Assembly (NCBI RefSeq): GCF_021764745.1
Contig: NZ_JAETXX010000002.1
Location: 124,001 to 188,000, forward strand
DNA from: Joostella atrarenae
GTDB taxonomy: Bacteria > Bacteroidota > Bacteroidia > Flavobacteriales > Flavobacteriaceae
Reading direction: 5' to 3'
Length of the DNA stretch: 64,000 nucleotides
Of this stretch, positions 1 through 64,000 are shown one piece after another. A program made the translations under genes and the position numbers. The notes beneath the pieces are model-generated. The model worked only from the letters and a program-made list of their open reading frames with translations. It was not told the DNA's origin and ran no database searches. How positions within the stretch are numbered: position 1 is the first letter of the stretch; each line of letters opens with the position of its first letter.

Positions 1-46
1 TAAAAATTATGTATCTTTTATAGGTTAATAAATACTACTAAAGTTT

Positions 47-1345
47 ATGAAAAAACTAATTAACATAAAACCAATTTTATTTTTACTATTCCTATTATGC
101 ACTACACATAATATGTTTGCTTTTCAGGTAGATTTAATGAACAGTTACCCTCCAGATTCTTTACTTTTTAAAGAGTATAAAGGAGTTATTATAGATGATA
201 AAACAGGAGACGAATTAGTATTTGCAACACTTACAATTGAAGATACCAATATTAGCTCTATTACAAATTCTGAAGGGGAGTTTGCGTTAAAGGTTCCAGA
301 CTCATTATCGAGTTCTAGTGTGTTAGTTTCTTTCTTAGGATATAAAGAAAGAAAAATTCCAATTTCGTCTTTACAAGAGAGAGAAAATGAAATTTCATTA
401 ATACCAGTTTCTATCGAACTCATGGGAATAGATGTTACAGCCCCTAAAGATGCTTTAGAATTAGTAAAGCGGATGTTAAAAAAGAAAGGCGATAATTATA
501 TTGAGTTTCCTGTTAAGATGACTGCATTTTATAGGGAAACTATAAAAAAGAGGAACAAAGATGCTTCTCTCTCAGAAGCAGTAGCTTATATTTATAAACA
601 ACCAAATTCATCTGGAAAAAAAGATTATATTGAGTTATATAAATCTAGAAAAAGTACCGATTACCATAGGTTAGATACCGTAGCGTTGAAGTTACAAGGA
701 GGACCTTTCACGCCACTATATGTGGATATTATGAAGTACCCAGAATATATTTTTACAGAGGATCTTATTAAGCATTACGATTTTAAATTTACTACATCTA
801 CTACCATAAATGAAGAACCTGTCTATGTAGTTAGTTTTAAGCAAAAAGAAGGAGTTATTGATCCATTATTTTACGGTAAGATATATATCAGTTCTAAGTC
901 AGAAGCGTTAATGAGCGCTGTTTTTAATCTTAATGTCGATAATAAAGAACTTGTAAGTGATCTTTTGGTAAGAAGTAAACCTAATGGAATAGATGCATAT
1001 CCAACGGAGGCATTGTATAGAGTGGATTATAGAATTAATGAAGGAAAGTATTATTATGGCTACGGAAATGTTCAATTAGCTTTTGTGGTTGATAGAAAGG
1101 GGAAATTATTTAATTCTAAATATTTTGTGAGTAGTGAGATGGCTATTACAGATTGGGAAGAAAGTGAAGCGGGTAAAGATTTGAGATATAGAGACCGAAT
1201 GAAGAGTTCTATTATTATTGTAGATGAAGCGTCTGGGTTTTCTGATCCTGAATTCTGGGGAGCGTATAATGTGATAGAACCAGAAAAATCTATAGAGTCG
1301 GCAATAAATAAAATTCAGAAGCAATTAGAACGCGATAGTGATTAA
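47..1345 (+). CDS. Secreted protein with N-terminal carboxypeptidase-regulatory-like (CarboxypepD_reg) domain
   Basis: The 432-residue product begins with a cleavable signal peptide (hydrophobic run at residues 9-25, ending at an AFQ site). Residues 44-120 look like the beta-sandwich CarboxypepD_reg-like domain of many Bacteroidota surface proteins (GVIIDDKTGDELVFATLTIE followed by a conserved SFLGYKE). The remaining 300 residues resemble the soluble part of DUF5686-like proteins, but no catalytic motif is visible and no barrel is obvious. It is probably periplasmic or on the outer membrane. It is followed by a strong hairpin terminator, so it is likely monocistronic. Function is unknown. Confidence 0.6.
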   Translation: MKKLINIKPILFLLFLLCTTHNMFAFQVDLMNSYPPDSLLFKEYKGVIIDDKTGDELVFATLTIEDTNISSITNSEGEFALKVPDSLSSSSVLVSFLGYKERKIPISSLQERENEISLIPVSIELMGIDVTAPKDALELVKRMLKKKGDNYIEFPVKMTAFYRETIKKRNKDASLSEAVAYIYKQPNSSGKKDYIELYKSRKSTDYHRLDTVALKLQGGPFTPLYVDIMKYPEYIFTEDLIKHYDFKFTTSTTINEEPVYVVSFKQKEGVIDPLFYGKIYISSKSEALMSAVFNLNVDNKELVSDLLVRSKPNGIDAYPTEALYRVDYRINEGKYYYGYGNVQLAFVVDRKGKLFNSKYFVSSEMAITDWEESEAGKDLRYRDRMKSSIIIVDEASGFSDPEFWGAYNVIEPEKSIESAINKIQKQLERDSD

Positions 1346-1413
1346 TTCGCTGTTGATTGCATAATTTTAAATTAAATAGCGGTATTAATTTTATTTAAGA
1401 GTTAATAATAAGC

Positions 1414-1465
1414 GCCAATCTTTTAAGATTACTAAGTGTAATTTTTAAAAGATTGGCTTTTTTTT
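1414..1465 (+). terminator. Intrinsic terminator after the CarboxypepD_reg-like gene
   Basis: A 13-bp perfect stem (arms 1414-1426 and 1445-1457, GCCAATCTTTTAA and its complement) is followed by eight T residues. It lies 69 bases past the stop at 1345. The rest of the 304-base gap to the next gene (1466-1649) is AT-rich. It holds only a weak promoter-like TATATTTA at 1615-1622. Confidence 0.85.
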
Positions 1466-1649
1466 ACATTTTTAATTTTCAAATTAACATAAATTAAGTG
1501 TTTGGCATAGAATTGGATATTATTTTTACGGCCATAATGGGGTTTATCAATAATAAAGAGATAAAATTTTATTAAAACATTGATGTTTAGGTTTTATAAA
1601 AAGCTTTATCTAATTATATTTATCGCTGTCATGAATTATTAATGATAAT

Positions 1650-2321
1650 ATGAGATTTTTAGTAACTATAATTATTATACTTTTTGGATCTGTTGCTTAC
1701 GCTCAAGGGGATTTGCCAAATGCGCCAATTCCATTAGAGGGGCTTAATGCTACGCAACAACAAAATGATGATGCTAAGAAAGAAAAACCATTAGATATTA
1801 AAGCTGTTCCAGATTTGGAGATTCCAGATGCTCCTGAAGCTCCTAAAGAGCGTTCTGCAACAGATATTGCTAACAAAGAAGTAAACCTTTTGGCACCAAC
1901 AGAGGTTTTTCTAGACCCAGGAGAACGTTTTCAGAAGAAAACTAATAAAGACTTCAGCAAAGGAGACAATCAGAAGATTGGAGCCACAACAACTCAGTAT
2001 TTTGGAGATTTTAAAACGAATGCCAAAGCAGTAAAAATATTATGTAGAGACCACCAATACGTAGATGGAGATCGGGTGAGTGTTATTGTAAATGATAAAG
2101 TGGTGGTTCCTAATGTATATTTAGATTCTAATTTTAAATCATATTTTCTTGAGTTAGAAGCTGGCTTTAATAAAATTGAGTTTAAAGCTTTAAATCAAGG
2201 AACTTCAGGGCCTAATACCGCACAATTCGCAATTATAGACGATCAAGGAGTGCAGATATCTTCCAATATTTGGAATTTAGCAACTGGAGTAAAAGCATCT
2301 ATACTGATAATTAAAGAATAG
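1650..2321 (+). CDS. Secreted hypothetical protein with proline/acid-rich N-terminal region
   Basis: The 223-residue product has a clear signal peptide (residues 1-18, ending VAYAQ). A low-complexity, probably disordered stretch rich in Pro, Ala, Asp and Glu covers about residues 20-75. The C-terminal 110 residues alternate hydrophobic and polar positions, suggesting a small beta-sandwich (VIVNDKVVVPNVYLDSN, then FNKIEFKALNQG). I recognise no named family and no catalytic residues. Similar short secreted proteins are common in flavobacteria. It stands alone between a terminator and the stress-protein gene. Confidence 0.6.
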   Translation: MRFLVTIIIILFGSVAYAQGDLPNAPIPLEGLNATQQQNDDAKKEKPLDIKAVPDLEIPDAPEAPKERSATDIANKEVNLLAPTEVFLDPGERFQKKTNKDFSKGDNQKIGATTTQYFGDFKTNAKAVKILCRDHQYVDGDRVSVIVNDKVVVPNVYLDSNFKSYFLELEAGFNKIEFKALNQGTSGPNTAQFAIIDDQGVQISSNIWNLATGVKASILIIKE

Positions 2322-2479
2322 CAAGAACATACATCTTCTCAAAAGCTTTTATAAAATCTTAACGCGCCTTAGATAGAAAAAATCTAATCAATTTTATATC
2401 TTTAGAGTACAGTATCTTAATATCTCATTATATTATAGTTAATGGGTATAGATTTCGTATCATTTTAAAAATATAAATC

Positions 2480-2938
2480 ATGGAACGTGTATTAATAGCT
2501 ATCGATTACAACCCTACTTCAGAAGAAGTTGTAAAAAAAGGATATCAATTAGCAAAAAAGTTAGGAGCAGAGGTTTGTTTAATGCATGTAATAAGTAATT
2601 TGCAGTATTATGGTATCCAATATCCTAGTTTTATGGGGTATGATACAATGAATATTCCTTACGATCCAAGTATCCAAGATGAGATGAAAAATGTAGCTAA
2701 AGATTTCTTAGATACGGCTACAAAACATCTTAACGATTCTACTATTTCTTCTCACATTGCAGAAGGAGATACTGCAGACGAAGTCCTAGAATATGCAAAA
2801 GAGTGGGATGCTTCACTTATTGTAATGGGGACACATAGCCATAGTACATTAGAAAAGATATTAATAGGTACAGTTGCATCTTCTGTGTTAGAGCACACTA
2901 AAATACCTGTTTTCATGGTTCCTATTAAAAAGGACTAA
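2480..2938 (+). CDS. Universal stress protein (UspA family)
   Basis: The 152-residue product is the length of a single-domain Usp. It opens with the typical strand and nucleotide-binding Asp (VLIAIDYNP, residues 4-12). It carries the ATP-binding loop near the C-terminus as GTHSHSTLEKILIGTVAS, which is G-x2-S-x9-G-T, so the second glycine of the usual G-x2-G-x9-G-S/T motif is replaced by Ser. The family binds ATP or AMP and supports survival under stress; the exact role here is not visible. The next gene starts two bases after this stop, so the two are probably translationally coupled. Confidence 0.85.
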   Translation: MERVLIAIDYNPTSEEVVKKGYQLAKKLGAEVCLMHVISNLQYYGIQYPSFMGYDTMNIPYDPSIQDEMKNVAKDFLDTATKHLNDSTISSHIAEGDTADEVLEYAKEWDASLIVMGTHSHSTLEKILIGTVASSVLEHTKIPVFMVPIKKD

Positions 2939-2939
2939 A

Positions 2940-3551
2940 TTGGAACAACTTTCAATTAATAATTTTATTGCTGAATTTCCTTTTTCTGATAGCGAAATAG
3001 AATCTCCATGGAATTTCACTTCACTAATAAAAGAGTACATTCTTAAATATATTAAGTCGTTAAATGACGATTTCCAGATTACAAACAATATAGCGATTCA
3101 TAAAACGGCAATTATAGAGAATGGTGCAGTACTTAAATCTCCAGGCTTTATAGGAGCAAATAGTTTTGTAGGAGCGAATTCATATTTAAGAGAAGGTTTT
3201 TTTATTGCAGACAATGCTCATATTGGAGCTAATTGTGAGATTAAAAGCAGTTTTATAGGAAAATCTTCTGCTATAGCACATTTAAATTATATAGGAAATA
3301 CTATTATTGGAAACAATGTAAATTTTGAAGCTGGATCTATTGCTGCCAATCATTATAACGAAAGGGACGATAAATCGATTTTTGTTTCTTATAACGGACA
3401 ACTAATAAAAACAGGAGTTACCAAATTTGGTTCTTTAGTAGGAGACGGTTGTAAGATAGGTGCTAATGCAGTTTTATCTCCAGGAACACTCATTTTAAAG
3501 AAAACAATTGTTAAGCGTTTAGAGCTAGTAGACCAAACTACTGAACAGTAG
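2940..3551 (+). CDS. Left-handed beta-helix (hexapeptide-repeat) transferase-like protein
   Basis: The 203-residue product has hexapeptide repeats from about residue 55 to 195 (IENGAVLKSPGFIGANSFVGA, then IGANCEI, IIGNNVNFE, KIGANAV). These form the left-handed parallel beta-helix of the LpxA and GlmU C-terminal acyltransferases. It lacks the nucleotidyltransferase domain of GlmU. A sugar-nucleotide or acyl substrate is likely but unidentified. The start is TTG at 2940, one base after the Usp stop codon, with AAGGA (2930-2934) five bases upstream. This is an unusual Shine-Dalgarno-like sequence for Bacteroidota and supports coupled translation. Confidence 0.7.
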   Translation: MEQLSINNFIAEFPFSDSEIESPWNFTSLIKEYILKYIKSLNDDFQITNNIAIHKTAIIENGAVLKSPGFIGANSFVGANSYLREGFFIADNAHIGANCEIKSSFIGKSSAIAHLNYIGNTIIGNNVNFEAGSIAANHYNERDDKSIFVSYNGQLIKTGVTKFGSLVGDGCKIGANAVLSPGTLILKKTIVKRLELVDQTTEQ

Positions 3552-3632
3552 CTATATAAACTTATTTTCAAAATTATTATATAAATATATTAGTCAGTAA
3601 TAACATTAATTTAACGTTAGATAATCATATTA

Positions 3633-3648
3633 ATTGTAATATTGCAAT
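3633..3648. promoter_or_regulatory. Candidate ArsR operator
   Basis: ATTGTAATATTGCAAT is a 16-bp dyad centred at 3640/3641 with a single mismatched base pair. It ends 12 bases before the arsR start. ArsR/SmtB repressors bind AT-rich imperfect palindromes over their own promoters, so autoregulation through this site is a reasonable inference. The right half contains the self-palindrome ATTGCAAT. Confidence 0.45.
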
Positions 3649-3660
3649 AAACAAATTGAT

Positions 3661-3993
3661 ATGGGATTAACAAAGGCAGAAATTTTTACGGAAGAGCAAA
3701 ATGAAATTGCAAGTATTGCCAAAGTATTAGGGCATCCTGCTCGAATAGCTATTTTACAATACCTTTTTAAAACAGAGGCGTGTATCTGTGGAGATTTGGT
3801 AAATGAAATTGGATTAGCACAGCCTACAATATCTCAGCATCTAAAGGAGCTTAAAAATATGGGGATTATTAAAGGAACCATAGAAGGTACTAGCGTTTGT
3901 TATTGTATTGATAAAGATAATTGGCAACGTGTATCTGGTACTTTAGGAGTTTTTATTAATAAGAAGCCTTTTTCTATAGATGATTGCTGTTAG
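3661..3993 (+). CDS. arsR: ArsR/SmtB-family arsenic-responsive repressor
   Basis: The 110-residue winged-helix repressor has the family's order: a helix containing LGHPARIAILQYL, the metalloid-binding segment ACICGDL (Cys41 and Cys43, equivalent to the ELCVCDL motif of ArsR), the recognition helix QPTISQHLKELKNMGI, and the wing GTSVCYCI. Arsenite binding to the cysteines releases DNA in this family. Additional cysteines occur in the wing (CYC) and at the very C-terminus (DDCC), which could contribute ligands. It heads a four-gene arsenic cluster, and a dyad at 3633-3648 is a candidate operator. Confidence 0.9.
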   Translation: MGLTKAEIFTEEQNEIASIAKVLGHPARIAILQYLFKTEACICGDLVNEIGLAQPTISQHLKELKNMGIIKGTIEGTSVCYCIDKDNWQRVSGTLGVFINKKPFSIDDCC

Positions 3994-4061
3994 GAGGCAA
4001 CATAGAGCTAGACTACTAACGTTCAACGAAAATTAAAAAAATCACATTTAAATAAATAATA

Positions 4062-4532
4062 ATGAAATTATCAGAATTTAAATCAGAATTAAAAGGAAGA
4101 AAAGAGATTGCTTTTCAGTTACCTAACGGAAGTTTAGTACCAAGTCATTTCCACGTTACGGAAGTAGGGGCAATAACTAAAAAGTTTATTGACTGCGGAG
4201 GAACTTTAAGAACAGAAGAAGTAATTAATTTTCAACTATGGGAAGAAAATGATTATGATCATCGTTTACACCCTGAAAAGTTAGTTAACATTATAGAACT
4301 TTCAGAAGAAAAGTTAAATCTTGAAGATCATGAGATCGAAGTAGAATACCAAGGAGAAACTATCAGCAAATATGGACTTTCTGTAGCTGGAGATGCTTTT
4401 CTTTTGACAACGAAGCAAACAGATTGTTTGGCTAAAGATGCTTGTGGTATTCCTGAAAAGAAAAAAGTTGAATTATCATCTCTAAATGCCGATGCAGGAA
4501 ATTCTTGCGTACCTGGTTCTGGATGTTGCTAA
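4062..4532 (+). CDS. DUF6428 family protein of arsenic operons
   Basis: The 156-residue soluble protein matches my recollection of DUF6428, a Bacteroidota family that travels with ars genes (conserved core QLPNGSLVPSHFHVTEVG and IDCGGT). The C-terminal third is cysteine-rich: TDCLAKDACG around residues 122-131, and a CVPGSGCC tail. Clustered cysteines in an ars operon suggest As(III) binding or transfer to the pump, but this is inference and no biochemical role is known to me. It lies 68 bases after arsR and 12 bases before the next gene, so it is co-transcribed. Confidence 0.75.
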   Translation: MKLSEFKSELKGRKEIAFQLPNGSLVPSHFHVTEVGAITKKFIDCGGTLRTEEVINFQLWEENDYDHRLHPEKLVNIIELSEEKLNLEDHEIEVEYQGETISKYGLSVAGDAFLLTTKQTDCLAKDACGIPEKKKVELSSLNADAGNSCVPGSGCC

Positions 4533-4544
4533 ATTAAATATACT

Positions 4545-5156
4545 ATGTATCAAGATATTCAAGACGTAATCGCTTCTTTTAGTGGTAATAATGTTCCTAA
4601 TGAGCGTAAAGAGATACTTAATTCTTTAGTAAACTTTATTAACGACAAATACGCTGATAGTAAGCAGGTTAATATTAATTTTATTTGTACTCATAATTCA
4701 AGAAGAAGTCACTTGTCTCAAGTATGGGCACAAGCGATGGCTAATTATTTCGATTTAAAGAATATCTATTGTTATTCGGGAGGGACAGAGCAGACAGCTA
4801 TGTTTCCAATGGTTGCAGAGACCCTAAAATCTAGCGGTTTTAAAGTGAATCCTATTTCAGAAGGAGATAATCCTGTGTATACAATTAAATACAGTGCTAA
4901 TAATCATCCTATCATTGCTTTTTCAAAGAAGTATGATGATGTATTTAATCCTGAAAGTGGATTTGCTGCTATTATGACTTGTTCGCAAGCAGACAGTGGT
5001 TGTCCGTTTATTGCAGGTGCTGAAAAAAGAATTCCAATAACTTATGAAGATCCAAAAGCATTTGATGGTACTCCAGAGCAAAAAGAAAAGTATCAAGAAA
5101 GAAGCTTGCAAATAGCTGAAGAAATGTATTATGTCTTTTCTAATATAAATAAGTAA
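4545..5156 (+). CDS. Low-molecular-weight phosphatase/arsenate-reductase-like protein
   Basis: The 203-residue protein carries the CX5R phosphate/arsenate-binding loop ICTHNSRRS (Cys48 and Arg54). This is the P-loop of low-molecular-weight tyrosine phosphatases and of the ArsC family that shares their fold. A second pair of cysteines, [11 protein letters not shown], sits where ArsC enzymes keep their resolving disulphide cysteines. Together with its place between DUF6428 and the arsenite exporter, this suggests arsenate-to-arsenite reduction. The protein is longer than a classic ArsC (about 130-140 residues), with about 40 extra N-terminal residues. Its stop overlaps the acr3 start by one base. 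Confidence 0.75.
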
Positions 5157-6202
5157 TGAAGGATAAAAAGAAATTAAGTTTTTTAGACAGATACCTAACG
5201 CTTTGGATATTCCTAGCAATGGGAATAGGTGTTTCTTTAGGTTATTTTTTTACTGATATTCCGGAGTATATTAATTCATTTAATAGCGGTACTACAAATA
5301 TACCTATCGCTATTGGGTTAATTTTAATGATGTATCCTCCATTAGCAAAAGTAGATTATGCATTGCTTCCAAAAGTTTTTAAAAACGTAAAAGTCTTATC
5401 GATTTCATTAGTCTTAAATTGGATTATTGGTCCTTTTCTAATGTTTTTTTTAGCGATTATATTTTTACAGGATTATCCAGAATATATGGTAGGATTAATA
5501 TTAATAGGACTTGCAAGATGTATTGCAATGGTATTAGTATGGAATGATCTTGCAGAAGGGAGTAATGAATATGGGGCTGGATTAGTAGCTCTTAATAGTA
5601 TTTTCCAAGTATTTGGTTATAGCTTCTATGCGTGGTTTTTTATAACGATACTCCCTCCATATTTTGGGTTTGAAGGCGCTATTGTAGATATTCCAATAGA
5701 AACAATTGCAGAAAGTGTAGCGATATATTTAGGAATTCCTTTTTTACTAGGATTTTTAAGTAGATATATTTTAGTAAAAGTAAAAGGAGAAGATTGGTAT
5801 ACAAATAAGTTTTTACCATTTATTTCTCCAATTACATTGATTTCACTTTTGTTTACGATTGTTATAATGTTCTCTTTAAAAGGAGAGCTTATCGTAGAAA
5901 TCCCAATGGACGTTATTATTATAGCTATTCCATTATTGATATACTTTACAGTGATGTTCTTTATAGGTTTCTTTGTTAGTAAAGCAAAAGGAACTCCTTA
6001 CGAAACGAATGTTGCAATTGCTTTTACAGCAGCCGGAAATAATTTTGAACTTGCAATTGCTGTAGCTATTGCTGTTTTTGGCCTTAATTCTGGACAAGCA
6101 TTTACAGGGGTTATTGGTCCTTTAGTTGAGGTTCCAGCACTTATTCTTCTAGTGAAAGTAGCTTTCTGGCTTAGAAAAAAATATTATCCAGAATCGGTAT
6201 AA
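5156..6202 (+). CDS. acr3: ACR3-family arsenite efflux transporter
   Basis: The 348-residue inner-membrane protein has about ten transmembrane helices. It carries the ACR3 signature around the fourth helix, [18 protein letters not shown], whose cysteine is essential in characterised ACR3 proteins, and the conserved [21 protein letters not shown] with its Glu in a later helix. It exports arsenite using the proton gradient. Translation is coupled to the upstream phosphatase gene through the overlapping TAATG (shared A at 5156). It is the last gene of the operon and is followed by a long hairpin terminator. Confidence 0.92.
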
Positions 6203-6213
6203 CTATTTTAATG

Positions 6214-6277
6214 ATTCCTGTATTTATTTTATGGTTTCTACACTATGGAAACTTTAAAATAAGTACAGGAATTTTTT
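6214..6277 (+). terminator. Intrinsic terminator of the arsenic operon
   Basis: Seventeen-base arms at 6214-6230 and 6256-6272 pair with one mismatch, and the loop adds an inner GTTTC/GAAAC pairing. A run of T follows (6272-6277). The remaining 210 bases to the next start hold no other recognisable signal. Confidence 0.75.
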
Positions 6278-6487
6278 ATTGAATAATATTTACAACCAAT
6301 AATTGTAAATAGGCTTTAGTCATCCTCTTATTCACTTTTCATTGAGATTATTAATAATATATAATTCCTCATCGCCATTTTCTTAACACCCTAATTTCAG
6401 ATTATATTTAGTAATTCAGAAAACTTATAGTATATTTATTATAATAACTTTTAAATACTAACTGCTTACCTAGATTTAAGGTTTATA

Positions 6488-7216
6488 ATGATAGAAGTTA
6501 ATATAAATTGCGACTTAGGGGAGGGTACTTCAAACGAAGCGTCCATAATGCCTTACATACAATCTTGTAATATTGCTTGCGGTGGTCATGTAGGAAATCG
6601 TAATACGATAGCGGAAGCAATTCAAATAGCTTTAAAAAATGATGTCGCTATTGGAGCTCACCCTTCTTACCCTGATGTTGAGAATTTCGGAAGAGTTTCT
6701 ATGTCTATTTCAAATGAAGACCTAGTAAATACCATACAAAAACAGATGAAGCTCTTTGATGAGGTTTTATCTGAATATGATGCTACATTACACCATATAA
6801 AACCACATGGCGCTCTTTATAATGACATAGCAAAAGATGATAAATTAGCAATTGTTTTTTTATCCGCAATAGCGGATTATAAAAATAGAGCAGCTATTTA
6901 CGTTCCCTTTGGGAGTGTTGTTGCAAAAAAGGCTTTAGAAGAAGGCTTTACAATATATTATGAAGCTTTTGCAGACAGAGCTTATAATGACGATTTATCT
7001 TTAGTAAGTAGAAAACTACCGAATTCATTGATAACAGATAAGAATCAGGTTTTGGAACAGATCATGCATATTAAAAATAAAGAAGCTGTAATAAGTATAA
7101 ATAATAAAGCAATACCGATGGAGGCTGCTACATTTTGTGTACATTCGGATACAGAAAATGCTATAGAAATAGTAGAATTTCTTTATAAAAATTTTCAAAC
7201 CGCTAACATTGGATAA
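6488..7216 (+). CDS. pxpA: 5-oxoprolinase subunit A (LamB/YcsF family)
   Basis: The 242-residue protein starts with the family's metal/active-site strand VNINCDLGEG, then SCNIACGGHVGN and GAHPSYPD, and later HHIKPHGALYND. These identify the LamB/YcsF fold. PxpA works with PxpB and PxpC to hydrolyse 5-oxoproline (pyroglutamate) to glutamate using ATP, removing a spontaneous damage product of glutamine. It is the first gene of a tight three-gene operon and overlaps pxpB by 8 bases. Confidence 0.93.
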   Translation: MIEVNINCDLGEGTSNEASIMPYIQSCNIACGGHVGNRNTIAEAIQIALKNDVAIGAHPSYPDVENFGRVSMSISNEDLVNTIQKQMKLFDEVLSEYDATLHHIKPHGALYNDIAKDDKLAIVFLSAIADYKNRAAIYVPFGSVVAKKALEEGFTIYYEAFADRAYNDDLSLVSRKLPNSLITDKNQVLEQIMHIKNKEAVISINNKAIPMEAATFCVHSDTENAIEIVEFLYKNFQTANIG

Positions 7217-7943
7217 GTTTAAATTAGAGTATCGGAGATTCGGAAATAAGGCCTTATTAATTGAATGGCCTAGAATGGTTAATGAATCCATTTTAAATGA
7301 TATTATAAAGTTTAAGAAGCTCATTTTAGAAAATTTAGACGCCTATGAACTTATTCCAGCATATAATTCTCTAACTATTATTTCTAGTGAAGAAATTGAT
7401 CATGACTCTCTGGTCAAAAAGTTAAAAGAGATTTATAAGCAGAATTATACCCAAGCTAAAATTCAGCGAAAATTATGGCATATTCCTGTTTGTTACGATA
7501 CAGAGTTTGGAATTGATATGGAAGATTACTCTCTTTCAAAAAAAATGAGTATCGAAAAGATTATAGACTTACATGTAGCGCCATTGTATACTATTTATTG
7601 TATTGGTTTTTTGCCAGGGTTTATGTATTTAGGAGGGTTAAATAAGGCTTTACATCATCCAAGGAGAGATACCCCGCGCTTACAAATTCCTCAGGGTTCT
7701 GTAGGAATTGGAGGAGAGCAAACTGGTGTTTATCCTCAAGTTTCTCCTGGTGGTTGGAATATTATAGGAAATTCTCCAGTCAAAATTTTTAATGCTGCAA
7801 ATGAAAATCCTTGTGGTGTGAGTGTTGGCGATAAAATAAAGTTTTATTCTATAGATAAAGCGGAACATGAATTAATAACAATTCAGGTAGATGCTAATAT
7901 ATTTCATTTAAAAACATATGAATTAGATGATACAAGTAAATAA
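7209..7943 (+). CDS. pxpB: 5-oxoprolinase subunit B (KipI-like)
   Basis: The 244-residue protein of the KipI/carboxyltransferase-C domain family carries the conserved FLPGFMYLGGL, then RLQIPQGSVGIGGEQTGVYP and SPGGWNIIG. Its start is TTG at 7209, inside the end of pxpA. No ATG exists before the conserved FGNKALLIEWP segment, so the TTG start is needed to keep the N-terminal strand. It acts with PxpA and PxpC. KipI of Bacillus also inhibits a sporulation kinase, but the operon here points to pyroglutamate metabolism. Confidence 0.9.
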   Translation: MDKFKLEYRRFGNKALLIEWPRMVNESILNDIIKFKKLILENLDAYELIPAYNSLTIISSEEIDHDSLVKKLKEIYKQNYTQAKIQRKLWHIPVCYDTEFGIDMEDYSLSKKMSIEKIIDLHVAPLYTIYCIGFLPGFMYLGGLNKALHHPRRDTPRLQIPQGSVGIGGEQTGVYPQVSPGGWNIIGNSPVKIFNAANENPCGVSVGDKIKFYSIDKAEHELITIQVDANIFHLKTYELDDTSK

Positions 7944-8769
7944 ACCTGGGTTTTATTCTTCGGTACAAGATTTAGGGAGATTTGGATATCGAGATAAAGG
8001 GGTTCCAATAAGTGGAGTCATGGATTCTATTTCTGCAAAATTTGCGAATAAATTATTAGGGAACGATGAAAATGATGCTGTCTTAGAAATTACAATGACG
8101 GGACCTGAATTAGTTTTTAGTAGAGCAACAGTTATTGCTATTAGCGGAGCCATTATATCTCCTAAAATAAATGGTGCTGAGATTTATAATGATGAGGTTT
8201 ATGAAATACAACCTGGTGATATTTTAAGTTTTGGTGAACTTAAAACTGGATTTAGGTGTTATTTAGCTGTCCAAGGAGGATTTAATACGGAGACTATTTT
8301 GGGGAGTAAATCTTGGTATGTTTCATTAACAACGTATTCTCATCTTTTACAAGGAAAAAAAATTGAAGTTGATGAAAGTAGTAAACAGGATATTAAGGAT
8401 GATTTACCAGGAATGAATCATAATTTCGATTCTAAAAAATTGGAAGTATACAAAGGGCCAGAGTTTCATTTGTTAACGGAAGAGCAGGAGCAGCAGGTCT
8501 TAAACGGAATTTTTAATATTGCTAAAGAGAATAGTAGAATGGCATACCAATTAAAACAGCAACTTTATCCTCATAATTACTCTATATTAACTTCCGCAAC
8601 CACTCCAGGAACTGTACAGTTTACGCCAGCAGGAAAACTAATTATTTTAATGAAAGATGCACAAACTACAGGCGGGTATCCAAGAGTATTACAATTAACA
8701 GATAACGCAATAGCATTATTGGCTCAAAAAAGAACAGGGGAAGAGGTTATCTTTTCTTTGAAAGAGTAA
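7927..8769 (+). CDS. pxpC: 5-oxoprolinase subunit C (KipA-like, biotin-dependent carboxyltransferase family)
   Basis: The 280-residue protein begins with the family pattern NKPGFYSSVQDLGRFGYRDKG, followed by GVMDSISAKFANKLLGN and, near the C-terminus, TTGGYPRVLQL. It overlaps pxpB by 17 bases and completes the PxpABC set. The family name reflects homology to urea amidolyase; there is no biotin carboxylase or biotin carrier gene nearby. Only three bases separate its stop from the convergent gene on the other strand. Confidence 0.9.
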   Translation: MIQVNKPGFYSSVQDLGRFGYRDKGVPISGVMDSISAKFANKLLGNDENDAVLEITMTGPELVFSRATVIAISGAIISPKINGAEIYNDEVYEIQPGDILSFGELKTGFRCYLAVQGGFNTETILGSKSWYVSLTTYSHLLQGKKIEVDESSKQDIKDDLPGMNHNFDSKKLEVYKGPEFHLLTEEQEQQVLNGIFNIAKENSRMAYQLKQQLYPHNYSILTSATTPGTVQFTPAGKLIILMKDAQTTGGYPRVLQLTDNAIALLAQKRTGEEVIFSLKE

Positions 8770-8772
8770 CTG

Positions 8773-9339
8773 TTATGATATCATTTTATTAGTATTTATT
8801 TCTTCTGAAAGAAGAGTTAAAATATCGAGTTTGTTTAAAGAAAGCGATATTTCATTGGCTTTTTTATTTAAAATCTTATGGTTCAATAAAGAATGCCATA
8901 TCTTATTAATATGATCGGCATGATTTGTATTTTCTTCATAATTGATTATTTCTTCTTCATATGCTTTTAAAATTAGTTCCTTGATAATAATACGAGAGGT
9001 ATTGATTCTTTCTTCAATAGGTTTTAAAGCATTTGATAGTGTTTCTGTAATTGTTGGAATTAAAGCGGAAGCACGTTCTAATTGATATTTCTTTAATGGA
9101 ATTCTTTGATCTATAGCAGTGTTAAATCCTAAAACTTCTATTCTATGTGCTGCAATATGTGTATAATCTGCTATTTTGTTTTTTCTTAAAACATCTTCTA
9201 TGTCTTTTAAAAAGCTATATAGTTCTTCTGAAGCAGAGATATCTTCTTCCTCAATTAAATTTAAAATCCTCTCAAGAGAATAACTTGTTTTTAACTTTAT
9301 TTTGTTGTGAATGTCTAAATAAGAAGTCTCCCTTTTCAT
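8773..9339 (-). CDS. Hypothetical helical protein
   Basis: The predicted 188-residue product from ATG at 9339 (MKRETSYLDIHNKIKLKTSY) appears almost entirely alpha-helical, rich in Glu, Lys, Ile and Leu, with no signal peptide or membrane segment. The frame continues upstream for 13 more codons to another ATG at 9378, but the internal ATG gives the more protein-like N-terminus. I recognise no family. It is convergent with pxpC with a 3-base gap. Real coding is likely because the frame is long, and its composition is consistent with neighbouring genes. Confidence 0.5.
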   Translation of the reverse strand: MKRETSYLDIHNKIKLKTSYSLERILNLIEEEDISASEELYSFLKDIEDVLRKNKIADYTHIAAHRIEVLGFNTAIDQRIPLKKYQLERASALIPTITETLSNALKPIEERINTSRIIIKELILKAYEEEIINYEENTNHADHINKIWHSLLNHKILNKKANEISLSLNKLDILTLLSEEINTNKMIS

Positions 9340-9655
9340 AGCCTGAATTTTTATTTGCAAGATATAGAATATACACATTGATAAAAAGGGGGAAAATCCT
9401 GATATATTAGTTTATTATAATCAGTAATATTATATGTTTTCTGTGCTCAAGCATATTTACTTTGTTTACGAACATCTGTTGTAATGTATTTTCAAATATT
9501 ATGATTATAAAAATGGAGATTACATATTCTGATTACAGAGAAACCTAAACTTTAATCGAATAAATCCTAAATATATATTTAATAAAAATTAAAATATATA
9601 TTTTAGTCAAAGAGAGTTATAAACTCTCCACTTTAAACCAATAACAAAACTATTA
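9340..9655. other. Divergent intergenic region with an AT inverted repeat and a short hairpin
   Basis: The 316 bases separate two divergently transcribed unknown genes. An AT-rich inverted repeat occupies 9567-9606 (arms 9567-9583 and 9588-9606, pairing except for two single-base bulges). A 7-bp perfect hairpin, GAGAGTT-ATA-AACTCTC, lies at 9612-9628, 27 bases before the rightward start. The first could be a regulator site and the second a 5'-UTR structure. Nothing else is recognisable. Confidence 0.4.
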
Positions 9656-10051
9656 ATGATGGAAAAAAAACCTAAAAAGTGTATCACTTCAAAAAAGGCA
9701 AAAAAACTTCAAGACAGGTACGTTAAAGTAATTGAAAAGGCTTTAAAAAAGGAATTCAAGAAAGATATCTGTAGAGACTTCAGCTGGTCTTTAGAAGAGC
9801 TAGAGGATTATATTGCTTATGTAAAAAGTGAAGCTAAAGAAAAAGGGTACAAAGATCTTGGACTCCGATTTTTTATGGGGAAATATGAAGATGATGAAGA
9901 GAAAGGAGATGTAACTATGTTTATAGCTCCAACGGGAACCAAAGAGAATATGGTTCTTAAATCTGCAGTGAGTGATGACGACGATGATACTATTGAAGAT
10001 ATTGATCCTTACAATTCTGGACACAGTAGAATCCCCCCAAGAAATTACTAA
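9656..10051 (+). CDS. Hypothetical small charged protein with acidic C-terminal tail
   Basis: The 131-residue soluble protein has a very basic first third (KKPKKCITSKKAKKLQ), a central helical/strand segment (LEELEDYIAYVKSEAKEKGYKDLGLRFFMGKY), and an acidic tail containing SDDDDDTIEDIDPYNSG. Two ATG codons are adjacent at 9656 and 9659; either could be used. I recognise no named family. The stop abuts the start of the next gene directly (TAA then ATG at 10052), so it belongs to the same transcript as the seven-helix membrane protein. Confidence 0.55.
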   Translation: MMEKKPKKCITSKKAKKLQDRYVKVIEKALKKEFKKDICRDFSWSLEELEDYIAYVKSEAKEKGYKDLGLRFFMGKYEDDEEKGDVTMFIAPTGTKENMVLKSAVSDDDDDTIEDIDPYNSGHSRIPPRNY

Positions 10052-10786
10052 ATGCTGGATTTTTTACTGACAGATTATTTTTATCACTTAGAGATTATTG
10101 CGGCAATTGTTGCCACTTTAACCTATAAAAAATATCTACACACACCGTGTAGATATTTTTTGTTTTATTTATGGGGAGTAGTCATAATTGAGACTATTGG
10201 TCTTATTCCTGTATTACATTATTTTAATCCTTCGTCGGAGTTTATAATATGGTTAACAAGCATTTTTAAAGAGAAATATGTAGTCGTTAACGATTGGTTG
10301 TATAATACCTACTTTATACTTCATTATTTATTCTATTTGGCTTTTTACTGGAGGATTTTAAAACTTGAAAAGTTTAAAAACATAGTAAAATTATTAGTGT
10401 TAGCATTCATTATTGTTGCTGTAGGGGATGTGGTTTATAATTTTAATGAATATAGCAGTCAATATTTAATAACGTTACGTATTGTGGGAGCTATATTTTT
10501 AACTATAGCTATTTTTCTTTATTTTATGGATATAATTTATAATGACGAATTATCTAAATTTTATTTGACCCTACCATTTTGGATTTCGATTGGTGCATTG
10601 ATATTTAATCTATTAATTGTTCCAATAAGTATTTTTTCTGACATGATGTTTTCATCAGATCTTTTTTATGAATGGTTCCATATCATACTAAATATCTCTA
10701 ATTATTTTCTTTATTCTTTTTTTATTATTGGATTCATTGTTCATACATATCGAGAAAAAATAGAGCAATCGTTTCATAAAAGATGA
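10052..10786 (+). CDS. Seven-helix integral membrane protein of unknown function
   Basis: The 244-residue protein has about seven hydrophobic helices (around residues 6-24, 33-54, 84-104, 113-133, 142-166, 173-199 and 210-234) joined by short loops. There is no soluble domain. The topology resembles the membrane-sensor halves of some two-component kinases, and the gene lies directly before a kinase that has only one membrane helix. A role as a membrane partner of that kinase is speculative. Its start directly follows the stop of the preceding gene. A weak hairpin follows. Confidence 0.5.
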   Translation: MLDFLLTDYFYHLEIIAAIVATLTYKKYLHTPCRYFLFYLWGVVIIETIGLIPVLHYFNPSSEFIIWLTSIFKEKYVVVNDWLYNTYFILHYLFYLAFYWRILKLEKFKNIVKLLVLAFIIVAVGDVVYNFNEYSSQYLITLRIVGAIFLTIAIFLYFMDIIYNDELSKFYLTLPFWISIGALIFNLLIVPISIFSDMMFSSDLFYEWFHIILNISNYFLYSFFIIGFIVHTYREKIEQSFHKR

Positions 10787-10791
10787 ACTCA

Positions 10792-10813
10792 AAAAGGGTG
10801 AAAGTACCCTTTT
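10792..10813 (+). terminator. Weak hairpin after the seven-helix protein gene
   Basis: AAAAGGGT (10792-10799) and ACCCTTTT (10806-10813) form an 8-bp stem with a 6-base loop, six bases past the stop. The terminal T residues are within the stem. It could act as a partial terminator that separates this gene from the kinase/regulator pair. Confidence 0.5.
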
Positions 10814-10831
10814 AGCATTTATGTGATATAT

Positions 10832-10839
10832 TAAATTTG
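10832..10839 (+). promoter_or_regulatory. Candidate promoter -7 box for the kinase/regulator pair
   Basis: TAAATTTG matches the Bacteroidota -7 consensus TAnnTTTG exactly. The upstream element is only TTT (10811-10813, 18-base spacer) rather than TTG. Transcription starting a few bases downstream would give a 5'-UTR of about 75 bases. Confidence 0.4.
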
Positions 10840-10921
10840 CAATGTTTATAATAATAGTATTTGATAAAAAAACAGTAAACTATAAATCCCCAAACAACAA
10901 ACCTTAGTGTTTATAATATAT

Positions 10922-11698
10922 ATGGAAAATGAAAAAGAGATTGTAAGTCTAATTATATATGTAAGTGCACTTATAGTTATTCTCGTAATATTTGTAGTTG
11001 CCTTTTTTTTAGTTTACCAACGAAGAAAAACTCAACTTCTCTTAGAGAAAGTAGAAGAGCGTCGGAAGTTTGAGCACGAACTGGCAAAAGCACAAACAGA
11101 AATTCAAGAACAAACATTTAAAAATATAAGTTGGGAATTACATGATAATATAGGTCAGTTGCTTACGGTTGCAAAAATGCAATTAAATATGTTGCAAAGC
11201 GGTTTACCAGAGGAAAAGCAAAAATCTTTTGATGAAGCTTCGAATGTTTTAGGACAAGGAGTAAATGAGATTAGGCAACTTTCTCATTCCTTAAACACTA
11301 ATTTTATTTCGAAAATAGGGTTACAAGAATCTTTGGAAAGAGAAATAAATAGGTTTAAAAGGCTTAATTTTCTTGAAGTTGAATATGAAGTTGAAGGAGA
11401 TCCTTATGCTGTTAATAAGAAGGATGAGATTATTATTTTCAGAATTTTCCAAGAGTGTTTTTCTAATGTAGTTAAATATTCAAAAGCTACATTATTAACT
11501 ATTAAATTATCCTATACATCAAATCAATTATCAGTAGTTGTAAAAGATAATGGAGTAGGTTTTGATATTAATGAAGAAAAAGAGGGGACAGGATTGTTAA
11601 ATATGAAGATGCGCGCGGCGCTTATTGGTGCAAATTTTTCTATTCAAACTCAAAAAAATGAAGGAGTTTCAGTAACTTTGGTGTATCCAACGAACTAA
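10922..11698 (+). CDS. NarX-type sensor histidine kinase
   Basis: The 258-residue kinase has one transmembrane helix (about residues 8-32), a short coiled linker, and a HisKA_3 dimerisation domain with phospho-acceptor His74 in WELHDNIGQLLT. The HATPase_c domain carries the N-box around FQECFSNVVKYSKA and the G-box DNGVGFDI with GTGLLNMKMRAALIG. There is no extracellular sensing domain, so the signal must come through the membrane segment or a partner. The frame extends five codons further upstream to ATG 10907; I prefer ATG 10922 (MENEKEIV). The cognate regulator starts 7 bases after the stop. Confidence 0.88.
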   Translation: MENEKEIVSLIIYVSALIVILVIFVVAFFLVYQRRKTQLLLEKVEERRKFEHELAKAQTEIQEQTFKNISWELHDNIGQLLTVAKMQLNMLQSGLPEEKQKSFDEASNVLGQGVNEIRQLSHSLNTNFISKIGLQESLEREINRFKRLNFLEVEYEVEGDPYAVNKKDEIIIFRIFQECFSNVVKYSKATLLTIKLSYTSNQLSVVVKDNGVGFDINEEKEGTGLLNMKMRAALIGANFSIQTQKNEGVSVTLVYPTN

Positions 11699-11705
11699 GA
11701 CTATA

Positions 11706-12350
11706 ATGAAAAAGTATTCCATTGCTATTGTAGATGATCATCTTTTGTTTGCTAAGTCTCTTACATCTTTAGTAGGATCTTTAGACAATTATGAGGTTTC
11801 TTTTCATGCAAAAAATGGAAAAGAGTTTATTGAGGCTCTAAAGAATAGTTCAAAGCCAGATATCGTTCTTTTAGATATTAACATGCCAATTATGAATGGA
11901 GTTGAAACTATGGAATGGCTAAAGGTAAATTATCCACTCCAAAAAGTTATAGCGCTTTCGATGGATGATCGAGAAGAAACGATTATTCAAATGCTCCGTT
12001 TGGGTGCTAAGGGGTATCTTTTAAAAGATATTCATCCAGATGTATTTGAAAGTGCTTTAAATGATGTAATTCTTAAAGGTTTTTATTATTCTGATAAAAT
12101 TACAAACAAGCTTTTAGATCGGATTGATAAAAAGGAGAGTAAGGAGAACGGTATAAAGTTAAAAGACAGAGAGATTCAGTTTTTAAAACTTGCCTGTACA
12201 GAAATGACTTATAAAGAAATAGCTGCTGAAATGTGTCTGTCTCCGAAAACTATAGATGGATATCGTGAGAGTCTTTTTGAAAAGCTCGAAGTTAAAAGTC
12301 GAATTGGAATTGTACTTTATGGAATAAAAAATAAGTATATAGAAAATTAA
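11706..12350 (+). CDS. NarL/FixJ-family response regulator
   Basis: The 214-residue regulator has a receiver domain (residues 1-120) with acidic pair Asp10/Asp11, phospho-acceptor Asp57 in IVLLDINMPIMNGVE, the switch Ser in IALSMDD, and Lys in GYLLKD. A LuxR-type helix-turn-helix follows (KDREIQFLKLACTEMTYKEIA, then LSPKTIDGYRESLFEKLEVKSR). It is the partner of the preceding HisKA_3 kinase. Targets are not evident. The terminator stem begins inside the last codons of this gene. Confidence 0.9.
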   Translation: MKKYSIAIVDDHLLFAKSLTSLVGSLDNYEVSFHAKNGKEFIEALKNSSKPDIVLLDINMPIMNGVETMEWLKVNYPLQKVIALSMDDREETIIQMLRLGAKGYLLKDIHPDVFESALNDVILKGFYYSDKITNKLLDRIDKKESKENGIKLKDREIQFLKLACTEMTYKEIAAEMCLSPKTIDGYRESLFEKLEVKSRIGIVLYGIKNKYIEN

Positions 12351-12373
12351 AGAAATAACTATATACTTATTTT
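12330..12373 (+). terminator. Terminator hairpin overlapping the end of the response-regulator gene
   Basis: A 13-bp perfect stem (12330-12342 with 12359-12371, AATAAGTATATAG and complement) spans the stop codon at 12348-12350, which lies in the loop. Only a short T run follows. A terminating ribosome would cover part of the stem. Confidence 0.55.
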
Positions 12374-12429
12374 AAATCAAATATATTTTACGTGTATTTA
12401 TTCACGTTTAAATGAGTGTCGTGCAACCA

Positions 12430-14328
12430 TTATTCTTTATAATACTCCAATAATTCTTTTAGTTTATCTATAGAATCTTTAAGTCCGCCTTCTCTATTTC
12501 TTAAGAACCAAGTTGTTTCTTGATTTTCAATAATAGGAGCTAATTCAGCGGCTAAACTATCCTTTTCTATCGTTGGGATATTTTTGGTAGCATAATCATT
12601 AGCTTTTAATCGAGCTTCTCCTAAATGCGCTCCATGTAATGCTAAAGCTGCTGCTTGTTTGGTTTCTTTTAATACAATTTCAGCATCTTTTGAACTAGGT
12701 TTTCCTTTAGCTAAGATAGCTAACGCATCATTAACTTCTTTTTCTGCTGCTTGCAATCCTTTTACTGTTAAGTGTTTTGTTTGAAAGTGACCTTTCATGG
12801 TCCATTTAAACCTTCTTAACATTAAGTGAAATGCATTAGCATTTCCATTTGGAATATCAGCCTTTAAATAAGCGTCTCCAAGCATAAGTATCGCTTTACC
12901 AGTATTTCCAGTTGGATCTTTAAACACATAATGGTTTAATTGAAACTCAAGGTTCTTTGTAGCCTCTTCTTTATAATTCCAAGAATACGAAGCTCCAAGC
13001 AATAATGGAGCGTAGGTTACAGAAAGTGGCTGAAAGTGTCCAAAATCCCCCCAATTAGTATTTAAAAATCCTTTAGCTTCATTTTTATATCCCTCTACAG
13101 CGGCATTCTTTAGATTTATAAAGGCATTGGTATTTCTTCCAATTTCAGATCGCCACGTAGAAGTCCCTGGGCAAACGTAAAAATCTAGACCTGCTTCTTT
13201 AAATTTAGGAAGGTTTTTATCAAAAGGGTAAACGTCATCGTAACCCCAAACAACAGCAGTCATGTTTTTTGGAATGTCTTTTATTAACTCAGGATGATTT
13301 AATATTATATCTCCCCAAAACTGAGCTTTAAACCCTTGTTTATTAACTTCCGTATTTAGCTTTTTTAAGTAGTTTAAATATACTTGTCCTTTGCCAATTT
13401 TCTCGCATTCTTCTTTTGATCTACCTTCGCATAATTCTACGGTTTCGTCTCCACCAATATTAAAATATTCACTAGAAAAATTAGGGAGTAATTCTTCATA
13501 GAGGCTTTTCATTAGCTCTAAGGAGGCAGGATCTGTAGTATTTAAACTTGTACGATTTCTGTTTCCCCATATAGTTTTACAGTCGGTTGGACACTCTGCA
13601 AGGTCTAAGTATTCATCATGCTTCAACCAGTTCTCCATATGCCCAAAAGAGTTCTGATTAGGAACTAGGTCTATGTGTCTTTCTTTACAATATGCATCTA
13701 AGAGCTGGATTTCTTCAGCAGTAAGAGGGCTAGCATCTTTCCATACTTCCTTATGATCTTTATACGCAAAAGTATGTTCTATGTATAATTGCAGTTCATT
13801 TTGCTTCCAAAAAGCAAGTTTATCGATTAACTGATACAAAGTTTCCATAGTTGGAACTTTATCGCGACTTACATCAAGCATAACACCACGACGAACAAAA
13901 TTTGGCCAATCGTTTATTTCTAGACAAGGAAGCGCCTTCTTTTCTGTAGTTGAGTAAGAGAGAAGTTGTAAAAGTGTTTGTTTTCCGTAATAAAGACCTG
14001 CGGTATTCTGTCCAGTAATAGAGATAACACCTGGTTTAATTTTTAAAATATATCCTTGAGGCTTTATATTAAGAGAATCAATTGTAAAATCTAAATCTAA
14101 CTTTGGAGCTCCTACTTTAGGGAATAACTTTAGCTTCCCAGTAAAATCTTGATGTTCCAAGAGAGTTACTATTTTTGATATATAATGAGAGTTACTATCA
14201 GAATACGCAGCACAAGTATCACTAATTGTTATTTCTTGAGGCGGATTGATAAGGTACTTTTCTAAATCTTGTGAAGAACTATAGAAAAAAGTAAAACAGA
14301 TAAAAAAACTTAGTAAGATGCTTTTCAT
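12430..14328 (-). CDS. Family GH20 beta-N-acetylhexosaminidase, secreted
   Basis: The 632-residue protein has a signal peptide (residues 1-19, ending SSSQ). An N-terminal GH20b-like alpha/beta domain covers about residues 25-130. The GH20 TIM barrel starts at FVRRGVMLDVSRDKVPT, with the catalytic pair Asp294-Glu295 in FNIGGDETVEL. A helical C-terminal region of about 130 residues follows. GH20 enzymes use substrate-assisted catalysis to release terminal N-acetylglucosamine or N-acetylgalactosamine, for example from chitin oligomers or peptidoglycan fragments. It is transcribed alone, opposite to lon. Substrate specificity cannot be read from the sequence. Confidence 0.9.
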   Translation of the reverse strand: MKSILLSFFICFTFFYSSSQDLEKYLINPPQEITISDTCAAYSDSNSHYISKIVTLLEHQDFTGKLKLFPKVGAPKLDLDFTIDSLNIKPQGYILKIKPGVISITGQNTAGLYYGKQTLLQLLSYSTTEKKALPCLEINDWPNFVRRGVMLDVSRDKVPTMETLYQLIDKLAFWKQNELQLYIEHTFAYKDHKEVWKDASPLTAEEIQLLDAYCKERHIDLVPNQNSFGHMENWLKHDEYLDLAECPTDCKTIWGNRNRTSLNTTDPASLELMKSLYEELLPNFSSEYFNIGGDETVELCEGRSKEECEKIGKGQVYLNYLKKLNTEVNKQGFKAQFWGDIILNHPELIKDIPKNMTAVVWGYDDVYPFDKNLPKFKEAGLDFYVCPGTSTWRSEIGRNTNAFINLKNAAVEGYKNEAKGFLNTNWGDFGHFQPLSVTYAPLLLGASYSWNYKEEATKNLEFQLNHYVFKDPTGNTGKAILMLGDAYLKADIPNGNANAFHLMLRRFKWTMKGHFQTKHLTVKGLQAAEKEVNDALAILAKGKPSSKDAEIVLKETKQAAALALHGAHLGEARLKANDYATKNIPTIEKDSLAAELAPIIENQETTWFLRNREGGLKDSIDKLKELLEYYKE

Positions 14329-14412
14329 AATTTTAAATAAACATTGAGGTTAGAAAGATACTAATTAAACATAAAAGTAGTAATAGTATGACTCTTTTGT
14401 AGTAAGATATTC

Positions 14413-14420
14413 TATTTTTG
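14413..14420 (+). promoter_or_regulatory. Possible -7 promoter element upstream of lon
   Basis: TATTTTTG matches TAnnTTTG. The nearest TTG upstream (14397-14399) leaves only a 13-base spacer, shorter than the usual 17-23, so support is weak. It would give lon a leader of about 150 bases. Confidence 0.25.
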
Positions 14421-14450
14421 ACTTTTAATTATGGCACGAGAATTGACTAT

Positions 14451-14562
14451 ACAGAGTGAAATAAACGATCTCGGCTTTAGTTTGAATACGAACTCGCAGA
14501 GTTTTAAGGCAATGAGATACTACTGAAAACAAGAATCGAACTCATTCTGAATGACAGAATGA
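14451..14562. repeat. Possible decayed REP-like inverted element in the lon leader
   Basis: The stretch contains CAGAGTGAA..CGATCTC, then GAGATACTACTG..AAG, then CTCATTCTGAATGACAG. These look like degenerate halves of the short intergenic motif CTCATTCTGA..GAA..ATCTC that I recall as scattered in inverted pairs through some Bacteroidota genomes. Only fragments match, so this is tentative. A short hairpin CATTCT-GAATGAC-AGAATG is present at its right end (14542-14560). Confidence 0.25.
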
Positions 14563-14575
14563 CTTATAAAGAACT

Positions 14576-17026
14576 ATGAGTAAAAACAAATTTATAAATA
14601 TGGACAGTTTGTCATTGCAAAATATTGATGATGATGCAGAGTTAATCCCATTGATGACTCCAGAAGATGAAGAAGAGATAAACAATGAGACGCTACCTGA
14701 AACACTACCTATTTTACCATTAAGGAATACCGTACTTTTTCCAGGGGTTGTAATCCCAATTACAGCTGGAAGAGATAAATCTATAAAGCTAATAAAAGAC
14801 GCTTCTAATGGTAGTAAAGTTATAGGAGTTGTTTCTCAAAAGGACGAAAATGTTGAAGATCCAGAAATTGGAGATCTTAATACTACAGGAACAGTAGCTA
14901 GAATACTACGTGTTTTAAAAATGCCTGATGGGAATACTACTGTTATAATTCAAGGGAAAAAGCGTTTTGAAATAGAGGAAGTTACAAGTACGGAACCTTA
15001 TTTTACAGCTAAAATAACAGGATTACCAGAGGAAAAGCCTGAGGCTGATAATAAGGAGTTTGCAACAATAATAGATTCTATAAAAGAACTAGCATTGCAA
15101 ATTATTAAGGAGAGTCCAAATATCCCTTCAGAAGCTTCATTTGCTATAAAAAACATTGAAAGCGATTCATTTTTGATCAACTTTATTTCTTCAAATATGA
15201 ATTTGGAGGTAAGTGATAAGCAAAAGCTTCTTGAAAATAAAAACTTACATGAAAGAGCGCTTGCGACTTTAAAATTTATGAATGTTGAGTTTCAGAAATT
15301 AAATTTAAGAAACGATATTCAGTCAAAAGTACGTTCTGATTTAGATCAGCAACAACGTGAGTATTTTCTTCAGCAACAAATGAAAACCATCCAAGAAGAA
15401 TTAGGAGGGGGGTCTTATGAAGAAGAAGTGGAGCAAATGCGTGTTAGAGCTAAGAAAAAGAAATGGGACGCAAAAGTAAAAGAGCATTTCGATAAGGAGC
15501 TAGCAAAGTTACAGCGCATGAATCCGCAGGTAGCAGAATATTCTATTCAGCGTAACTATTTAGACTTATTTTTAGATCTTCCTTGGAATAAATTCTCTAA
15601 GGATAAATTCGATTTAAAAAGAGCTGAAAAAATACTAGAAAAAGATCATTACGGATTAGAAGACGTTAAAAAACGTATCATAGAATACTTAGCTGTACTA
15701 AAGTTAAGAAACGATATGAAGTCTCCAATATTATGTCTTTACGGACCTCCAGGAGTTGGTAAAACATCATTAGGGAGATCTATAGCAGAGGCCTTGGGGA
15801 GAGAATATGTGCGTATTTCTTTAGGAGGATTGAGAGATGAAGCAGAAATAAGAGGACATAGAAAAACGTATATTGGAGCAATGCCAGGAAGGATTATTCA
15901 ATCCCTAAAAAAGGCAGGGACTTCAAATCCTGTATTTATTTTAGATGAAATAGATAAGCTTTCTTCAAGTCATAATGGTGATCCTTCTTCTGCAATGTTA
16001 GAAGTTTTAGATCCAGAGCAGAACAAGGAATTTTATGATAATTTCTTGGAAATGGGATACGATCTATCTAAGGTTATGTTTATTGCTACTGCAAATAACC
16101 TTGGGGGGATTCAGCCAGCATTAAGAGACCGTATGGAGATCATTAATGTTACTGGTTATACTATCGAAGAAAAGGTTGAGATTGGTAAACGTCATTTACT
16201 TCCTAAACAATTGGAAGAGCATGGACTTACTAAAACAGATCTTAAAGTAGGGAAGAAAGAGCTTGAAAAAATAGTTGAAGGATATACTAGAGAATCTGGA
16301 GTTAGAGGTTTAGAAAAGCAGATTGCTAAGATGGTACGTTATGCTGCTAAATCTATTGCGATGGAAGAGGAGTATGATGTTAAGGTAAGTGTTGAAGATG
16401 TAGAGAAAGTATTAGGTGCTGCTCGTTTAGAAAGAGATAAATATGAGAATAATGATGTTGCAGGTGTTGTTACAGGACTAGCTTGGACAAGTGTTGGTGG
16501 TGATATTCTCTTTATAGAATCTATACTTTCTAAAGGTAAAGGAACGCTTTCTATTACTGGGAATTTAGGGAAAGTGATGAAAGAATCGGCTACCCTTGCC
16601 ATGGAATACATTAAATCGAATGCAGAAAGTTTAGGAATAGATCCAGAAGTTTTTAGCAAATACAATGTACATATCCACGTTCCGGAAGGGGCAACTCCAA
16701 AAGACGGACCTAGTGCTGGGGTGACGATGTTAACTTCTTTAGTTTCGTTATTTACTCAGAAAAAAGTTAAGAAGAGCATTGCAATGACTGGAGAGATAAC
16801 ACTTAGAGGTAAAGTGTTGCCAGTAGGTGGAATCAAAGAAAAAATCCTTGCAGCAAAAAGAGCTCGTATTAAAGAGTTAATTTTGTGTAATGAGAATAAA
16901 CGTGACATTTTAGAGATCAAAGAAGAGTATTTAAAAGGACTTACCTTTCATTATGTAAATGAAATGAGTGAAGTTATTGATCTTGCAATCACGAATCAGA
17001 AAGTTAAAAATGCCAAAGAATTATAA
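14576..17026 (+). CDS. lon: ATP-dependent protease La
   Basis: The 816-residue LonA protease has an N-terminal substrate-binding domain (from about residue 43, [19 protein letters not shown]), coiled linker helices, the AAA+ module with Walker [10 protein letters not shown] at residues 390-398 and Walker [11 protein letters not shown], and a C-terminal protease domain. The catalytic dyad is Ser713 ([11 protein letters not shown]) and Lys756 (GGIKEK). It degrades misfolded and regulatory proteins in the cytoplasm. An acidic N-terminal extension of about 40 residues precedes the domain. It is followed by a perfect 17-bp hairpin, so cmk is probably transcribed separately. Confidence 0.97.
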
Positions 17027-17039
17027 TAGGTGTTAAGAC

Positions 17040-17080
17040 AACTCCATTGGATAGTATCCATTTACTATCCAATGGAGTTT
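17040..17080 (+). terminator. Terminator hairpin between lon and cmk
   Basis: A perfect 17-bp stem (17040-17056 with 17063-17079) encloses the 6-base loop TCCATT. The T tract is short (17078-17082 with one more T), so termination may be partial. The stem is strong for this AT-rich region. Confidence 0.75.
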
Positions 17081-17102
17081 TCAAAATAATAAAGCTCAAC
17101 AG

Positions 17103-17795
17103 ATGAAAAAGATAACCATTGCCATAGACGGATTTTCATCCACAGGTAAAAGTACAATAGCAAAACAATTAGCTAAAAAGTTGAACTATGTGTATGTAGA
17201 TACAGGAGCAATGTATCGTGCGGTAGCATTATATGCGCTTAATAATGGTTATATTGATGAAAAGGGGAAAGATCTAACTGGATTACTACAAAATCTCTCA
17301 AATATTACCTTAAATTTTAAGCTTAATGAAACTACAGGTAATGCAGATATGTATCTTAATGATGAGAATGTTGAAAAGGAAATACGCACGTTAAGAATTT
17401 CTAATGTTGTAAGTATTGTAGCTGCAGTTTCTGAAGTCCGTAAAAAGTTGGTAGAACAGCAAAAGAAAATGGGAGCAGAAAAAGGAGTTGTAATGGATGG
17501 AAGAGATATTGGAACTGTTGTTTTTCCTGATGCTGAATTAAAATTATTTATGACAGCTTCTGCTGAAACTAGAGCTCATAGACGTTATAAAGAGCTTGTT
17601 GATAGAGGAGAAGATGTGAACTTTAAAGATGTTTTGAAAAATGTTCAAGAGCGAGATCATATAGATTCTACACGAGAAGATTCTCCGCTTTTAAAAGCAG
17701 ATGATGCTATTGAGTTTGATAATAGTGATATGGGATTGGAAGAGCAATTTGAACGTGTTTATAATTTCTCTCTTCGTATTATAGAGAAACAGTAG
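17103..17795 (+). CDS. cmk: Cytidylate kinase
   Basis: The 230-residue P-loop kinase begins ITIAIDGFSSTGKSTIAKQL (residues 3-22), followed by the CMP-binding segment YVDTGAMYRAVALYAL. It also has the GRDIGTVVFPDAELKLFMTAS and RAHRRYKEL segments typical of Cmk. It phosphorylates CMP and dCMP to the diphosphates for nucleic acid and lipid precursor supply. Length is normal for the family. It lies between lon and an MFS transporter gene that starts 29 bases downstream. Confidence 0.95.
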   Translation: MKKITIAIDGFSSTGKSTIAKQLAKKLNYVYVDTGAMYRAVALYALNNGYIDEKGKDLTGLLQNLSNITLNFKLNETTGNADMYLNDENVEKEIRTLRISNVVSIVAAVSEVRKKLVEQQKKMGAEKGVVMDGRDIGTVVFPDAELKLFMTASAETRAHRRYKELVDRGEDVNFKDVLKNVQERDHIDSTREDSPLLKADDAIEFDNSDMGLEEQFERVYNFSLRIIEKQ

Positions 17796-17824
17796 TCTAG
17801 GTTCTTCTTGATATCTGGCAAGGA

Positions 17825-19009
17825 ATGTTTATGGATCAAAATCAGAAATTACCTAAATCTTTGCTCTATTTGATGGCCTTTGGAGCCGGGCTCATCGTTG
17901 CAAATAATTATTACAATCAACCTTTACTAGGTTTAATAGCTAAAAGTTTTCAGGTTTCAGAATCCGAAGTAAGTAATATTCCTCTATTTACTCAAGTAGG
18001 ATATGCTTTTGGATTACTATTTCTAATTCCGTTAGGAGATAAATTCAACAGAAAGAAATTAATGTTAGTAGATTTTCTACTGATCATAGTTTCATTGATT
18101 ATTGCTGCCACTTCATCTTCGCTAATAATTCTGATAATAGCCAGTTTTATGATTGGTTTTTCTTCAGTTATTCCTCAATTTTTTGTTCCTATGGCTGCGC
18201 AGCTAGCTAATCCTAATGAGCGAGGAAAAGCGATAGGCATTGTTATGAGTGGTTTATTAATTGGGATACTTGGGAGTCGCTTTATTAGTGGCTTTGTTGG
18301 AGAATATTTTGGTTGGCGTGCTATGTATTATATAGCAGCTGTAGCAGTTTCACTATATGGTATTTTGATTTATTTTAAGCTCCCTGCTATTACTTCAGAA
18401 TTTAAAGGAACTTATAAGGAGTTGATGAAATCTATTTGGTTTTATTTTAAATCTGATAGCACTTTACGTTTAGCTTCTTTACGTGGAGCTATAGGTTTTG
18501 CTGGATTTAGTGCTTTTTGGACCACTCTTGTTTTTTTATTAGAAGATGTGTTTAATTATGGTAGCGGTGTAGCGGGAGCTTTTGGAGCCTTGGGTATCTG
18601 TGGAGCTTTAGCAGCGAATGTAATGGGGAAATTGAGCGACCGAATGAATAAGAATAAAGTAATTCTTATTGCTATTATAATTATGATATTCGCATGGTTG
18701 GTATTTTACTTTTCTACGGCATCTATTATAGGATTGGTAATTGGTGTTATTTTACTTGATATGGGACTACAATCGTTACACATTACGAATCAAAGTATCA
18801 TTTTATCTGGTAGCCCTGAAGCAGGAAATCGGATCAATACCATATATATGGTAATTTACTTTATTGGTGGAGCACTTGGCACCATAACTGGAGCTCAGAT
18901 ATGGGAAATGTTCCATTGGAAAGGAGTAGCAGTGCTAGGAATGACCTATACCGTATTCATATTGTTTTTTCATGTATTGTATAAAAAACCAATCAATACA
19001 CAGTCTTAA
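17825..19009 (+). CDS. Major facilitator superfamily transporter
   Basis: The 394-residue protein has twelve predicted membrane helices and MFS hallmarks: the loop 2-3 motif GDKFNRKKLM (residues about 73-82) and the related GKLSDRMNKNKVI in the second half. The N-terminal segment GLIVANNYYNQPLLGLI resembles the YnfM/Bcr-type drug and metabolite exporters. The substrate is not evident. Either ATG at 17825 or at 17831 (MDQNQKLPK) may be the start. It lies 29 bases after cmk and may be co-transcribed with it. Confidence 0.82.
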   Translation: MFMDQNQKLPKSLLYLMAFGAGLIVANNYYNQPLLGLIAKSFQVSESEVSNIPLFTQVGYAFGLLFLIPLGDKFNRKKLMLVDFLLIIVSLIIAATSSSLIILIIASFMIGFSSVIPQFFVPMAAQLANPNERGKAIGIVMSGLLIGILGSRFISGFVGEYFGWRAMYYIAAVAVSLYGILIYFKLPAITSEFKGTYKELMKSIWFYFKSDSTLRLASLRGAIGFAGFSAFWTTLVFLLEDVFNYGSGVAGAFGALGICGALAANVMGKLSDRMNKNKVILIAIIIMIFAWLVFYFSTASIIGLVIGVILLDMGLQSLHITNQSIILSGSPEAGNRINTIYMVIYFIGGALGTITGAQIWEMFHWKGVAVLGMTYTVFILFFHVLYKKPINTQS

Positions 19010-19043
19010 GATGATAAAGATTGATTTTTGTCTTCCTAATTAT

Positions 19044-19073
19044 TTGAATATCAAAAATTAAGTTGTAAATTTG
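19044..19073 (+). promoter_or_regulatory. Bacteroidota-type promoter of rpsA
   Basis: TTG at 19044-19046 and TAAATTTG at 19066-19073 are separated by 19 bases, an exact fit to the TTG-N19-TAnnTTTG consensus. Transcription would begin near 19080, leaving a leader of about 120 bases before rpsA. This is the best promoter match I found in the window, as expected for a ribosomal protein gene. Confidence 0.75.
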
Positions 19074-19198
19074 CACTCCTTTTTAGCAAACCAAAGAGAA
19101 AAAAAGGGTTTTTAAATAATTTATATATAAACATCTTCTGTGTTTAAATTTTGCTAATCTCTTGATTTAATACAGAATACAAATCTTAATCAGCAAAC

Positions 19199-21019
19199 AT
19201 GGCTGAATCTAAAGAAACACAAAAAGAGCAAGTTGCAGAAACTAAATCTGCAGAAGCTACACAAGAAGTAAAAGAAACAGTTTCTCAGGAAGAGTTTCTT
19301 AAAAACTTTAACTGGCACAATTACCAAGAAGGTATTGACCAAGTTGAAGATTCTAAATTACAAGAATTCGAAAACTTAGTTGCAGAAAACTTCGTAGACA
19401 CCGCTGATGAAGAGGTTGTTGAAGGAACTGTAGTTCACTTAACAGACAGAGAAGCGATTATTGATATCAATGCGAAGTCTGAAGGAGTTATTTCTTTAAA
19501 CGAGTTTCGTTACAATCCAAACTTAAAAGTAGGAGACAAGGTTGAAGTTTTAATCGACGTTCGCGAAGATAAAACTGGACAATTAATATTATCTCACCGT
19601 AAGGCTAGAACTATCAAGGCTTGGGATAGAGTTAATGCAGCTCATGATAAAGCTGAAATCGTTAATGGTTTTGTTAAGTGCAGAACTAAAGGTGGTATGA
19701 TTGTAGACGTATTCGGAATCGAAGCGTTCTTACCTGGATCTCAAATTGATGTGAAGCCAATTCGTGATTACGATGCTTATGTTGGTAAAACAATGGAATT
19801 CAAAGTGGTTAAAATTAATCATGAGTTCAAAAACGTTGTTGTATCTCACAAAGCTCTTATCGAGGCAGATATCGAAGAACAGAAAAAAGAAATCATCGGG
19901 CAGCTTGAAAAAGGTCAAGTTCTTGAAGGAACCGTTAAGAATATTACATCTTACGGGGTATTCATCGATCTTGGTGGCGTAGATGGTCTTATCCATATTA
20001 CAGATCTTTCTTGGTCTCGTATCAACCATCCAAATGAGGTTGTTGAATTAGATCAGAAATTAAACGTTGTAATCTTAGACTTTGATGATAACAAGTCTAG
20101 AATTCAATTAGGTCTTAAACAATTACAGAAACACCCATGGGAAGCTTTAGGTGATGAAGTAAAAGTTGGTGATCAAGTTAAAGGTAAAGTAGTTGTTATT
20201 GCAGATTACGGTGCGTTTATCGAAGTAGCTGACGGTGTTGAAGGTCTTATCCACGTTTCTGAAATGTCTTGGTCTACACACTTACGTTCGGCTCAAGATT
20301 TCGTGAAAGTTGGAGATGAAGTACAAGCAGTAGTGCTTACTTTAGATCGTGAAGATCGTAAAATGTCTCTTGGTATCAAGCAATTAACGCCAGATCCATG
20401 GACAGATATTACAACTAAATATCCTGTAGGTTCTAAGCACACAGGAATCGTTCGTAACTTTACAAACTTTGGAGTTTTTGTTGAATTAGAAGAAGGAATT
20501 GACGGATTGATTTATATCTCTGATCTTTCTTGGACTAAGAAAATCAAACACCCATCTGAATTTGTAAATGTTGGTGATAAGTTAGAAGTTGAAGTTCTTG
20601 AACTAGATGTTGATGGACGTAAACTAAGCCTTGGTCACAAACAAACTACTGAAAACCCATGGGATAAGTACGAAACAGAATTTGCTGAAGGTACTATTCA
20701 CAATGCGGAAATCGGAGAGATTGTAGATAAAGGTGCTACTATCGATTTCAATGAAGATATCGTTGCTTTCGTTCCATCTCGTCATTTAGAGAAAGAAGAT
20801 GGTAAGAAGTTGAAAAAAGGAGATACTGCTGATTTCAAAATCATTGAGTTCAATAAAGAATTCAAAAGAGTAGTTGCTTCTCATACAGCTATCTTCAAAG
20901 AAGAAGAAGAGAAAAATGTAAAAGCTGCTACAAAACGTAGTAACCAAGCAGAGAAAACAACTCTTGGTGATGCTAATGCAGAGCTTCAAGCATTAAAAGA
21001 TAAAATGGAAGGGAAATAA
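19199..21019 (+). CDS. rpsA: 30S ribosomal protein S1
   Basis: The 606-residue protein carries six S1 OB-fold repeats (roughly residues 58-130, 147-216, 233-305, 318-391, 404-478 and 493-562). The clearest are GTVKNITSYGVFIDLGGVDG, GKVVVIADYGAFIEVADGVE and GIVRNFTNFGVFVELEEGID. S1 binds mRNA on the small subunit. An acidic N-terminal extension rich in Glu and Lys precedes the first repeat. Codon use is more polished than in neighbours (more C-ending codons), as expected for high expression. A strong promoter and a strong terminator flank it. Confidence 0.97.
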   Translation: MAESKETQKEQVAETKSAEATQEVKETVSQEEFLKNFNWHNYQEGIDQVEDSKLQEFENLVAENFVDTADEEVVEGTVVHLTDREAIIDINAKSEGVISLNEFRYNPNLKVGDKVEVLIDVREDKTGQLILSHRKARTIKAWDRVNAAHDKAEIVNGFVKCRTKGGMIVDVFGIEAFLPGSQIDVKPIRDYDAYVGKTMEFKVVKINHEFKNVVVSHKALIEADIEEQKKEIIGQLEKGQVLEGTVKNITSYGVFIDLGGVDGLIHITDLSWSRINHPNEVVELDQKLNVVILDFDDNKSRIQLGLKQLQKHPWEALGDEVKVGDQVKGKVVVIADYGAFIEVADGVEGLIHVSEMSWSTHLRSAQDFVKVGDEVQAVVLTLDREDRKMSLGIKQLTPDPWTDITTKYPVGSKHTGIVRNFTNFGVFVELEEGIDGLIYISDLSWTKKIKHPSEFVNVGDKLEVEVLELDVDGRKLSLGHKQTTENPWDKYETEFAEGTIHNAEIGEIVDKGATIDFNEDIVAFVPSRHLEKEDGKKLKKGDTADFKIIEFNKEFKRVVASHTAIFKEEEEKNVKAATKRSNQAEKTTLGDANAELQALKDKMEGK

Positions 21020-21043
21020 TAATTTCCAATTCATTTAAAAATT

Positions 21044-21072
21044 AAACCCTCCAATTTTTGGAGGGTTTTTTT
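21044..21072 (+). terminator. Intrinsic terminator of rpsA
   Basis: An 11-bp perfect stem (21044-21054 with 21058-21068, AAACCCTCCAA) with a 3-base loop runs into a T tract ending at 21072. Confidence 0.9.
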
Positions 21073-21142
21073 ATGCTTTAACTTTAAATTAAAGTCTGAA
21101 TATTCACTTGATAATTAATATTTCTGTTACGTTGTGTAGTTA

Positions 21143-22447
21143 TTAACTCACTGCTTCTTTGTATACTTTTAAGCAGCGTTCTCTCGCTTCTTTATGGTCC
21201 ACAATAGGATCCGGATATGTAAGTTCATTTAAATCTGTCACCCAAGTATTAATATATTTTAAATCTTTATCGAACTTTTTAATTTGAGTGGTAGGATTAA
21301 AAATTCTAAAATAAGGAGCAGCATCAACGCCACTTCCTGCGGCCCATTGCCAATTACCAACATTACTAGAAAGTTCGTAATCTAAGAGCTTTTCTGCGAA
21401 ATAAGCTTCTCCCCATCGCCAATCGATTAGCAAATGCTTGCACAGAAAACTAGCAACAACCATTCTAACTCTATTATGCATGTATCCAGTGGTATTCAAT
21501 TCTCGCATTCCAGCATCCACTAATGGATAGCCAGTTTTCCCTTCACACCACTTCTTAAATTCAGCTTCATTATTTCTCCATTCTATTCGATCATATTTCT
21601 CTCTAAAAGCATTATTTACTGTCTTAGGGAAGTGCCATAGAATCTGCATAAAAAACTCTCTCCAAATCAGTTCATTCCAAAAAGTTTGCTCTTCAGCTTC
21701 TAACGCTTTCTTTAATATTTTTCTGATACCTACTGTCCCAAATCTTAAGTGTACACTTATGTTAGAAGTTCCATTTTCAGCAGGAAAATCTCTGTTCTCC
21801 TTGTAGTTATCAATTAGTGTAGGAGTAATATCGTAGTCTTTTACTTCAACTGTAGATTTTGTAAAACCTATTTCAGATAAACTAACATGTGGTAAGCGTG
21901 TATTCTTAACTAAGTTGTTTAAATACTGACTCGTATAATGAACGTTTAAATTCTTTTTACTGAAGTGTTCTCTCCATTTTTTCATGTAAGGAGTATACAC
22001 AACATAAGGGTCTCCGTCGTCTTTTACTACTTCATCCTTTTCAAAAAATACTTGGTCTTTATAAGTTTCAAACTCTATTTTTTTACTAGCTAATAATTCC
22101 TTTATTTCTTCATCTCTTTTTTTAGCGTATGGCTCATAATCACGGTTTGTAAAAACTTTATTGATATTATATGTAGATGAAAGTTCCTTAAATATTTCTT
22201 TAGGTTCCCCGTAGAATAGTGCTATAGAACTATCGAGCTTATCTTGTAGTTCATCTCTCATATTTTGTAGAGTTTTAAAAATAAAACTTACTCGAGCATC
22301 ATTTTTTGGGAGATCTTCAAGTATTTTCTTGTCGAATATGAAGATTGGCATTACTGGATTCTCAGCTTTTAAAGCTTCCAAAAAGCCCACATTATCGTCT
22401 AATCTAAGATCTCTACGGAACCAAAAAATATTAATATTATTTTCCAT
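21143..22447 (-). CDS. phrB: Deoxyribodipyrimidine photolyase/cryptochrome family protein
   Basis: The 434-residue protein has an N-terminal alpha/beta antenna domain (starting INIFWFRRDLRLDDNVGFLEAL) and a C-terminal FAD-binding helical domain. The latter has ELIWREFFMQIL, then GYPLVDAGMRELNTTGYMHN, RMVVASFLCKHLLIDWRWGE and NVGNWQWAAGSG. These are the flavin and DNA contacts of class I CPD photolyases, which repair UV dimers with blue light. The tryptophan-rich electron-transfer positions look intact. A cryptochrome role cannot be excluded, but the complete motif set favours repair. A TACTTTTG box lies at 22465-22472 on this strand. Confidence 0.9.
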   Translation of the reverse strand: MENNINIFWFRRDLRLDDNVGFLEALKAENPVMPIFIFDKKILEDLPKNDARVSFIFKTLQNMRDELQDKLDSSIALFYGEPKEIFKELSSTYNINKVFTNRDYEPYAKKRDEEIKELLASKKIEFETYKDQVFFEKDEVVKDDGDPYVVYTPYMKKWREHFSKKNLNVHYTSQYLNNLVKNTRLPHVSLSEIGFTKSTVEVKDYDITPTLIDNYKENRDFPAENGTSNISVHLRFGTVGIRKILKKALEAEEQTFWNELIWREFFMQILWHFPKTVNNAFREKYDRIEWRNNEAEFKKWCEGKTGYPLVDAGMRELNTTGYMHNRVRMVVASFLCKHLLIDWRWGEAYFAEKLLDYELSSNVGNWQWAAGSGVDAAPYFRIFNPTTQIKKFDKDLKYINTWVTDLNELTYPDPIVDHKEARERCLKVYKEAVS

Positions 22448-22601
22448 CTGAATAGTTTTCCATACAAAAGTAGTATAATTTTGTTTATTATTTAGTGATT
22501 TTCATTAAACAATATCGTTAGTATTATTTAAGATTTTGTTAACATTTCAACTTTACTTAATACGTAAATTCGTGTGATAAAAAACTAATTAAAAACAAAC
22601 A

Positions 22602-23447
22602 ATGAAAAAATTAATCTTACTAATTTGTGCTGTTTTAGGGTCTTATGCTTTAAACGCACAGGTAACAACGCCGCAGCCAAGTCCAACTTCAAAATTGGAG
22701 CAGAAAGTTGGTTTAACAGAGGTTACAATAGCCTATTCAAGACCATCTATGAGAGGTAGAGCTATTTTTGGAGAATTAGTGCCTTTTGGTGAAGTCTGGA
22801 GAACTGGAGCTAATCAGAATACAATAGTTACTTTTAGCGATGATGTGAAAATAGGAGGGAAAGATGTGAAAAAAGGGAGTTATGCGCTTTTTTCTAAGCC
22901 TAACAAAAATAGTTGGGATGTATACTTTTATAATGATACTAATAACTGGGGAAATCCTGAAAAATGGGATGACAGTAAAGTAGTAGCCAAAGTTACAGCT
23001 ACACCTTATGAATTACCTTTTGAAGTTGAAACTTTTACTATCGATGTAGATAACTTAACTAATAATGGTGCTTCTTTAGGAATCGTTTGGGAAAATACAT
23101 ATGTGGGAGTTCCTTTTGAAGTTCCAACTAAAGAGAAAGCTACAGCAAGTATTAAAAAAGTAATGAATGGGCCACAATCTGGCGATTATTATGCTGCAGC
23201 TGTTTACTATTTACAAGAAGGTCAGGATTTAGATCAAGCTCAAGAATGGATGGATAAAGCTATTTCTGAACAAAAAGAAGCTCCTTTTTGGATGTTAAGA
23301 CAGAAGTCACTTATTCAAGCTAAACAGGGAGATACAAAAGGAGCTATTGAGACTGCGAAAAAGTCTTTGGCTGCTGCTGAAAAAGCTGGTAATAAAGACT
23401 ATGTAAAGCTTAACCAAGATTCTATAGCAGAATGGGGAGCTAAATAG
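22602..23447 (+). CDS. Secreted DUF2911 family protein
   Basis: The 281-residue protein has a signal peptide (residues 1-19, ending LNAQ). The DUF2911 domain covers about residues 25-180: QKVGLTEVTIAYSRPSMRGR, then FGEVWRTGANQNTIVTFSDDV and KKGSYALFSKPNKNSWDVYF. The C-terminal 80 residues form helical, TPR-like repeats (LDQAQEWMDKAI and DTKGAIETAKKSLAAAEKAG). The family is common in Bacteroidota; its function is unknown. It is monocistronic, with its own hairpin terminator. Confidence 0.85.
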   Translation: MKKLILLICAVLGSYALNAQVTTPQPSPTSKLEQKVGLTEVTIAYSRPSMRGRAIFGELVPFGEVWRTGANQNTIVTFSDDVKIGGKDVKKGSYALFSKPNKNSWDVYFYNDTNNWGNPEKWDDSKVVAKVTATPYELPFEVETFTIDVDNLTNNGASLGIVWENTYVGVPFEVPTKEKATASIKKVMNGPQSGDYYAAAVYYLQEGQDLDQAQEWMDKAISEQKEAPFWMLRQKSLIQAKQGDTKGAIETAKKSLAAAEKAGNKDYVKLNQDSIAEWGAK

Positions 23448-23474
23448 TTTTTATATTATAAATGAATTTGAAAG

Positions 23475-23499
23475 AGACTGCTTAAATGCAGTCTTTTTT
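23475..23499. terminator. Hairpin terminator between convergent genes
   Basis: AGACTGC (23475-23481) and GCAGTCT (23488-23494) form a 7-bp stem with a 6-base loop, followed by a T run to 23499. It terminates the DUF2911 gene. It also lies just past the convergent aldehyde dehydrogenase stop. Confidence 0.8.
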
Positions 23500-23503
23500 G
23501 TTT

Positions 23504-24883
23504 TTAAATGAAATTTTTTAGTTTTCTTACAAGGTTTAATTTTCCTTCATAAGGGGCATATTTCAATGGGATATCCAACCATGTTCCTCTTCTTACAACC
23601 GACTTATGATGTGAGAAAACATCAAAAGTTAGATTTCCATGATAGGCTCCAATACCACTTTGTCCAACACCACCAAATGGGAGTCTCTTGTTTACAAAAT
23701 GCACAATAGTATCGTTTATAACACCTCCTCCATAAGAGAATTGGTTCATTACTTTATTAGAAAAGTTCTTGCGACTCGAAAATACATATAAAGAAAGGGG
23801 CTTCTCATATTTGGAAATAACATCACTAATTTCTTCTTCAGTATTATAACTGATAATCGGTAGCAATGGTCCAAAAATCTCCTCTTTCATAACATCACTA
23901 TCTAAACTAGGTTCCGTTATTAAAGTTGGAGAAATATAGCAATCAGTTCGATCAATTTGACCTCCAAAAGTGACTTTTTCATAGTCGATTAAATCGGCTA
24001 GTCTGTCAAAATTACGTTGGTTTACAATTCGAGGGTAATCAGGAGAATTCTTCGGGTTATCAGAATATGCAGCGATTATTTCTTCCTTTAAAAAGGCTAT
24101 CAACTTATCTTTAACTTCGGAAGCTACCAGAATATAATCTGGAGCGATACAGGTTTGTCCACCATTTAAAAACTTACCCCAAACAATTCTTCGTGCTGCT
24201 TGTTGTAGTTTAGCTGTTTCATCAACAATGCATGGGTTTTTCCCTCCTAATTCTAAGGTTACAGGAGTAAGGTTATTAGCTGCAGCTTGGTAAACAATTT
24301 TTCCCACTTGCGGACTCCCAGTAAAAAATATATAATCCCATCGTTCTTTAAGCAGTGCTGTAGAAGCATCTTTATCACCTTGAGTAACACTTACATAGTT
24401 TTCAGGAAATACTGCACTGATAATTTCTGAAATTATATTAGCCGTATTTGGGGTTAACTCCGAAGGCTTAATCACTGCTGTATTTCCCGCTGCAATGGCT
24501 CCAATTAAAGGGGATATGGCTAATTGAAACGGATAGTTCCAAGGAGCAATAATTAATACTGTTCCATAAGGTTCTTTAATGATTTTAGCAGAGGAGGGGA
24601 AGTTGATTAGCGAAGGTGATACCGCTTTTGGCTTTGCCCAAGAGTAGATCTTTTTTATGGCATCATTGAGTTCTCCTAAAATATATTGTGTTTCACTTAA
24701 TAATGATTCAAATTCTGATTTTTTAAAATCTGCATACAAAGCATCGCAAATGTCTTTCTCACGAATTTCTATCTCAGATTTTAATTTTCTTAGAATATTT
24801 TTTCTCGCTTTTAAATCTCTTGTAGTCCCTTTGTTATAGTAAGCTTTCTGCTCTTCTAAGACCTGTTTAATTTGATTTTCCAT
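23504..24883 (-). CDS. Aldehyde dehydrogenase family protein
   Basis: The 459-residue NAD(P)-dependent aldehyde dehydrogenase starts at ATG 24883. The frame continues two codons upstream to a TTG, which is less likely. Motifs: PWNYPFQLAISPLIGAIAAGN with the cofactor Lys in KPSELTP, FTGSPQVGKIV, catalytic Glu in TLELGGKNP, catalytic Cys in GGQTCIAPDY, and EEIFGPLLPI. The short length and C-terminal hydrophobic end resemble ALDH3-type fatty aldehyde dehydrogenases (with RLPFGGVGQSGIGAYHG). It probably oxidises medium or long-chain aldehydes. It diverges from the ilv leader, so its start region shares the 58-base gap before the leader peptide. Confidence 0.9.
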   Translation of the reverse strand: MENQIKQVLEEQKAYYNKGTTRDLKARKNILRKLKSEIEIREKDICDALYADFKKSEFESLLSETQYILGELNDAIKKIYSWAKPKAVSPSLINFPSSAKIIKEPYGTVLIIAPWNYPFQLAISPLIGAIAAGNTAVIKPSELTPNTANIISEIISAVFPENYVSVTQGDKDASTALLKERWDYIFFTGSPQVGKIVYQAAANNLTPVTLELGGKNPCIVDETAKLQQAARRIVWGKFLNGGQTCIAPDYILVASEVKDKLIAFLKEEIIAAYSDNPKNSPDYPRIVNQRNFDRLADLIDYEKVTFGGQIDRTDCYISPTLITEPSLDSDVMKEEIFGPLLPIISYNTEEEISDVISKYEKPLSLYVFSSRKNFSNKVMNQFSYGGGVINDTIVHFVNKRLPFGGVGQSGIGAYHGNLTFDVFSHHKSVVRRGTWLDIPLKYAPYEGKLNLVRKLKNFI

Positions 24884-24927
24884 TTGCAATTAAAGTAAAA
24901 ATGTTTTTTCAAGTTAGAAATTATATC

Positions 24928-24935
24928 TAATATTG
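24928..24935 (+). promoter_or_regulatory. Weak candidate -7 box for the ilv leader transcript
   Basis: TAATATTG differs from TAnnTTTG at one base. It lies just before the leader peptide start, so transcription from it would begin very close to the ATG at 24941. No clear TTG element is present at the expected distance. The divergent spacing to the dehydrogenase start (24883) leaves little other room for a promoter. Confidence 0.25.
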
Positions 24936-24940
24936 TAGTA

Positions 24941-25003
24941 ATGAAAACGCAAATAATTAATATCATTTCTATTCTAGTCGCTGTGATTATTTCACGGGGA
25001 TAG
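24941..25003 (+). CDS. ilvL: Isoleucine-rich leader peptide of the ilv operon attenuator
   Basis: The 20-codon frame encodes MKTQIINIISILVAVIISRG and then TAG. Seven of the 20 codons are Ile, with two Val and one Leu, so half are branched-chain amino acids, which are the products of the operon 320 bases downstream. The stop codon touches a GGAAGG segment (25003-25008) that can pair with the left arm of the following terminator. The architecture is that of the classical enterobacterial ilv leader peptides, although this sequence is unrelated to them. The symbol is used by analogy. Confidence 0.8.
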   Translation: MKTQIINIISILVAVIISRG

Positions 25004-25058
25004 GAAGGAGTGTATATTATATCAATATAGCAAGCCTTCCTTTTTGGAAGGCTTTTTT
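25003..25058 (+). promoter_or_regulatory. Transcription attenuator of the ilv operon (antiterminator/terminator switch)
   Basis: Terminator: AAGCCTTCC (25032-25040) pairs with GGAAGGCTT (25046-25054) over a 5-base T loop, followed by T to 25058. Antiterminator: GGAAGG (25003-25008) pairs with CCTTCC (25035-25040), supported inside by TATATT (25013-25018) with AATATA (25024-25029). The two structures are mutually exclusive. A ribosome that reaches the leader stop masks GGAAGG and allows termination; one stalled at the Ile codons leaves GGAAGG free and favours read-through. A pause-type hairpin, CTGTGA/TCACGG (24981-24986 with 24992-24997), lies within the leader codons. Confidence 0.8.
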
Positions 25059-25060
25059 AG

Positions 25061-25326
25061 TTTATGGCAATACCTAAAAACTATATTGTTATAGTAAAAT
25101 AGCTAGCTAAGGATTGATTGATAAAGTAAATAAACGCTCTTAAAAAAGGTAAATAAAAGCGTTTGAATGTCCTAAAAATATACATTTAAATAGCTGTATA
25201 TCAGTAATGTAGTTATTTATTAAGGGTGTTGGATTTAAAGTTAAAAAAGAAATGCTTTAAAATTTATAAATACAATAGTATATTTTTGAATAAAATTAGA
25301 TAATACTTTAAAATTTAACATATAAA
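25061..25326 (+). other. Long AT-rich leader between attenuator and ilvD with a possible second promoter
   Basis: The 266 bases contain a 7-bp hairpin AAACGCT/AGCGTTT (25132-25138 with 25158-25164). They also contain TATTTTTG at 25281-25288, an exact -7 match lying 38 bases before the ilvD start. If used, that promoter would bypass the attenuator. No other gene or structured RNA is recognisable here. Confidence 0.35.
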
Positions 25327-27009
25327 GTGAATTTAAAAAAATTTAGTCACCAAGTAACACAAGACCCAACGCTTCCAGCTGCACAAGCTATGTTACACGC
25401 ATTGGGCTTAACAGATGAAGATTTACAAAAACCTTTTATAGGGATTGCAAGTACAGGTTATGAGGGAAACCCTTGTAATATGCATCTTAACGACCTAGCA
25501 AAGCATGTTAAAAAAGGAACTGCTAATGCAGACACGGTAGGATTAATTTTTAATACTATAGGAGTTAGTGATGGTATTTCTAACGGAACACCAGGAATGA
25601 AGTTCTCACTACCTTCTAGAGATATTATTGCAGATTCTATGGAAACTGTAGTAGAGGCTATGAGCTATGATGGTTTGATTACAGTAGTAGGTTGTGATAA
25701 AAATATGCCAGGAGCTTTAATGGCGCAATTGAGGTTAAATAGACCGTCTATTTTAGTGTATGGAGGAACGATTGCTTCTGGATGCCATAATGGAAAAAAA
25801 TTAGATATTATATCTGCATTTGAGGCTTATGGCCAAAAAGTAGCAGGAACTATAGATGAGTCAGAGTACAAAGAAGTGATTCATAAAGCATGTCCTGGAG
25901 CTGGAGCTTGTGGTGGGATGTATACTGCAAACACAATGGCTTCTGCAATAGAAGCTTTAGGGATGTCATTGCCTTTTAACTCTTCAAATCCTGCGATTAG
26001 TAATAATAATCTTAAGGAAGAAGAGTGTGTAAAAGCAGGAGAGGCGCTTCGTTTATTATTAGAAAAAGATATTAAACCTTCTGATATTGTTACTAAAAAA
26101 TCTTTAGAAAATGCCTTTAGATTGGTAACAGTTCTTGGAGGTTCTACGAATGCCGTTCTTCACTTTTTAGCAATTGCTAAAGCTGCTCAGGTAGAATTTA
26201 CTTTAGACGATTTTAAAAAGATAAGCGATAATACTCCATTGCTAGCTGATTTAAAGCCTAGTGGTAAATATTCAATGGAAGATTTGCATGGTGTAGGGGG
26301 AATTCCTGGAGTGCTTAAATATATGTTAGATAACGATATGCTTCATGGAGATTGTCTAACGGTAACAGGTAAAACTATAGCTGAGAATTTAAAAGATGTT
26401 CCAAATTTAATTGCGAATCAAGAGATTGTAAAAACTTTAGACAAGCCTATTAAAGAAACAGGACATATTAGAATATTATTTGGAAATCTAGCTACAGAAG
26501 GTGCTGTTGCTAAAATTACAGGTAAAGAAGGCTTGTCTTTTAGAGGAACTGCAAATGTTTTTGATGGAGAAGATGCTGTAAATGAAGGGATAAAAACTGG
26601 AAAAGTAAAAAAAGGAGATGTCGTCATTATCCGCTACGAAGGGCCAAAAGGTGGACCAGGAATGCCGGAAATGCTAAAACCGACTTCTTCAATTATGGGA
26701 GCTGGTTTAGGTAAAGAAGTAGCATTAATTACAGACGGGCGTTTTTCTGGAGGATCTCATGGTTTCGTAGTGGGACACGTAGCACCGGAAGCACAAGTTG
26801 GAGGTAATATCGCTTTAGTAGAAAACGGAGATATTATTGCAATCGACGCTGTTAATAATACTATTAATATCGAGATTTCTGATGAAGAGCTTGCAAAAAG
26901 AAAAGAAAAATGGAAAGCTCCAGCTTTAAAAGTACAAAGAGGAGCATTATATAAATATGCAAAAACAGTTTCATCAGCTTCAAAAGGTTGTGTAACTGAC
27001 GAGTTTTAG
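25327..27009 (+). CDS. ilvD: Dihydroxy-acid dehydratase
   Basis: The 560-residue iron-sulphur enzyme converts dihydroxyisovalerate and dihydroxymethylvalerate to the 2-oxo acids of valine and isoleucine synthesis. Cluster-binding cysteines are visible in [21 protein letters not shown] and [19 protein letters not shown]. The C-terminal [18 protein letters not shown] is conserved. The start is GTG at 25327, giving an N-terminus ([20 protein letters not shown]) that fits the family. It is the first structural gene after the attenuator. Confidence 0.96.
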
Positions 27010-27113
27010 AAAAAATCCAATACTGTTTTATTATTCAGCAATAAAAAGACTAGAATACTAAAACGTCAATTTGATAATTGCGGACTCGATTCGTAACTAA
27101 TAGATTGTTACTT

Positions 27114-28847
27114 ATGGAAGTAAAGACATTAAGAAAAGAAGAAAGTAAAACCGGAACTAAGATAAGAGTTACGGGAGCAGAAGCAGTAATCCACTGTTTA
27201 CTTGCCGAAGGGGTAGATACACTTTACGGTTATCCGGGAGGAGCTATTATGCCAATTTATGATGAACTTTATAAGTTTAAAGACAAACTTCATCATGTAT
27301 TAACAAGACACGAGCAGGGGGCAACTCACGCTGCTCAAGGTTACGCTAGAGTTTCTGGGAAAGTAGGTGTTGCTATGGCTACATCTGGACCTGGAGCTAC
27401 AAATCTGATTACTGGTATTGCAGATGCTCAGATAGATTCAACCCCAATGGTTTGTATTACTGGGCAAGTAGCACGTCATCTTTTAGGTTCGGATGCATTT
27501 CAAGAAACAGATATTGTTGGTATTTCAACACCAGTAACAAAATGGAATTATCAGATTACAAATGCTTCTGAAATTCCGGAGGTAATGGCAAAAGCTTTTT
27601 ATATAGCTAGATCTGGACGTCCAGGACCTGTGTTAGTTGATATTACTAAAAATGCACAATTTGAGGAGTTTGATTTCGATTATCAAAAATGTACAGCTAT
27701 CCGTAGTTATACTGCAAATCCAACTGTAGAAGCTTCGAAAATAGAAGAGGCTGCAGCTGCTATTAATAATGCTAAAAAACCTATGATTGTATGGGGGCAA
27801 GGTATTATTTTAGGAAAAGCAGAAGCAGAATTAAAAGAATTGGTAGAGAAATCTGGTATTCCTGCTGCTTGGACAATTTTAGGAGCCTCCGCTTTACCAT
27901 CTACGCATCCTTTAAATGTAGGTATGGTTGGTATGCATGGTAATTACGGCCCTAATGTTTTGACTAACGAATGTGATGTTCTTATTGCATTGGGAATGCG
28001 TTTTGATGATCGTGTTACGGGAGATTTATCTACGTATGCTAAACAAGCTAAAGTTCTTCATTTTGAAATAGATCCTGCAGAAATTAATAAAAATGTGCAT
28101 GCAGATGTTCCTGTTTTAGGAGATGTAAAAGAGTCTTTAAAGCAATTGCTGCCACTTATTAAAGAAAATAAGCATGAAGCTTGGCACAATGAGTTTAAAG
28201 AAAAATATAAAGTAGAATTCGATCAAGTAATAAATGGTGACCTTAATCCGACTACGGAAGGAATTACCATGGCAGAAGTTATTGAGCAGATTAATGTTTG
28301 CTCCAATCATGATGCTGTAATAGTTTCAGATGTTGGACAACACCAAATGATAGCTTGTAGATATGCTAAATTCAATAAGTCTAAAAGTAACATTACTTCT
28401 GGAGGATTAGGAACAATGGGATTTGCTCTTCCAGCAGCAATTGGTGCTAAAATGGGAGCTCCAGAGAGAGAAGTTGTTGCTATTATTGGAGATGGAGGTT
28501 ACCAAATGACAATTCAGGAATTGGGTACCATTTTTCAGACACAAGTTCCAGTAAAAATTGTTGTTTTAAATAACGAATTTTTAGGAATGGTACGCCAATG
28601 GCAACAGTTGTTTTTTGACAAACGCTATGCATCCACAGAAATGATAAATCCAAATTTTGTGGCTATTGCTGAAGGATATCATATTCAAGCTAAAAAGGTA
28701 ACTAAGCGAGAAGATTTAGAGGACGCTATTAAAGAGATGATAGCTTCTCCAGACGCATATTTCCTTGAAGTTTGTGTAGAAAAAGAAAATAATGTGTTCC
28801 CGATGATTCCTACAGGAGCTTCGGTTTCAGATATTCGTTTGAGTTAA
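27114..28847 (+). CDS. ilvB: Acetolactate synthase large subunit
   Basis: The 577-residue thiamine diphosphate enzyme has the N-terminal PYR domain with catalytic Glu in TRHEQGATHAAQGYARVSGK, a central FAD-binding domain (GMVGMHGNYGPN), and the C-terminal PP domain with the ThDP motif GDGGYQMTIQELGTI ending in NNEFLGMVRQWQ. It condenses pyruvate, or pyruvate with 2-oxobutyrate, in the first common step. I choose ATG 27114 (MEVKTLRKEES). The frame runs back to a TTG at 27078 that would add 12 poorly family-like residues. The regulatory subunit follows. Confidence 0.96.
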   Translation: MEVKTLRKEESKTGTKIRVTGAEAVIHCLLAEGVDTLYGYPGGAIMPIYDELYKFKDKLHHVLTRHEQGATHAAQGYARVSGKVGVAMATSGPGATNLITGIADAQIDSTPMVCITGQVARHLLGSDAFQETDIVGISTPVTKWNYQITNASEIPEVMAKAFYIARSGRPGPVLVDITKNAQFEEFDFDYQKCTAIRSYTANPTVEASKIEEAAAAINNAKKPMIVWGQGIILGKAEAELKELVEKSGIPAAWTILGASALPSTHPLNVGMVGMHGNYGPNVLTNECDVLIALGMRFDDRVTGDLSTYAKQAKVLHFEIDPAEINKNVHADVPVLGDVKESLKQLLPLIKENKHEAWHNEFKEKYKVEFDQVINGDLNPTTEGITMAEVIEQINVCSNHDAVIVSDVGQHQMIACRYAKFNKSKSNITSGGLGTMGFALPAAIGAKMGAPEREVVAIIGDGGYQMTIQELGTIFQTQVPVKIVVLNNEFLGMVRQWQQLFFDKRYASTEMINPNFVAIAEGYHIQAKKVTKREDLEDAIKEMIASPDAYFLEVCVEKENNVFPMIPTGASVSDIRLS

Positions 28848-28940
28848 TATAAATTAGTTTATAAAGTTGTAATGTAGCTATGGATGTTATCTTTTTCAGG
28901 GTAATAAACATTGTAAAACATTCGGATAATAGCATGTAAA

Positions 28941-29465
28941 ATGGAAGAAAATAAATCATATACAATATCGGTTTATTCTGAAGATAATGTGGGTTTATTA
29001 AATAGAATATCAGGAATATTCTTAAAAAGACACATTAATATAGAGAGTTTAAATGTATCTAAATCAGAGATTGACGGAGTATTTAAATTCACAATAGTTA
29101 TTTTTTCTACGGAAGATTGGGCTCGTAAAATTGTAGGACAGATCGAAAAACAGATCGAAGTAATTAAAGCATATTACCATACAGATGATGAGACTATTTT
29201 TCAAGAATCAGCGCTTTTTAAAATAGCATCTAATTTATTATTTGATGAGCGTAAGATTCAGAATATTATAAAAGATAACCATTCAGAAATAGTAACAGTT
29301 TCTCCAGAGTTTTTCGTGATTTCAAAATCAGGAAGACGTGAAGAAATTGAAGTAATGTACGAACAGTTAAAACCATATGGAATTATGCAATTTGTTCGTT
29401 CAGGAAGAATATCAGTATCAAAATCAGAAATGAAAATTTCGAGTCTATTAAAAGACTTCAATTAA
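28941..29465 (+). CDS. ilvN: Acetolactate synthase small (regulatory) subunit
   Basis: The 174-residue protein has an N-terminal ACT domain (YTISVYSEDNVGLLNRISGIF with RRHINIESL-like KRHINIESLNVSKSE). This domain binds valine for feedback inhibition in the family. A C-terminal dimerisation domain ends in MKISSLLKDFN. It activates the large subunit and gives it feedback control. It lies 93 bases after ilvB and 31 bases before ilvC. Confidence 0.94.
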   Translation: MEENKSYTISVYSEDNVGLLNRISGIFLKRHINIESLNVSKSEIDGVFKFTIVIFSTEDWARKIVGQIEKQIEVIKAYYHTDDETIFQESALFKIASNLLFDERKIQNIIKDNHSEIVTVSPEFFVISKSGRREEIEVMYEQLKPYGIMQFVRSGRISVSKSEMKISSLLKDFN

Positions 29466-29496
29466 AGAATTAAACAACTAAAATTTATAATTAAAA

Positions 29497-30966
29497 ATGG
29501 CAAATTATTTTAATACACTTTCACTTAGACAGCAATTAGAGCAATTGGGAGTTTGTGAATTTATGGATATTTCAGAATTTAGTGACGGTGTAGAAAAGTT
29601 AAAAGGCAAAAAAGTAGTTATCGTGGGATGCGGTGCGCAGGGTCTTAACCAAGGTCTTAATATGAGAGACTCTGGATTGGATGTTTCTTATGCATTGCGT
29701 GAAGGAGCTATTAAAGAAAAGAGACAGTCGTTTGTAAATGCATCAGAAAATGGATTTACGGTAGGGACATATAAAGAATTAATTCCTACTGCAGATTTAG
29801 TTTGTAATCTTACGCCAGACAAGCAGCATACAGATGTTGTGAGTACGATTATGCCACTTATGAAAAAGGGAGCTACTTTATCTTATTCTCACGGTTTTAA
29901 TATCGTTGAAGAAGGGATGAAAGTTCGTGAAGATATTACAGTTATTATGGTGGCTCCAAAATGTCCTGGTTCTGAAGTTAGAGAAGAATATAAAAGAGGA
30001 TTTGGAGTACCTACACTTATAGCTGTTCACCCAGAGAATGATCCTGAAGGAAAAGGATTAGAGCAAGCTAAGGCTTATGCAGCTGCTACTGGTGGACATA
30101 GAGCTGGAGTTTTACGTTCTTCTTTTGTTGCTGAAGTAAAATCTGACCTTATGGGAGAGCAAACCATTTTATGTGGATTGTTACAAACAGGTTCTATCTT
30201 GAGTTTCGATAAGATGATAGAAAAAGGAATTGATGCTGGATATGCTTCTAAATTAATCCAATACGGATGGGAAACAATTACTGAGGCTCTTAAATATGGT
30301 GGGATCACTAATATGATGGATCGTCTATCAAATCCTGCTAAAGTAGAAGCTTTTAAAATTTCAGAAGAATTAAAAGTAATAATGCGTCCTCTTTTCCAAA
30401 AACATATGGACGATATTATGAGTGGTCACTTTTCTAAAACAATGATGGAAGATTGGGCTAACGACGATAAAAACTTACATACTTGGAGAGCTGCAACTGG
30501 AGAAACTGCTTTTGAGAAAACACCTGCAGGAGATGTCGCTATTTCTGAGCAAGAATACTTTGACAATGCGGTGTTGATGGTAGCATTTGTAAAATCTGGA
30601 GTTGAATTAGCGTTCGAAACGATGACTGAAGCTGGAATTATTGCCGAATCTGCGTATTACGAATCTTTACACGAAACACCGCTTATTGCTAATACAATTG
30701 CAAGAAAGAAATTGTTTGAAATGAATCGTGTTATTTCAGATACAGCAGAATATGGTTGTTACTTATTTGATCATGCTTGTAAGCCTTTATTAAAAGACTT
30801 CATGAAAAATGTAGATACTAATATTATAGGAAAAGCTTTTTCTGATGATAATGGTGTTGATAATAAAGAGCTAATAGAAGTAAACAGTCAGATTCGTAAT
30901 CACCCTGTAGAAGAGGTTGGAGCGTGGCTACGTTCTTCTATGACTGCCATGAAAAAGATTGTTTAA
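29497..30966 (+). CDS. ilvC: Ketol-acid reductoisomerase, class II (long form)
   Basis: The 489-residue enzyme is the long class II form, with a duplicated knotted helical C-terminal domain, as in E. coli and in Bacteroidota (class I forms are about 330 residues). The Rossmann motif is [21 protein letters not shown], and the NADPH-phosphate-binding Arg is in [14 protein letters not shown]. Metal-binding Asp and Glu are in [14 protein letters not shown]. It isomerises and reduces acetolactate. The gap to ilvA (65 bases) contains a bulged hairpin without a T run. Confidence 0.96.
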
Positions 30967-31031
30967 TTCTTATGGGAGGATTTTAGCCTTGTTTAATACA
31001 GGCTTTAAAATTCCTAATTCTATATAAAATT

Positions 31032-32294
31032 ATGCAGACAAAAACAGTTTACATACCAAAATTAGAAGATGTTAGAAAAGCTGCTGCAACCCTAAATGGG
31101 GTTGCAGCAGTTACACCTTTAACCTATAGCTTGCGCTATTCTAAAGAGTTTGAGGCTAATGTTTTACTTAAAAGAGAAGATTTACAGGTAGTTCGTTCGT
31201 ACAAGATTCGTGGTGCTTATAATAAAATAAGTTCGCTTACCGAAGAAGAAAGAGCAAAGGGAATTGTTTGTGCTTCCGCAGGAAATCATTCCCAAGGAGT
31301 TGCATATTCTTGTAAAGAGTTAAAAATTAAAGGTACCATTTATATGCCTTCTCCAACACCAAGGCAGAAGATTGAGCAGGTAAAAATGTTTGGTGAAGAT
31401 TACATAGACATTGTTTTAGAAGGTGATACTTTTGATGATGCCTATAAAGCCGCAATGAAAGAATGTACACGCGTTGGAAAAACTTTTGTTCATCCTTTTG
31501 ATGATGAAAAAGTTATTGAAGGTCAGGCAACTGTTGGATTGGAAATTCTTGAGCAAACTAAAAAGAGAATCGATTATGTGTTTGTTGCCGTTGGTGGTGG
31601 TGGACTAGCTTCTGGTTTAGCGAGTGTTTTTGATGTACTTTCTCCTCAAACTAAAATAATAGGAGTGGAGCCTCAGGGAGCCCCTTCTATGAAAACATCT
31701 TTAAAGAATAAAGAAAATACGGAACTTAAAGAGATAGATAAATTTGTAGACGGCGCAGCAGTACAGCGTGTTGGAGACAGAACATTTGCTATCTGTCAGT
31801 ATCTCTTGGACGAAATGGTAACCGTTCCAGAGGGTAAAGTTTGTCAGGAGATTTTAGATCTTTACAATAAAGATGCAATTGTTGTAGAACCAGCGGGTGC
31901 ATTAACACTATCTGCTTTGGAGCAATATAAAGATAAGCTTAAAGGTAAGAATGTTGTATGTGTGGTAAGTGGTAGTAACAATGATATTACTAGAACTGCG
32001 GAGATAAAAGAACGTGCGTTGCTATATGCTAATCTTAAGCATTATTTTATAATCCGATTCCCGCAGCGTGCAGGAGCTTTAAAAGAGTTTGTTGCTGAAA
32101 TATTAGGGCCATCAGATGATATTACTCATTTTCAGTATACAAAAAAGAATGCTAAAGAAAATGCTCCAGCGGTGGTTGGAATAGAACTAAAATCGGAGGC
32201 CGATTTAGAACCGCTAATTGCACGTATGAAATCTAAAAATTTCTTTGGTGAATACTTAAATAATAAACCTGATCTTTTTCAGTATTTAGTATAA
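31032..32294 (+). CDS. ilvA: Threonine dehydratase (threonine ammonia-lyase)
   Basis: The 420-residue pyridoxal-phosphate enzyme has the cofactor Lys in VRSYKIRGAYNKIS, the substrate loop SAGNHSQGVAYS, and the phosphate-binding glycine loop VGGGGLASG. A single C-terminal ACT-like regulatory domain starts near residue 335 (LKHYFIIRFPQRAGALKEFV), so it is the shorter biosynthetic form rather than the two-ACT E. coli type. It makes 2-oxobutyrate, the isoleucine-specific precursor. Its presence as the last gene fits the isoleucine bias of the leader peptide. Confidence 0.94.
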   Translation: MQTKTVYIPKLEDVRKAAATLNGVAAVTPLTYSLRYSKEFEANVLLKREDLQVVRSYKIRGAYNKISSLTEEERAKGIVCASAGNHSQGVAYSCKELKIKGTIYMPSPTPRQKIEQVKMFGEDYIDIVLEGDTFDDAYKAAMKECTRVGKTFVHPFDDEKVIEGQATVGLEILEQTKKRIDYVFVAVGGGGLASGLASVFDVLSPQTKIIGVEPQGAPSMKTSLKNKENTELKEIDKFVDGAAVQRVGDRTFAICQYLLDEMVTVPEGKVCQEILDLYNKDAIVVEPAGALTLSALEQYKDKLKGKNVVCVVSGSNNDITRTAEIKERALLYANLKHYFIIRFPQRAGALKEFVAEILGPSDDITHFQYTKKNAKENAPAVVGIELKSEADLEPLIARMKSKNFFGEYLNNKPDLFQYLV

Positions 32295-32431
32295 AATAAA
32301 GGATCATATTTAACATTATTAATACATTAAGGATGTATAAACATTTTTAATTTCCCCCTAAAAATCACGTACTTTACTATTTAGTGTATAAAAATATAAA
32401 GCAGTATTTCCTGCTAAAAAAGATACAAACT

Positions 32432-34033
32432 ATGGAAACTAAGACTAAAAATTTTCAAGAAATACCAGAAAAATATCAAATAAAAGAGCTTGTTCATCAA
32501 AACAAGTTTTTGGTTGGGGGACAACTAAAACCGTGGACAGGAAAAACTACGGAGGTATATTCTACAATTTCATCTACAGAAGATTATAAACCTACACTTT
32601 TAGGAACGATTCCATATATGACAGAGCCAGAGGCTAACGAAGCTTTAGACGCTGCTGGAGTTGCTTTTGATAAAGGTAAAGGTTTGTGGCCTACAATGAA
32701 AGTTGGAGACCGTGTTGCTTGTATGGAGAAATTTGTAAAGCAAATGGAAACCAAGCGTGATGAAGTTGTAAAACTCATTATGTGGGAGATTGGGAAAACA
32801 CTTCCTGATTCTGAAAAAGAATTTGATAGAACTGTAGAGTATATCTATGACACTATCGAAGATTTTAAGCAACTGGATCGTGATTCTGCGAACTTTAAAA
32901 AGCGTGATGGTATTTATGCTCATATCCGCAGAGGACCATTAGGAATTGTTCTTTGCTTGGGGCCATATAACTATCCGCTGAATGAAACTTTCGCACTTTT
33001 AATTCCCGCTTTAATTATGGGGAATACGGCTATTTTTAAGCCTGCAAAACACGGTGTTTTATTGATTACTCCTTTATTAGAAGCTTTTAAAAATAGTTTT
33101 CCAAAAGGAGTTGTTAATATTGTTTACGGTAGAGGTAGAGAAGTAGCTGCACCGATTATGAAATCTGGGAGAGTAGATGTTTTAGCTCTTATTGGAAATA
33201 GTAAATCTGCAGTAGCACTTCAAGATCAACATCCACATAAAAACAGACTTCGTTTGGTTTTAGGATTGGAAGCAAAAAATCCAGCGATAGTTTTGCGAGA
33301 TGCAGACTTAGATTTGGCTATCAATGAGTGTATTGCAGGAACATTGTCATTTAATGGTCAGCGTTGTACTGCTCTAAAGCTTGTTTATGTTCATGAAGAT
33401 GTTATTGAAGAATTCAATAAGCGTTTTTCTAAGCGTGTAGACGAATTAAAGTTTGGAAATCCATGGGAAGATGGTGTAAAATTAACGCCATTACCAGAGG
33501 AAGATAAACCTAGTTATATCCAAGAGCTTATCGATGATGCGAAAGCAAATGGAGCTAATATTATAAATGCTAAAGGAGGAGAAGTTACAGATAATTATAT
33601 CTTCCCTGCGGTTTTATATCCTGTAAATAAAGAGATGCGCGTGTTTAAAGAGGAGCAATTTGGACCTGTTATTCCAATCGTTCCTTTTAAAGATATTGAA
33701 GAACCTTTAAATGACGTTGCGAATTCTAATTACGGACAACAAGTAAGTCTGTTTGGAGCAGATATTAGAACGCTAGCGCCGCTAATAGATACTTTGGTAA
33801 ATCTTGTTTGTAGAGTTAATTTGAATAGCTCTTGCCAGCGTGGACCAGATGTGTACCCATTCACGGGTCGTAAAGATTCTGCTGTTGGGACATTAAGTGT
33901 GCACGATGCTCTGCGTTCTTTCTCTATTAGAACTTTTGTAGCTTCTAAAGATAATGAGTATAACAATCGTATTTTAAATGATTTATTAGGAAGTAAAGCC
34001 TCTAACTTTATAAGCACTGACTATATTTTATAA
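32432..34033 (+). CDS. gapN: NADP-dependent glyceraldehyde-3-phosphate dehydrogenase (non-phosphorylating, GapN-like)
   Basis: The 533-residue ALDH-superfamily enzyme has catalytic Cys312 in [10 protein letters not shown], catalytic Glu in [13 protein letters not shown], and the nucleotide loop [21 protein letters not shown]. It resembles GapN, which oxidises glyceraldehyde-3-phosphate directly to 3-phosphoglycerate and yields NADPH. The C-terminus carries the GapN-like [20 protein letters not shown] choose ATG 32432; the frame runs 16 codons further upstream. Specificity within the ALDH family is inferred from overall resemblance only. Confidence 0.8.
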
Positions 34034-34037
34034 ACTT

Positions 34038-34077
34038 AAACCCTACGCCCAATAAAACGTTAAAGAAAGTAGGGTTT
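34038..34077 (+). terminator. Hairpin after the GapN-like gene
   Basis: AAACCCTAC (34038-34046) and GTAGGGTTT (34069-34077) form a 9-bp perfect stem with a 22-base loop just past the stop codon. The trailing T tract is weak (TTT then AAATTT). Confidence 0.55.
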
Positions 34078-34208
34078 AAATTTCTGAAGAAGTATAAAAC
34101 TATTCTAGGTTCCTTAAATTTTGAGCAAGAAGTAAATCGTTGAGTTTTAACAAAAACTAATTATATAAAGTTGAATGCTTTATAACCCAAGTGAAATTCA
34201 TTGTATAA

Positions 34209-34245
34209 AAGAAACCCCAAAGATTTAATGTCTTTGGGGTTTCTT
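34209..34245 (-). terminator. Strong bidirectional-type terminator, best placed for the minus-strand DUF2007 gene
   Basis: A perfect 15-bp stem (34209-34223 with 34231-34245, AAGAAACCCCAAAGA) has a 7-base loop. On the minus strand it is followed by TTTT, and it lies 18 bases past the DUF2007 stop. Confidence 0.8.
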
Positions 34246-34263
34246 AAATTATAAAATAAGTCT

Positions 34264-34503
34264 TTATTCTTCTGAAAATTCTTTTTCTATTCCTGCTAAA
34301 ATTTCTAGTGCTTTTTCATGCTCATCTTTGTGCACAAATAATTGCACCTGATTGATAACAGAAGGACCAAAACCAGCTAATCGAGCTGACTCTGTTTCAT
34401 TTTTAATCACAGGACTTATAGCGACTTCTTCAAGTCTGCTTTGTAATAACCCTGCTTGAATACTACTTCCAGTAAATATTCTTATGTAATCTTTATTTTC
34501 CAT
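34264..34503 (-). CDS. DUF2007 family small protein (putative signal-transducing)
   Basis: The 79-residue soluble protein has the DUF2007 pattern: an N-terminal strand with IRIFTGSSIQAGLLQSRLEE, a central VIKNET, and VQLFVHKDEHEKALEILAGI near the end. This suggests a small PII-like ferredoxin fold. The family is annotated as putative signal-transducing, without a proven role. It is monocistronic with its own strong terminator. The next 326 bases (34504-34829) have no gene. Confidence 0.75.
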   Translation of the reverse strand: MENKDYIRIFTGSSIQAGLLQSRLEEVAISPVIKNETESARLAGFGPSVINQVQLFVHKDEHEKALEILAGIEKEFSEE

Positions 34504-34829
34504 AACATAAAGTTAAGCAATAAAATGCATACTTTTTCATATAGTATGGTTAAAATTCATGGTGTAATTCTGGTATCGTGATAGTTTGATTTAAATAAAT
34601 AATTCTTTTCTATTGATGTTTTTTCGATTCCAATACGTGCTATTTTCCCCATAATTCATTTTTTTTGGCATTCTGAATTATAAACTGCTATTAGATCATA
34701 TAGTCCAATTAATTTGATACTAGTAGTTTATAACAATATTTGAAATCTTTTTTCACATTAATACAATTAAAATAAAACCCTACCAGATAAACTTGCGTAA
34801 GTGATTGTATAAAACAAAAAATAGTCACT
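34504..34829. other. Intergenic region with an imperfect long hairpin
   Basis: The region between the divergent DUF2007 and fasciclin genes is AT-rich. The one structure I see is an imperfect hairpin with arms 34681-34698 and 34713-34730 (TAAACTGCTA at one end, TAGTAGTTTA at the other). No T run follows. A near-consensus TAAACTTG at 34788-34795 could be the -7 box of the fasciclin gene. Confidence 0.3.
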
Positions 34830-35384
34830 ATGAAAAGTAACAGTATTAAAAACGGAATCTTAATAGCGGTTTTTGCATTAACTTCTATGAATGCTTCGGC
34901 ACAAGACACAAAAATGGTTGGAGGTGCAGAAATGTATCCAACAAAAAACATTGTAGAGAATGCGGTAAACTCCAAAGACCACACGACGCTTGTAGCTGCT
35001 GTAAAAGCTGCAGGTTTGGTAGAAACTTTGCAATCGGAAGGTCCATTTACAGTATTTGCACCAGTAAATAAAGCTTTCGAAGCGTTACCAGAAGGAACGG
35101 TAGAAACATTACTAAAACCTGAAAATAAAGAACAATTACAGGCAGTTTTAACGTATCATGTAGTAGCAGGTAAAATGGATGCTGAGGCATTGATGGAAGC
35201 TGTAAAAAAAGGAATGGGGAAAGCTAAACTTAAAACTGTAAATGGAGAAGAGTTAGTGGTAATGCAAAAAGGAAAAAAACTTTGGATAATGGATGCTAAA
35301 GGAAATAAAGCTAAAGTAACTATTGCAGATGTTTATCAATCTAATGGTGTTATTCATGTTATAGACACTGTTTTGTTACCTTAA
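34830..35384 (+). CDS. Secreted fasciclin (FAS1) domain protein
   Basis: The 184-residue protein has a signal peptide (residues 1-24, ending NASAQ). It has one FAS1 domain with both conserved boxes: H1, GPFTVFAPVNKAFEALPEGT, and H2 near the C-terminus, VYQSNGVIHVIDTVLLP, with YHVV between them. FAS1 proteins mediate adhesion or surface interactions; the partner here is unknown. It is monocistronic and followed by a strong terminator. Confidence 0.92.
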   Translation: MKSNSIKNGILIAVFALTSMNASAQDTKMVGGAEMYPTKNIVENAVNSKDHTTLVAAVKAAGLVETLQSEGPFTVFAPVNKAFEALPEGTVETLLKPENKEQLQAVLTYHVVAGKMDAEALMEAVKKGMGKAKLKTVNGEELVVMQKGKKLWIMDAKGNKAKVTIADVYQSNGVIHVIDTVLLP

Positions 35385-35409
35385 TTTGGGAATTAATTGC
35401 TAGAGAAAA

Positions 35410-35442
35410 GAAAGCGCCCTTCTGTTAAAGAGGGGCGCTTTC
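35410..35442. terminator. Strong terminator between fasciclin and nitroreductase genes
   Basis: Arms GAAAGCGCCCTTCT (35410-35423) and AGAGGGGCGCTTTC (35429-35442) pair with a single wobble. The core is unusually GC-rich for this chromosome. It serves the fasciclin gene and may also serve the convergent nitroreductase gene (stop at 35467). Confidence 0.8.
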
Positions 35443-35466
35443 ATTTATATTAAATTAGAGAGTGCT

Positions 35467-36099
35467 TTAATCTATTACAGTAACTAAATCTTCAGTACTT
35501 TTTCTAACCTTAACTAAGTTTACCAACCAGTCTTTTTCAGTTTCACGGTAACCCAATGGTAATAAAACTGCACTTCTAAGGCCTTTTTCTCTTAATCCTA
35601 AAATCTCGTCAACAGCAGTAGGATCAAACCCTTCTAAAGGAGTTGCATCTACGCCCTCAAAAGCTGCTGCAGCAATAGATTGTGAAAATGCAATATAAGC
35701 TTGTTTAGCGGCGTGATTGAAGTTTTCTTCAGCATCTTTCTGAGGATAAGAACTTAATAACATCTGTCTGTAGTTCTCCCAACCTTCATTTTTAAATCCT
35801 CTAATTTCATTGGTAAGATCAAACATTTTATTAATTCTTTCTTCAGTATAAGTGTCCCAAGCAGCAAAAACCAATAAGTGTGAGCAATCAGTAATAACCG
35901 ACTGGTTCCAAGCTACAGGCTTGATTTTTTCTTTTATCTCTTGATTTGTAATTACAAAAATTTCAAACGGTTGTAACCCACTTGATGTTGGAGCTAAGCG
36001 TGCAGCTTCAATAATTCGATCGATTTTATCTTGATCAACCTTTTTACCATTCATTGCTTTTGCAGCATATCTCCACTTTAATTTATCTAATAATTCCAT
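35467..36099 (-). CDS. NAD(P)H-dependent nitroreductase family oxidoreductase
   Basis: The 210-residue flavoprotein is of the NfsB type. The FMN-binding start is LKWRYAAKAMNGKKVDQDKI, followed by AARLAPTSSGLQPFEIFVI. The C-terminal part has GLREKGLRSAVLLPLGYR. It reduces quinones, nitro compounds or flavins with NAD(P)H; the natural substrate is unknown. It diverges from the Fur-family regulator gene across a 245-base gap with several dyads, so it may be under that regulator's control. Confidence 0.88.
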   Translation of the reverse strand: MELLDKLKWRYAAKAMNGKKVDQDKIDRIIEAARLAPTSSGLQPFEIFVITNQEIKEKIKPVAWNQSVITDCSHLLVFAAWDTYTEERINKMFDLTNEIRGFKNEGWENYRQMLLSSYPQKDAEENFNHAAKQAYIAFSQSIAAAAFEGVDATPLEGFDPTAVDEILGLREKGLRSAVLLPLGYRETEKDWLVNLVKVRKSTEDLVTVID

Positions 36100-36171
36100 G
36101 TTCTTTATTTTATATATAAACTTTCATTTTGAAATCTGGTTATTTACATTAAATGCTTTACATATTTATAT

Positions 36172-36184
36172 AAGAATGATTCTT
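36172..36184. promoter_or_regulatory. 6-1-6 dyad, candidate Fur-family operator
   Basis: AAGAAT-G-ATTCTT is a perfect 6-1-6 inverted repeat, the geometry typical of Fur/PerR boxes. It lies 73 bases upstream of the nitroreductase start and 160 bases upstream of the Fur-family gene. A second perfect dyad, AATGAA-TG-TTCATT, follows at 36227-36240. Confidence 0.35.
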
Positions 36185-36344
36185 TACAAATAACAACTAA
36201 TTTCAGCCTACAAAGTTATATTATAAAATGAATGTTCATTCTCTATTATGAATCTTTAACATGAATATAATATAGCTTAATGCTAGGGCAATTATCACTT
36301 ATTTTTTAACTTTATCATATTCAAATTAATTTACAAACAAAGTT

Positions 36345-36761
36345 GTGAAGAGTAGTACAGCGCATTTAGAAGATCATAAGATAAGACCAACAGCAATGCG
36401 AATTCTAATTTTAGACTTTCTTAAGGATAATACCTATGCGGTTAGTTTAAAAGATATTGAAGATAATTTTGAAAAATCAGAAAGAACAACTTTATATAGA
36501 ACATTAAAAACATTTGAAGATAGTGGTTTAGTGCATCAAATAAACGATGGCTCTACCATTCCTAAATATGCGCTTTGCGTACACGAAAATCACTTAGAAA
36601 AGCATACAGATTTGCATTTACACTTTTACTGTACTAAATGCGAGAATACAATGTGTTTAACAGAACATAAAATCCCACAAATAGCGCTTCCAAAGGGGTA
36701 TATACCAGATGATGTAAATATGATTGTTAGAGGAATATGCGATGGCTGTAATCAAGAATAA
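36345..36761 (+). CDS. Fur-family transcriptional regulator
   Basis: The 138-residue regulator has the N-terminal winged helix (IRPTAMRILILDFLKD, then SERTTLYRTLKTFEDSGLVHQI). The dimerisation domain carries the metal ligands HLHFYCTKCENTMCL and GICDGCNQE, with two CxxC pairs forming the structural zinc site. The start is GTG at 36345; no ATG lies upstream of the conserved helix. Metal specificity (iron, zinc or peroxide sensing) cannot be read. The next gene is a P1B-4 metal ATPase, and dyads flank both genes. Confidence 0.85.
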   Translation: MKSSTAHLEDHKIRPTAMRILILDFLKDNTYAVSLKDIEDNFEKSERTTLYRTLKTFEDSGLVHQINDGSTIPKYALCVHENHLEKHTDLHLHFYCTKCENTMCLTEHKIPQIALPKGYIPDDVNMIVRGICDGCNQE

Positions 36762-36779
36762 TGCACATACTGTGCATTA
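36759..36779. promoter_or_regulatory. Perfect 9-3-9 palindrome between the Fur-family gene and the metal ATPase
   Basis: TAATGCACA-TAC-TGTGCATTA is a perfect 21-bp dyad. It begins at the regulator's stop codon and ends 40 bases before the ATPase start. There is no T run, so it is unlikely to be a terminator. A degenerate relative (TAATGC..GCAATTA, 36278-36294) lies before the regulator gene. It is a good candidate operator. Confidence 0.5.
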
Positions 36780-36819
36780 GGTATTGTTTTATATTTGGGT
36801 AGTATAAAAAGCAATATTG

Positions 36820-38802
36820 ATGAGTAAGCATGAACATAAAAATTCTTCAGAGGGATGTAACCATGAGCATAACCATGGTATCTTCGGAAGAAACACAGAA
36901 TTATATTTTTCTATTTTAAGTGGGATCTTTTTAATCATTCCTTTTATAATCAGTAAAATGGTTTCTTGGGATGGGTATATATATTTTTACATGATAGCCT
37001 ATTTCTTCGGTGGCTATTTTACTTTAAAAGAAGCTATAGAAAAAATTGCTAAAAAGCAGTTTGAAATAGATTTCCTAATGATTGTTGCCGCTTTAGGAGC
37101 TGCATACATTGGGAGTTGGGCAGAGGGAGCTTTATTATTATTTTTATTCAGTTTGGGGCATTCTTTAGAGCATTATGCTATGAATAAAGCTAAAAAATCT
37201 ATTGAAGCTTTGGGAGAATTATCTCCAAAAACAGCACTTTTAAAAGAAGGAAACACTACTAAAGAAGTTTCTATAGAAGCACTTAAACTGAATGACATAA
37301 TTGTCGTAAAACCAAATAGTAAAGTGGCAGCAGATGGTGTTATTATCAAAGGAAATAGCAGTGTTAATCAGGCTTTTATTACTGGAGAGAGTATTCCTGT
37401 GGATAAAACAGCTATCGTCGATAATAGTCAGGAGTTAGATTTTAATACTTTGGATAATCATCATTTGGTATATACGGGATCTTTAAATGGGAATAATGTT
37501 TTAGAAGTTCAAGTTTTAAAGTTAAGTGAAGATTCTTCTATCTCTCGTTTGATAAAAATGGTTAGTGAAGTAGAAACCCAGAAATCACCAACACAACGCT
37601 TAACTAAGAAATTCGAAAAGTGGTTTGTCCCTGCAGTAATTATTTTGGTAATAGCATTGTGCTTTGCATATTTAGTAATCGATGAGACTTTTAAAGAAAG
37701 TTTATACCGTGCTATTACGGTATTAATTGCAGCAAGTCCATGTGCATTAGCTATATCTACACCAAGTGCTGTGCTTAGCGGTGTTGCAAGAGCAGCAAGA
37801 AGCGGAGTGTTGATTAAAGGAGGAAGGGCTTTGGAAGATTTAGGCAGCCTAGATACCATAGCTTTTGATAAAACAGGAACTCTTACAGAAGGGAAACCTA
37901 AACTTACAAACATTATCTCTTATAATGGTTTTGATGAAGAAGCTCTCAAACAATTGGTTTTAGATGTTGAGAACTTAAGTAATCATCCGTTGGCAAAAGC
38001 AATTTCAAAAGATATTATTTCTAAATATGACTTAGAGGTTAGTAACAGCGCTTCAGAGATTGAGGTCATTCAAGGAAAAGGAATCCAAGCATTATATACT
38101 TCAAAGAAAGTTTTTATAGGAAATGAAGCGTTGATGAGCGATCAAGGAATTATTCTTTCTGAAGAGGTTAAAACTGAAATGTACGATTTATTGGCTAGTG
38201 GACACACGGTAATGATAGTAGCTTTAGATAACGAGCTCATAGGATTAATTAGTGTGATGGATATTCCAAGAGAGACAGCAAAAGGCACTTTAGAAAAACT
38301 TCAAGAAATAGGGATAAAAAATATGATAATGCTTACCGGGGACCACCAAAATGTTGGCGATGCAATAGCAAAGCAAATAGGACTTACGGAAGCTAAAGGA
38401 GGATTGTTACCAGAAGAAAAGGTAAAAGCAATTCAAGAACTAAAAAAGGGAAATATAAAAATCGCCATGGTTGGAGATGGTGTTAACGATGCTCCTGCAA
38501 TGGCAAATAGTACTGTTGGAATTGCAATGGGCGCAGCTGGAAGCGATGTTGCTCTGGAGACTGCAGATGTAGCCTTAATGTCAGATAAAATTGAAATGCT
38601 TCCTTTTGTAATAGCATTAAGTCGCGAGTCTAAACGTATTATTAAGCAAAATTTATTTATCAGTTTAGGGATGGTAGCTATATTAATTCCAGCTACATTA
38701 TTCAGCTTTGCTAACATCGGTATAGCAGTGGCTATGCATGAAGGATCTACTTTAGTTGTAGTTTTAAATGCTTTAAGATTATTAGGGTTTAAACTTAAAT
38801 AG
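36820..38802 (+). CDS. P1B-4-type heavy-metal-exporting P-type ATPase
   Basis: The 660-residue inner-membrane pump has the phosphorylated Asp350 in FDKTGTLTEGK, the actuator TGES (ITGESIPVDK), and the hinge GDGVNDAPAMA. The metal site is SPC (Ser306-Pro307-Cys308) rather than CPC, and the penultimate helix has HEGST (640-644). This pair of motifs defines the P1B-4 group, which exports Co, Zn, Cd or Fe(II). There is no N-terminal metal-binding domain, only a His/Cys-rich tail (HEHKNSSEGCNHEHNH). The start is ATG 36820; a TTG precedes it by one codon. The Fur-family neighbour suggests iron or zinc homeostasis. Confidence 0.9.
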   Translation: MSKHEHKNSSEGCNHEHNHGIFGRNTELYFSILSGIFLIIPFIISKMVSWDGYIYFYMIAYFFGGYFTLKEAIEKIAKKQFEIDFLMIVAALGAAYIGSWAEGALLLFLFSLGHSLEHYAMNKAKKSIEALGELSPKTALLKEGNTTKEVSIEALKLNDIIVVKPNSKVAADGVIIKGNSSVNQAFITGESIPVDKTAIVDNSQELDFNTLDNHHLVYTGSLNGNNVLEVQVLKLSEDSSISRLIKMVSEVETQKSPTQRLTKKFEKWFVPAVIILVIALCFAYLVIDETFKESLYRAITVLIAASPCALAISTPSAVLSGVARAARSGVLIKGGRALEDLGSLDTIAFDKTGTLTEGKPKLTNIISYNGFDEEALKQLVLDVENLSNHPLAKAISKDIISKYDLEVSNSASEIEVIQGKGIQALYTSKKVFIGNEALMSDQGIILSEEVKTEMYDLLASGHTVMIVALDNELIGLISVMDIPRETAKGTLEKLQEIGIKNMIMLTGDHQNVGDAIAKQIGLTEAKGGLLPEEKVKAIQELKKGNIKIAMVGDGVNDAPAMANSTVGIAMGAAGSDVALETADVALMSDKIEMLPFVIALSRESKRIIKQNLFISLGMVAILIPATLFSFANIGIAVAMHEGSTLVVVLNALRLLGFKLK

Positions 38803-38924
38803 GACTTACTATTTATCTATAATTAATGCCCATTTTAAGCTCATTACAACGAAATAGACGTTAATGTTTGATTTTCATACTTTATATATAATAGATTTTT
38901 ATTAAATTAATCAAAAAAGAAAGT

Positions 38925-39383
38925 ATGCCTAATTACAAACTTAATATTAATGGAAAATCGCATAGTATAGATGTAGATGCTACTACGCCTATGTTATGGG
39001 TTTTAAGAGATCATCTTCGTTTTGTTGGAACCAAATTTGGTTGCGGGATTGCTCAATGTGGCGCTTGTACTATCCATATTGAAGGGGTCGCTGTTCGTTC
39101 TTGTCAGCTTCCAGTTTCTGCAGTTGGAGAGCAAAAAGTAACAACAATAGAAGGATTGTCGGAAAAAGGAGATCATCCAGTTCAAAAAGCATGGTTAAAA
39201 CATGATGTGCCGCAATGTGGTTATTGTCAAGCAGGGCAAATTATGTCTGCGGCTTCTTTGTTGAATAACAATCCTAACCCTACAGACGATGATATAGACG
39301 ATGCCATGAATGGTAATATTTGCCGTTGTGGTACTTATACTCGGATAAAAGCTGCTATTAAAACAGCTGCTACAGAGTTGTAA
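38925..39383 (+). CDS. [2Fe-2S] subunit of a xanthine-dehydrogenase-family molybdenum hydroxylase
   Basis: The 152-residue electron-transfer subunit has an N-terminal plant-type ferredoxin domain with Cys40, Cys45 and Cys48 (FGCGIAQCGAC). A C-terminal all-helical [2Fe-2S] domain follows, with CGYCQAGQIMSA and NICRCGTYTRIK. This is the small subunit of two-component enzymes such as isoquinoline 1-oxidoreductase (IorA). The molybdopterin subunit follows after 34 bases. There is no FAD-binding middle subunit in the window. Confidence 0.92.
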   Translation: MPNYKLNINGKSHSIDVDATTPMLWVLRDHLRFVGTKFGCGIAQCGACTIHIEGVAVRSCQLPVSAVGEQKVTTIEGLSEKGDHPVQKAWLKHDVPQCGYCQAGQIMSAASLLNNNPNPTDDDIDDAMNGNICRCGTYTRIKAAIKTAATEL

Positions 39384-39417
39384 AAGCCTCTATTAATTAA
39401 TCTCTAAAACAAAACTT

Positions 39418-41676
39418 GTGACTCTTATAAAAACATCATACGGTAGAAGATCATTTTTAAAAACCTCTGCATTAGCAGGAGGTGGTATCGTTATTGGCTT
39501 TAGTTGGCTTGCGTCCTGTAATCCATCTCCTGAGCAAGTAGCAGATTTACCAAGAGAATGGTTTGAAATAAATGGATATCTTAAAATTGGCGATAATGGT
39601 ATGGTTACTATTATGTCTCCTAATCCAGAAATTGGGCAGAATGTAAAAACTTCTATGCCAATGGTTGTTGCTGAAGAATTAGATGTAGCTTGGAAAAATG
39701 TTATCGTAGAACAGGCTCCTTTAAACACCACAATATTTACACGTCAATTGGCTGGTGGAAGTCAGTCTATTCGCCAAGCATGGGACGGTCTCAGAATGGC
39801 TGGAGCAACAGCTAGACATATGTTAAAAGCTGCTGCAGCGCAGAAATGGGAAGTTCCTATTGAAGAAATTACTACGGAAGAAGGAATCATATATCATAAA
39901 AAAAGCGATCAATCCATAGGATATGGAGAAGTAGCTTCATTGGCTGCTACATTGGAAACTCCAGAGGAAGTAGCGCTTAAAGAACTTGATGATTTTAAAA
40001 TAATAGGAAAGCAAACTAGAAATGTAGATGGAGAGAATATTGTAACAGGAAAACCATTGTTTGGAATTGATCAATATTCCGATGATATGCTGATTGCAAT
40101 GATTGTTCATCCTCCTGCTTTCGGGATGAAATTAAAATCTTTTGATGCTGCGGAAGTGAAGAAAATGCCTGGAATTAAAGATGTTTTCAGTATAAATACC
40201 TATGAAAAGGGTTATCTGAAAAGTATGTTTGATGCTGATGCTTTTCCTGAACTTGTTGTATTGGTAGGTAATTCTACTTGGGAAGTTATGAATGCTAAGA
40301 AAGCATTAAAAGTAAATTGGGAATCTTTTGAAGGTTATGACGAGGAATACACCAATTTTTCTGGAGATGGTAGTTTTAAACAATCAATTCCTGCAGGTGG
40401 GGAAAATACATCTTCTCACCTCGAAGAAATGAATAAACTTTCTGGAAAGCTTTCTAAGGAAGTCAGAAAAGATGGAAATCCCGCTGAGGCTTTTAAAAAT
40501 GCAGATACAATCATAGAGCGTAGTTATACAGCTCCATTTTTAGCGCATAATACAATGGAGCCGATGAATTTCTTTGCAAATGTTACTGCAGAGAAAGCCA
40601 TGTTAAGTGGACCTATTCAAACTCCAGAATTTATGGAGAAATCTGTTTCTGCTAGAATCGGATTGCCATTGGATAAAATAGAATTAGATATGACCCGTCA
40701 GGGTGGTGGCTTTGGAAGACGACTCTATGGACATTTTGTTGTGGAGGCTGCTGTAATTTCACAAAAAATGAAAGCTCCCATAAAATTAGTTTATACGCGC
40801 GAAGACGATATGACTTTTGGAAATTATCGTCCTGCATACCATGCTACGTATAGAGCAGCTTTGGATAAAGACAAAAATTTAATAGGCTTTCATGTGAGAG
40901 CGGGAGGAATTCCAGAAAGTCCTCTATTTGCAAATAGATTCCCAGCTGGTGCAATAGATAATTACTTAGCTGAGTCTTGGGAATTAAAATCTAATATTTC
41001 AATTGGGGCATTTCGTGCACCTCGATCAAACTTTATTGCTGGAGCAGAACAGTCTTTTTTAGATGAACTTGCAGAGAGCATGGGGAAAGATCCTATCGCA
41101 TTCCGTTTGGAGCTTTTAGAAAAAGCAACTAATAATCCAGTTGGAGAAAATAACGATTACGATCCTAAGCGTTATGCTGGCGTCTTAGAATTGGTGCGAG
41201 ATAAATCTAATTGGTCACCTAAGGATGATAGTAACGTATTCCGTGGTTTTTCTGCTTATTTCTGTCATAATTCTTATGTAGCTAATGTTTTAGAGATGGT
41301 TATGGAAGAAGAAACTCCTGTTGTTCAAAAAGTATATTGTGCTGTAGATTGCGGAATTGTAGTTAATCCAATCGCAGCAACAAATATGGTAGAAGGGGGA
41401 ACTGTAGATGGAATTGGACAAGCAATGTACGGGGGATTAACATTTAAAGATGGTAAACCTCAGCAAACAAACTTCGATCGCTACAGAATGATTCGTCATA
41501 GAGAAGCACCAAAAAGTATAGACGTTCACTTTGTGCAAAATAAAGAACATCCAACTGGTTTAGGAGAGCCACCTTTCCCACCAATAATGGGTGCTCTAGC
41601 AAATGCTTTATATAAAGCTACTGGGCAAAGACATTACAATCAGCCATATATTACTCAAAAGGAAATTGTTGGCTAA
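39418..41676 (+). CDS. Molybdopterin-binding subunit of a xanthine-dehydrogenase-family hydroxylase (IorB-like)
   Basis: The 752-residue catalytic subunit starts at GTG 39418 and carries a twin-arginine signal (GRRSFLKTSALAGGG, Arg10-Arg11). A lipobox-like LASC ends at Cys34, so it may be an exported, lipid-anchored enzyme. The two Mo-cofactor domains include RQGGGFGRRLYGHFVVEAA and the C-terminal GLGEPPFPPIMGALANALY, with the catalytic Glu in GEPP. It resembles IorB and related aldehyde or N-heterocycle oxidoreductases that pass electrons to a cytochrome. The substrate is unknown. Confidence 0.88.
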   Translation: MTLIKTSYGRRSFLKTSALAGGGIVIGFSWLASCNPSPEQVADLPREWFEINGYLKIGDNGMVTIMSPNPEIGQNVKTSMPMVVAEELDVAWKNVIVEQAPLNTTIFTRQLAGGSQSIRQAWDGLRMAGATARHMLKAAAAQKWEVPIEEITTEEGIIYHKKSDQSIGYGEVASLAATLETPEEVALKELDDFKIIGKQTRNVDGENIVTGKPLFGIDQYSDDMLIAMIVHPPAFGMKLKSFDAAEVKKMPGIKDVFSINTYEKGYLKSMFDADAFPELVVLVGNSTWEVMNAKKALKVNWESFEGYDEEYTNFSGDGSFKQSIPAGGENTSSHLEEMNKLSGKLSKEVRKDGNPAEAFKNADTIIERSYTAPFLAHNTMEPMNFFANVTAEKAMLSGPIQTPEFMEKSVSARIGLPLDKIELDMTRQGGGFGRRLYGHFVVEAAVISQKMKAPIKLVYTREDDMTFGNYRPAYHATYRAALDKDKNLIGFHVRAGGIPESPLFANRFPAGAIDNYLAESWELKSNISIGAFRAPRSNFIAGAEQSFLDELAESMGKDPIAFRLELLEKATNNPVGENNDYDPKRYAGVLELVRDKSNWSPKDDSNVFRGFSAYFCHNSYVANVLEMVMEEETPVVQKVYCAVDCGIVVNPIAATNMVEGGTVDGIGQAMYGGLTFKDGKPQQTNFDRYRMIRHREAPKSIDVHFVQNKEHPTGLGEPPFPPIMGALANALYKATGQRHYNQPYITQKEIVG

Positions 41677-41745
41677 TAGCTTATAAATAAACAATAAAAT
41701 CGTCATTAGGAATAATGGCGATTTTTGTTTTTAAGAACTTTATGA

Positions 41746-42558
41746 TTACCACCAAACAACAAAAAATTTCTTTGTTAATCCATTCGGGAATTTGATCCAA
41801 CAAAGGGGAGACATTTTCTGTTCGGTTAGTATATTTATTTGCTCAGAAAACTGTTTATAAACCATCCAATCAACTTGTAAATGTACTTCTGATAACCAGT
41901 TCTTTTTCGATGGAATATAAAACTTGCAATCGTGAAACTGATTAATGTCAGAAACGTTCACATAGAATCCCTTTAAACAGTCTTTATTTAAGTTTTCGAA
42001 TCCAATGGTTTCTTTATAGGGTGTGAATAACTGTGCTTTAAATAAAACAGCTTGCGATATTTCTTCAGACTTAAGATGGAGCTTATCTAAGATTGGCTCT
42101 GTGTATTCATTATAAAGTAAAGGAAGTTGTTTTTCTTTTAGTTTGGATAATTTTTTAATAAGGGTGTCATTTCTATTAGGACCAATCCAATGTTCAATCT
42201 CTGTAGTTCCGACATTTTCATCATATAGATAGAACTTATATACAACTTCTAAATGAATAGGCTTGTTTTCATGCAATAATATGCAATCAATCTCTCCAAT
42301 AGTATGCTTCCCATTTTGAACTTGATAATTTTCGAGTAATGTTTTAATATCATTATTTTGCGATAATTCGCTGCTAACAAAGAACTCTACAAGTTTTCCT
42401 AAGCGAAGGTTCTTTGGAGTTTCACGATTAAAAACAGTTATTGCTTGTTTAGGAGTTTTAAATTGATGGAGCCCAAAAACAGGAACATTCTCCCATAAAG
42501 CTGGCGTTTGTAAATAGCCTTCGTATTGCTGTTGGATATGTTTTGATTTTATGTCCAT
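41746..42558 (-). CDS. DUF1853 family protein
   Basis: The 270-residue soluble protein fits DUF1853: the opening YLQTPALWENVPVFGLHQF, then LGKLVEFFVSSELSQ and a nuclease-like core GEIDCILLHENKPIHLEVVYKFYLY. The last segment, an E/D-x-LEVVYKFY arrangement, recalls PD-(D/E)xK nucleases, so a nuclease-like fold is possible (inference). ATG 42558 (MDIKSKHIQQQYEGY) is preferred. An upstream ATG at 42588 would add ten residues. It diverges from the Bcr/CflA transporter gene. Confidence 0.78.
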   Translation of the reverse strand: MDIKSKHIQQQYEGYLQTPALWENVPVFGLHQFKTPKQAITVFNRETPKNLRLGKLVEFFVSSELSQNNDIKTLLENYQVQNGKHTIGEIDCILLHENKPIHLEVVYKFYLYDENVGTTEIEHWIGPNRNDTLIKKLSKLKEKQLPLLYNEYTEPILDKLHLKSEEISQAVLFKAQLFTPYKETIGFENLNKDCLKGFYVNVSDINQFHDCKFYIPSKKNWLSEVHLQVDWMVYKQFSEQINILTEQKMSPLCWIKFPNGLTKKFFVVWW

Positions 42559-42671
42559 TACTGCTAAAATACAGTATTTAGATTTCATTATTAGAGTTCT
42601 TCTTTTTAAGCTTTATAAATTCCTTAACTACATTTCTTCTCAATAAGTTTTTTAAGACTAATATATCGTAG

Positions 42672-42679
42672 TAATTTTG
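42672..42679 (+). promoter_or_regulatory. Candidate promoter -7 box of the Bcr/CflA transporter
   Basis: TAATTTTG is an exact TAnnTTTG match, with TTT (42650-42652) 19 bases upstream in place of TTG. Transcription would start about 20 bases before the ATG at 42705. Confidence 0.45.
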
Positions 42680-42704
42680 CATCCTTAAATTTCTAAAGAA
42701 ACAG

Positions 42705-43910
42705 ATGAATAAAAAGAATGAAACGCTACTGATCCTAATTCTAGGGTTAATAACGGCCATTGGTCCATTATCTATAGATATGTATTTACCAGCCTTTGCA
42801 GATATAGCGAAAAGCCTAAATACCGATGTAGCAAAAGTATCTTTATCGTTATCTAGTTTTTTTGCTGGACTCGCAATAGGTCAGTTAATGTATGGACCAT
42901 TATTAGAGCGTTTTGGGAGAAGAACACCTATTTTTATTGGTTTAATAATTTATATGATAGCTTCCATTGGTTGTGCTTATGTAGATACTATTTTTGGACT
43001 GATACTTTTAAGATTTTTTCAAGCAATAGGCTCTTGTGCAGGATTAGTAGGAGGGAGAGCTATAGTAAGAGACTTATATAAAACAAAAGAGGTAGCGCGT
43101 AAATTTTCAATGCTGATGATGGTAGTTGCGGTATCTCCAGTTATTGCACCTACGTTGGGTTCTTTTATCACGACTTCTTTTAATTGGCAGTTTATATTTA
43201 TTACCCTTGCAGGATTTGCACTGGTGCTATTGGGTGTTGCCGCTGTGTTTTTACCAGAATCGGCTGCTCCTAATAAGAGCTTTTCATTAAAACCAAAAAC
43301 TGTAGTTAGAAATTATATCAATATTCTTAAAGACCGTCAGTTTTTAATCTTTTCTTTTGGTGGAGCTATTGCTTATGCTGGGTTGTATGCTTATTTAAGT
43401 GGTTCTCCACATTTGTATTTAGAAATTTTCAATTTAAATGAAGCTCAATACGGAACCGTGTTTGCAATAATTGCAGCTGGGTTATTTTCTGCAAGTCAGA
43501 TAAACAATATAATATTAAAGAAGCATTCAGAAATGAAAATCATCTACATTGCATTAATTGCCCAATGTGTTGTTGCTACTTTGTGGGCTTTGGTAACTTA
43601 TTTTGAGCTCTCAAACCTTTATATCACTACATTTTTAATCTTTAGCTATTTATTCTGTTTAGGTTTTATCTTTCCTAATGCTTCTGCATTATCATTAGAA
43701 AGATTAGGGCACACAGCAGGAAATGCTTCCGCATTAATGGGAGCTATTCAGATGCTAATGGGGTCTGTAGCCTCCAGTATGGTCGGAATTTTTCAGAATG
43801 AAACTGTTTTTCCTATGATTATTGTGATGCTTTTTTCTGCTCTTATAGCAAGTACTATTCTATTGAGAAAGAAGAATCATATTATTGCAGCCAAACTGAA
43901 GTTTAGTTAA
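42705..43910 (+). CDS. Bcr/CflA-type multidrug MFS exporter
   Basis: The 401-residue, twelve-helix transporter has the family's opening ILGLITAIGPLSIDMYLPAFADIA. The MFS loop motif is GPLLERFGRRTPIFIGL, and RFFQAIGSCAGLVGGRAIVRD is characteristic of the drug-exporter DHA1 group (Bcr, CflA). It probably exports drugs or small peptides by proton antiport. Substrate is not predictable. It is monocistronic with a consensus-like -7 box upstream. Confidence 0.88.
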   Translation: MNKKNETLLILILGLITAIGPLSIDMYLPAFADIAKSLNTDVAKVSLSLSSFFAGLAIGQLMYGPLLERFGRRTPIFIGLIIYMIASIGCAYVDTIFGLILLRFFQAIGSCAGLVGGRAIVRDLYKTKEVARKFSMLMMVVAVSPVIAPTLGSFITTSFNWQFIFITLAGFALVLLGVAAVFLPESAAPNKSFSLKPKTVVRNYINILKDRQFLIFSFGGAIAYAGLYAYLSGSPHLYLEIFNLNEAQYGTVFAIIAAGLFSASQINNIILKKHSEMKIIYIALIAQCVVATLWALVTYFELSNLYITTFLIFSYLFCLGFIFPNASALSLERLGHTAGNASALMGAIQMLMGSVASSMVGIFQNETVFPMIIVMLFSALIASTILLRKKNHIIAAKLKFS

Positions 43911-44070
43911 TTACATTATTTAATAGCTATACTTTTCTAATTCATAGCCATTTATAGTATTAGAAAAAGTCAGCTTTGTATTGTTAAATTAATGCTAATT
44001 TAGGCGGAATCTTTTCATCATCTAGAATAAAATGTATCTTAGAATGATAACCCATTTAACTTAAAAGTCT

Positions 44071-45351
44071 ATGAAAAAAATAATTTATTTACTAGCCATA
44101 CCAATTGTACTAGCTAGTTGTAAGGATCAAAATACGGATACTGCTGAGGCTACTCCAGATGAAGTAGCTAAAGATACAACCACTGTTGTAGAAACTGCTA
44201 TTGGTAGTCTTGAGTTGCCAGCTCCTTTTTCTACAAAATCTGTAGCTAAATCCAGTACTGTAATCGATTGGCCTGAAGGTAAAACTCCTGAAGCATTGTC
44301 TGGTTTTACAGTTACAAGATATGCAGATGATTTAAAACATCCACGTTGGACATACATTGCGGATAATGGAGATGTTTTTGTTTCTGAAGCAAATACAGGT
44401 AAAGATACAGCAAATAGAATTACTTTATTAAGAGATACTAATGGTGATGAAGAAGTGGATGAACGTCATGTTTATTTAGAAGGATTGCACCAAAACTTAG
44501 GAATTTTAGTTGTAAACGACTATTTCTATGTAGCAAATACTGACGGACTTTATAGATATCCGTATGATGAAGGTGCAGATAAAATCACATCAGAAGGGGA
44601 GAAGATAGTAGATCTTCCTGCGGGTGGATATAATAACCATTGGACCAGAAATATAATTACGAATAAAGAAAAGAATAAAATATATATTTCTGTTGGTTCT
44701 GCAAGTAATGTAGGGGAACATGGAATGGAAGAAGAAGAAAGACGTGCGGCTATTTTAGAAGTTAATTTAGACGGTACTGGAGAAAAAATTTATGCTACAG
44801 GAATTAGAAATCCTGTTGGAATGGATTGGAATCCTGCTAACGGAGAACTTTGGACAGCTGTTAATGAGCGTGATGGACTGGGAGATAATTTAGTGCCAGA
44901 TTATATTACAAGCGTTAAAAGAGGAGGTTTTTATGGTTGGCCATTTAGCTATTATGGAGCTATTAACGATCCTCGTTGGGAAGAAGATCCACATCAAGAA
45001 ATGGTAGATAAAACAATTATCCCAGATGTGCCAGTAGGAAGTCATACCGCTTCTTTAGGTCTTACTTTTTATACTGCAGATCAGTTTCCTGCTAAATATA
45101 AAAATGGTGCTTTTGTTGGGCAACACGGTTCATGGAATAGAGCTAAATTTGCTGGATATAAAGTAATTTTTGTTCCTTTTAGTGACGGAAAACCACAGCA
45201 ACCGGAAGACTTCTTAGGTGGTTTTATTGCTAGTGATGAGAACTCAGAAGTATACGGGCGTCCTGTGGATGTTACCGTAACTCCCAAAGGATCTTTATTG
45301 GTAAATGATGATGATTCTGGAATTATCTGGAAGGTTTCTGCCGATAAATAA
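44071..45351 (+). CDS. Sorbosone-dehydrogenase-like (PQQ-type beta-propeller) lipoprotein
   Basis: The 426-residue protein has a lipoprotein signal (lipobox LASC, Cys17). It has a soluble-glucose/sorbosone-dehydrogenase type six-bladed propeller: FTVTRYADDLKHPRWTYIAD, then GLHQNLGILVVNDYFYVANTDGLYRYPY, TGIRNPVGMDWNPANGELWT and VGQHGSWNRAKFAGYKVIFV. The family oxidises sugars or related aldehydes with PQQ, though many members are uncharacterised. It is anchored in a membrane facing the periplasm or surface. A hairpin terminator follows. Confidence 0.82.
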   Translation: MKKIIYLLAIPIVLASCKDQNTDTAEATPDEVAKDTTTVVETAIGSLELPAPFSTKSVAKSSTVIDWPEGKTPEALSGFTVTRYADDLKHPRWTYIADNGDVFVSEANTGKDTANRITLLRDTNGDEEVDERHVYLEGLHQNLGILVVNDYFYVANTDGLYRYPYDEGADKITSEGEKIVDLPAGGYNNHWTRNIITNKEKNKIYISVGSASNVGEHGMEEEERRAAILEVNLDGTGEKIYATGIRNPVGMDWNPANGELWTAVNERDGLGDNLVPDYITSVKRGGFYGWPFSYYGAINDPRWEEDPHQEMVDKTIIPDVPVGSHTASLGLTFYTADQFPAKYKNGAFVGQHGSWNRAKFAGYKVIFVPFSDGKPQQPEDFLGGFIASDENSEVYGRPVDVTVTPKGSLLVNDDDSGIIWKVSADK

Positions 45352-45368
45352 TAATACATTTGTACTTT

Positions 45369-45419
45369 TAAAAGAGGTTTTCAAAAGAGTAGTATTTACT
45401 GTTTTGAATGCCTCTTTTT
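45369..45419 (+). terminator. Terminator after the sorbosone-dehydrogenase-like gene
   Basis: AAAAGAGG pairs with CCTCTTTT at the base, and TTTTCAAAA with TTTTGAA inside (outer arms near 45370-45377 and 45411-45418), with a 15-base loop. The T run ends at 45419. Confidence 0.7.
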
Positions 45420-45438
45420 ATATTTTAATAAGTTAGTT

Positions 45439-46446
45439 ATGAAAAAGATTGTTGTACTTTTTGCGTTCTTAATCACTACGTTTTCTTTGGTTGCGCAGAT
45501 GCATCAAAAGGCTTCCGATTTTAAAGAGTATTATCCAATTGCAGAGAGACCGTATGTAATGGGGGGAGTGGGAAACAACCCTTATGAAACCATGCTTTTT
45601 GATGCCAAACCTGTTGTGTATTATAGTATATATAATGATATCAGACGTTCGTTGAGTGCAGATACAATTACTCCTGGTTATGCGATATATGCTTCTTTCC
45701 AGCCTCAATTGAGAATGTATAATGAAACTTCAAAGCCTATAAAAACACCTTCTTATAAGATATTATTTGGATGGCAACCAATTATTAAAACTGCTGAAAA
45801 TAACTTCCTAACATTAGCTATTGAAAGTGGTCATTACTCAAATGGGCAGTCTAAAAGTGCCTTTAGTGAAGAGTTTGATGATGAGTCTGAAGAAAGTAAA
45901 GAGATTTACGCTACCATTACAGACGACACCGATTTGGCAGCAATGCTGAACAGAACCAGTGGAAATTACTCTACAAACCTAACTAGGCTTTCCTTTAATT
46001 ACCGCATTAATGATCTTGATTTGGATGATTTCCCTCACCGAATTCACTCCTTTACTTTTACTTATCAGTTATATCACAATCGCTTTTTTGGATTGTTTGA
46101 TTTTGGAGGTTATAATGATGAAGATATCGACTTATATGGGAGGCATCAGTTAGAGTTTAAATATGAGTATTCAGGGTATATAAATAATAAGATTAGGTAT
46201 GTAGTGGGGCAAGATTTATACCTTCATTTAGGGGCGCATCCTTCTACAGATCCTTACCGAGTGCAAACTAGAGCTATGATATTTCCTTGGGATACAGATT
46301 TAGGGTTTATAGCGCAGTTTTCTGCTGGTTTCGATGATTATAACTACCGTTTTGTAGATAGCTATGCACGGTTTTCTATCGGGGTAACTTGGGATTGGTT
46401 TACTCCTTTTGTTATCAAGCCTGTAAAAGCTAAAGCCAAGAAATAA
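45439..46446 (+). CDS. Outer-membrane phospholipase A-like protein
   Basis: The 335-residue protein has a signal peptide (residues 1-19, ending LVAQ). Beta-barrel composition is evident, with alternating aromatic strands. It contains the OMPLA-type active-site stretch ESGHYSNGQS (His and Ser as in the HxSNG motif of PldA) and an NLTRLSFNYRI strand where the third active-site residue is expected. OMPLA hydrolyses phospholipids misplaced in the outer leaflet. An acidic loop (EEFDDESEESKE) interrupts the barrel. The call rests mainly on the HxSNG motif. Confidence 0.72.
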   Translation: MKKIVVLFAFLITTFSLVAQMHQKASDFKEYYPIAERPYVMGGVGNNPYETMLFDAKPVVYYSIYNDIRRSLSADTITPGYAIYASFQPQLRMYNETSKPIKTPSYKILFGWQPIIKTAENNFLTLAIESGHYSNGQSKSAFSEEFDDESEESKEIYATITDDTDLAAMLNRTSGNYSTNLTRLSFNYRINDLDLDDFPHRIHSFTFTYQLYHNRFFGLFDFGGYNDEDIDLYGRHQLEFKYEYSGYINNKIRYVVGQDLYLHLGAHPSTDPYRVQTRAMIFPWDTDLGFIAQFSAGFDDYNYRFVDSYARFSIGVTWDWFTPFVIKPVKAKAKK

Positions 46447-46480
46447 AAAACGTCTTACCTTTTTAAGAGTAAGACGTTTT
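46447..46480. terminator. Bidirectional terminator between phospholipase and OmpA genes
   Basis: AAAACGTCTTAC (46447-46458) and GTAAGACGTTTT (46469-46480) form a perfect 12-bp stem with a 10-base loop. It carries A-rich and T-rich flanks that serve both directions. Confidence 0.8.
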
Positions 46481-46512
46481 CAGCTTAAAGTGTGTGTTAA
46501 TTTTAAACTGTA

Positions 46513-47346
46513 TTATTCGTTAGAAGCCATCAATGCAAAGAATTTATTGATATTCGGTAGAATAACAATTCTCGTTCTTCTGTTTTTAGCTCTATTTTCT
46601 TTTGTATCATTAGAAACTAATGGTTCAAAGCTACTTCTTCCTGAAGCGATTAGTTTTTCTGGACTTACATCAAATTCATTCTGAAGTTTTCTAACCACAG
46701 ATGTTGCTCTTAATACACTTAAATCCCAGTTATCTTGAACTCTCTCATTATGGATGCTTCTTGCATCTGTATGCCCTTCAACCATAACCTCAATACTAGG
46801 CTCAGAATTAATTACATCTGCAAGCTTTTGGAGAATATCATCAGCCTTGTTGCTTACTCTATAACTAGCAGTGTTAAATAAAAGCTTATCAGAAATAGAA
46901 ATCATAACAACAGTTTCTTCAATATTAATAGCGATGTCTTCATCTTCATTTAAGCTGCTATTATTCATTGATTTTTGTAGGTTATAAGAAACCGCCAGAT
47001 TCATAGAATCTTTCAATGTCTTAGCCTCACTAAGTTTAGAAGGATCTACATTTTGAAGTGTAGTACGCATTCCTCTTTTAGTTTCTTCAGAAATTACAGC
47101 CACATCACCAACAGTTACCAATTTACTGTCGTTCTCTTCTGTTAGGCTGTTTATCTTGCTATTGTATTCATCAACACGATTTTGTATTGCAGAAAACTTT
47201 GTCTCCAATTCTTCTTTTTCTACTTGTGTTTTTTGAAGCTGACTTTGGATTTCTCCTTTTTCATGCTCTAACTCCACATACTTTTTCTTCGATACACAAG
47301 AAGTTAATAAGGCAATTGTAAATAATGTTATTGCTGTTTTTTTCAT
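46513..47346 (-). CDS. OmpA-family lipoprotein with coiled coil
   Basis: The 277-residue protein has a lipoprotein signal (lipobox LTSC, Cys17). A coiled coil of about 55 residues follows (VELEHEKGEIQSQLQKTQVEKE and on), then a linker. The C-terminal OmpA peptidoglycan-binding domain carries VMVEGHTDARSI, LSVLRATSVVRKL and NRAKNRRTRIVILP. It probably tethers the outer membrane to peptidoglycan, as Pal does. It is monocistronic, diverging from an MFS gene across a 313-base gap. Confidence 0.9.
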   Translation of the reverse strand: MKKTAITLFTIALLTSCVSKKKYVELEHEKGEIQSQLQKTQVEKEELETKFSAIQNRVDEYNSKINSLTEENDSKLVTVGDVAVISEETKRGMRTTLQNVDPSKLSEAKTLKDSMNLAVSYNLQKSMNNSSLNEDEDIAINIEETVVMISISDKLLFNTASYRVSNKADDILQKLADVINSEPSIEVMVEGHTDARSIHNERVQDNWDLSVLRATSVVRKLQNEFDVSPEKLIASGRSSFEPLVSNDTKENRAKNRRTRIVILPNINKFFALMASNE

Positions 47347-47659
47347 CTGTTAATAAGTTTAAATTTTTTAATTCTTATTGAAAAACCCATTTAATTTTCT
47401 GTTTCTGAAACGTACTTTTAAAAGAGGCATTTCACGATTCGATTTTAAGTGGTTTTGTATTATCTACGGACGCATTTCTGAATTAGATCATATGTAAATG
47501 TTAAATTTTTGCATTTCGTCGTAAAAAAATAGCACATAATCGACTGAAATTGCCTTTGGAGGATTGGTTCTCAACTGGTTGTGACTTAATTATCATTGCC
47601 GATAAAACCGTTTAAAAATTTCAGAGATATCGTTACCTTTGATTATCCATTAACAAGAA
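47347..47659. other. Divergent intergenic region with a candidate promoter
   Basis: The 313-base gap contains TACCTTTG at 47634-47641, an exact TAnnTTTG match. TTT lies 20 bases upstream and the box is 19 bases before the rightward TTG start at 47660. I see no promoter match for the leftward OmpA gene, no gene and no long repeat. Confidence 0.4.
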
Positions 47660-48964
47660 TTGGATATAAAACCAACTTCAAATAATCCTACTTTGAAAAA
47701 AAACGATCCGTACGCAGCTTTACGTTTTAGAGAGTTTAATATATTTCTAATTGTACGTTTTGCCATGGTTTTTGCATGGTCTATGCAATTTGTGGTAATA
47801 GAATGGGAAGTATATAGCATTACTAAAGATCCATTATCATTGGGAATAATTGGTTTAATGGAGGTAATTCCTGCCGTTTCTTTAGCGTTATTTGCTGGTC
47901 ATATTGTAGATCAGAAGGAAAAGAGAGGACTCTTATTAAAATGTATTCTTGGGTTTTCGGTAATTAGCTTCGGACTCTTTCTCTTAACGTGGCCAAAAGT
48001 AGTGGGGGCATGGTCTACAGATATTGTATTGTACTGTATTTACTTTTTAGTTTTCCTTGGGGGGATTGTACGAGCTTTCCTCGGACCAACAATTTTTTCT
48101 TTATTCTCCTTAATTGTACCTAAAAAAATATATCCAAATGCAGCTACTTGGAGTAGTTCTGTTTGGCAAATGGGGGCTGTTTTAGGTCCTGCATTAGCGG
48201 GATTTAGTATTAATTGGATTGGCGTTCATTGGTCTATGTGTTTAATATTTGCCTTTTCTTTAATTGCTATCATTAATTTATTGCAAATCCCCAAGAAGCC
48301 TATTTTAAATCCTAATATCGGGGAGAATGTGTTTAAAAGTCTTCGTGAAGGTGTAAAATTTGTCTTCAATACTAAGATTATCTTAGGAGCTATTACTTTA
48401 GATATGATCGCTGTTCTTTTTGGGGGAGCAGTAGCCTTATTACCTGTTTTTGCTCAAGATATTTTGCATGTAGGTTCCCAAGGTTTTGGAGTATTAAGGG
48501 CAGCACCAGCTGTAGGTGCCTTAATAACGATGTTTACTTCGGCCTATTTTCCTCTTAATAAAAATGCGGGATTAAAACTACTTGGTGCTATCTTCGGATT
48601 TGGAGTTTGTATTATCATCTTCGGTTTATCAACGTGGTTCTGGGTTTCTGTATTGGCATTATTCTTTAGCGGAATGTTGGATGGAATCTCTATGATTATC
48701 CGTCAAACAATATTACAATTACGTACGCCAGACCATATGCGTGGGCGTGTAGCTTCTGTAAATTCTATGTTTGTAGGATCTTCTAACGAGCTTGGTGCTT
48801 TTGAAAGCGGATTAACAGCAAGACTTATGGGAACTGTTACTGCCGTTGTTTTTGGGGGTACCATGACAATAATTACTGTGGTTGCTACAGGAATTATATC
48901 TCCTGCTTTTAGAAAACTAGACCTTAGAAAAGATATTGAAGAGCATGAGCAAGATAATGCTTAG
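47660..48964 (+). CDS. MFS transporter of the EntS-like group
   Basis: The 434-residue transporter has about twelve helices. The N-terminal half has LRFREFNIFLIVRFAMVFAWSMQFVVIEWEVY-type sequence and loop AGHIVDQKEKRGLLL. The second half contains RTPDHMRGRVASVNSMFVGSSNELG, typical of the EntS/MFS_3 exporters for siderophores or drugs. The start is TTG at 47660; the next ATG would remove the first membrane helix. The substrate is unknown. It follows a consensus-like promoter. Confidence 0.82.
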   Translation: MDIKPTSNNPTLKKNDPYAALRFREFNIFLIVRFAMVFAWSMQFVVIEWEVYSITKDPLSLGIIGLMEVIPAVSLALFAGHIVDQKEKRGLLLKCILGFSVISFGLFLLTWPKVVGAWSTDIVLYCIYFLVFLGGIVRAFLGPTIFSLFSLIVPKKIYPNAATWSSSVWQMGAVLGPALAGFSINWIGVHWSMCLIFAFSLIAIINLLQIPKKPILNPNIGENVFKSLREGVKFVFNTKIILGAITLDMIAVLFGGAVALLPVFAQDILHVGSQGFGVLRAAPAVGALITMFTSAYFPLNKNAGLKLLGAIFGFGVCIIIFGLSTWFWVSVLALFFSGMLDGISMIIRQTILQLRTPDHMRGRVASVNSMFVGSSNELGAFESGLTARLMGTVTAVVFGGTMTIITVVATGIISPAFRKLDLRKDIEEHEQDNA

Positions 48965-49056
48965 TAGCTAGTATGAACTTTAATAAAAAGGTGTCATTTT
49001 TAAATATTTCCTGGACCTAATTCAGAAGAAAATATACTTCCTCTTTGTTGCGTCTA

Positions 49057-49064
49057 TATGTTTG
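49057..49064 (+). promoter_or_regulatory. Candidate -7 box of the thioredoxin/MsrA-like fusion gene
   Basis: TATGTTTG is an exact TAnnTTTG match about 70 bases before the start at 49135. No TTG is found at 19 bases, so it remains a candidate only. Confidence 0.35.
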
Positions 49065-49134
49065 CTATAATGTAAGTTATTAGTCTTATTTCCGACTATT
49101 ATATTGAAAATATACTCACCTTTAAAATTGTACT

Positions 49135-50142
49135 ATGAGAGATAAGAAACATAGTATTTTCAATAACTTAAATCGAAGATTATACAAGCATTTATTTTCT
49201 GTTTGTATACTCTTATTAGGAGGAAATATGATAGCGCAAACAAAAACCAATGTAAGTAATCAACCTGTAGAATTAGGAAAAGTAAGCTGGTTTCGAGATT
49301 ATAACGAGGCCTTGCAAGAAAGTAAAAGCACCGGTAAACCTATCTTTATGCTTTTCCAAGAAGTGCCTGGTTGCAGCACTTGTGTAAATTATGGAAACCA
49401 AGTGTTGAGTTTCCCATTAATGGTAGAAGCTATAGAAAATAGTTTTGTGCCTTTGGCAATTTATAATAATAAAGGAGGTAAGGATAAGGAGATTCTAGAA
49501 CGCTATAAGGAGCCGAGTTGGAACAATCCTGTGGTACATTTTATAAATAGTAGCGGAGATGATATTATTCCAAAGGTAGCCAATACCTATCATCCTATAA
49601 GCATCTATAACGCAATGCTTAATGCGTTGGAGACTACTCAGAAAGAGATTCCAGCTTATGTAAAAGTTTTGGGGTATGATTTGGTTCATAAATATGGTGT
49701 CACTAAAGAAGCCGTTTATACCATGTCTTGTTTCTGGACGGGGGAGTCTGTTTTGGGGCGTCATCCGGGGGTGTTGACTACAGATCCTGGGTGGATTGGT
49801 TCTTATGAAGTGGTAAAGGTTTTGTACAATCCAGAAATGGTAACCAAAGAAGAGTTAGATGGTTATGCTTCTAAAAGGCATATAAAAACATTTAGTAAAT
49901 CTGATGCCTATAAAACAGATAGAGACTCTCAATATTATCTTAAAAACAGCTACTTTAGGTATATGCCATTAAGTATGGTGCAACGTACAAAGGTAAATGC
50001 TGCTATTGCAGATAATGAAGATCCTACCATTTATCTTAGTCCAAAGCAATTGGATCAGTATAATGAGCTTAAAAAATCTGGAGGTTTGCCTTCTGCTGAA
50101 TTATATAGCTTGCCTTTTGAAACACTTTGGAATAGTAATTAG
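49135..50142 (+). CDS. Exported thioredoxin-like protein fused to a shortened MsrA-like domain
   Basis: The 335-residue protein has an N-terminal signal or anchor (residues 15-35). A thioredoxin-like domain follows with GKPIFMLFQEVPGCSTC (redox pair Cys80/Cys83). From about residue 185 the sequence resembles peptide methionine sulphoxide reductase A: SCFWTGE (Cys199, matching the catalytic GCFWxxE), HPGVLTTDPGWIG, and VVKVLYNPEMVTKEEL. The central loop of normal MsrA appears missing. NCBI has a 'VPGUxxT thioredoxin-like (seleno)protein' family that I recall as similar; here the position is Cys, not Sec. A periplasmic thiol or methionine repair role is inferred. Confidence 0.65.
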   Translation: MRDKKHSIFNNLNRRLYKHLFSVCILLLGGNMIAQTKTNVSNQPVELGKVSWFRDYNEALQESKSTGKPIFMLFQEVPGCSTCVNYGNQVLSFPLMVEAIENSFVPLAIYNNKGGKDKEILERYKEPSWNNPVVHFINSSGDDIIPKVANTYHPISIYNAMLNALETTQKEIPAYVKVLGYDLVHKYGVTKEAVYTMSCFWTGESVLGRHPGVLTTDPGWIGSYEVVKVLYNPEMVTKEELDGYASKRHIKTFSKSDAYKTDRDSQYYLKNSYFRYMPLSMVQRTKVNAAIADNEDPTIYLSPKQLDQYNELKKSGGLPSAELYSLPFETLWNSN

Positions 50143-50324
50143 AAATAGCTCTTAAATATTGAATAGCCATCGGTATCTATAACAAAGGTGCTGATGGTTT
50201 TTTTATGTAATTAAGTCATATTTGATAGTATATTGTTTATATATTATAATTTTTAAACTGTATTTGTATTGATTAATCTTATAATTTATTAAGTTTACTT
50301 TTTTCAATTTTAAGACACATATCC

Positions 50325-51329
50325 ATGCACACAGGAAAACAATATACAGCAAAAGAGTTTTTAGTTTGGACGCGAAGAGCCATATATTGGTTGTTTTTTA
50401 TCGCCACCATTCCCACTGTTATTTATGCAGTATTCGATATTAAATGGATTGCACTCCCATGGGTTCCAATTGCTTTAATAGGTACTGCGGCTGCTTTTAT
50501 TGTAGGGTTTAAGAATACGCAAACCTATAATCGACTATGGGAATCTCGGAAAATATGGGGCGCTATTGTTAATGATAGTCGCAGTTGGGGTATTATGGTG
50601 AAAGATTTTGTAAACGACCCCGCTTCAGCTTATAAAATAAATGACGATCATAAGCGACTGGTATACCGACATATTGCTTGGTTAACGGCACTTCGTTTTC
50701 AATTACGTACTCCAAAATCTTGGGAGAATATGGATGATGTTAATTCTAAGGAGTATAAAGAACACTATCCTGTGCCAGAGTGGGAGAGCAATTTGGAAGA
50801 TGAATTAAAGCCTCTTTTAAGTGAAGAAGATTTAGCTTATGTTTTAAAGAAGAGTAACAGGGCAACGCAACTTTTAAGTTTACAATCGGCAGATTTAAGA
50901 CGATTGAAAGCTAAAAATGAAATCGCAGATTACCCATATGTTAGTTTAGAAAGTTGTTTAAAAGATTTCTTTGCACACCAAGGAAAGGCAGAACGAATAA
51001 AGAATTTTCCGTATCCCAGTCAGTTCTCAAGCATCAACTTATTCTTTATACATATTTTTGTAACGTTATTACCTTTTGGACTATTGGCACCATTTGCTAA
51101 CATAGGCACATATGGAGTTTGGTTTACCATACCATTTAGTGTAGTAGTAGGTTGGGTTTTTGTTTCTTTAGAACAAGTAGGGCAGCATACAGCAAATCCG
51201 TTTGAGGGTGGTCCTAATGATATCCCTATGGCAGCACTTAGTAGAACTATAGAAATAGATTTACGAGAAATGCTAGACGAAACAGATATTCCACCATCTT
51301 TAGCACCTATAAACCATGTATTAATGTAA
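50325..51329 (+). CDS. Bestrophin family ion channel
   Basis: The 334-residue membrane protein has four main hydrophobic segments. The bestrophin/UPF0187 signature occurs early, FIVGFKNTQTYNRLWESRKIWGAIVNDSR, with the conserved Trp, Arg and Glu. The C-terminal portion has NPFEGGPNDIPMAALSRTIEIDLREML, the conserved acidic segment. Bacterial bestrophins form pentameric channels; ion selectivity varies between anions and cations and cannot be read here. It is monocistronic, convergent with the pseudouridine synthase gene 5 bases away. Confidence 0.9.
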   Translation: MHTGKQYTAKEFLVWTRRAIYWLFFIATIPTVIYAVFDIKWIALPWVPIALIGTAAAFIVGFKNTQTYNRLWESRKIWGAIVNDSRSWGIMVKDFVNDPASAYKINDDHKRLVYRHIAWLTALRFQLRTPKSWENMDDVNSKEYKEHYPVPEWESNLEDELKPLLSEEDLAYVLKKSNRATQLLSLQSADLRRLKAKNEIADYPYVSLESCLKDFFAHQGKAERIKNFPYPSQFSSINLFFIHIFVTLLPFGLLAPFANIGTYGVWFTIPFSVVVGWVFVSLEQVGQHTANPFEGGPNDIPMAALSRTIEIDLREMLDETDIPPSLAPINHVLM

Positions 51330-51334
51330 TAGGT

Positions 51335-51907
51335 TTAGATTTCTATATGTCTAACCTCACCAGGTTGCATACCATCTAAAGTAATTTCACCAATTCTAAC
51401 TCTTACAAGTCTAAGGGTAGGAAAACCTACTGCGGAAGTCATTTTTCTTACTTGATGAAACTTTCCTTCCGTAAGGGTAATACTAACCCAGCTTGTAGGG
51501 CCATGGCGTGCATCTCTAATTTTCTTTTTACGCTCGGGGAGGTTAGGGGTGTCAATTTTTTTGGCAGTACAAGATTTGGTTTTATATTTTCCTCCATCCA
51601 AACCTATAGAAATTCCTTGCTGAATTTTATCAATAGCCTCTTCAGAAATATCACCATCAACCAAAGCATAGTATTCTTTTTCCATTCCACTTCTGTTAAT
51701 GGTATCGCTAAGCTTTCCGTCGGTAGTCATCAGTAGTAATCCTTCAGATTTTTCATCCAATCTACCAATAGGCATAATTCCTTCAGGAAAATCATAAAGT
51801 TCTTTTAGAAATCTTTTCTTTCGAGCTTGCCGTTCGTCATTACTGTGTGTCTGACTGATAATGCCGTAAGGTTTGTAAAGTTTATAATGTATCTGCTCGG
51901 TCGCCAT
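51335..51907 (-). CDS. RluE/RsuA-family pseudouridine synthase
   Basis: The 190-residue enzyme lacks an S4 domain, as RluE does. It carries the catalytic loop MPIGRLDEKSEGLLLMTTDG with the nucleophilic Asp, the YYALVDGDISEEAIDKI segment, and GKFHQVRKMTSAVGFPTLRLVRVRIG near the end. It isomerises a uridine in ribosomal RNA, probably 23S. The region immediately upstream of its start holds the 43-bp tandem repeat array. Confidence 0.88.
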   Translation of the reverse strand: MATEQIHYKLYKPYGIISQTHSNDERQARKKRFLKELYDFPEGIMPIGRLDEKSEGLLLMTTDGKLSDTINRSGMEKEYYALVDGDISEEAIDKIQQGISIGLDGGKYKTKSCTAKKIDTPNLPERKKKIRDARHGPTSWVSITLTEGKFHQVRKMTSAVGFPTLRLVRVRIGEITLDGMQPGEVRHIEI

Positions 51908-51989
51908 TGCTCATTCTTTAAAGTGCGAATATAACTATTCAGATTAAAAATAGAATTTGATATGGTGTCAGTTTCATAAAAACTTCTCT

Positions 51990-52397
51990 AAATATTCTTT
52001 TTACCCATTCAGATACGTCTTTCACGCCAACAGATACGTTATGGTACGTATCTGGATACGTCTTTCACGCCAACGGATACGTCATGGTACGTATCTGGAT
52101 ACGTCTTTCACGTCAACGGATACGTCATGGTACGTATCTGGATACGTCTTTCACGTCAACGGATACGTCATGGTACGTATCTGGATACGTCTTTCACGCC
52201 AACGGATACGTTATGGTACGTATCTGGACACGTCTTTCATGCCAACGGATACGTCATGGTACGTATCGAGATATGTTCTTAACCCCTATGGATAGGTACT
52301 TTACGTATAATTACCTATAAACAACCCCAACAGACACCTAGTAGCACCTATCTGGAGGGATATTTAACCTCTCCAAATGGATGTTTACTGTATAAAG
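51990..52397. repeat. Tandem array of a 43-bp palindromic unit
   Basis: Six consecutive 43-bp units occupy 52012-52054, 52055-52097, 52098-52140, 52141-52183, 52184-52226 and 52227-52269; they differ at only one to four positions. Degenerate copies follow at 52270-52311 (42 bp), 52312-52354 (43 bp) and about 52355-52397, and a partial one precedes from about 51990. Each unit contains GATACGT twice and ACGTATC once, so GATACGT-(6 bases)-ACGTATC can form a 7-bp hairpin. Since 43 is not a multiple of three, frames crossing it are not real proteins. Function is unknown. Confidence 0.92.
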
Positions 52398-52441
52398 AGC
52401 GTTGTTTCACCCCGCAGGACACGTATTAATTAGATTTAAGC

Positions 52442-52480
52442 GCATAAAAAAGCCTTGAAGCATAATTGCTTCAAGGCTTT
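52442..52480 (-). terminator. Terminator of the minus-strand hypothetical gene at 52.5-53.0 kb
   Basis: A perfect 13-bp stem (52449-52461 with 52468-52480, AAAGCCTTGAAGC) is followed, on the minus strand, by a T tract. It lies 26 bases beyond the stop at 52506 and separates that gene from the repeat array. Confidence 0.85.
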
Positions 52481-52505
52481 AGTACTTATATTGAGGGAAG
52501 GTTTT

Positions 52506-52970
52506 CTATTTCTCGATCTCGCTTTTACTTTTTATGAAGAACTGTTTTAGCTCATCTACTTTTTTCGAGTATCCGCTAACTTTAGCATTCTTTTTGTACT
52601 GAGAATAGCTATAATCGATCAATGAATCTTGGTAATTATCAAAATCGTGAAGTGTTTTTGTACTTTCTAATTGATAAACAATGCTTTTAAGTGATTGGAT
52701 TTGCTTTTCTAAAAATACCCGAGTTTGATAATCTTTCTTATACTCATTCCAATCTACCTCTGGAGCACTAAGCTCTGGATTTTCAGCGTGTATAGCATGA
52801 GTTTTATTAACAAACAACTTATTAATCTCGTTAATAGAGCCGTATTTTTTGCGCTCACTTTCATTCAATGCAGTTACTTTTCCGCTAATGAGTCGCTCAA
52901 TATCTTTAATATTCTTGGTAATAGCTTGTTCCTCTTTTGGAGTGAACTTATTCGTAATTAAGTTTTTCAT
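52506..52970 (-). CDS. Hypothetical helical protein
   Basis: The 154-residue product from ATG 52970 (MKNLITNKFTPKEEQAI) is charged and predicted mostly helical. It contains a long coiled-coil-like middle (DYQTRVFLEKQIQSLKSIVYQLESTKTL-type heptads), no signal peptide and no membrane segment. A further 16 codons upstream are open but look non-family-like. I recognise no named family. It has a strong terminator of its own, which supports it being a real gene. Confidence 0.55.
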   Translation of the reverse strand: MKNLITNKFTPKEEQAITKNIKDIERLISGKVTALNESERKKYGSINEINKLFVNKTHAIHAENPELSAPEVDWNEYKKDYQTRVFLEKQIQSLKSIVYQLESTKTLHDFDNYQDSLIDYSYSQYKKNAKVSGYSKKVDELKQFFIKSKSEIEK

Positions 52971-53188
52971 ATAATATGATTTAGGATTAAAGCAGTAAGA
53001 TAGAGTAAAAAAGTTCAATAAGGTGCTTTAATTTGTAAACTTTAAAATATAATTTATTAATAATCAGTAAATTATATTATGAGCACCTATGGAGCAGCTA
53101 CTAGCAACCAGTTATTCAGAATAAAACATACAATTTTAATACGCGCCACTATATTTTATAGTTTACAACAGTTATGTTTGTAAAAGAT

Positions 53189-54187
53189 ATGGATTCACTC
53201 ACGCAAATAGTATTAGGAGCCGCCGTTGGTGAGGCTGTTCTCGGAAAGAAGATAGGCAATAAGGCTATGTTATATGGCGCTATTGCTGGTACTATTCCAG
53301 ATTTCGATGTTTTGGCAAGTAATTTTACAGATACCGTAACAGCCTTAGAAATGCATCGTGGGTTTACACATTCTATTTTATTTTCTATCATTTTTGCTCC
53401 CATTTTCGGCTGGTTAGTTTCTAGGTACGAGTCCTATAAAGATTTTAAAGGGTGGAGTTTATTGTTTTTCTGGGGGTTTCTTACGCATCCACTTTTAGAC
53501 GCATTTACCACTTGGGGAACGCAACTGTTTTGGCCTTTTGAGTATAGAGTCGCCTTTAAATCCATATTTGTAATTGATCCGCTGTATACCGTACCTTTTA
53601 TAGGGTTCTTAGTACTTACAATGTTTCAGAAGAGAACCACAAAAAAACGTCGTTTTTATAATAAAATGGGACTCATTATAAGTACTAGTTACTTGGCACT
53701 CTCTTTACTTTTAAAATGGGTTTCTTATGCTAAATTTAAAGAAGCTTTAGCAGAGCAAAACATAAGTTATTCAGAAATAGACACACGTCCTTCGCCTTTA
53801 AATACCATTTTATGGAACACCAATGTAGCTACGGAAGATGCTTTTTTATTAGGAAGCTACTCTTTATTCGATTCGCAACCCATTACTTTTAATAGTCGTC
53901 CTAAAAACCATGAGTTGATTGCAACTATTATTGAAAAAGATAAAATGCAACGGATGATTAAGATCTCCAAAGGATGGTATAGCATTACAGAACACGAAAA
54001 TGATTTGTTCTTTAATGACCTCCGTTTCGGATTGATGAGTATGGATCCCGATGCTCAAGATTTTGTATTTCAGTACAAAATAGAAACCGATCCCAATGGA
54101 CGTTTAAAGTTCACAGAAACTGAAAAGGGAAGGGAAGATGCTCAGAAACTCATGAAAGAGCTGTGGATAAGAGTAAAAGGGAATTGA
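53189..54187 (+). CDS. Membrane-bound metal-dependent hydrolase (YdjM/DUF457-like)
   Basis: The 332-residue protein has an N-terminal half with four to five membrane helices. The family's histidine/aspartate motifs are present: GAIAGTIPDFDVLA, MHRGFTHSILFSIIF and FLTHPLLDAFTTWGTQL. The soluble C-terminal 150 residues are unassigned. YdjM in E. coli is LexA-regulated; no such site is seen here. I choose ATG 53189 (MDSLTQIVLGAAVGE), a start that matches the family, over ATG 53174. A hydrolase activity is inferred from the conserved His/Asp residues and is not proven for the family. Confidence 0.8.
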   Translation: MDSLTQIVLGAAVGEAVLGKKIGNKAMLYGAIAGTIPDFDVLASNFTDTVTALEMHRGFTHSILFSIIFAPIFGWLVSRYESYKDFKGWSLLFFWGFLTHPLLDAFTTWGTQLFWPFEYRVAFKSIFVIDPLYTVPFIGFLVLTMFQKRTTKKRRFYNKMGLIISTSYLALSLLLKWVSYAKFKEALAEQNISYSEIDTRPSPLNTILWNTNVATEDAFLLGSYSLFDSQPITFNSRPKNHELIATIIEKDKMQRMIKISKGWYSITEHENDLFFNDLRFGLMSMDPDAQDFVFQYKIETDPNGRLKFTETEKGREDAQKLMKELWIRVKGN

Positions 54188-54473
54188 TTCTCATAAAGTA
54201 ATTAATAGAAATTCTTCAATTATTAGGGCTTATTTAAAAGTCAATTATAAGATTTTTTCAGTAGAATAAAACATATAATATATCGTATATACTACTTACG
54301 TGGTTGTTCTGTTTTAAGGGTTATTATACCAATTTCACATTGTTTCAAGACTTTTTTAAATGAAATTAAAGGAGGTTCGCTGAGAATATTACCTCTTTCG
54401 CTGAATATGTATTTTTTGTTTGGTTCTAATAGAGATATTTGATCCTATATAAACTTAAAAAAATTCAATAACA

Positions 54474-55901
54474 ATGAAAAAAGCAAGCATATTATTTTTT
54501 ATAGCAATGCAACTTGCCGTAGTTTTTTCTTGCTCTGATGATGATGTAGCAACAACAGAAGACGTAACGGAGGAAACAATAACAGAAGATGATTCAGATT
54601 TTGAAGCTTTAGATTGGACAGAAGCAACCCATAGTAATGATGCAGATCCTAATTTTGACGAAGTATTTGAGGATGAAGCTGTAAAACGAATAGATATCGT
54701 AATTACGGAAGAGCGTTGGCAGAGTATGTTAGACGATATGACAGCTACCTATGGTTCGTTTGGAAGTTCTTCTGGTGGCGGTCCTGGAGGTGGAGGAAAT
54801 AGTTTGGTAACTACAGATGAAGATCCGATTTTTGTTCCTGCCGAAGTATTTTATAATGGGATAGAATGGTACCGTGTTGGAGTACGCTTTAAAGGAAATT
54901 CTAGTTTACAATCGAGCTGGTCTTCTGGAATCTTGAAACTATCTTTTAAGTTAGATTTTGATGAGTTTGAAGATGATTACCCACAAATTGATAATCAGCG
55001 TTTCTACGGATTTAAGAAATTGAGTTTGAAAAATAACTATAATGATAAATCTATGCTTAGAGAAAAGGTAGCTGCGGATGTATTTAGAGATGCAGGTTTA
55101 GCAGTTTCACATACAGCTTTTTATACTCTTTATGTAGATCATGGAGATGGACCAGAATATTTTGGAGTGTATACTATGGTTGAAGAGGTTGATGATACGG
55201 TAATAGATACGCAGTTCTCTGATGACGACGGGAATTTATATAAGCCAGATGGTGATGGTGCTAGTTTTGCTGAAGGGACTTTCTCTGAAGATGTATTTGT
55301 TAAGAAAACAAATGAAGACGAAGCAGATTTCTCTGATATAGAAGCTTTATTTGCAGCCTTACATGCCGATAATAGAACTACAGATCCAGCAGCATGGAGA
55401 GAAGAATTGGAGACCATTTTTTATACTGATACATTCTTGAAATATTTAGCAGTGAATACGGTGATTCAGAATTGGGATACGTATGGTAGAATGACGCATA
55501 ATTATTTCCTTTATAATAACCCAGATACCGATAAATTGTCGTGGATTCCTTGGGATAACAATGAAGCCTTGCAACAAGGGAATAGAGAAGGAGCAGTGGC
55601 AATGGATTTCTCTGATGTTAGCAATTCTGAATGGCCATTAATTGGATACTTATATGAAGATGAGACATATAAAGCAAAGTATGATGCTTATGTTGAAGAA
55701 GCCATAGCTAATGAGTTTAATGTTAGTACAATACAATCTAAGTATTCTACATATTCTTCCTTAGTTGAGCCTTATGCAACAACAGAAGTTTCGGGATACA
55801 CTTTCTTAAACTCTAGTTCCGATTTTCTAACCGCTATTAGCGAATTAAATAGACATGTTGAAGAACGTACTTCAACTGCAAATTCATATTTGAATAATTA
55901 A
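54474..55901 (+). CDS. CotH kinase-family lipoprotein
   Basis: The 475-residue protein has a lipoprotein signal (Cys20 in VFSCSDDD) and a very acidic linker. The CotH domain follows: YGFKKLSLKNNYNDKSMLREKVAADVFRDAG-type core, YFGVYTMVEEVDD, the catalytic-loop-like NTVIQNWDTYGRMTHNYFLY, and WIPWDNNEAL. CotH proteins are atypical kinases that phosphorylate secreted proteins in spore formers. In Bacteroidota they are surface lipoproteins of unknown target. A Gly/Ser-rich insert (about residues 98-114, SFGSSSGGGPGGGGNS) interrupts the early part of the domain. Confidence 0.85.
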   Translation: MKKASILFFIAMQLAVVFSCSDDDVATTEDVTEETITEDDSDFEALDWTEATHSNDADPNFDEVFEDEAVKRIDIVITEERWQSMLDDMTATYGSFGSSSGGGPGGGGNSLVTTDEDPIFVPAEVFYNGIEWYRVGVRFKGNSSLQSSWSSGILKLSFKLDFDEFEDDYPQIDNQRFYGFKKLSLKNNYNDKSMLREKVAADVFRDAGLAVSHTAFYTLYVDHGDGPEYFGVYTMVEEVDDTVIDTQFSDDDGNLYKPDGDGASFAEGTFSEDVFVKKTNEDEADFSDIEALFAALHADNRTTDPAAWREELETIFYTDTFLKYLAVNTVIQNWDTYGRMTHNYFLYNNPDTDKLSWIPWDNNEALQQGNREGAVAMDFSDVSNSEWPLIGYLYEDETYKAKYDAYVEEAIANEFNVSTIQSKYSTYSSLVEPYATTEVSGYTFLNSSSDFLTAISELNRHVEERTSTANSYLNN

Positions 55902-55983
55902 AGATTGGGTTCCCCCCTCAGAGGACTTTAATTTCTTATCACTTTATGATTGCTGTTATTTATTGAGAATTAAAGTTCTATGT

Positions 55984-56016
55984 AAAAAAGGTTGCCTGAT
56001 AAGGGCAGCCTTTTTT
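55984..56016 (+). terminator. Terminator after the CotH-like gene
   Basis: AAAAAAGG (55984-55991) pairs with CCTTTTTT (56009-56016), with an inner GCC/GGC pairing and a 7-base loop. The stem runs directly into the T tract. Confidence 0.8.
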
Positions 56017-56184
56017 ATATATCTGAATTTTATTTTGAATTGAAACGACTAATTATCCTACATAGTTCTATTTTTTTTCGTCTGAAAAGCCTTATTTAAC
56101 ATGTGAAACTTATCCTAATTATATCGAAATGGGCTGTTAAAAAGGTATCTTTACAAAATAACAAAAACACAGAATATAAAGCCA

Positions 56185-57504
56185 ATGAGCGAAGAAAAAA
56201 AGTATCCTATTGACAAAGTTACCTACCCAATTCAAAAATTTATTCAACAAGAAAAAGCAGGAGGGATCGTGCTTGGAATCAGCGTTATCATTGCACTGTT
56301 TTTGGCAAACTCCCCATGGTCGGATCAATATTTTGAATTTTTTCAACATAAAATAGGACTCCAGTTTAACGGAGAATCTTTTTTAAACTATAGTTTCATT
56401 CATTGGATTAACGATGGATTAATGGCCATTTTCTTTTTCGTACTTGGATTAGAATTGAAAAGAGAGATTGTAGGAGGAGAATTATCCAATCCAAGAAAAG
56501 CATTATTACCTATTGCAGCTGCATTTGGAGGAGTTGTTGTTCCTGCAATTATATATTTAATATTAAATCCCACAGGAGAAGTGAGTAGTGGATGGGGAAT
56601 TCCAATGGCTACAGATATAGCTTTTGCTTTGGGGGTTTTATACCTCTTAGGGAGTAAGATTCCGTTATCATTGAAAATATTTTTAACAGCATTAGCGATC
56701 GTAGATGACCTGGTAGCTGTATTGGTAATCGCCTTTTTCTATACTTCAGAAATTTCATTTGTAAGCTTATCTATAGGATTAGGATTTGTTCTGATAATGT
56801 TTATCGGGAATAAAATGGGCGTACGAAGCATACTTTTCTATGCCTTTTTTGGAATTATAGGGGTGTGGATTGCTTTTTTACTTTCAGGAGTTCATGCAAC
56901 TATTGCAGCGGTTCTTGCGGCATTTACAATTCCTGCAGATATGAGAATTGGGGAGAATGCATATATAGATAAGATTCAGCATTATCTAAAGAAATTTAAA
57001 GCCATGGATGCCAATGATGAAATCCCAACTCTAACTAATGAGCAGTTACATATTTTAGATAAAGCAAAAGAGGGAACAAAAGAAATCATTCCTCCATTAC
57101 AGCGATTAGAGCATGCAATGCATCCATTTGTAACCTTTATTGTAATTCCGCTATTTGCCTTAGCTAATGCAGGAATTTCTTTATCAATAGATATCGAGCA
57201 GTTATTTAGTACAAACGTCGCAATGGGAGTTACATTAGGACTTCTATTAGGAAAAGTAATAGGTGTTGTGGGAGTTACATTATTATTAGTTAAACTTAAA
57301 GTAGCTCCTTTCCCCGAAGGAATGAATATTAGAAACCTCTTTGGAATAGGATTGTTAGCTGCAATTGGATTCACTATGTCTTTATTTATAACGTCGCTAG
57401 CATTCACGGAAGAAGTTTATATGACTCAAGCTAAAATCGGAATTTTTACAGCTTCATTAATAGGAGGTGTTTTAGGTTATATGCTATTAAACAAGAAAAA
57501 TTAA
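56185..57504 (+). CDS. nhaA: Na+/H+ antiporter NhaA
   Basis: The 439-residue antiporter has about twelve helices. It carries the ion-binding Asp pair in ALAIVDDLVAVLVIAFFY, the N-terminal GIVLGISVIIALFLANSPW, GLMAIFFFVLGLELKREIVGGEL and the C-terminal FGIGLLAAIGFTMSLFITSLAF. It exchanges internal sodium for external protons and supports salt and pH tolerance, consistent with a marine host. A hydrophilic insert of about 45 residues (residues about 258-305) is longer than in E. coli NhaA. Confidence 0.95.
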   Translation: MSEEKKYPIDKVTYPIQKFIQQEKAGGIVLGISVIIALFLANSPWSDQYFEFFQHKIGLQFNGESFLNYSFIHWINDGLMAIFFFVLGLELKREIVGGELSNPRKALLPIAAAFGGVVVPAIIYLILNPTGEVSSGWGIPMATDIAFALGVLYLLGSKIPLSLKIFLTALAIVDDLVAVLVIAFFYTSEISFVSLSIGLGFVLIMFIGNKMGVRSILFYAFFGIIGVWIAFLLSGVHATIAAVLAAFTIPADMRIGENAYIDKIQHYLKKFKAMDANDEIPTLTNEQLHILDKAKEGTKEIIPPLQRLEHAMHPFVTFIVIPLFALANAGISLSIDIEQLFSTNVAMGVTLGLLLGKVIGVVGVTLLLVKLKVAPFPEGMNIRNLFGIGLLAAIGFTMSLFITSLAFTEEVYMTQAKIGIFTASLIGGVLGYMLLNKKN

Positions 57505-57527
57505 GGTAAATACATATTTTTAGTTAG

Positions 57528-57558
57528 GCCAGAGGAATTTTATTTCTCTGGCTTTTTT
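57528..57558 (+). terminator. Terminator of nhaA
   Basis: GCCAGAG (57528-57534) and CTCTGGC (57546-57552) form a 7-bp stem followed by a T run to 57558. Confidence 0.85.
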
Positions 57559-57673
57559 ATATAAAATTTTGAAGTGTTTTTATGAATTGTAGCTAAATGT
57601 TAAATATAATTGAAGGAGGAATTATATCTTTTTGTATTTTAGATTGATAAGTTTGTTTTTTTAATCCTAAAGT

Positions 57674-58711
57674 ATGACTAGTTTAAAAGTTACTCTTCCC
57701 TCAAACTACGTTTTATTAGGAATAATTTTTATGTTTTCAATGCAGGTGTCAGCTCAAATTTCGCCAATGCATAAACGAGAACTAAAAGACAGTATAGGTA
57801 AAAAAGAATACCCCTATCTATTTCCCATTTTTGCAGAAAAAATACAAAGTATGGGGCATAGATTGCCCTTACCTTTTGGACTTATGTTTAATTATGTGCA
57901 TCAACAAACACGTTTAGATATAACAAAATTAAAAGTAGGTTTTGGAGATTCTAATTTAGAGCAATTGGATTTTGTGGAATTTGATCCAGTCCAAAACACA
58001 GCAAACGTTTTTAATATTCGTGCCGATGCTTGGATCTTTCCTTTTTTAAACCTGTACGGAATTTATGCGCATTCTGAAGGGAATGCTAATATTGATATAA
58101 GGTTTCCAGTTAATTTAAATATTGCAACAACACCATCTGTAGATACCTATGGAGGTGGTATTGTTTTGGCATATGGAAGGAATAATTATTTTGGAGCTGC
58201 AAATTTAAACCTTTCGTCATCCCATACTTCAGCATTAGATGAGCCTGTTTTTGGGGTGGTGTCTTCATTGAGGGTTGGTAAGGTTTTCGATTTTTATAAT
58301 TCAGATAATAGTATAAGTTTTAGTGTTGGAGCTCAAAATCAATATATAGAGCGTTTGTCTGCTGGTTCTTTAAAAATTAGTGATGGTTTTGCAACGCTCG
58401 ATCCTGATAAGTTGGACGATATAAAGCAGCAAATTGGAGATTCAGCTCAAAATTGGTATGATGATTTATCTCGCCCCCAAAAGGTGGTTGTAGATAGATT
58501 GGTGGATTATATGGAAGATTGGTTGGATGGGAAAGATATTGGAGATACAGTAATTAGATACGAATTTGAAAAAGAAACTATAGGGGATTGGACCTTACAG
58601 CTTGGGGTACAATTTATGCAAGGGGACCATTATTGGTATCGATTAGAAGGTGGTTTTGGTAAAGGACGTACTCAATTGCTATTATCTTTTAATTACCGCT
58701 TTGGTCTGTAA
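57674..58711 (+). CDS. Probable outer-membrane beta-barrel protein of unknown function
   Basis: The 345-residue protein has a signal peptide (cleavage near residue 28, QVSAQ). Strand-like segments with alternating aromatics follow, and the last strand ends in aromatic-containing LLLSFNYRFGL, a typical outer-membrane barrel C-terminus. A helical insert around residues 240-285 (LDDIKQQIGDSAQNWYDDL and VVVDRLVDYMEDWLDGK) is unusual for a barrel. I do not recognise a named family. Its stop lies 2 bases before the start of the next barrel gene, so the two probably act together. Confidence 0.6.
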   Translation: MTSLKVTLPSNYVLLGIIFMFSMQVSAQISPMHKRELKDSIGKKEYPYLFPIFAEKIQSMGHRLPLPFGLMFNYVHQQTRLDITKLKVGFGDSNLEQLDFVEFDPVQNTANVFNIRADAWIFPFLNLYGIYAHSEGNANIDIRFPVNLNIATTPSVDTYGGGIVLAYGRNNYFGAANLNLSSSHTSALDEPVFGVVSSLRVGKVFDFYNSDNSISFSVGAQNQYIERLSAGSLKISDGFATLDPDKLDDIKQQIGDSAQNWYDDLSRPQKVVVDRLVDYMEDWLDGKDIGDTVIRYEFEKETIGDWTLQLGVQFMQGDHYWYRLEGGFGKGRTQLLLSFNYRFGL

Positions 58712-58713
58712 TT

Positions 58714-59865
58714 ATGCTATTAAAAAACTATATACTTATATTATTCCTATTAATAGGAAGTTTTTCCTTGGCTCAAGACAAGGGTATAAAGAAATGGTTT
58801 AAAGAAAGGCAAGCTTTAAAAGCTCAAAAAATTGAAGCAGGAGAGCCTTTTTTATCACCTTTGTTAGGTCCTGGGTATACACCAGAGAATGGTTTTTTGA
58901 TTGCAGGAGGAATGCTTTATACATTTAAAACAAATCCTAAGGACTCTTTAATTCAACGTTCATCGTTGCCTATCACAGCATTTATAAGTACGCGGGGTAA
59001 TATAGGAGTGAATGTAAAGTTACAATCGTTTTGGAAAGAAGATCGCTTTCGCTTAAATGTTGTCGCCAAATATTCTGATGCAGACGATGATTATTTTGGT
59101 GTCGGAATGGAAGAGAACCAAAATATAGAAAAAGGCGATACTACATCTCTTTATCACCGCCATCAATGGTTTTTGGCTCCTGGATTTTTGTTTAGAATTA
59201 TACCCAATTTATATCTCGGAGTAAACTTCAATTTAAATAAAACAAAGGTTACAGAAGTTAATCCGTTGATGGAACAAGATGCTAATTACCTACAGTTTGG
59301 TTCAGAAAATTTTAATAGCGCGACAGGTCTATCTCTAGCTTATGATAGTAGAGATATCACTGTAAATGCTTGGAAGGGAATGTATCTCCGCTTTGCTTCT
59401 CTTTTCTATGGAAGTTACCTCGGTAGTGATAATGATTATGAAACTTATGAGTTAGACTTTAGAACCTATCATCAAATTTATAGAGAAGGAAATGTTATTG
59501 CCACAAAGTTATATATGAGAGCAGCTTATGGAGATGTTCCTTATGAAGAACTGGGAAGAATTGGAGGAGGAGCGGCTTTACGTGGTTATATAAAAGGACA
59601 ATATCGCGATAAAACAGCTATTTATTTTATGGCAGAATGGAGACATATGTTTTTAAAATCAGATGGCTCGTTAAGTAAGCATGGCCTAGCAACTTGGTTG
59701 GGAACAGGAACAGTTGCTCCTAGTTTGAGTGATGTTTCAGAATGGGTTCCAAATATAGGTGTTGGATATAGATTGGAAGTACAACCAAGAATGAACCTCA
59801 GAATAGATTTCGGAATCGGCCGAGAATCTTCAGGTCTTTATTTTGGTTTCAGTGAGGCTTTTTAA
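58714..59865 (+). CDS. BamA/TamA-like (surface-antigen domain) outer-membrane protein without POTRA domains
   Basis: The 383-residue protein has a signal peptide (residues 1-20, ending SLAQ). The Omp85/bacterial surface antigen barrel includes the hallmark GGAALRGYIKGQYRDK (the RGY loop motif that packs inside the barrel) and the end strand MNLRIDFGIGRESSGLYFGFSEAF. No POTRA repeats precede the barrel, so it is not the essential BamA. It could be a patatin-independent Omp85 homologue of unknown function. It is coupled to the upstream barrel gene. Confidence 0.75.
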   Translation: MLLKNYILILFLLIGSFSLAQDKGIKKWFKERQALKAQKIEAGEPFLSPLLGPGYTPENGFLIAGGMLYTFKTNPKDSLIQRSSLPITAFISTRGNIGVNVKLQSFWKEDRFRLNVVAKYSDADDDYFGVGMEENQNIEKGDTTSLYHRHQWFLAPGFLFRIIPNLYLGVNFNLNKTKVTEVNPLMEQDANYLQFGSENFNSATGLSLAYDSRDITVNAWKGMYLRFASLFYGSYLGSDNDYETYELDFRTYHQIYREGNVIATKLYMRAAYGDVPYEELGRIGGGAALRGYIKGQYRDKTAIYFMAEWRHMFLKSDGSLSKHGLATWLGTGTVAPSLSDVSEWVPNIGVGYRLEVQPRMNLRIDFGIGRESSGLYFGFSEAF

Positions 59866-59987
59866 GAGGGGGAGTTGTTGTTCTGATTTATATGGTAGTA
59901 TGAGAAAATATGGGGTCTTAATTAAGTAGCTTCCCTAAATTGTTTGTTTTTGATTACCTATGATCAATTATGACATCATAAAATTAA

Positions 59988-60971
59988 TTATTTCCTTAAT
60001 AGCTTTTTCCGTCTTGTTTGATAAGACTGGATGTAATTGCTTTTTGTTTTTTCATTGAGGTAAGAAACCTTAATGAGGTTTAATACTTTATCTTCATTAG
60101 TAATTACAGTATTAAATACCTTAGAAGCTTGCTTTTTAGAAATATTAGCTAATTCAGCTAATTTAAAAAATTGTTCTGTAATTTTTCCTTGTGCAATATT
60201 TAGGGGTAAAAGTCCATCCACAAGTGCAAAATCTCTATCCTCAATATGGATTCTACTATTTAATAGATCATAAGCTGGACTTAGTTTAAAATCTCCTTGT
60301 GGTGTTTCTATCAATGAAAAGTTTTTATAATGCGCATCTCCATTAGAAATTAAATAATTGAAAAGGATTACTTTGAATAATTTTATAGCCTCAATTTGAT
60401 AGGCTGGAACATATTTTTTTAATAATTCGAATAATTCTAAATAGTTACCCAAATATTTATAGTTTTCACCATGAGTTTGTGGTGTTCTTTCTGCTAGTGA
60501 GGCAAAATCTTCTTGTGCTAACTTTTCACCGTTATCCAGAACATCAAATCGTTTTGTAATGTAAGCAGGATCTCCATTTTTAAAGAACATTAAAGCATTC
60601 TCTGCAATTTCTATATCAAACACCTGACTAGCAATTTGCATAGTTAAATGCTCATTAGCGGGCATCTGATCTGTATTTTTTCCTACATTGGGAATAGGTT
60701 TTAAAATATATAATCCTTGTTCATTTTTGTCTATTAATCTAATAAGGTTTTTATCTAGCGTTACAGAGAATTTTTCTTGAACTCCCGAGATCGATATTCG
60801 CTTTCTGTTATCTGTAAAAATAGAACTATCTATTGTACTTGATGGTGATTCGTAGGGGAGTAGTGGACTCACTTTTCTTCCGCAAAACATTTTTTTTAGG
60901 CACAGATTACTATAGGCATCATTACTTACCTTTAATGTTCCTGGGCAATATTTAATGATAGGTTTATTCAT
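59988..60971 (-). CDS. hipT: HipT-type serine/threonine kinase toxin of a HipBST system
   Basis: The 327-residue HipA-family kinase lacks the N-terminal subdomain found in E. coli HipA. It has the gly-rich activation loop with the SIS motif (Ser60-Ile61-Ser62 in ISISGVQEKFS), ATP-binding Lys91, catalytic Asp212 and Asn217 in SNGDAHYKNFS, and metal-binding Asp235 in SPAYDLLNS. In HipBST systems studied in E. coli the kinase phosphorylates tryptophanyl-tRNA synthetase, and phosphorylation of the two loop serines controls activity. The target here is unknown. It is the third gene, 5 bases after hipS. Confidence 0.85.
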   Translation of the reverse strand: MNKPIIKYCPGTLKVSNDAYSNLCLKKMFCGRKVSPLLPYESPSSTIDSSIFTDNRKRISISGVQEKFSVTLDKNLIRLIDKNEQGLYILKPIPNVGKNTDQMPANEHLTMQIASQVFDIEIAENALMFFKNGDPAYITKRFDVLDNGEKLAQEDFASLAERTPQTHGENYKYLGNYLELFELLKKYVPAYQIEAIKLFKVILFNYLISNGDAHYKNFSLIETPQGDFKLSPAYDLLNSRIHIEDRDFALVDGLLPLNIAQGKITEQFFKLAELANISKKQASKVFNTVITNEDKVLNLIKVSYLNEKTKSNYIQSYQTRRKKLLRK

Positions 60972-60976
60972 GCAGC

Positions 60977-61297
60977 TTAAACTTTTTTAATCTTAATAGC
61001 TCCTATGGTATCATTTTCTGCTACTGAAAGTAAAATACCAAAATAATCATCTGGATCTAATCGTAATTCATAACAAACCACTTCTTTGTTAGAACCTTCA
61101 GGAAGCATATTATAAAAAAAAGGGAATAGATGTTTTGATGTGTATTCTTGCTCATTTTTAGGAAGGGTTAAGCTAATAGCTGGTTTACTCGAATCGCTAT
61201 ACCAACTATCGCTGTAACAAAATTGGAAAGCTCCATCATTTTTTTGAATTAGTAATCCAGCTACTTCATCTTTATATAGTACTTCTGCTTGCCTCAT
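60977..61297 (-). CDS. hipS: HipS-type small antitoxin (separate HipA N-terminal subdomain 1)
   Basis: The 106-residue protein matches the HipA N-terminal domain (couple_hipA): EVAGLLIQKNDGAFQFCYSD, then KPAISLTLPKNEQEY and LFPFFYNMLPEGSNKEVV. It has its own start and a proper stop at 60977-60979. It is therefore a separate gene and not a frameshifted part of the kinase. In characterised HipBST loci this small protein, not HipB alone, neutralises the kinase. It lies 8 bases after hipB. Confidence 0.82.
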   Translation of the reverse strand: MRQAEVLYKDEVAGLLIQKNDGAFQFCYSDSWYSDSSKPAISLTLPKNEQEYTSKHLFPFFYNMLPEGSNKEVVCYELRLDPDDYFGILLSVAENDTIGAIKIKKV

Positions 61298-61305
61298 TAA
61301 TTATT

Positions 61306-61512
61306 CTATATTTTCTTAATTTGAAATGTTAATTCTAATCCAAGAGCATCTCCTAGTTTAGTTAAGGTTTGCACTGTTGGATTTCCTTTTCCACTTTCAA
61401 AAGATTTAAGCGTTCTTAATCCAACACCAGAGATATCAGAAAGCATTTCTTGAGTAACTTGTAGTGTTTCTCTTCGCTCTTTTATTATATAGATTAATTT
61501 GTCAAAGTGCAT
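61306..61512 (-). CDS. hipB: HipB-type XRE-family DNA-binding antitoxin
   Basis: The 68-residue protein is essentially one XRE helix-turn-helix domain: LQVTQEMLSDISGVGLRTLK (helices 2-3), then SFESGKGNPTVQTLTKLGDAL. HipB proteins repress the operon by binding palindromic operators. Two 18-bp dyads of the form AGTG..CACT lie 55 and 116 bases upstream of its start. It heads the three-gene unit hipB-hipS-hipT with 5-8 base gaps. Confidence 0.85.
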   Translation of the reverse strand: MHFDKLIYIIKERRETLQVTQEMLSDISGVGLRTLKSFESGKGNPTVQTLTKLGDALGLELTFQIKKI

Positions 61513-61566
61513 TATATGGCTCTTTTATTGTAAAAGTAATTAAATATATTTATAAAATCATAGAAT

Positions 61567-61584
61567 AGTGCGATATATTACACT
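61567..61584. promoter_or_regulatory. Operator-like dyad O1 upstream of hipB
   Basis: AGTGCGATATATTACACT is an 18-bp dyad whose two halves match except at two position pairs (AGTGnnATATATnnCACT). It lies 55 bases upstream of the hipB start and just upstream of a -7-like TACTTTTA (61531-61538 on the minus strand). Confidence 0.55.
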
Positions 61585-61627
61585 TTTCCAGTAGTTTTAT
61601 TTATTGTGGGTCTTAAGGTTTATGATT

Positions 61628-61645
61628 AGTGTATCATATTACACT
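61628..61645. promoter_or_regulatory. Operator-like dyad O2 upstream of hipB
   Basis: AGTGTATCATATTACACT repeats the outer AGTG..CACT pattern of O1, with symmetric AGTGTA and TACACT arms. The centres of O1 and O2 are 61 bases apart, about six helical turns, so HipB dimers would sit on the same face of the DNA. It lies 116 bases upstream of the hipB start. Confidence 0.55.
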
Positions 61646-61794
61646 TTGGATTAGTAATGTTATAATGTTGGTTATATCATAATACTAATAAATAAAGTGA
61701 TTCAGGAGTAACAGAACGTAAATACAATAAGTATAATTTCAATAAATTAAATATCAGTTAAAAGAAGGTAATGTGCGATTAAAAAAAACTACAC

Positions 61795-63219
61795 TTACTT
61801 CCCGATACAAAAATTAGCGAAAATATTTCCTAATAGATCGTCTGTGGTTATTTCTCCTGTTATTTCTCCGAAATGGTAAAGTGCTTGTCTGATGTCGATA
61901 GCGAGAAGATCGCTGGAAATACCATTTGCCATTCCATCTTGTACGCGGTCTATTTCTTCTAGAGCTTTAAGTAGCGAGTCGTAATGACGAGAATTAGTAA
62001 TTATGGTTTCATTGTTTCTTAATGCTCCTGTATTTACAAATTCTAGGAGTATATTTTTCAATTCTTCAACACCTATTCCTGTTTTTGCAGCAATAAGGAG
62101 TGCTTTAGTTTTTACATTAGCTGCAGCGATATCTTTTATTTCAGCAGCAATAAAATCTGTTAGATCCTTAGAAATAGTATCCGTTTTATTGGCGATAATC
62201 ACTAATGGTTTTTGTGGGAATCTATTTTTTATCTTTTCGAGTTCTACTCTTATTTGAGAGATGTTTTCTCTATTATTAACAAGCTTAATACTGTCTATTA
62301 TATAAATGACTACTTGCGCTTGCTCAATTTTTTCGAAGGTTTTTTTAATCCCGATACTTTCTACAACATCTTTAGTTTCTCTAATCCCAGCGGTATCAAT
62401 AAATCTAAAACCAATTCCTCCAATACTTATTTCATCTTCAATTGTATCTCTTGTAGTTCCTGCGATATCACTTACAATAGCTCTTTCTTCATTTAAAAGG
62501 GCATTTAAAAGAGTGGATTTACCAACATTTGGCTCTCCTACAATAGCTACTGGAATTCCATTTTTAATAACGTTTCCAACGGCAAAAGAATCGATTAATC
62601 TTTTTAATACAAGCTGTATTTTGTTTAGGAGTTCTGTAAACTGGGTCCTATCTGCAAATTCTACATCTTCTTCAGCAAAATCTAACTCTAATTCTATTAA
62701 AGAAGCAAAATTTAATAACTCTTCTCGAAGCTTTTTTATTTCACTACTAAAACCACCACGCATTTGTTGCATTGCTATTTGGTGACTGGCTTCATTATCT
62801 GAGGCGATTAGATCTGCAACAGCTTCTGCTTGACTAAGGTCTAATTTGCCATTTAAAAAGGCTCTAAGTGTAAATTCTCCTGCATCTGCAACTCGGCATC
62901 CATTTCTTAAAAAGAGTTGTAATATTTCTTGCTGAATAAATGGAGATCCATGGCATGATATTTCTATGACATTTTCTCCAGTATATGAGTTTGGTCCTTT
63001 AAAAATAGAAACCAATACTTCGTCTAATACTTTATTACCATCTACTATATGTCCTAAGTGGATGGTATGGGTTTTCTGCTCCGATAGTTTTTTTCCTCGA
63101 ATAGATTTAAATAAAGGTTCTACAATTGTAATTGCATCTTTACCTGAAACTCTTAAAACAGAAATGGCACCAGCTCCAGATGGAGTAGCCAACGCTATAA
63201 TATTATCTTGGATTTTCAT
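61795..63219 (-). CDS. mnmE: tRNA uridine-5-carboxymethylaminomethyl(34) synthesis GTPase
   Basis: The 474-residue GTPase has the N-terminal tetrahydrofolate-binding domain (IIALATPSGAGAISVLRVSG), a helical domain, and an inserted G domain with G1 GEPNVGKSTLLNALL, G3 DTAGIRET and G4 NKTD. The C-terminal FCIGK matches the conserved C(I/L/V)GK end. With MnmG it modifies the wobble uridine of several tRNAs. ATG 63219 (MKIQDNIIALA) is chosen; the frame extends six codons upstream. It diverges from dps. Confidence 0.96.
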   Translation of the reverse strand: MKIQDNIIALATPSGAGAISVLRVSGKDAITIVEPLFKSIRGKKLSEQKTHTIHLGHIVDGNKVLDEVLVSIFKGPNSYTGENVIEISCHGSPFIQQEILQLFLRNGCRVADAGEFTLRAFLNGKLDLSQAEAVADLIASDNEASHQIAMQQMRGGFSSEIKKLREELLNFASLIELELDFAEEDVEFADRTQFTELLNKIQLVLKRLIDSFAVGNVIKNGIPVAIVGEPNVGKSTLLNALLNEERAIVSDIAGTTRDTIEDEISIGGIGFRFIDTAGIRETKDVVESIGIKKTFEKIEQAQVVIYIIDSIKLVNNRENISQIRVELEKIKNRFPQKPLVIIANKTDTISKDLTDFIAAEIKDIAAANVKTKALLIAAKTGIGVEELKNILLEFVNTGALRNNETIITNSRHYDSLLKALEEIDRVQDGMANGISSDLLAIDIRQALYHFGEITGEITTDDLLGNIFANFCIGK

Positions 63220-63320
63220 ACACAGAATTTGCTGCAAAAATACAAATTGTAAATGAAGATAACTTGTAAATAAAAACTTATTAATATGCTTAACAAAGAG
63301 AGTTAAACCTTGTTAAAATA

Positions 63321-63351
63321 TTGTAGTAAGCCTACATTATTTGTACCTTTA
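63321..63351 (+). promoter_or_regulatory. Candidate dps promoter
   Basis: TTG at 63321-63323 and TACCTTTA at 63344-63351 are separated by 20 bases. The -7 box differs from TAnnTTTG only at the last base. Transcription would start about 20 bases before the dps ATG at 63376. Confidence 0.5.
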
Positions 63352-63375
63352 GAATATAATCTTAAAATTAAAACT

Positions 63376-63864
63376 ATGATTAATTATTTAAATTTAGATA
63401 AAGATAAAACAGCAGATACAGTTAAAGAACTTAATACGCTTTTAGCGGATTATCATTTATATTACCAAAAGTTAAGAAATTTCCATTGGAATATATTTGG
63501 TAAAAATTTCTTTGATTTACATGAAAAATTTGAGGAACTTTATGATGATGCTAAATTAAAAGTTGATGAGATTGCAGAGCGTATTTTAACGCTAAGACAC
63601 CAACCGGTTAGTAATCTATCTGATTATCTCAAAACTTCTAATGTTAAAGAATCCGATAGTGATAAAACGGATATGGAAATGATAGAAATCTTGTTAGAAG
63701 ACCACGGTATCATTTTAAAACAAATGAGAAAAGTAGTGGAAACTGCTGGAAACGGTGGAGATGAAGGTACTATCGATTTAATTGGAGCATATATTAGAGA
63801 GTTAGAAAAAACTTCATGGATGCTAGATGCTTGGAGATTAAAAACTACAGGCGGATTAAAATAA
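63376..63864 (+). CDS. dps: Dps-family DNA-protecting, iron-storing protein
   Basis: The 162-residue ferritin-like protein has the ferroxidase-site segment of Dps: LADYHLYYQKLRNFHWNIFGKNF with the His, then FFDLHEKFEELYDDAKLKVDEIAERI with the Asp and Glu ligands shared across the dimer. Dps dodecamers oxidise Fe(II) with peroxide and shield DNA. I choose ATG 63376 (MINYLNLDKDKTADT). The frame extends 22 codons upstream with no Dps-like sequence. The next gene starts 26 bases after the stop. Confidence 0.94.
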   Translation: MINYLNLDKDKTADTVKELNTLLADYHLYYQKLRNFHWNIFGKNFFDLHEKFEELYDDAKLKVDEIAERILTLRHQPVSNLSDYLKTSNVKESDSDKTDMEMIEILLEDHGIILKQMRKVVETAGNGGDEGTIDLIGAYIRELEKTSWMLDAWRLKTTGGLK

Positions 63865-63890
63865 TATTATAATTAATTTCACGTAATTCT

Positions 63891-64000
63891 ATGGAAGAGA
63901 GATTAGAATCTGCGTGGGATAAAATGTTAGAACAGTTAGGCTCATGGCTAGATGCAATAGTTGTGGGTCTTCCTAATGTTATATTGGCAATTGTAGTTTT
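63891..64000 (+). CDS. Start of a membrane protein, possibly a mechanosensitive channel (truncated by window end)
   Basis: Only the first 36 codons are present (MEERLESAWDKMLEQLGSWL, then a hydrophobic helix beginning DAIVVGLPNVILAIVV). The amphipathic start followed by a helix with LPN recalls the N-terminus of small MscS-type mechanosensitive channels in Bacteroidota. The evidence is too short for certainty. It may be co-transcribed with dps. Confidence 0.45.
   Translation, partial: MEERLESAWDKMLEQLGSWLDAIVVGLPNVILAIVV

Follow-up and report, generated by a model that had tools for sequence, protein, structure and literature searches.

Taken together, the conservation, covariation, footprint folding and gene context described here support the attenuation logic that the initial annotation had proposed for the ilv operon of Joostella atrarenae, and suggest with high confidence that the element ahead of ilvD in the window (the whole 64,000-nt stretch of DNA analysed) is a classical ribosome-mediated transcription attenuator, with a predicted layout of three competing hairpins much like the textbook one. 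Such an element would very probably switch the ilv genes on when isoleucine or valine runs short, and we infer that the leader is translated, that transcription does terminate and that Ile/Val limitation relieves the termination.

The leader peptide frame (MKTQIINIISILVAVIISRG) lies on the forward strand at 24941-25003, with its ATG at 24941-24943 and its stop codon TAG at 25001-25003, and inspection of the sequence bears out the reported composition of 20 codons with 7 Ile, 2 Val and 1 Leu. Counting both strands, the whole window has 403 frames that begin with ATG and are 14-30 codons long, and no other reaches 50% Ile+Leu+Val together with 35% Ile. About 270 nt separate the end of the terminator from the operon's first gene, ilvD (25327-27009), which is followed on the same forward strand by ilvB (27078-28847), ilvN (28941-29465), ilvC (29497-30966) and ilvA (31032-32294); NCBIfam confirmed all five identities, and with them the ilvDBNCA genes that had been called downstream. 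Between module and ilvD (window 25160-25330) we also observed stretches conserved in 7 genus members, TTGAATGTCCTAA and ATAATACT..AAAATTTAACA, which are possibly a second promoter or another signal.

At the 3' end of the module, the 9-bp terminator with a T tract noted earlier is present at 25032-25058 (3:4; forward strand, arms 25032-25040 and 25046-25054, T run 25053-25058); it is conserved, and its stem folds at -14.9 kcal/mol (25030-25056). The antiterminator (2:3, 25002-25041) had been described as GGAAGG at 25003-25008 pairing with CCTTCC at 25035-25040, and this pairing is found within a longer predicted helix of 7 bp (25002-25008 with 25035-25041), whereas the inner helix, although present, is predicted to have 8 bp with one bulge (25011-25018 with 25024-25032) and not the 6 bp first assigned to it. 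Folding of 25000-25045 gives the antiterminator -14.7 kcal/mol, almost the same energy as the terminator, and in type A modules, to which that of the window belongs, it overlaps terminator strand 3, so that the two are mutually exclusive. In the minimum-energy fold strand 2 is also paired with leader codons, forming a predicted 1:2 hairpin at 24958-25019 whose core covaries, and the stretch 24930-25065 as a whole folds with a z of -5.6, none of 200 shuffles being equally stable. A terminator and an antiterminator alone do not name their sensor, and a ligand, a T-box or a protein might in principle control the switch with the short frame being incidental. We consider this extremely unlikely, as the conserved upstream part is an Ile/Val-coding frame whose codons vary with the operon, and no Rfam family (T-box, riboswitches and known amino-acid leaders included) matched the window at gathering scores, nor did any match the module's own locus at E 0.1.

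Relatives carry two types of module, A (that of the window) and B, which occur alone or in tandem with up to three in series and A distal. We collected them from 80 loci (the best 80 of 586 ilvD relatives) and from 7 genomes of the genus, one of which shows no difference from the Galbibacter mesophilus record L018 over 4677 bases, placing the window in, or very close to, that GTDB genus; by the rule used 4 of 128 modules have no ATG leader, and 116 distinct ones were analysed for promoter box, switching, codons and pairing. Left out of the first module set and its pairing test were modules lacking an ATG, L076, which is unlike the rest, and L086, a duplicate of L018. When the regions upstream of ilvD were aligned, a check that the initial annotation had proposed, Ile-rich short frames proved to be conserved. 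The RNAalifold consensus of 25 aligned type A modules contains 8 pairs of a 1:2 core and 5 pairs of the terminator, and compensatory changes occur in 12 of these 13 pairs, including 8/8 in the 1:2 core, with single consensus pairs broken in at most 9 of the 25 modules; as the collecting script required a terminator, the terminator pairs are partly selected, and the 1:2 pairs are free of that selection. For 2:3 in type A, strand 2 matches the terminator arm of the same module more closely than the arms of other modules: with 25 modules, four of which score 0 because strand 2 sits inside a longer leader, beyond the stretch used, an equally good fit came up in just 2 of 20000 permutations, and in the larger set of 63 in 0 of 20000. 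The co-change of GGAAGG and CCTTCC expected in relatives is thus seen in type A but not in type B, where the 2:3 strands hardly vary and two permutation tests gave covariation no support (2140 and 19632 of 20000 reach the observed value).

These data also bear on the idea, put forward with the first description of the site, of a simpler layout than the 1:2/2:3/3:4 scheme of enterobacteria, one where only 2:3 and 3:4 matter. It agrees with our folding of the window's nascent untranslated RNA, in which 2:3 stands beside a small 1:2 remnant, and with 2:3 still being predicted in the absence of a ribosome in 41/63 type A and 33/53 type B modules, which makes it uncertain what 1:2 does when the leader is untranslated. 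We nevertheless think it very unlikely, given the compensatory changes at every pair of the type A 1:2 core and a 1:2 hairpin of 9 pairs in type B; the covarying 1:2 pairing within the leader codons argues instead for the classical three-hairpin scheme, and the supposed simplification, in which a ribosome that has reached the stop codon masks strand 2, is that scheme's own feature.

In the classical scheme as we apply it here, RNA polymerase would start at or beside the leader AUG, and when charged Ile-tRNA (and Val-tRNA) is in sufficient supply the ribosome would reach the stop codon and cover GGAAGG (strand 2), leaving 3:4 to pair and transcription to end near 25058. When Ile or Val is scarce the ribosome would stall within the leader, opening 1:2 and freeing strand 2, which could then form 2:3 before strand 4 is made, and the polymerase would read on into ilvDBNCA. 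We folded the free RNA for a ribosome at each P-site codon with the footprint edge assumed at 15 nt from the first P-site base, and the window's module was predicted to form 7 bp of 2:3 with P-site codons 1-16, five with codon 17, two with codon 18 and 0 with codons 19-20; every Ile codon, when in the A site, falls in the 7-bp group, and footprint edges of 12-17 nt gave a similar outcome. With strand 4 present at equilibrium, the terminator probability is 0.17-0.41 at P-site codons 11-14 only and 0.72-1.00 elsewhere, and as the terminator is thus favoured for most stall positions the model needs a kinetic choice in which 2:3 forms first. Folding with the assumed footprint and this kinetic order agrees with ribosome position deciding the structure. 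Counting as switching modules those with at least 5 bp of 2:3 when stalled at a control codon and fewer at the stop, we found 59/63 in type A against 36.5% of shuffles and 32/53 in type B against 45.3% (116 distinct modules), so that the modelled case for switching is strong for type A and weak for type B.

The codons of the leaders point in the same direction. Type A leaders contain 34% Ile, 13% Val and 5.6% Leu, compared with 7.3%, 6.9% and 8.7% in long frames (forward open stretches of at least 250 codons in the same loci, uncurated as genes), and type B leaders contain 31% Ile and 13% Val; Leu is below background in the leaders. The isoleucine bias assigned to the operon at the outset fits this Ile-rich composition, but 61/63 type A leaders hold Val as well, and Val therefore probably counts as a control signal too. 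Leader codon content appears to follow the pathway: in three genomes with a free-standing ilvA (L183-L186, L234, L235; ilvA and ilvD identities checked in L183 and L234), the ilvA leader has Ile without Val, whereas both occur in the leader of that genome's ilvD. The share of GTC among Val codons is 0.40 in type A and 0.69 in type B compared with 0.09 in long frames, and the pair GTCATT occurs 95 times in the 116 leaders; because GTCATT is also part of the 1:2 hairpin we claim no slow-codon selection, and either structure or such selection may underlie the GTC excess.

Across the family (299 genomes, ilvD found in 243), the type A model R1 has matches in 120 genomes at E <= 0.01, which include operons besides ilv and so are not ilv-specific, and the model R2 has frequent matches near E 0.01 (204/299 genomes), the weak ones of which we take to be mostly chance. 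Among 150 ilvD genes listed, a strong module lies within 2.5 kb at 84 (one module at 57, two at 27) and none at 66, using 137 R1 matches (E to about 1.4e-3) and 68 R2 matches (E up to 1.9e-6) and leaving weaker ones aside. Those 66 genes, together with a terminator that is stable by itself, are what one might expect of a plain terminator behind a chance hydrophobic frame in which translation plays no regulatory part. Against this, relatives keep leader, 1:2, strand 2 and terminator as a set, and the frame is without equal among the 403 of the window, which makes a plain terminator highly unlikely. The distal module is a type A match in 27/27 pairs, the inner module matching both models in two of them, and the module nearest to ilvD lies 150 to 1134 nt upstream of the gene, with ilvE in between in several long-gap loci (NCBIfam: L169, L247, L231, L232, L233, L248). 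L167 and L168 each have three modules in series with leader frames, and model matches indicate a third such case in L169. At the order level R1 matches 49/296 genomes at E <= 1e-4, 22 of these in a sister family, where 3 of five loci inspected have two leaders in series upstream of ilvE. Within the genus, type A is found in 7/7 genomes and type B in 6/7, all having A+B except the window's genome, which keeps an intact A and, at about 25070-25140 on the forward strand (limits approximate), an apparent decayed relic of the B that is intact in the 6 other members according to the alignment.

In the window a predicted -7 promoter box, TAATATTG (24928-24935, forward strand), has 5/6 fixed positions of TAnnTTTG, a consensus from Flavobacterium psychrophilum where the main -7 box is described in text passages as spanning -12 to -5 (PMC9723704). 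It ends 5 nt upstream of the ATG and would place the transcript start near 24940 with a 5' UTR of 1 nt, and the same box stands at the same distance in 7 genus members. Scoring the -7 box alone (5/6 fixed bases, end 3-12 nt upstream of the ATG), we found it at 55/60 distal type A modules against 16.2 expected from shuffles, at 21/28 type B modules taken as distal (which include inner ones with A further upstream, e.g. L146, L148, L149) against 6.9, with 19 of the 21 at 4-5 nt, and at 1/28 inner modules against 5.0. Most first leaders are therewith predicted to begin within about 9 nt of the RNA 5' end, and an AUG beside the predicted start would tie attenuation to a start mode used by only 5.5% of mRNAs, the share that the passages give as leaderless in the one flavobacterium studied there (PMC9723704).

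A model scan for other amino-acid operons, also suggested at the outset, led to modules beyond ilv, both as R1 matches and as an Asn-rich leader on gatC-gatA. In the window's own genome trpE is preceded by a leader, MRTITNNTWWWSNLRKTS, with a terminator (L241 336-477, contig C4), a member of RF01692 at 81.2 bits (gathering score 49), and hisG by a leader, MTIYTSHHHHFHTCAQAR, and a terminator (L089 1501-1672, contig C12). The same genome has one further chorismate-binding gene, three aspartokinase genes and a leuA-like gene, whose 570.9 bits fall short of the family cut-off; in the stretches upstream of these five the terminator finder found no terminator. In another genome a leader with a Thr run, MKHIITNTTTTTTGTS, followed by a terminator, stands upstream of a thrA-type aspartokinase (L237 253-414). 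Upstream of gatC-gatA in Flavobacterium-like genomes the Asn-rich leader MRNNNNNNNFNNPNF and variants of it were observed in 10/10 loci inspected (L173-L182; in L173 upstream of 592), and these share the GGAAGG/CCTTCC/GGAAGG core with the ilv module. The gene identities were tested for L173 (GatC, PF02686, 25.1 bits with a cut-off of 23; GatA, TIGR00132, 433 bits with a cut-off of 481), and the leader could belong to an attenuator that senses Asn-tRNA. For a second class of R1 matches, a reading as gatA leaders rich in Ile or Gln was rejected, as the frames lie inside gatC and the Asn-rich leader is further upstream. The same core also forms a terminator, with no clear leader frame, at L240 242-427, ahead of a gene resembling pyrR.

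Viewed as a whole, we give an even chance to a more general reading, in which Flavobacteriales control branched-chain synthesis by serial leader-peptide attenuators, an outer A at or near the 5' end and then one or two internally started B, each with Ile/Val codons, in which this core recurs elsewhere with other codons, and in which the window's genome, having lost B, is a naturally occurring variant with a single module. If this is true, termination would multiply along a series of attenuators and the response to a single class of signal would become wider or sharper, in contrast to the single attenuator of other biosynthetic operons, and the leader on gatC-gatA would sense Asn-tRNA, a product of that amidotransferase. 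Tandem and triple versions together with a natural single-module relative in the genus would offer a direct test of what serial attenuators add.

Similar to the module described here, the enterobacterial ilvL system has a leader peptide rich in branched-chain codons, the 1:2/2:3/3:4 alternatives and a terminator upstream of the ilv genes. The leader in the window is however shorter, has Ile/Val instead of Ile/Val/Leu codons and a promoter box that almost touches its AUG, and its relatives have tandem copies; compared through Rfam alone, the window has no match to an ilv leader. Closer in phylogeny is Bacteroid-trp (RF01692), a leader-peptide attenuator of the same phylum that is present before trpE in the window's own genome, but which senses Trp and does not match the ilv module. 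In F. psychrophilum 'strong clues' for leader-peptide attenuation upstream of amino-acid biosynthesis operons have been mentioned, with no operon named in the text passages (PMC9723704). The ilvBNC operon of Corynebacterium glutamicum is similar in having three alternative structures (antiantiterminator, antiterminator and terminator) and in that leaderless mRNA is discussed for it, but it belongs to another phylum, differs in sequence and, as far as that account goes, uses Leu and Val as control codons (PMC11857589). Tandem attenuators in one leader are described, with two short frames, for Salmonella mgtCBR, which its authors call a singular example and where the signals are ATP and proline and the operon is non-biosynthetic according to the passages cited, whereas the flavobacterial serial modules all have Ile/Val codons (PMC3641672). 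Parts of a 2010 survey place such systems previously only in Proteobacteria and Actinobacteria, and add Firmicutes (PMC2965389). The portions of the literature that our search covered describe neither an ilv leader in flavobacteria nor an Asn leader ahead of gatCA, nor amino-acid attenuators placed in tandem before a biosynthetic operon; earlier descriptions are possible. Leader-peptide attenuation in the phylum is thus already known and the ilv element is a new instance of it, and the serial arrays could be new as a form, though the window holds one intact module. Set beside these known systems, it provides a model of ilv control that is backed by covariation and names the bases involved, for a large bacterial group in which regulation has received little study.
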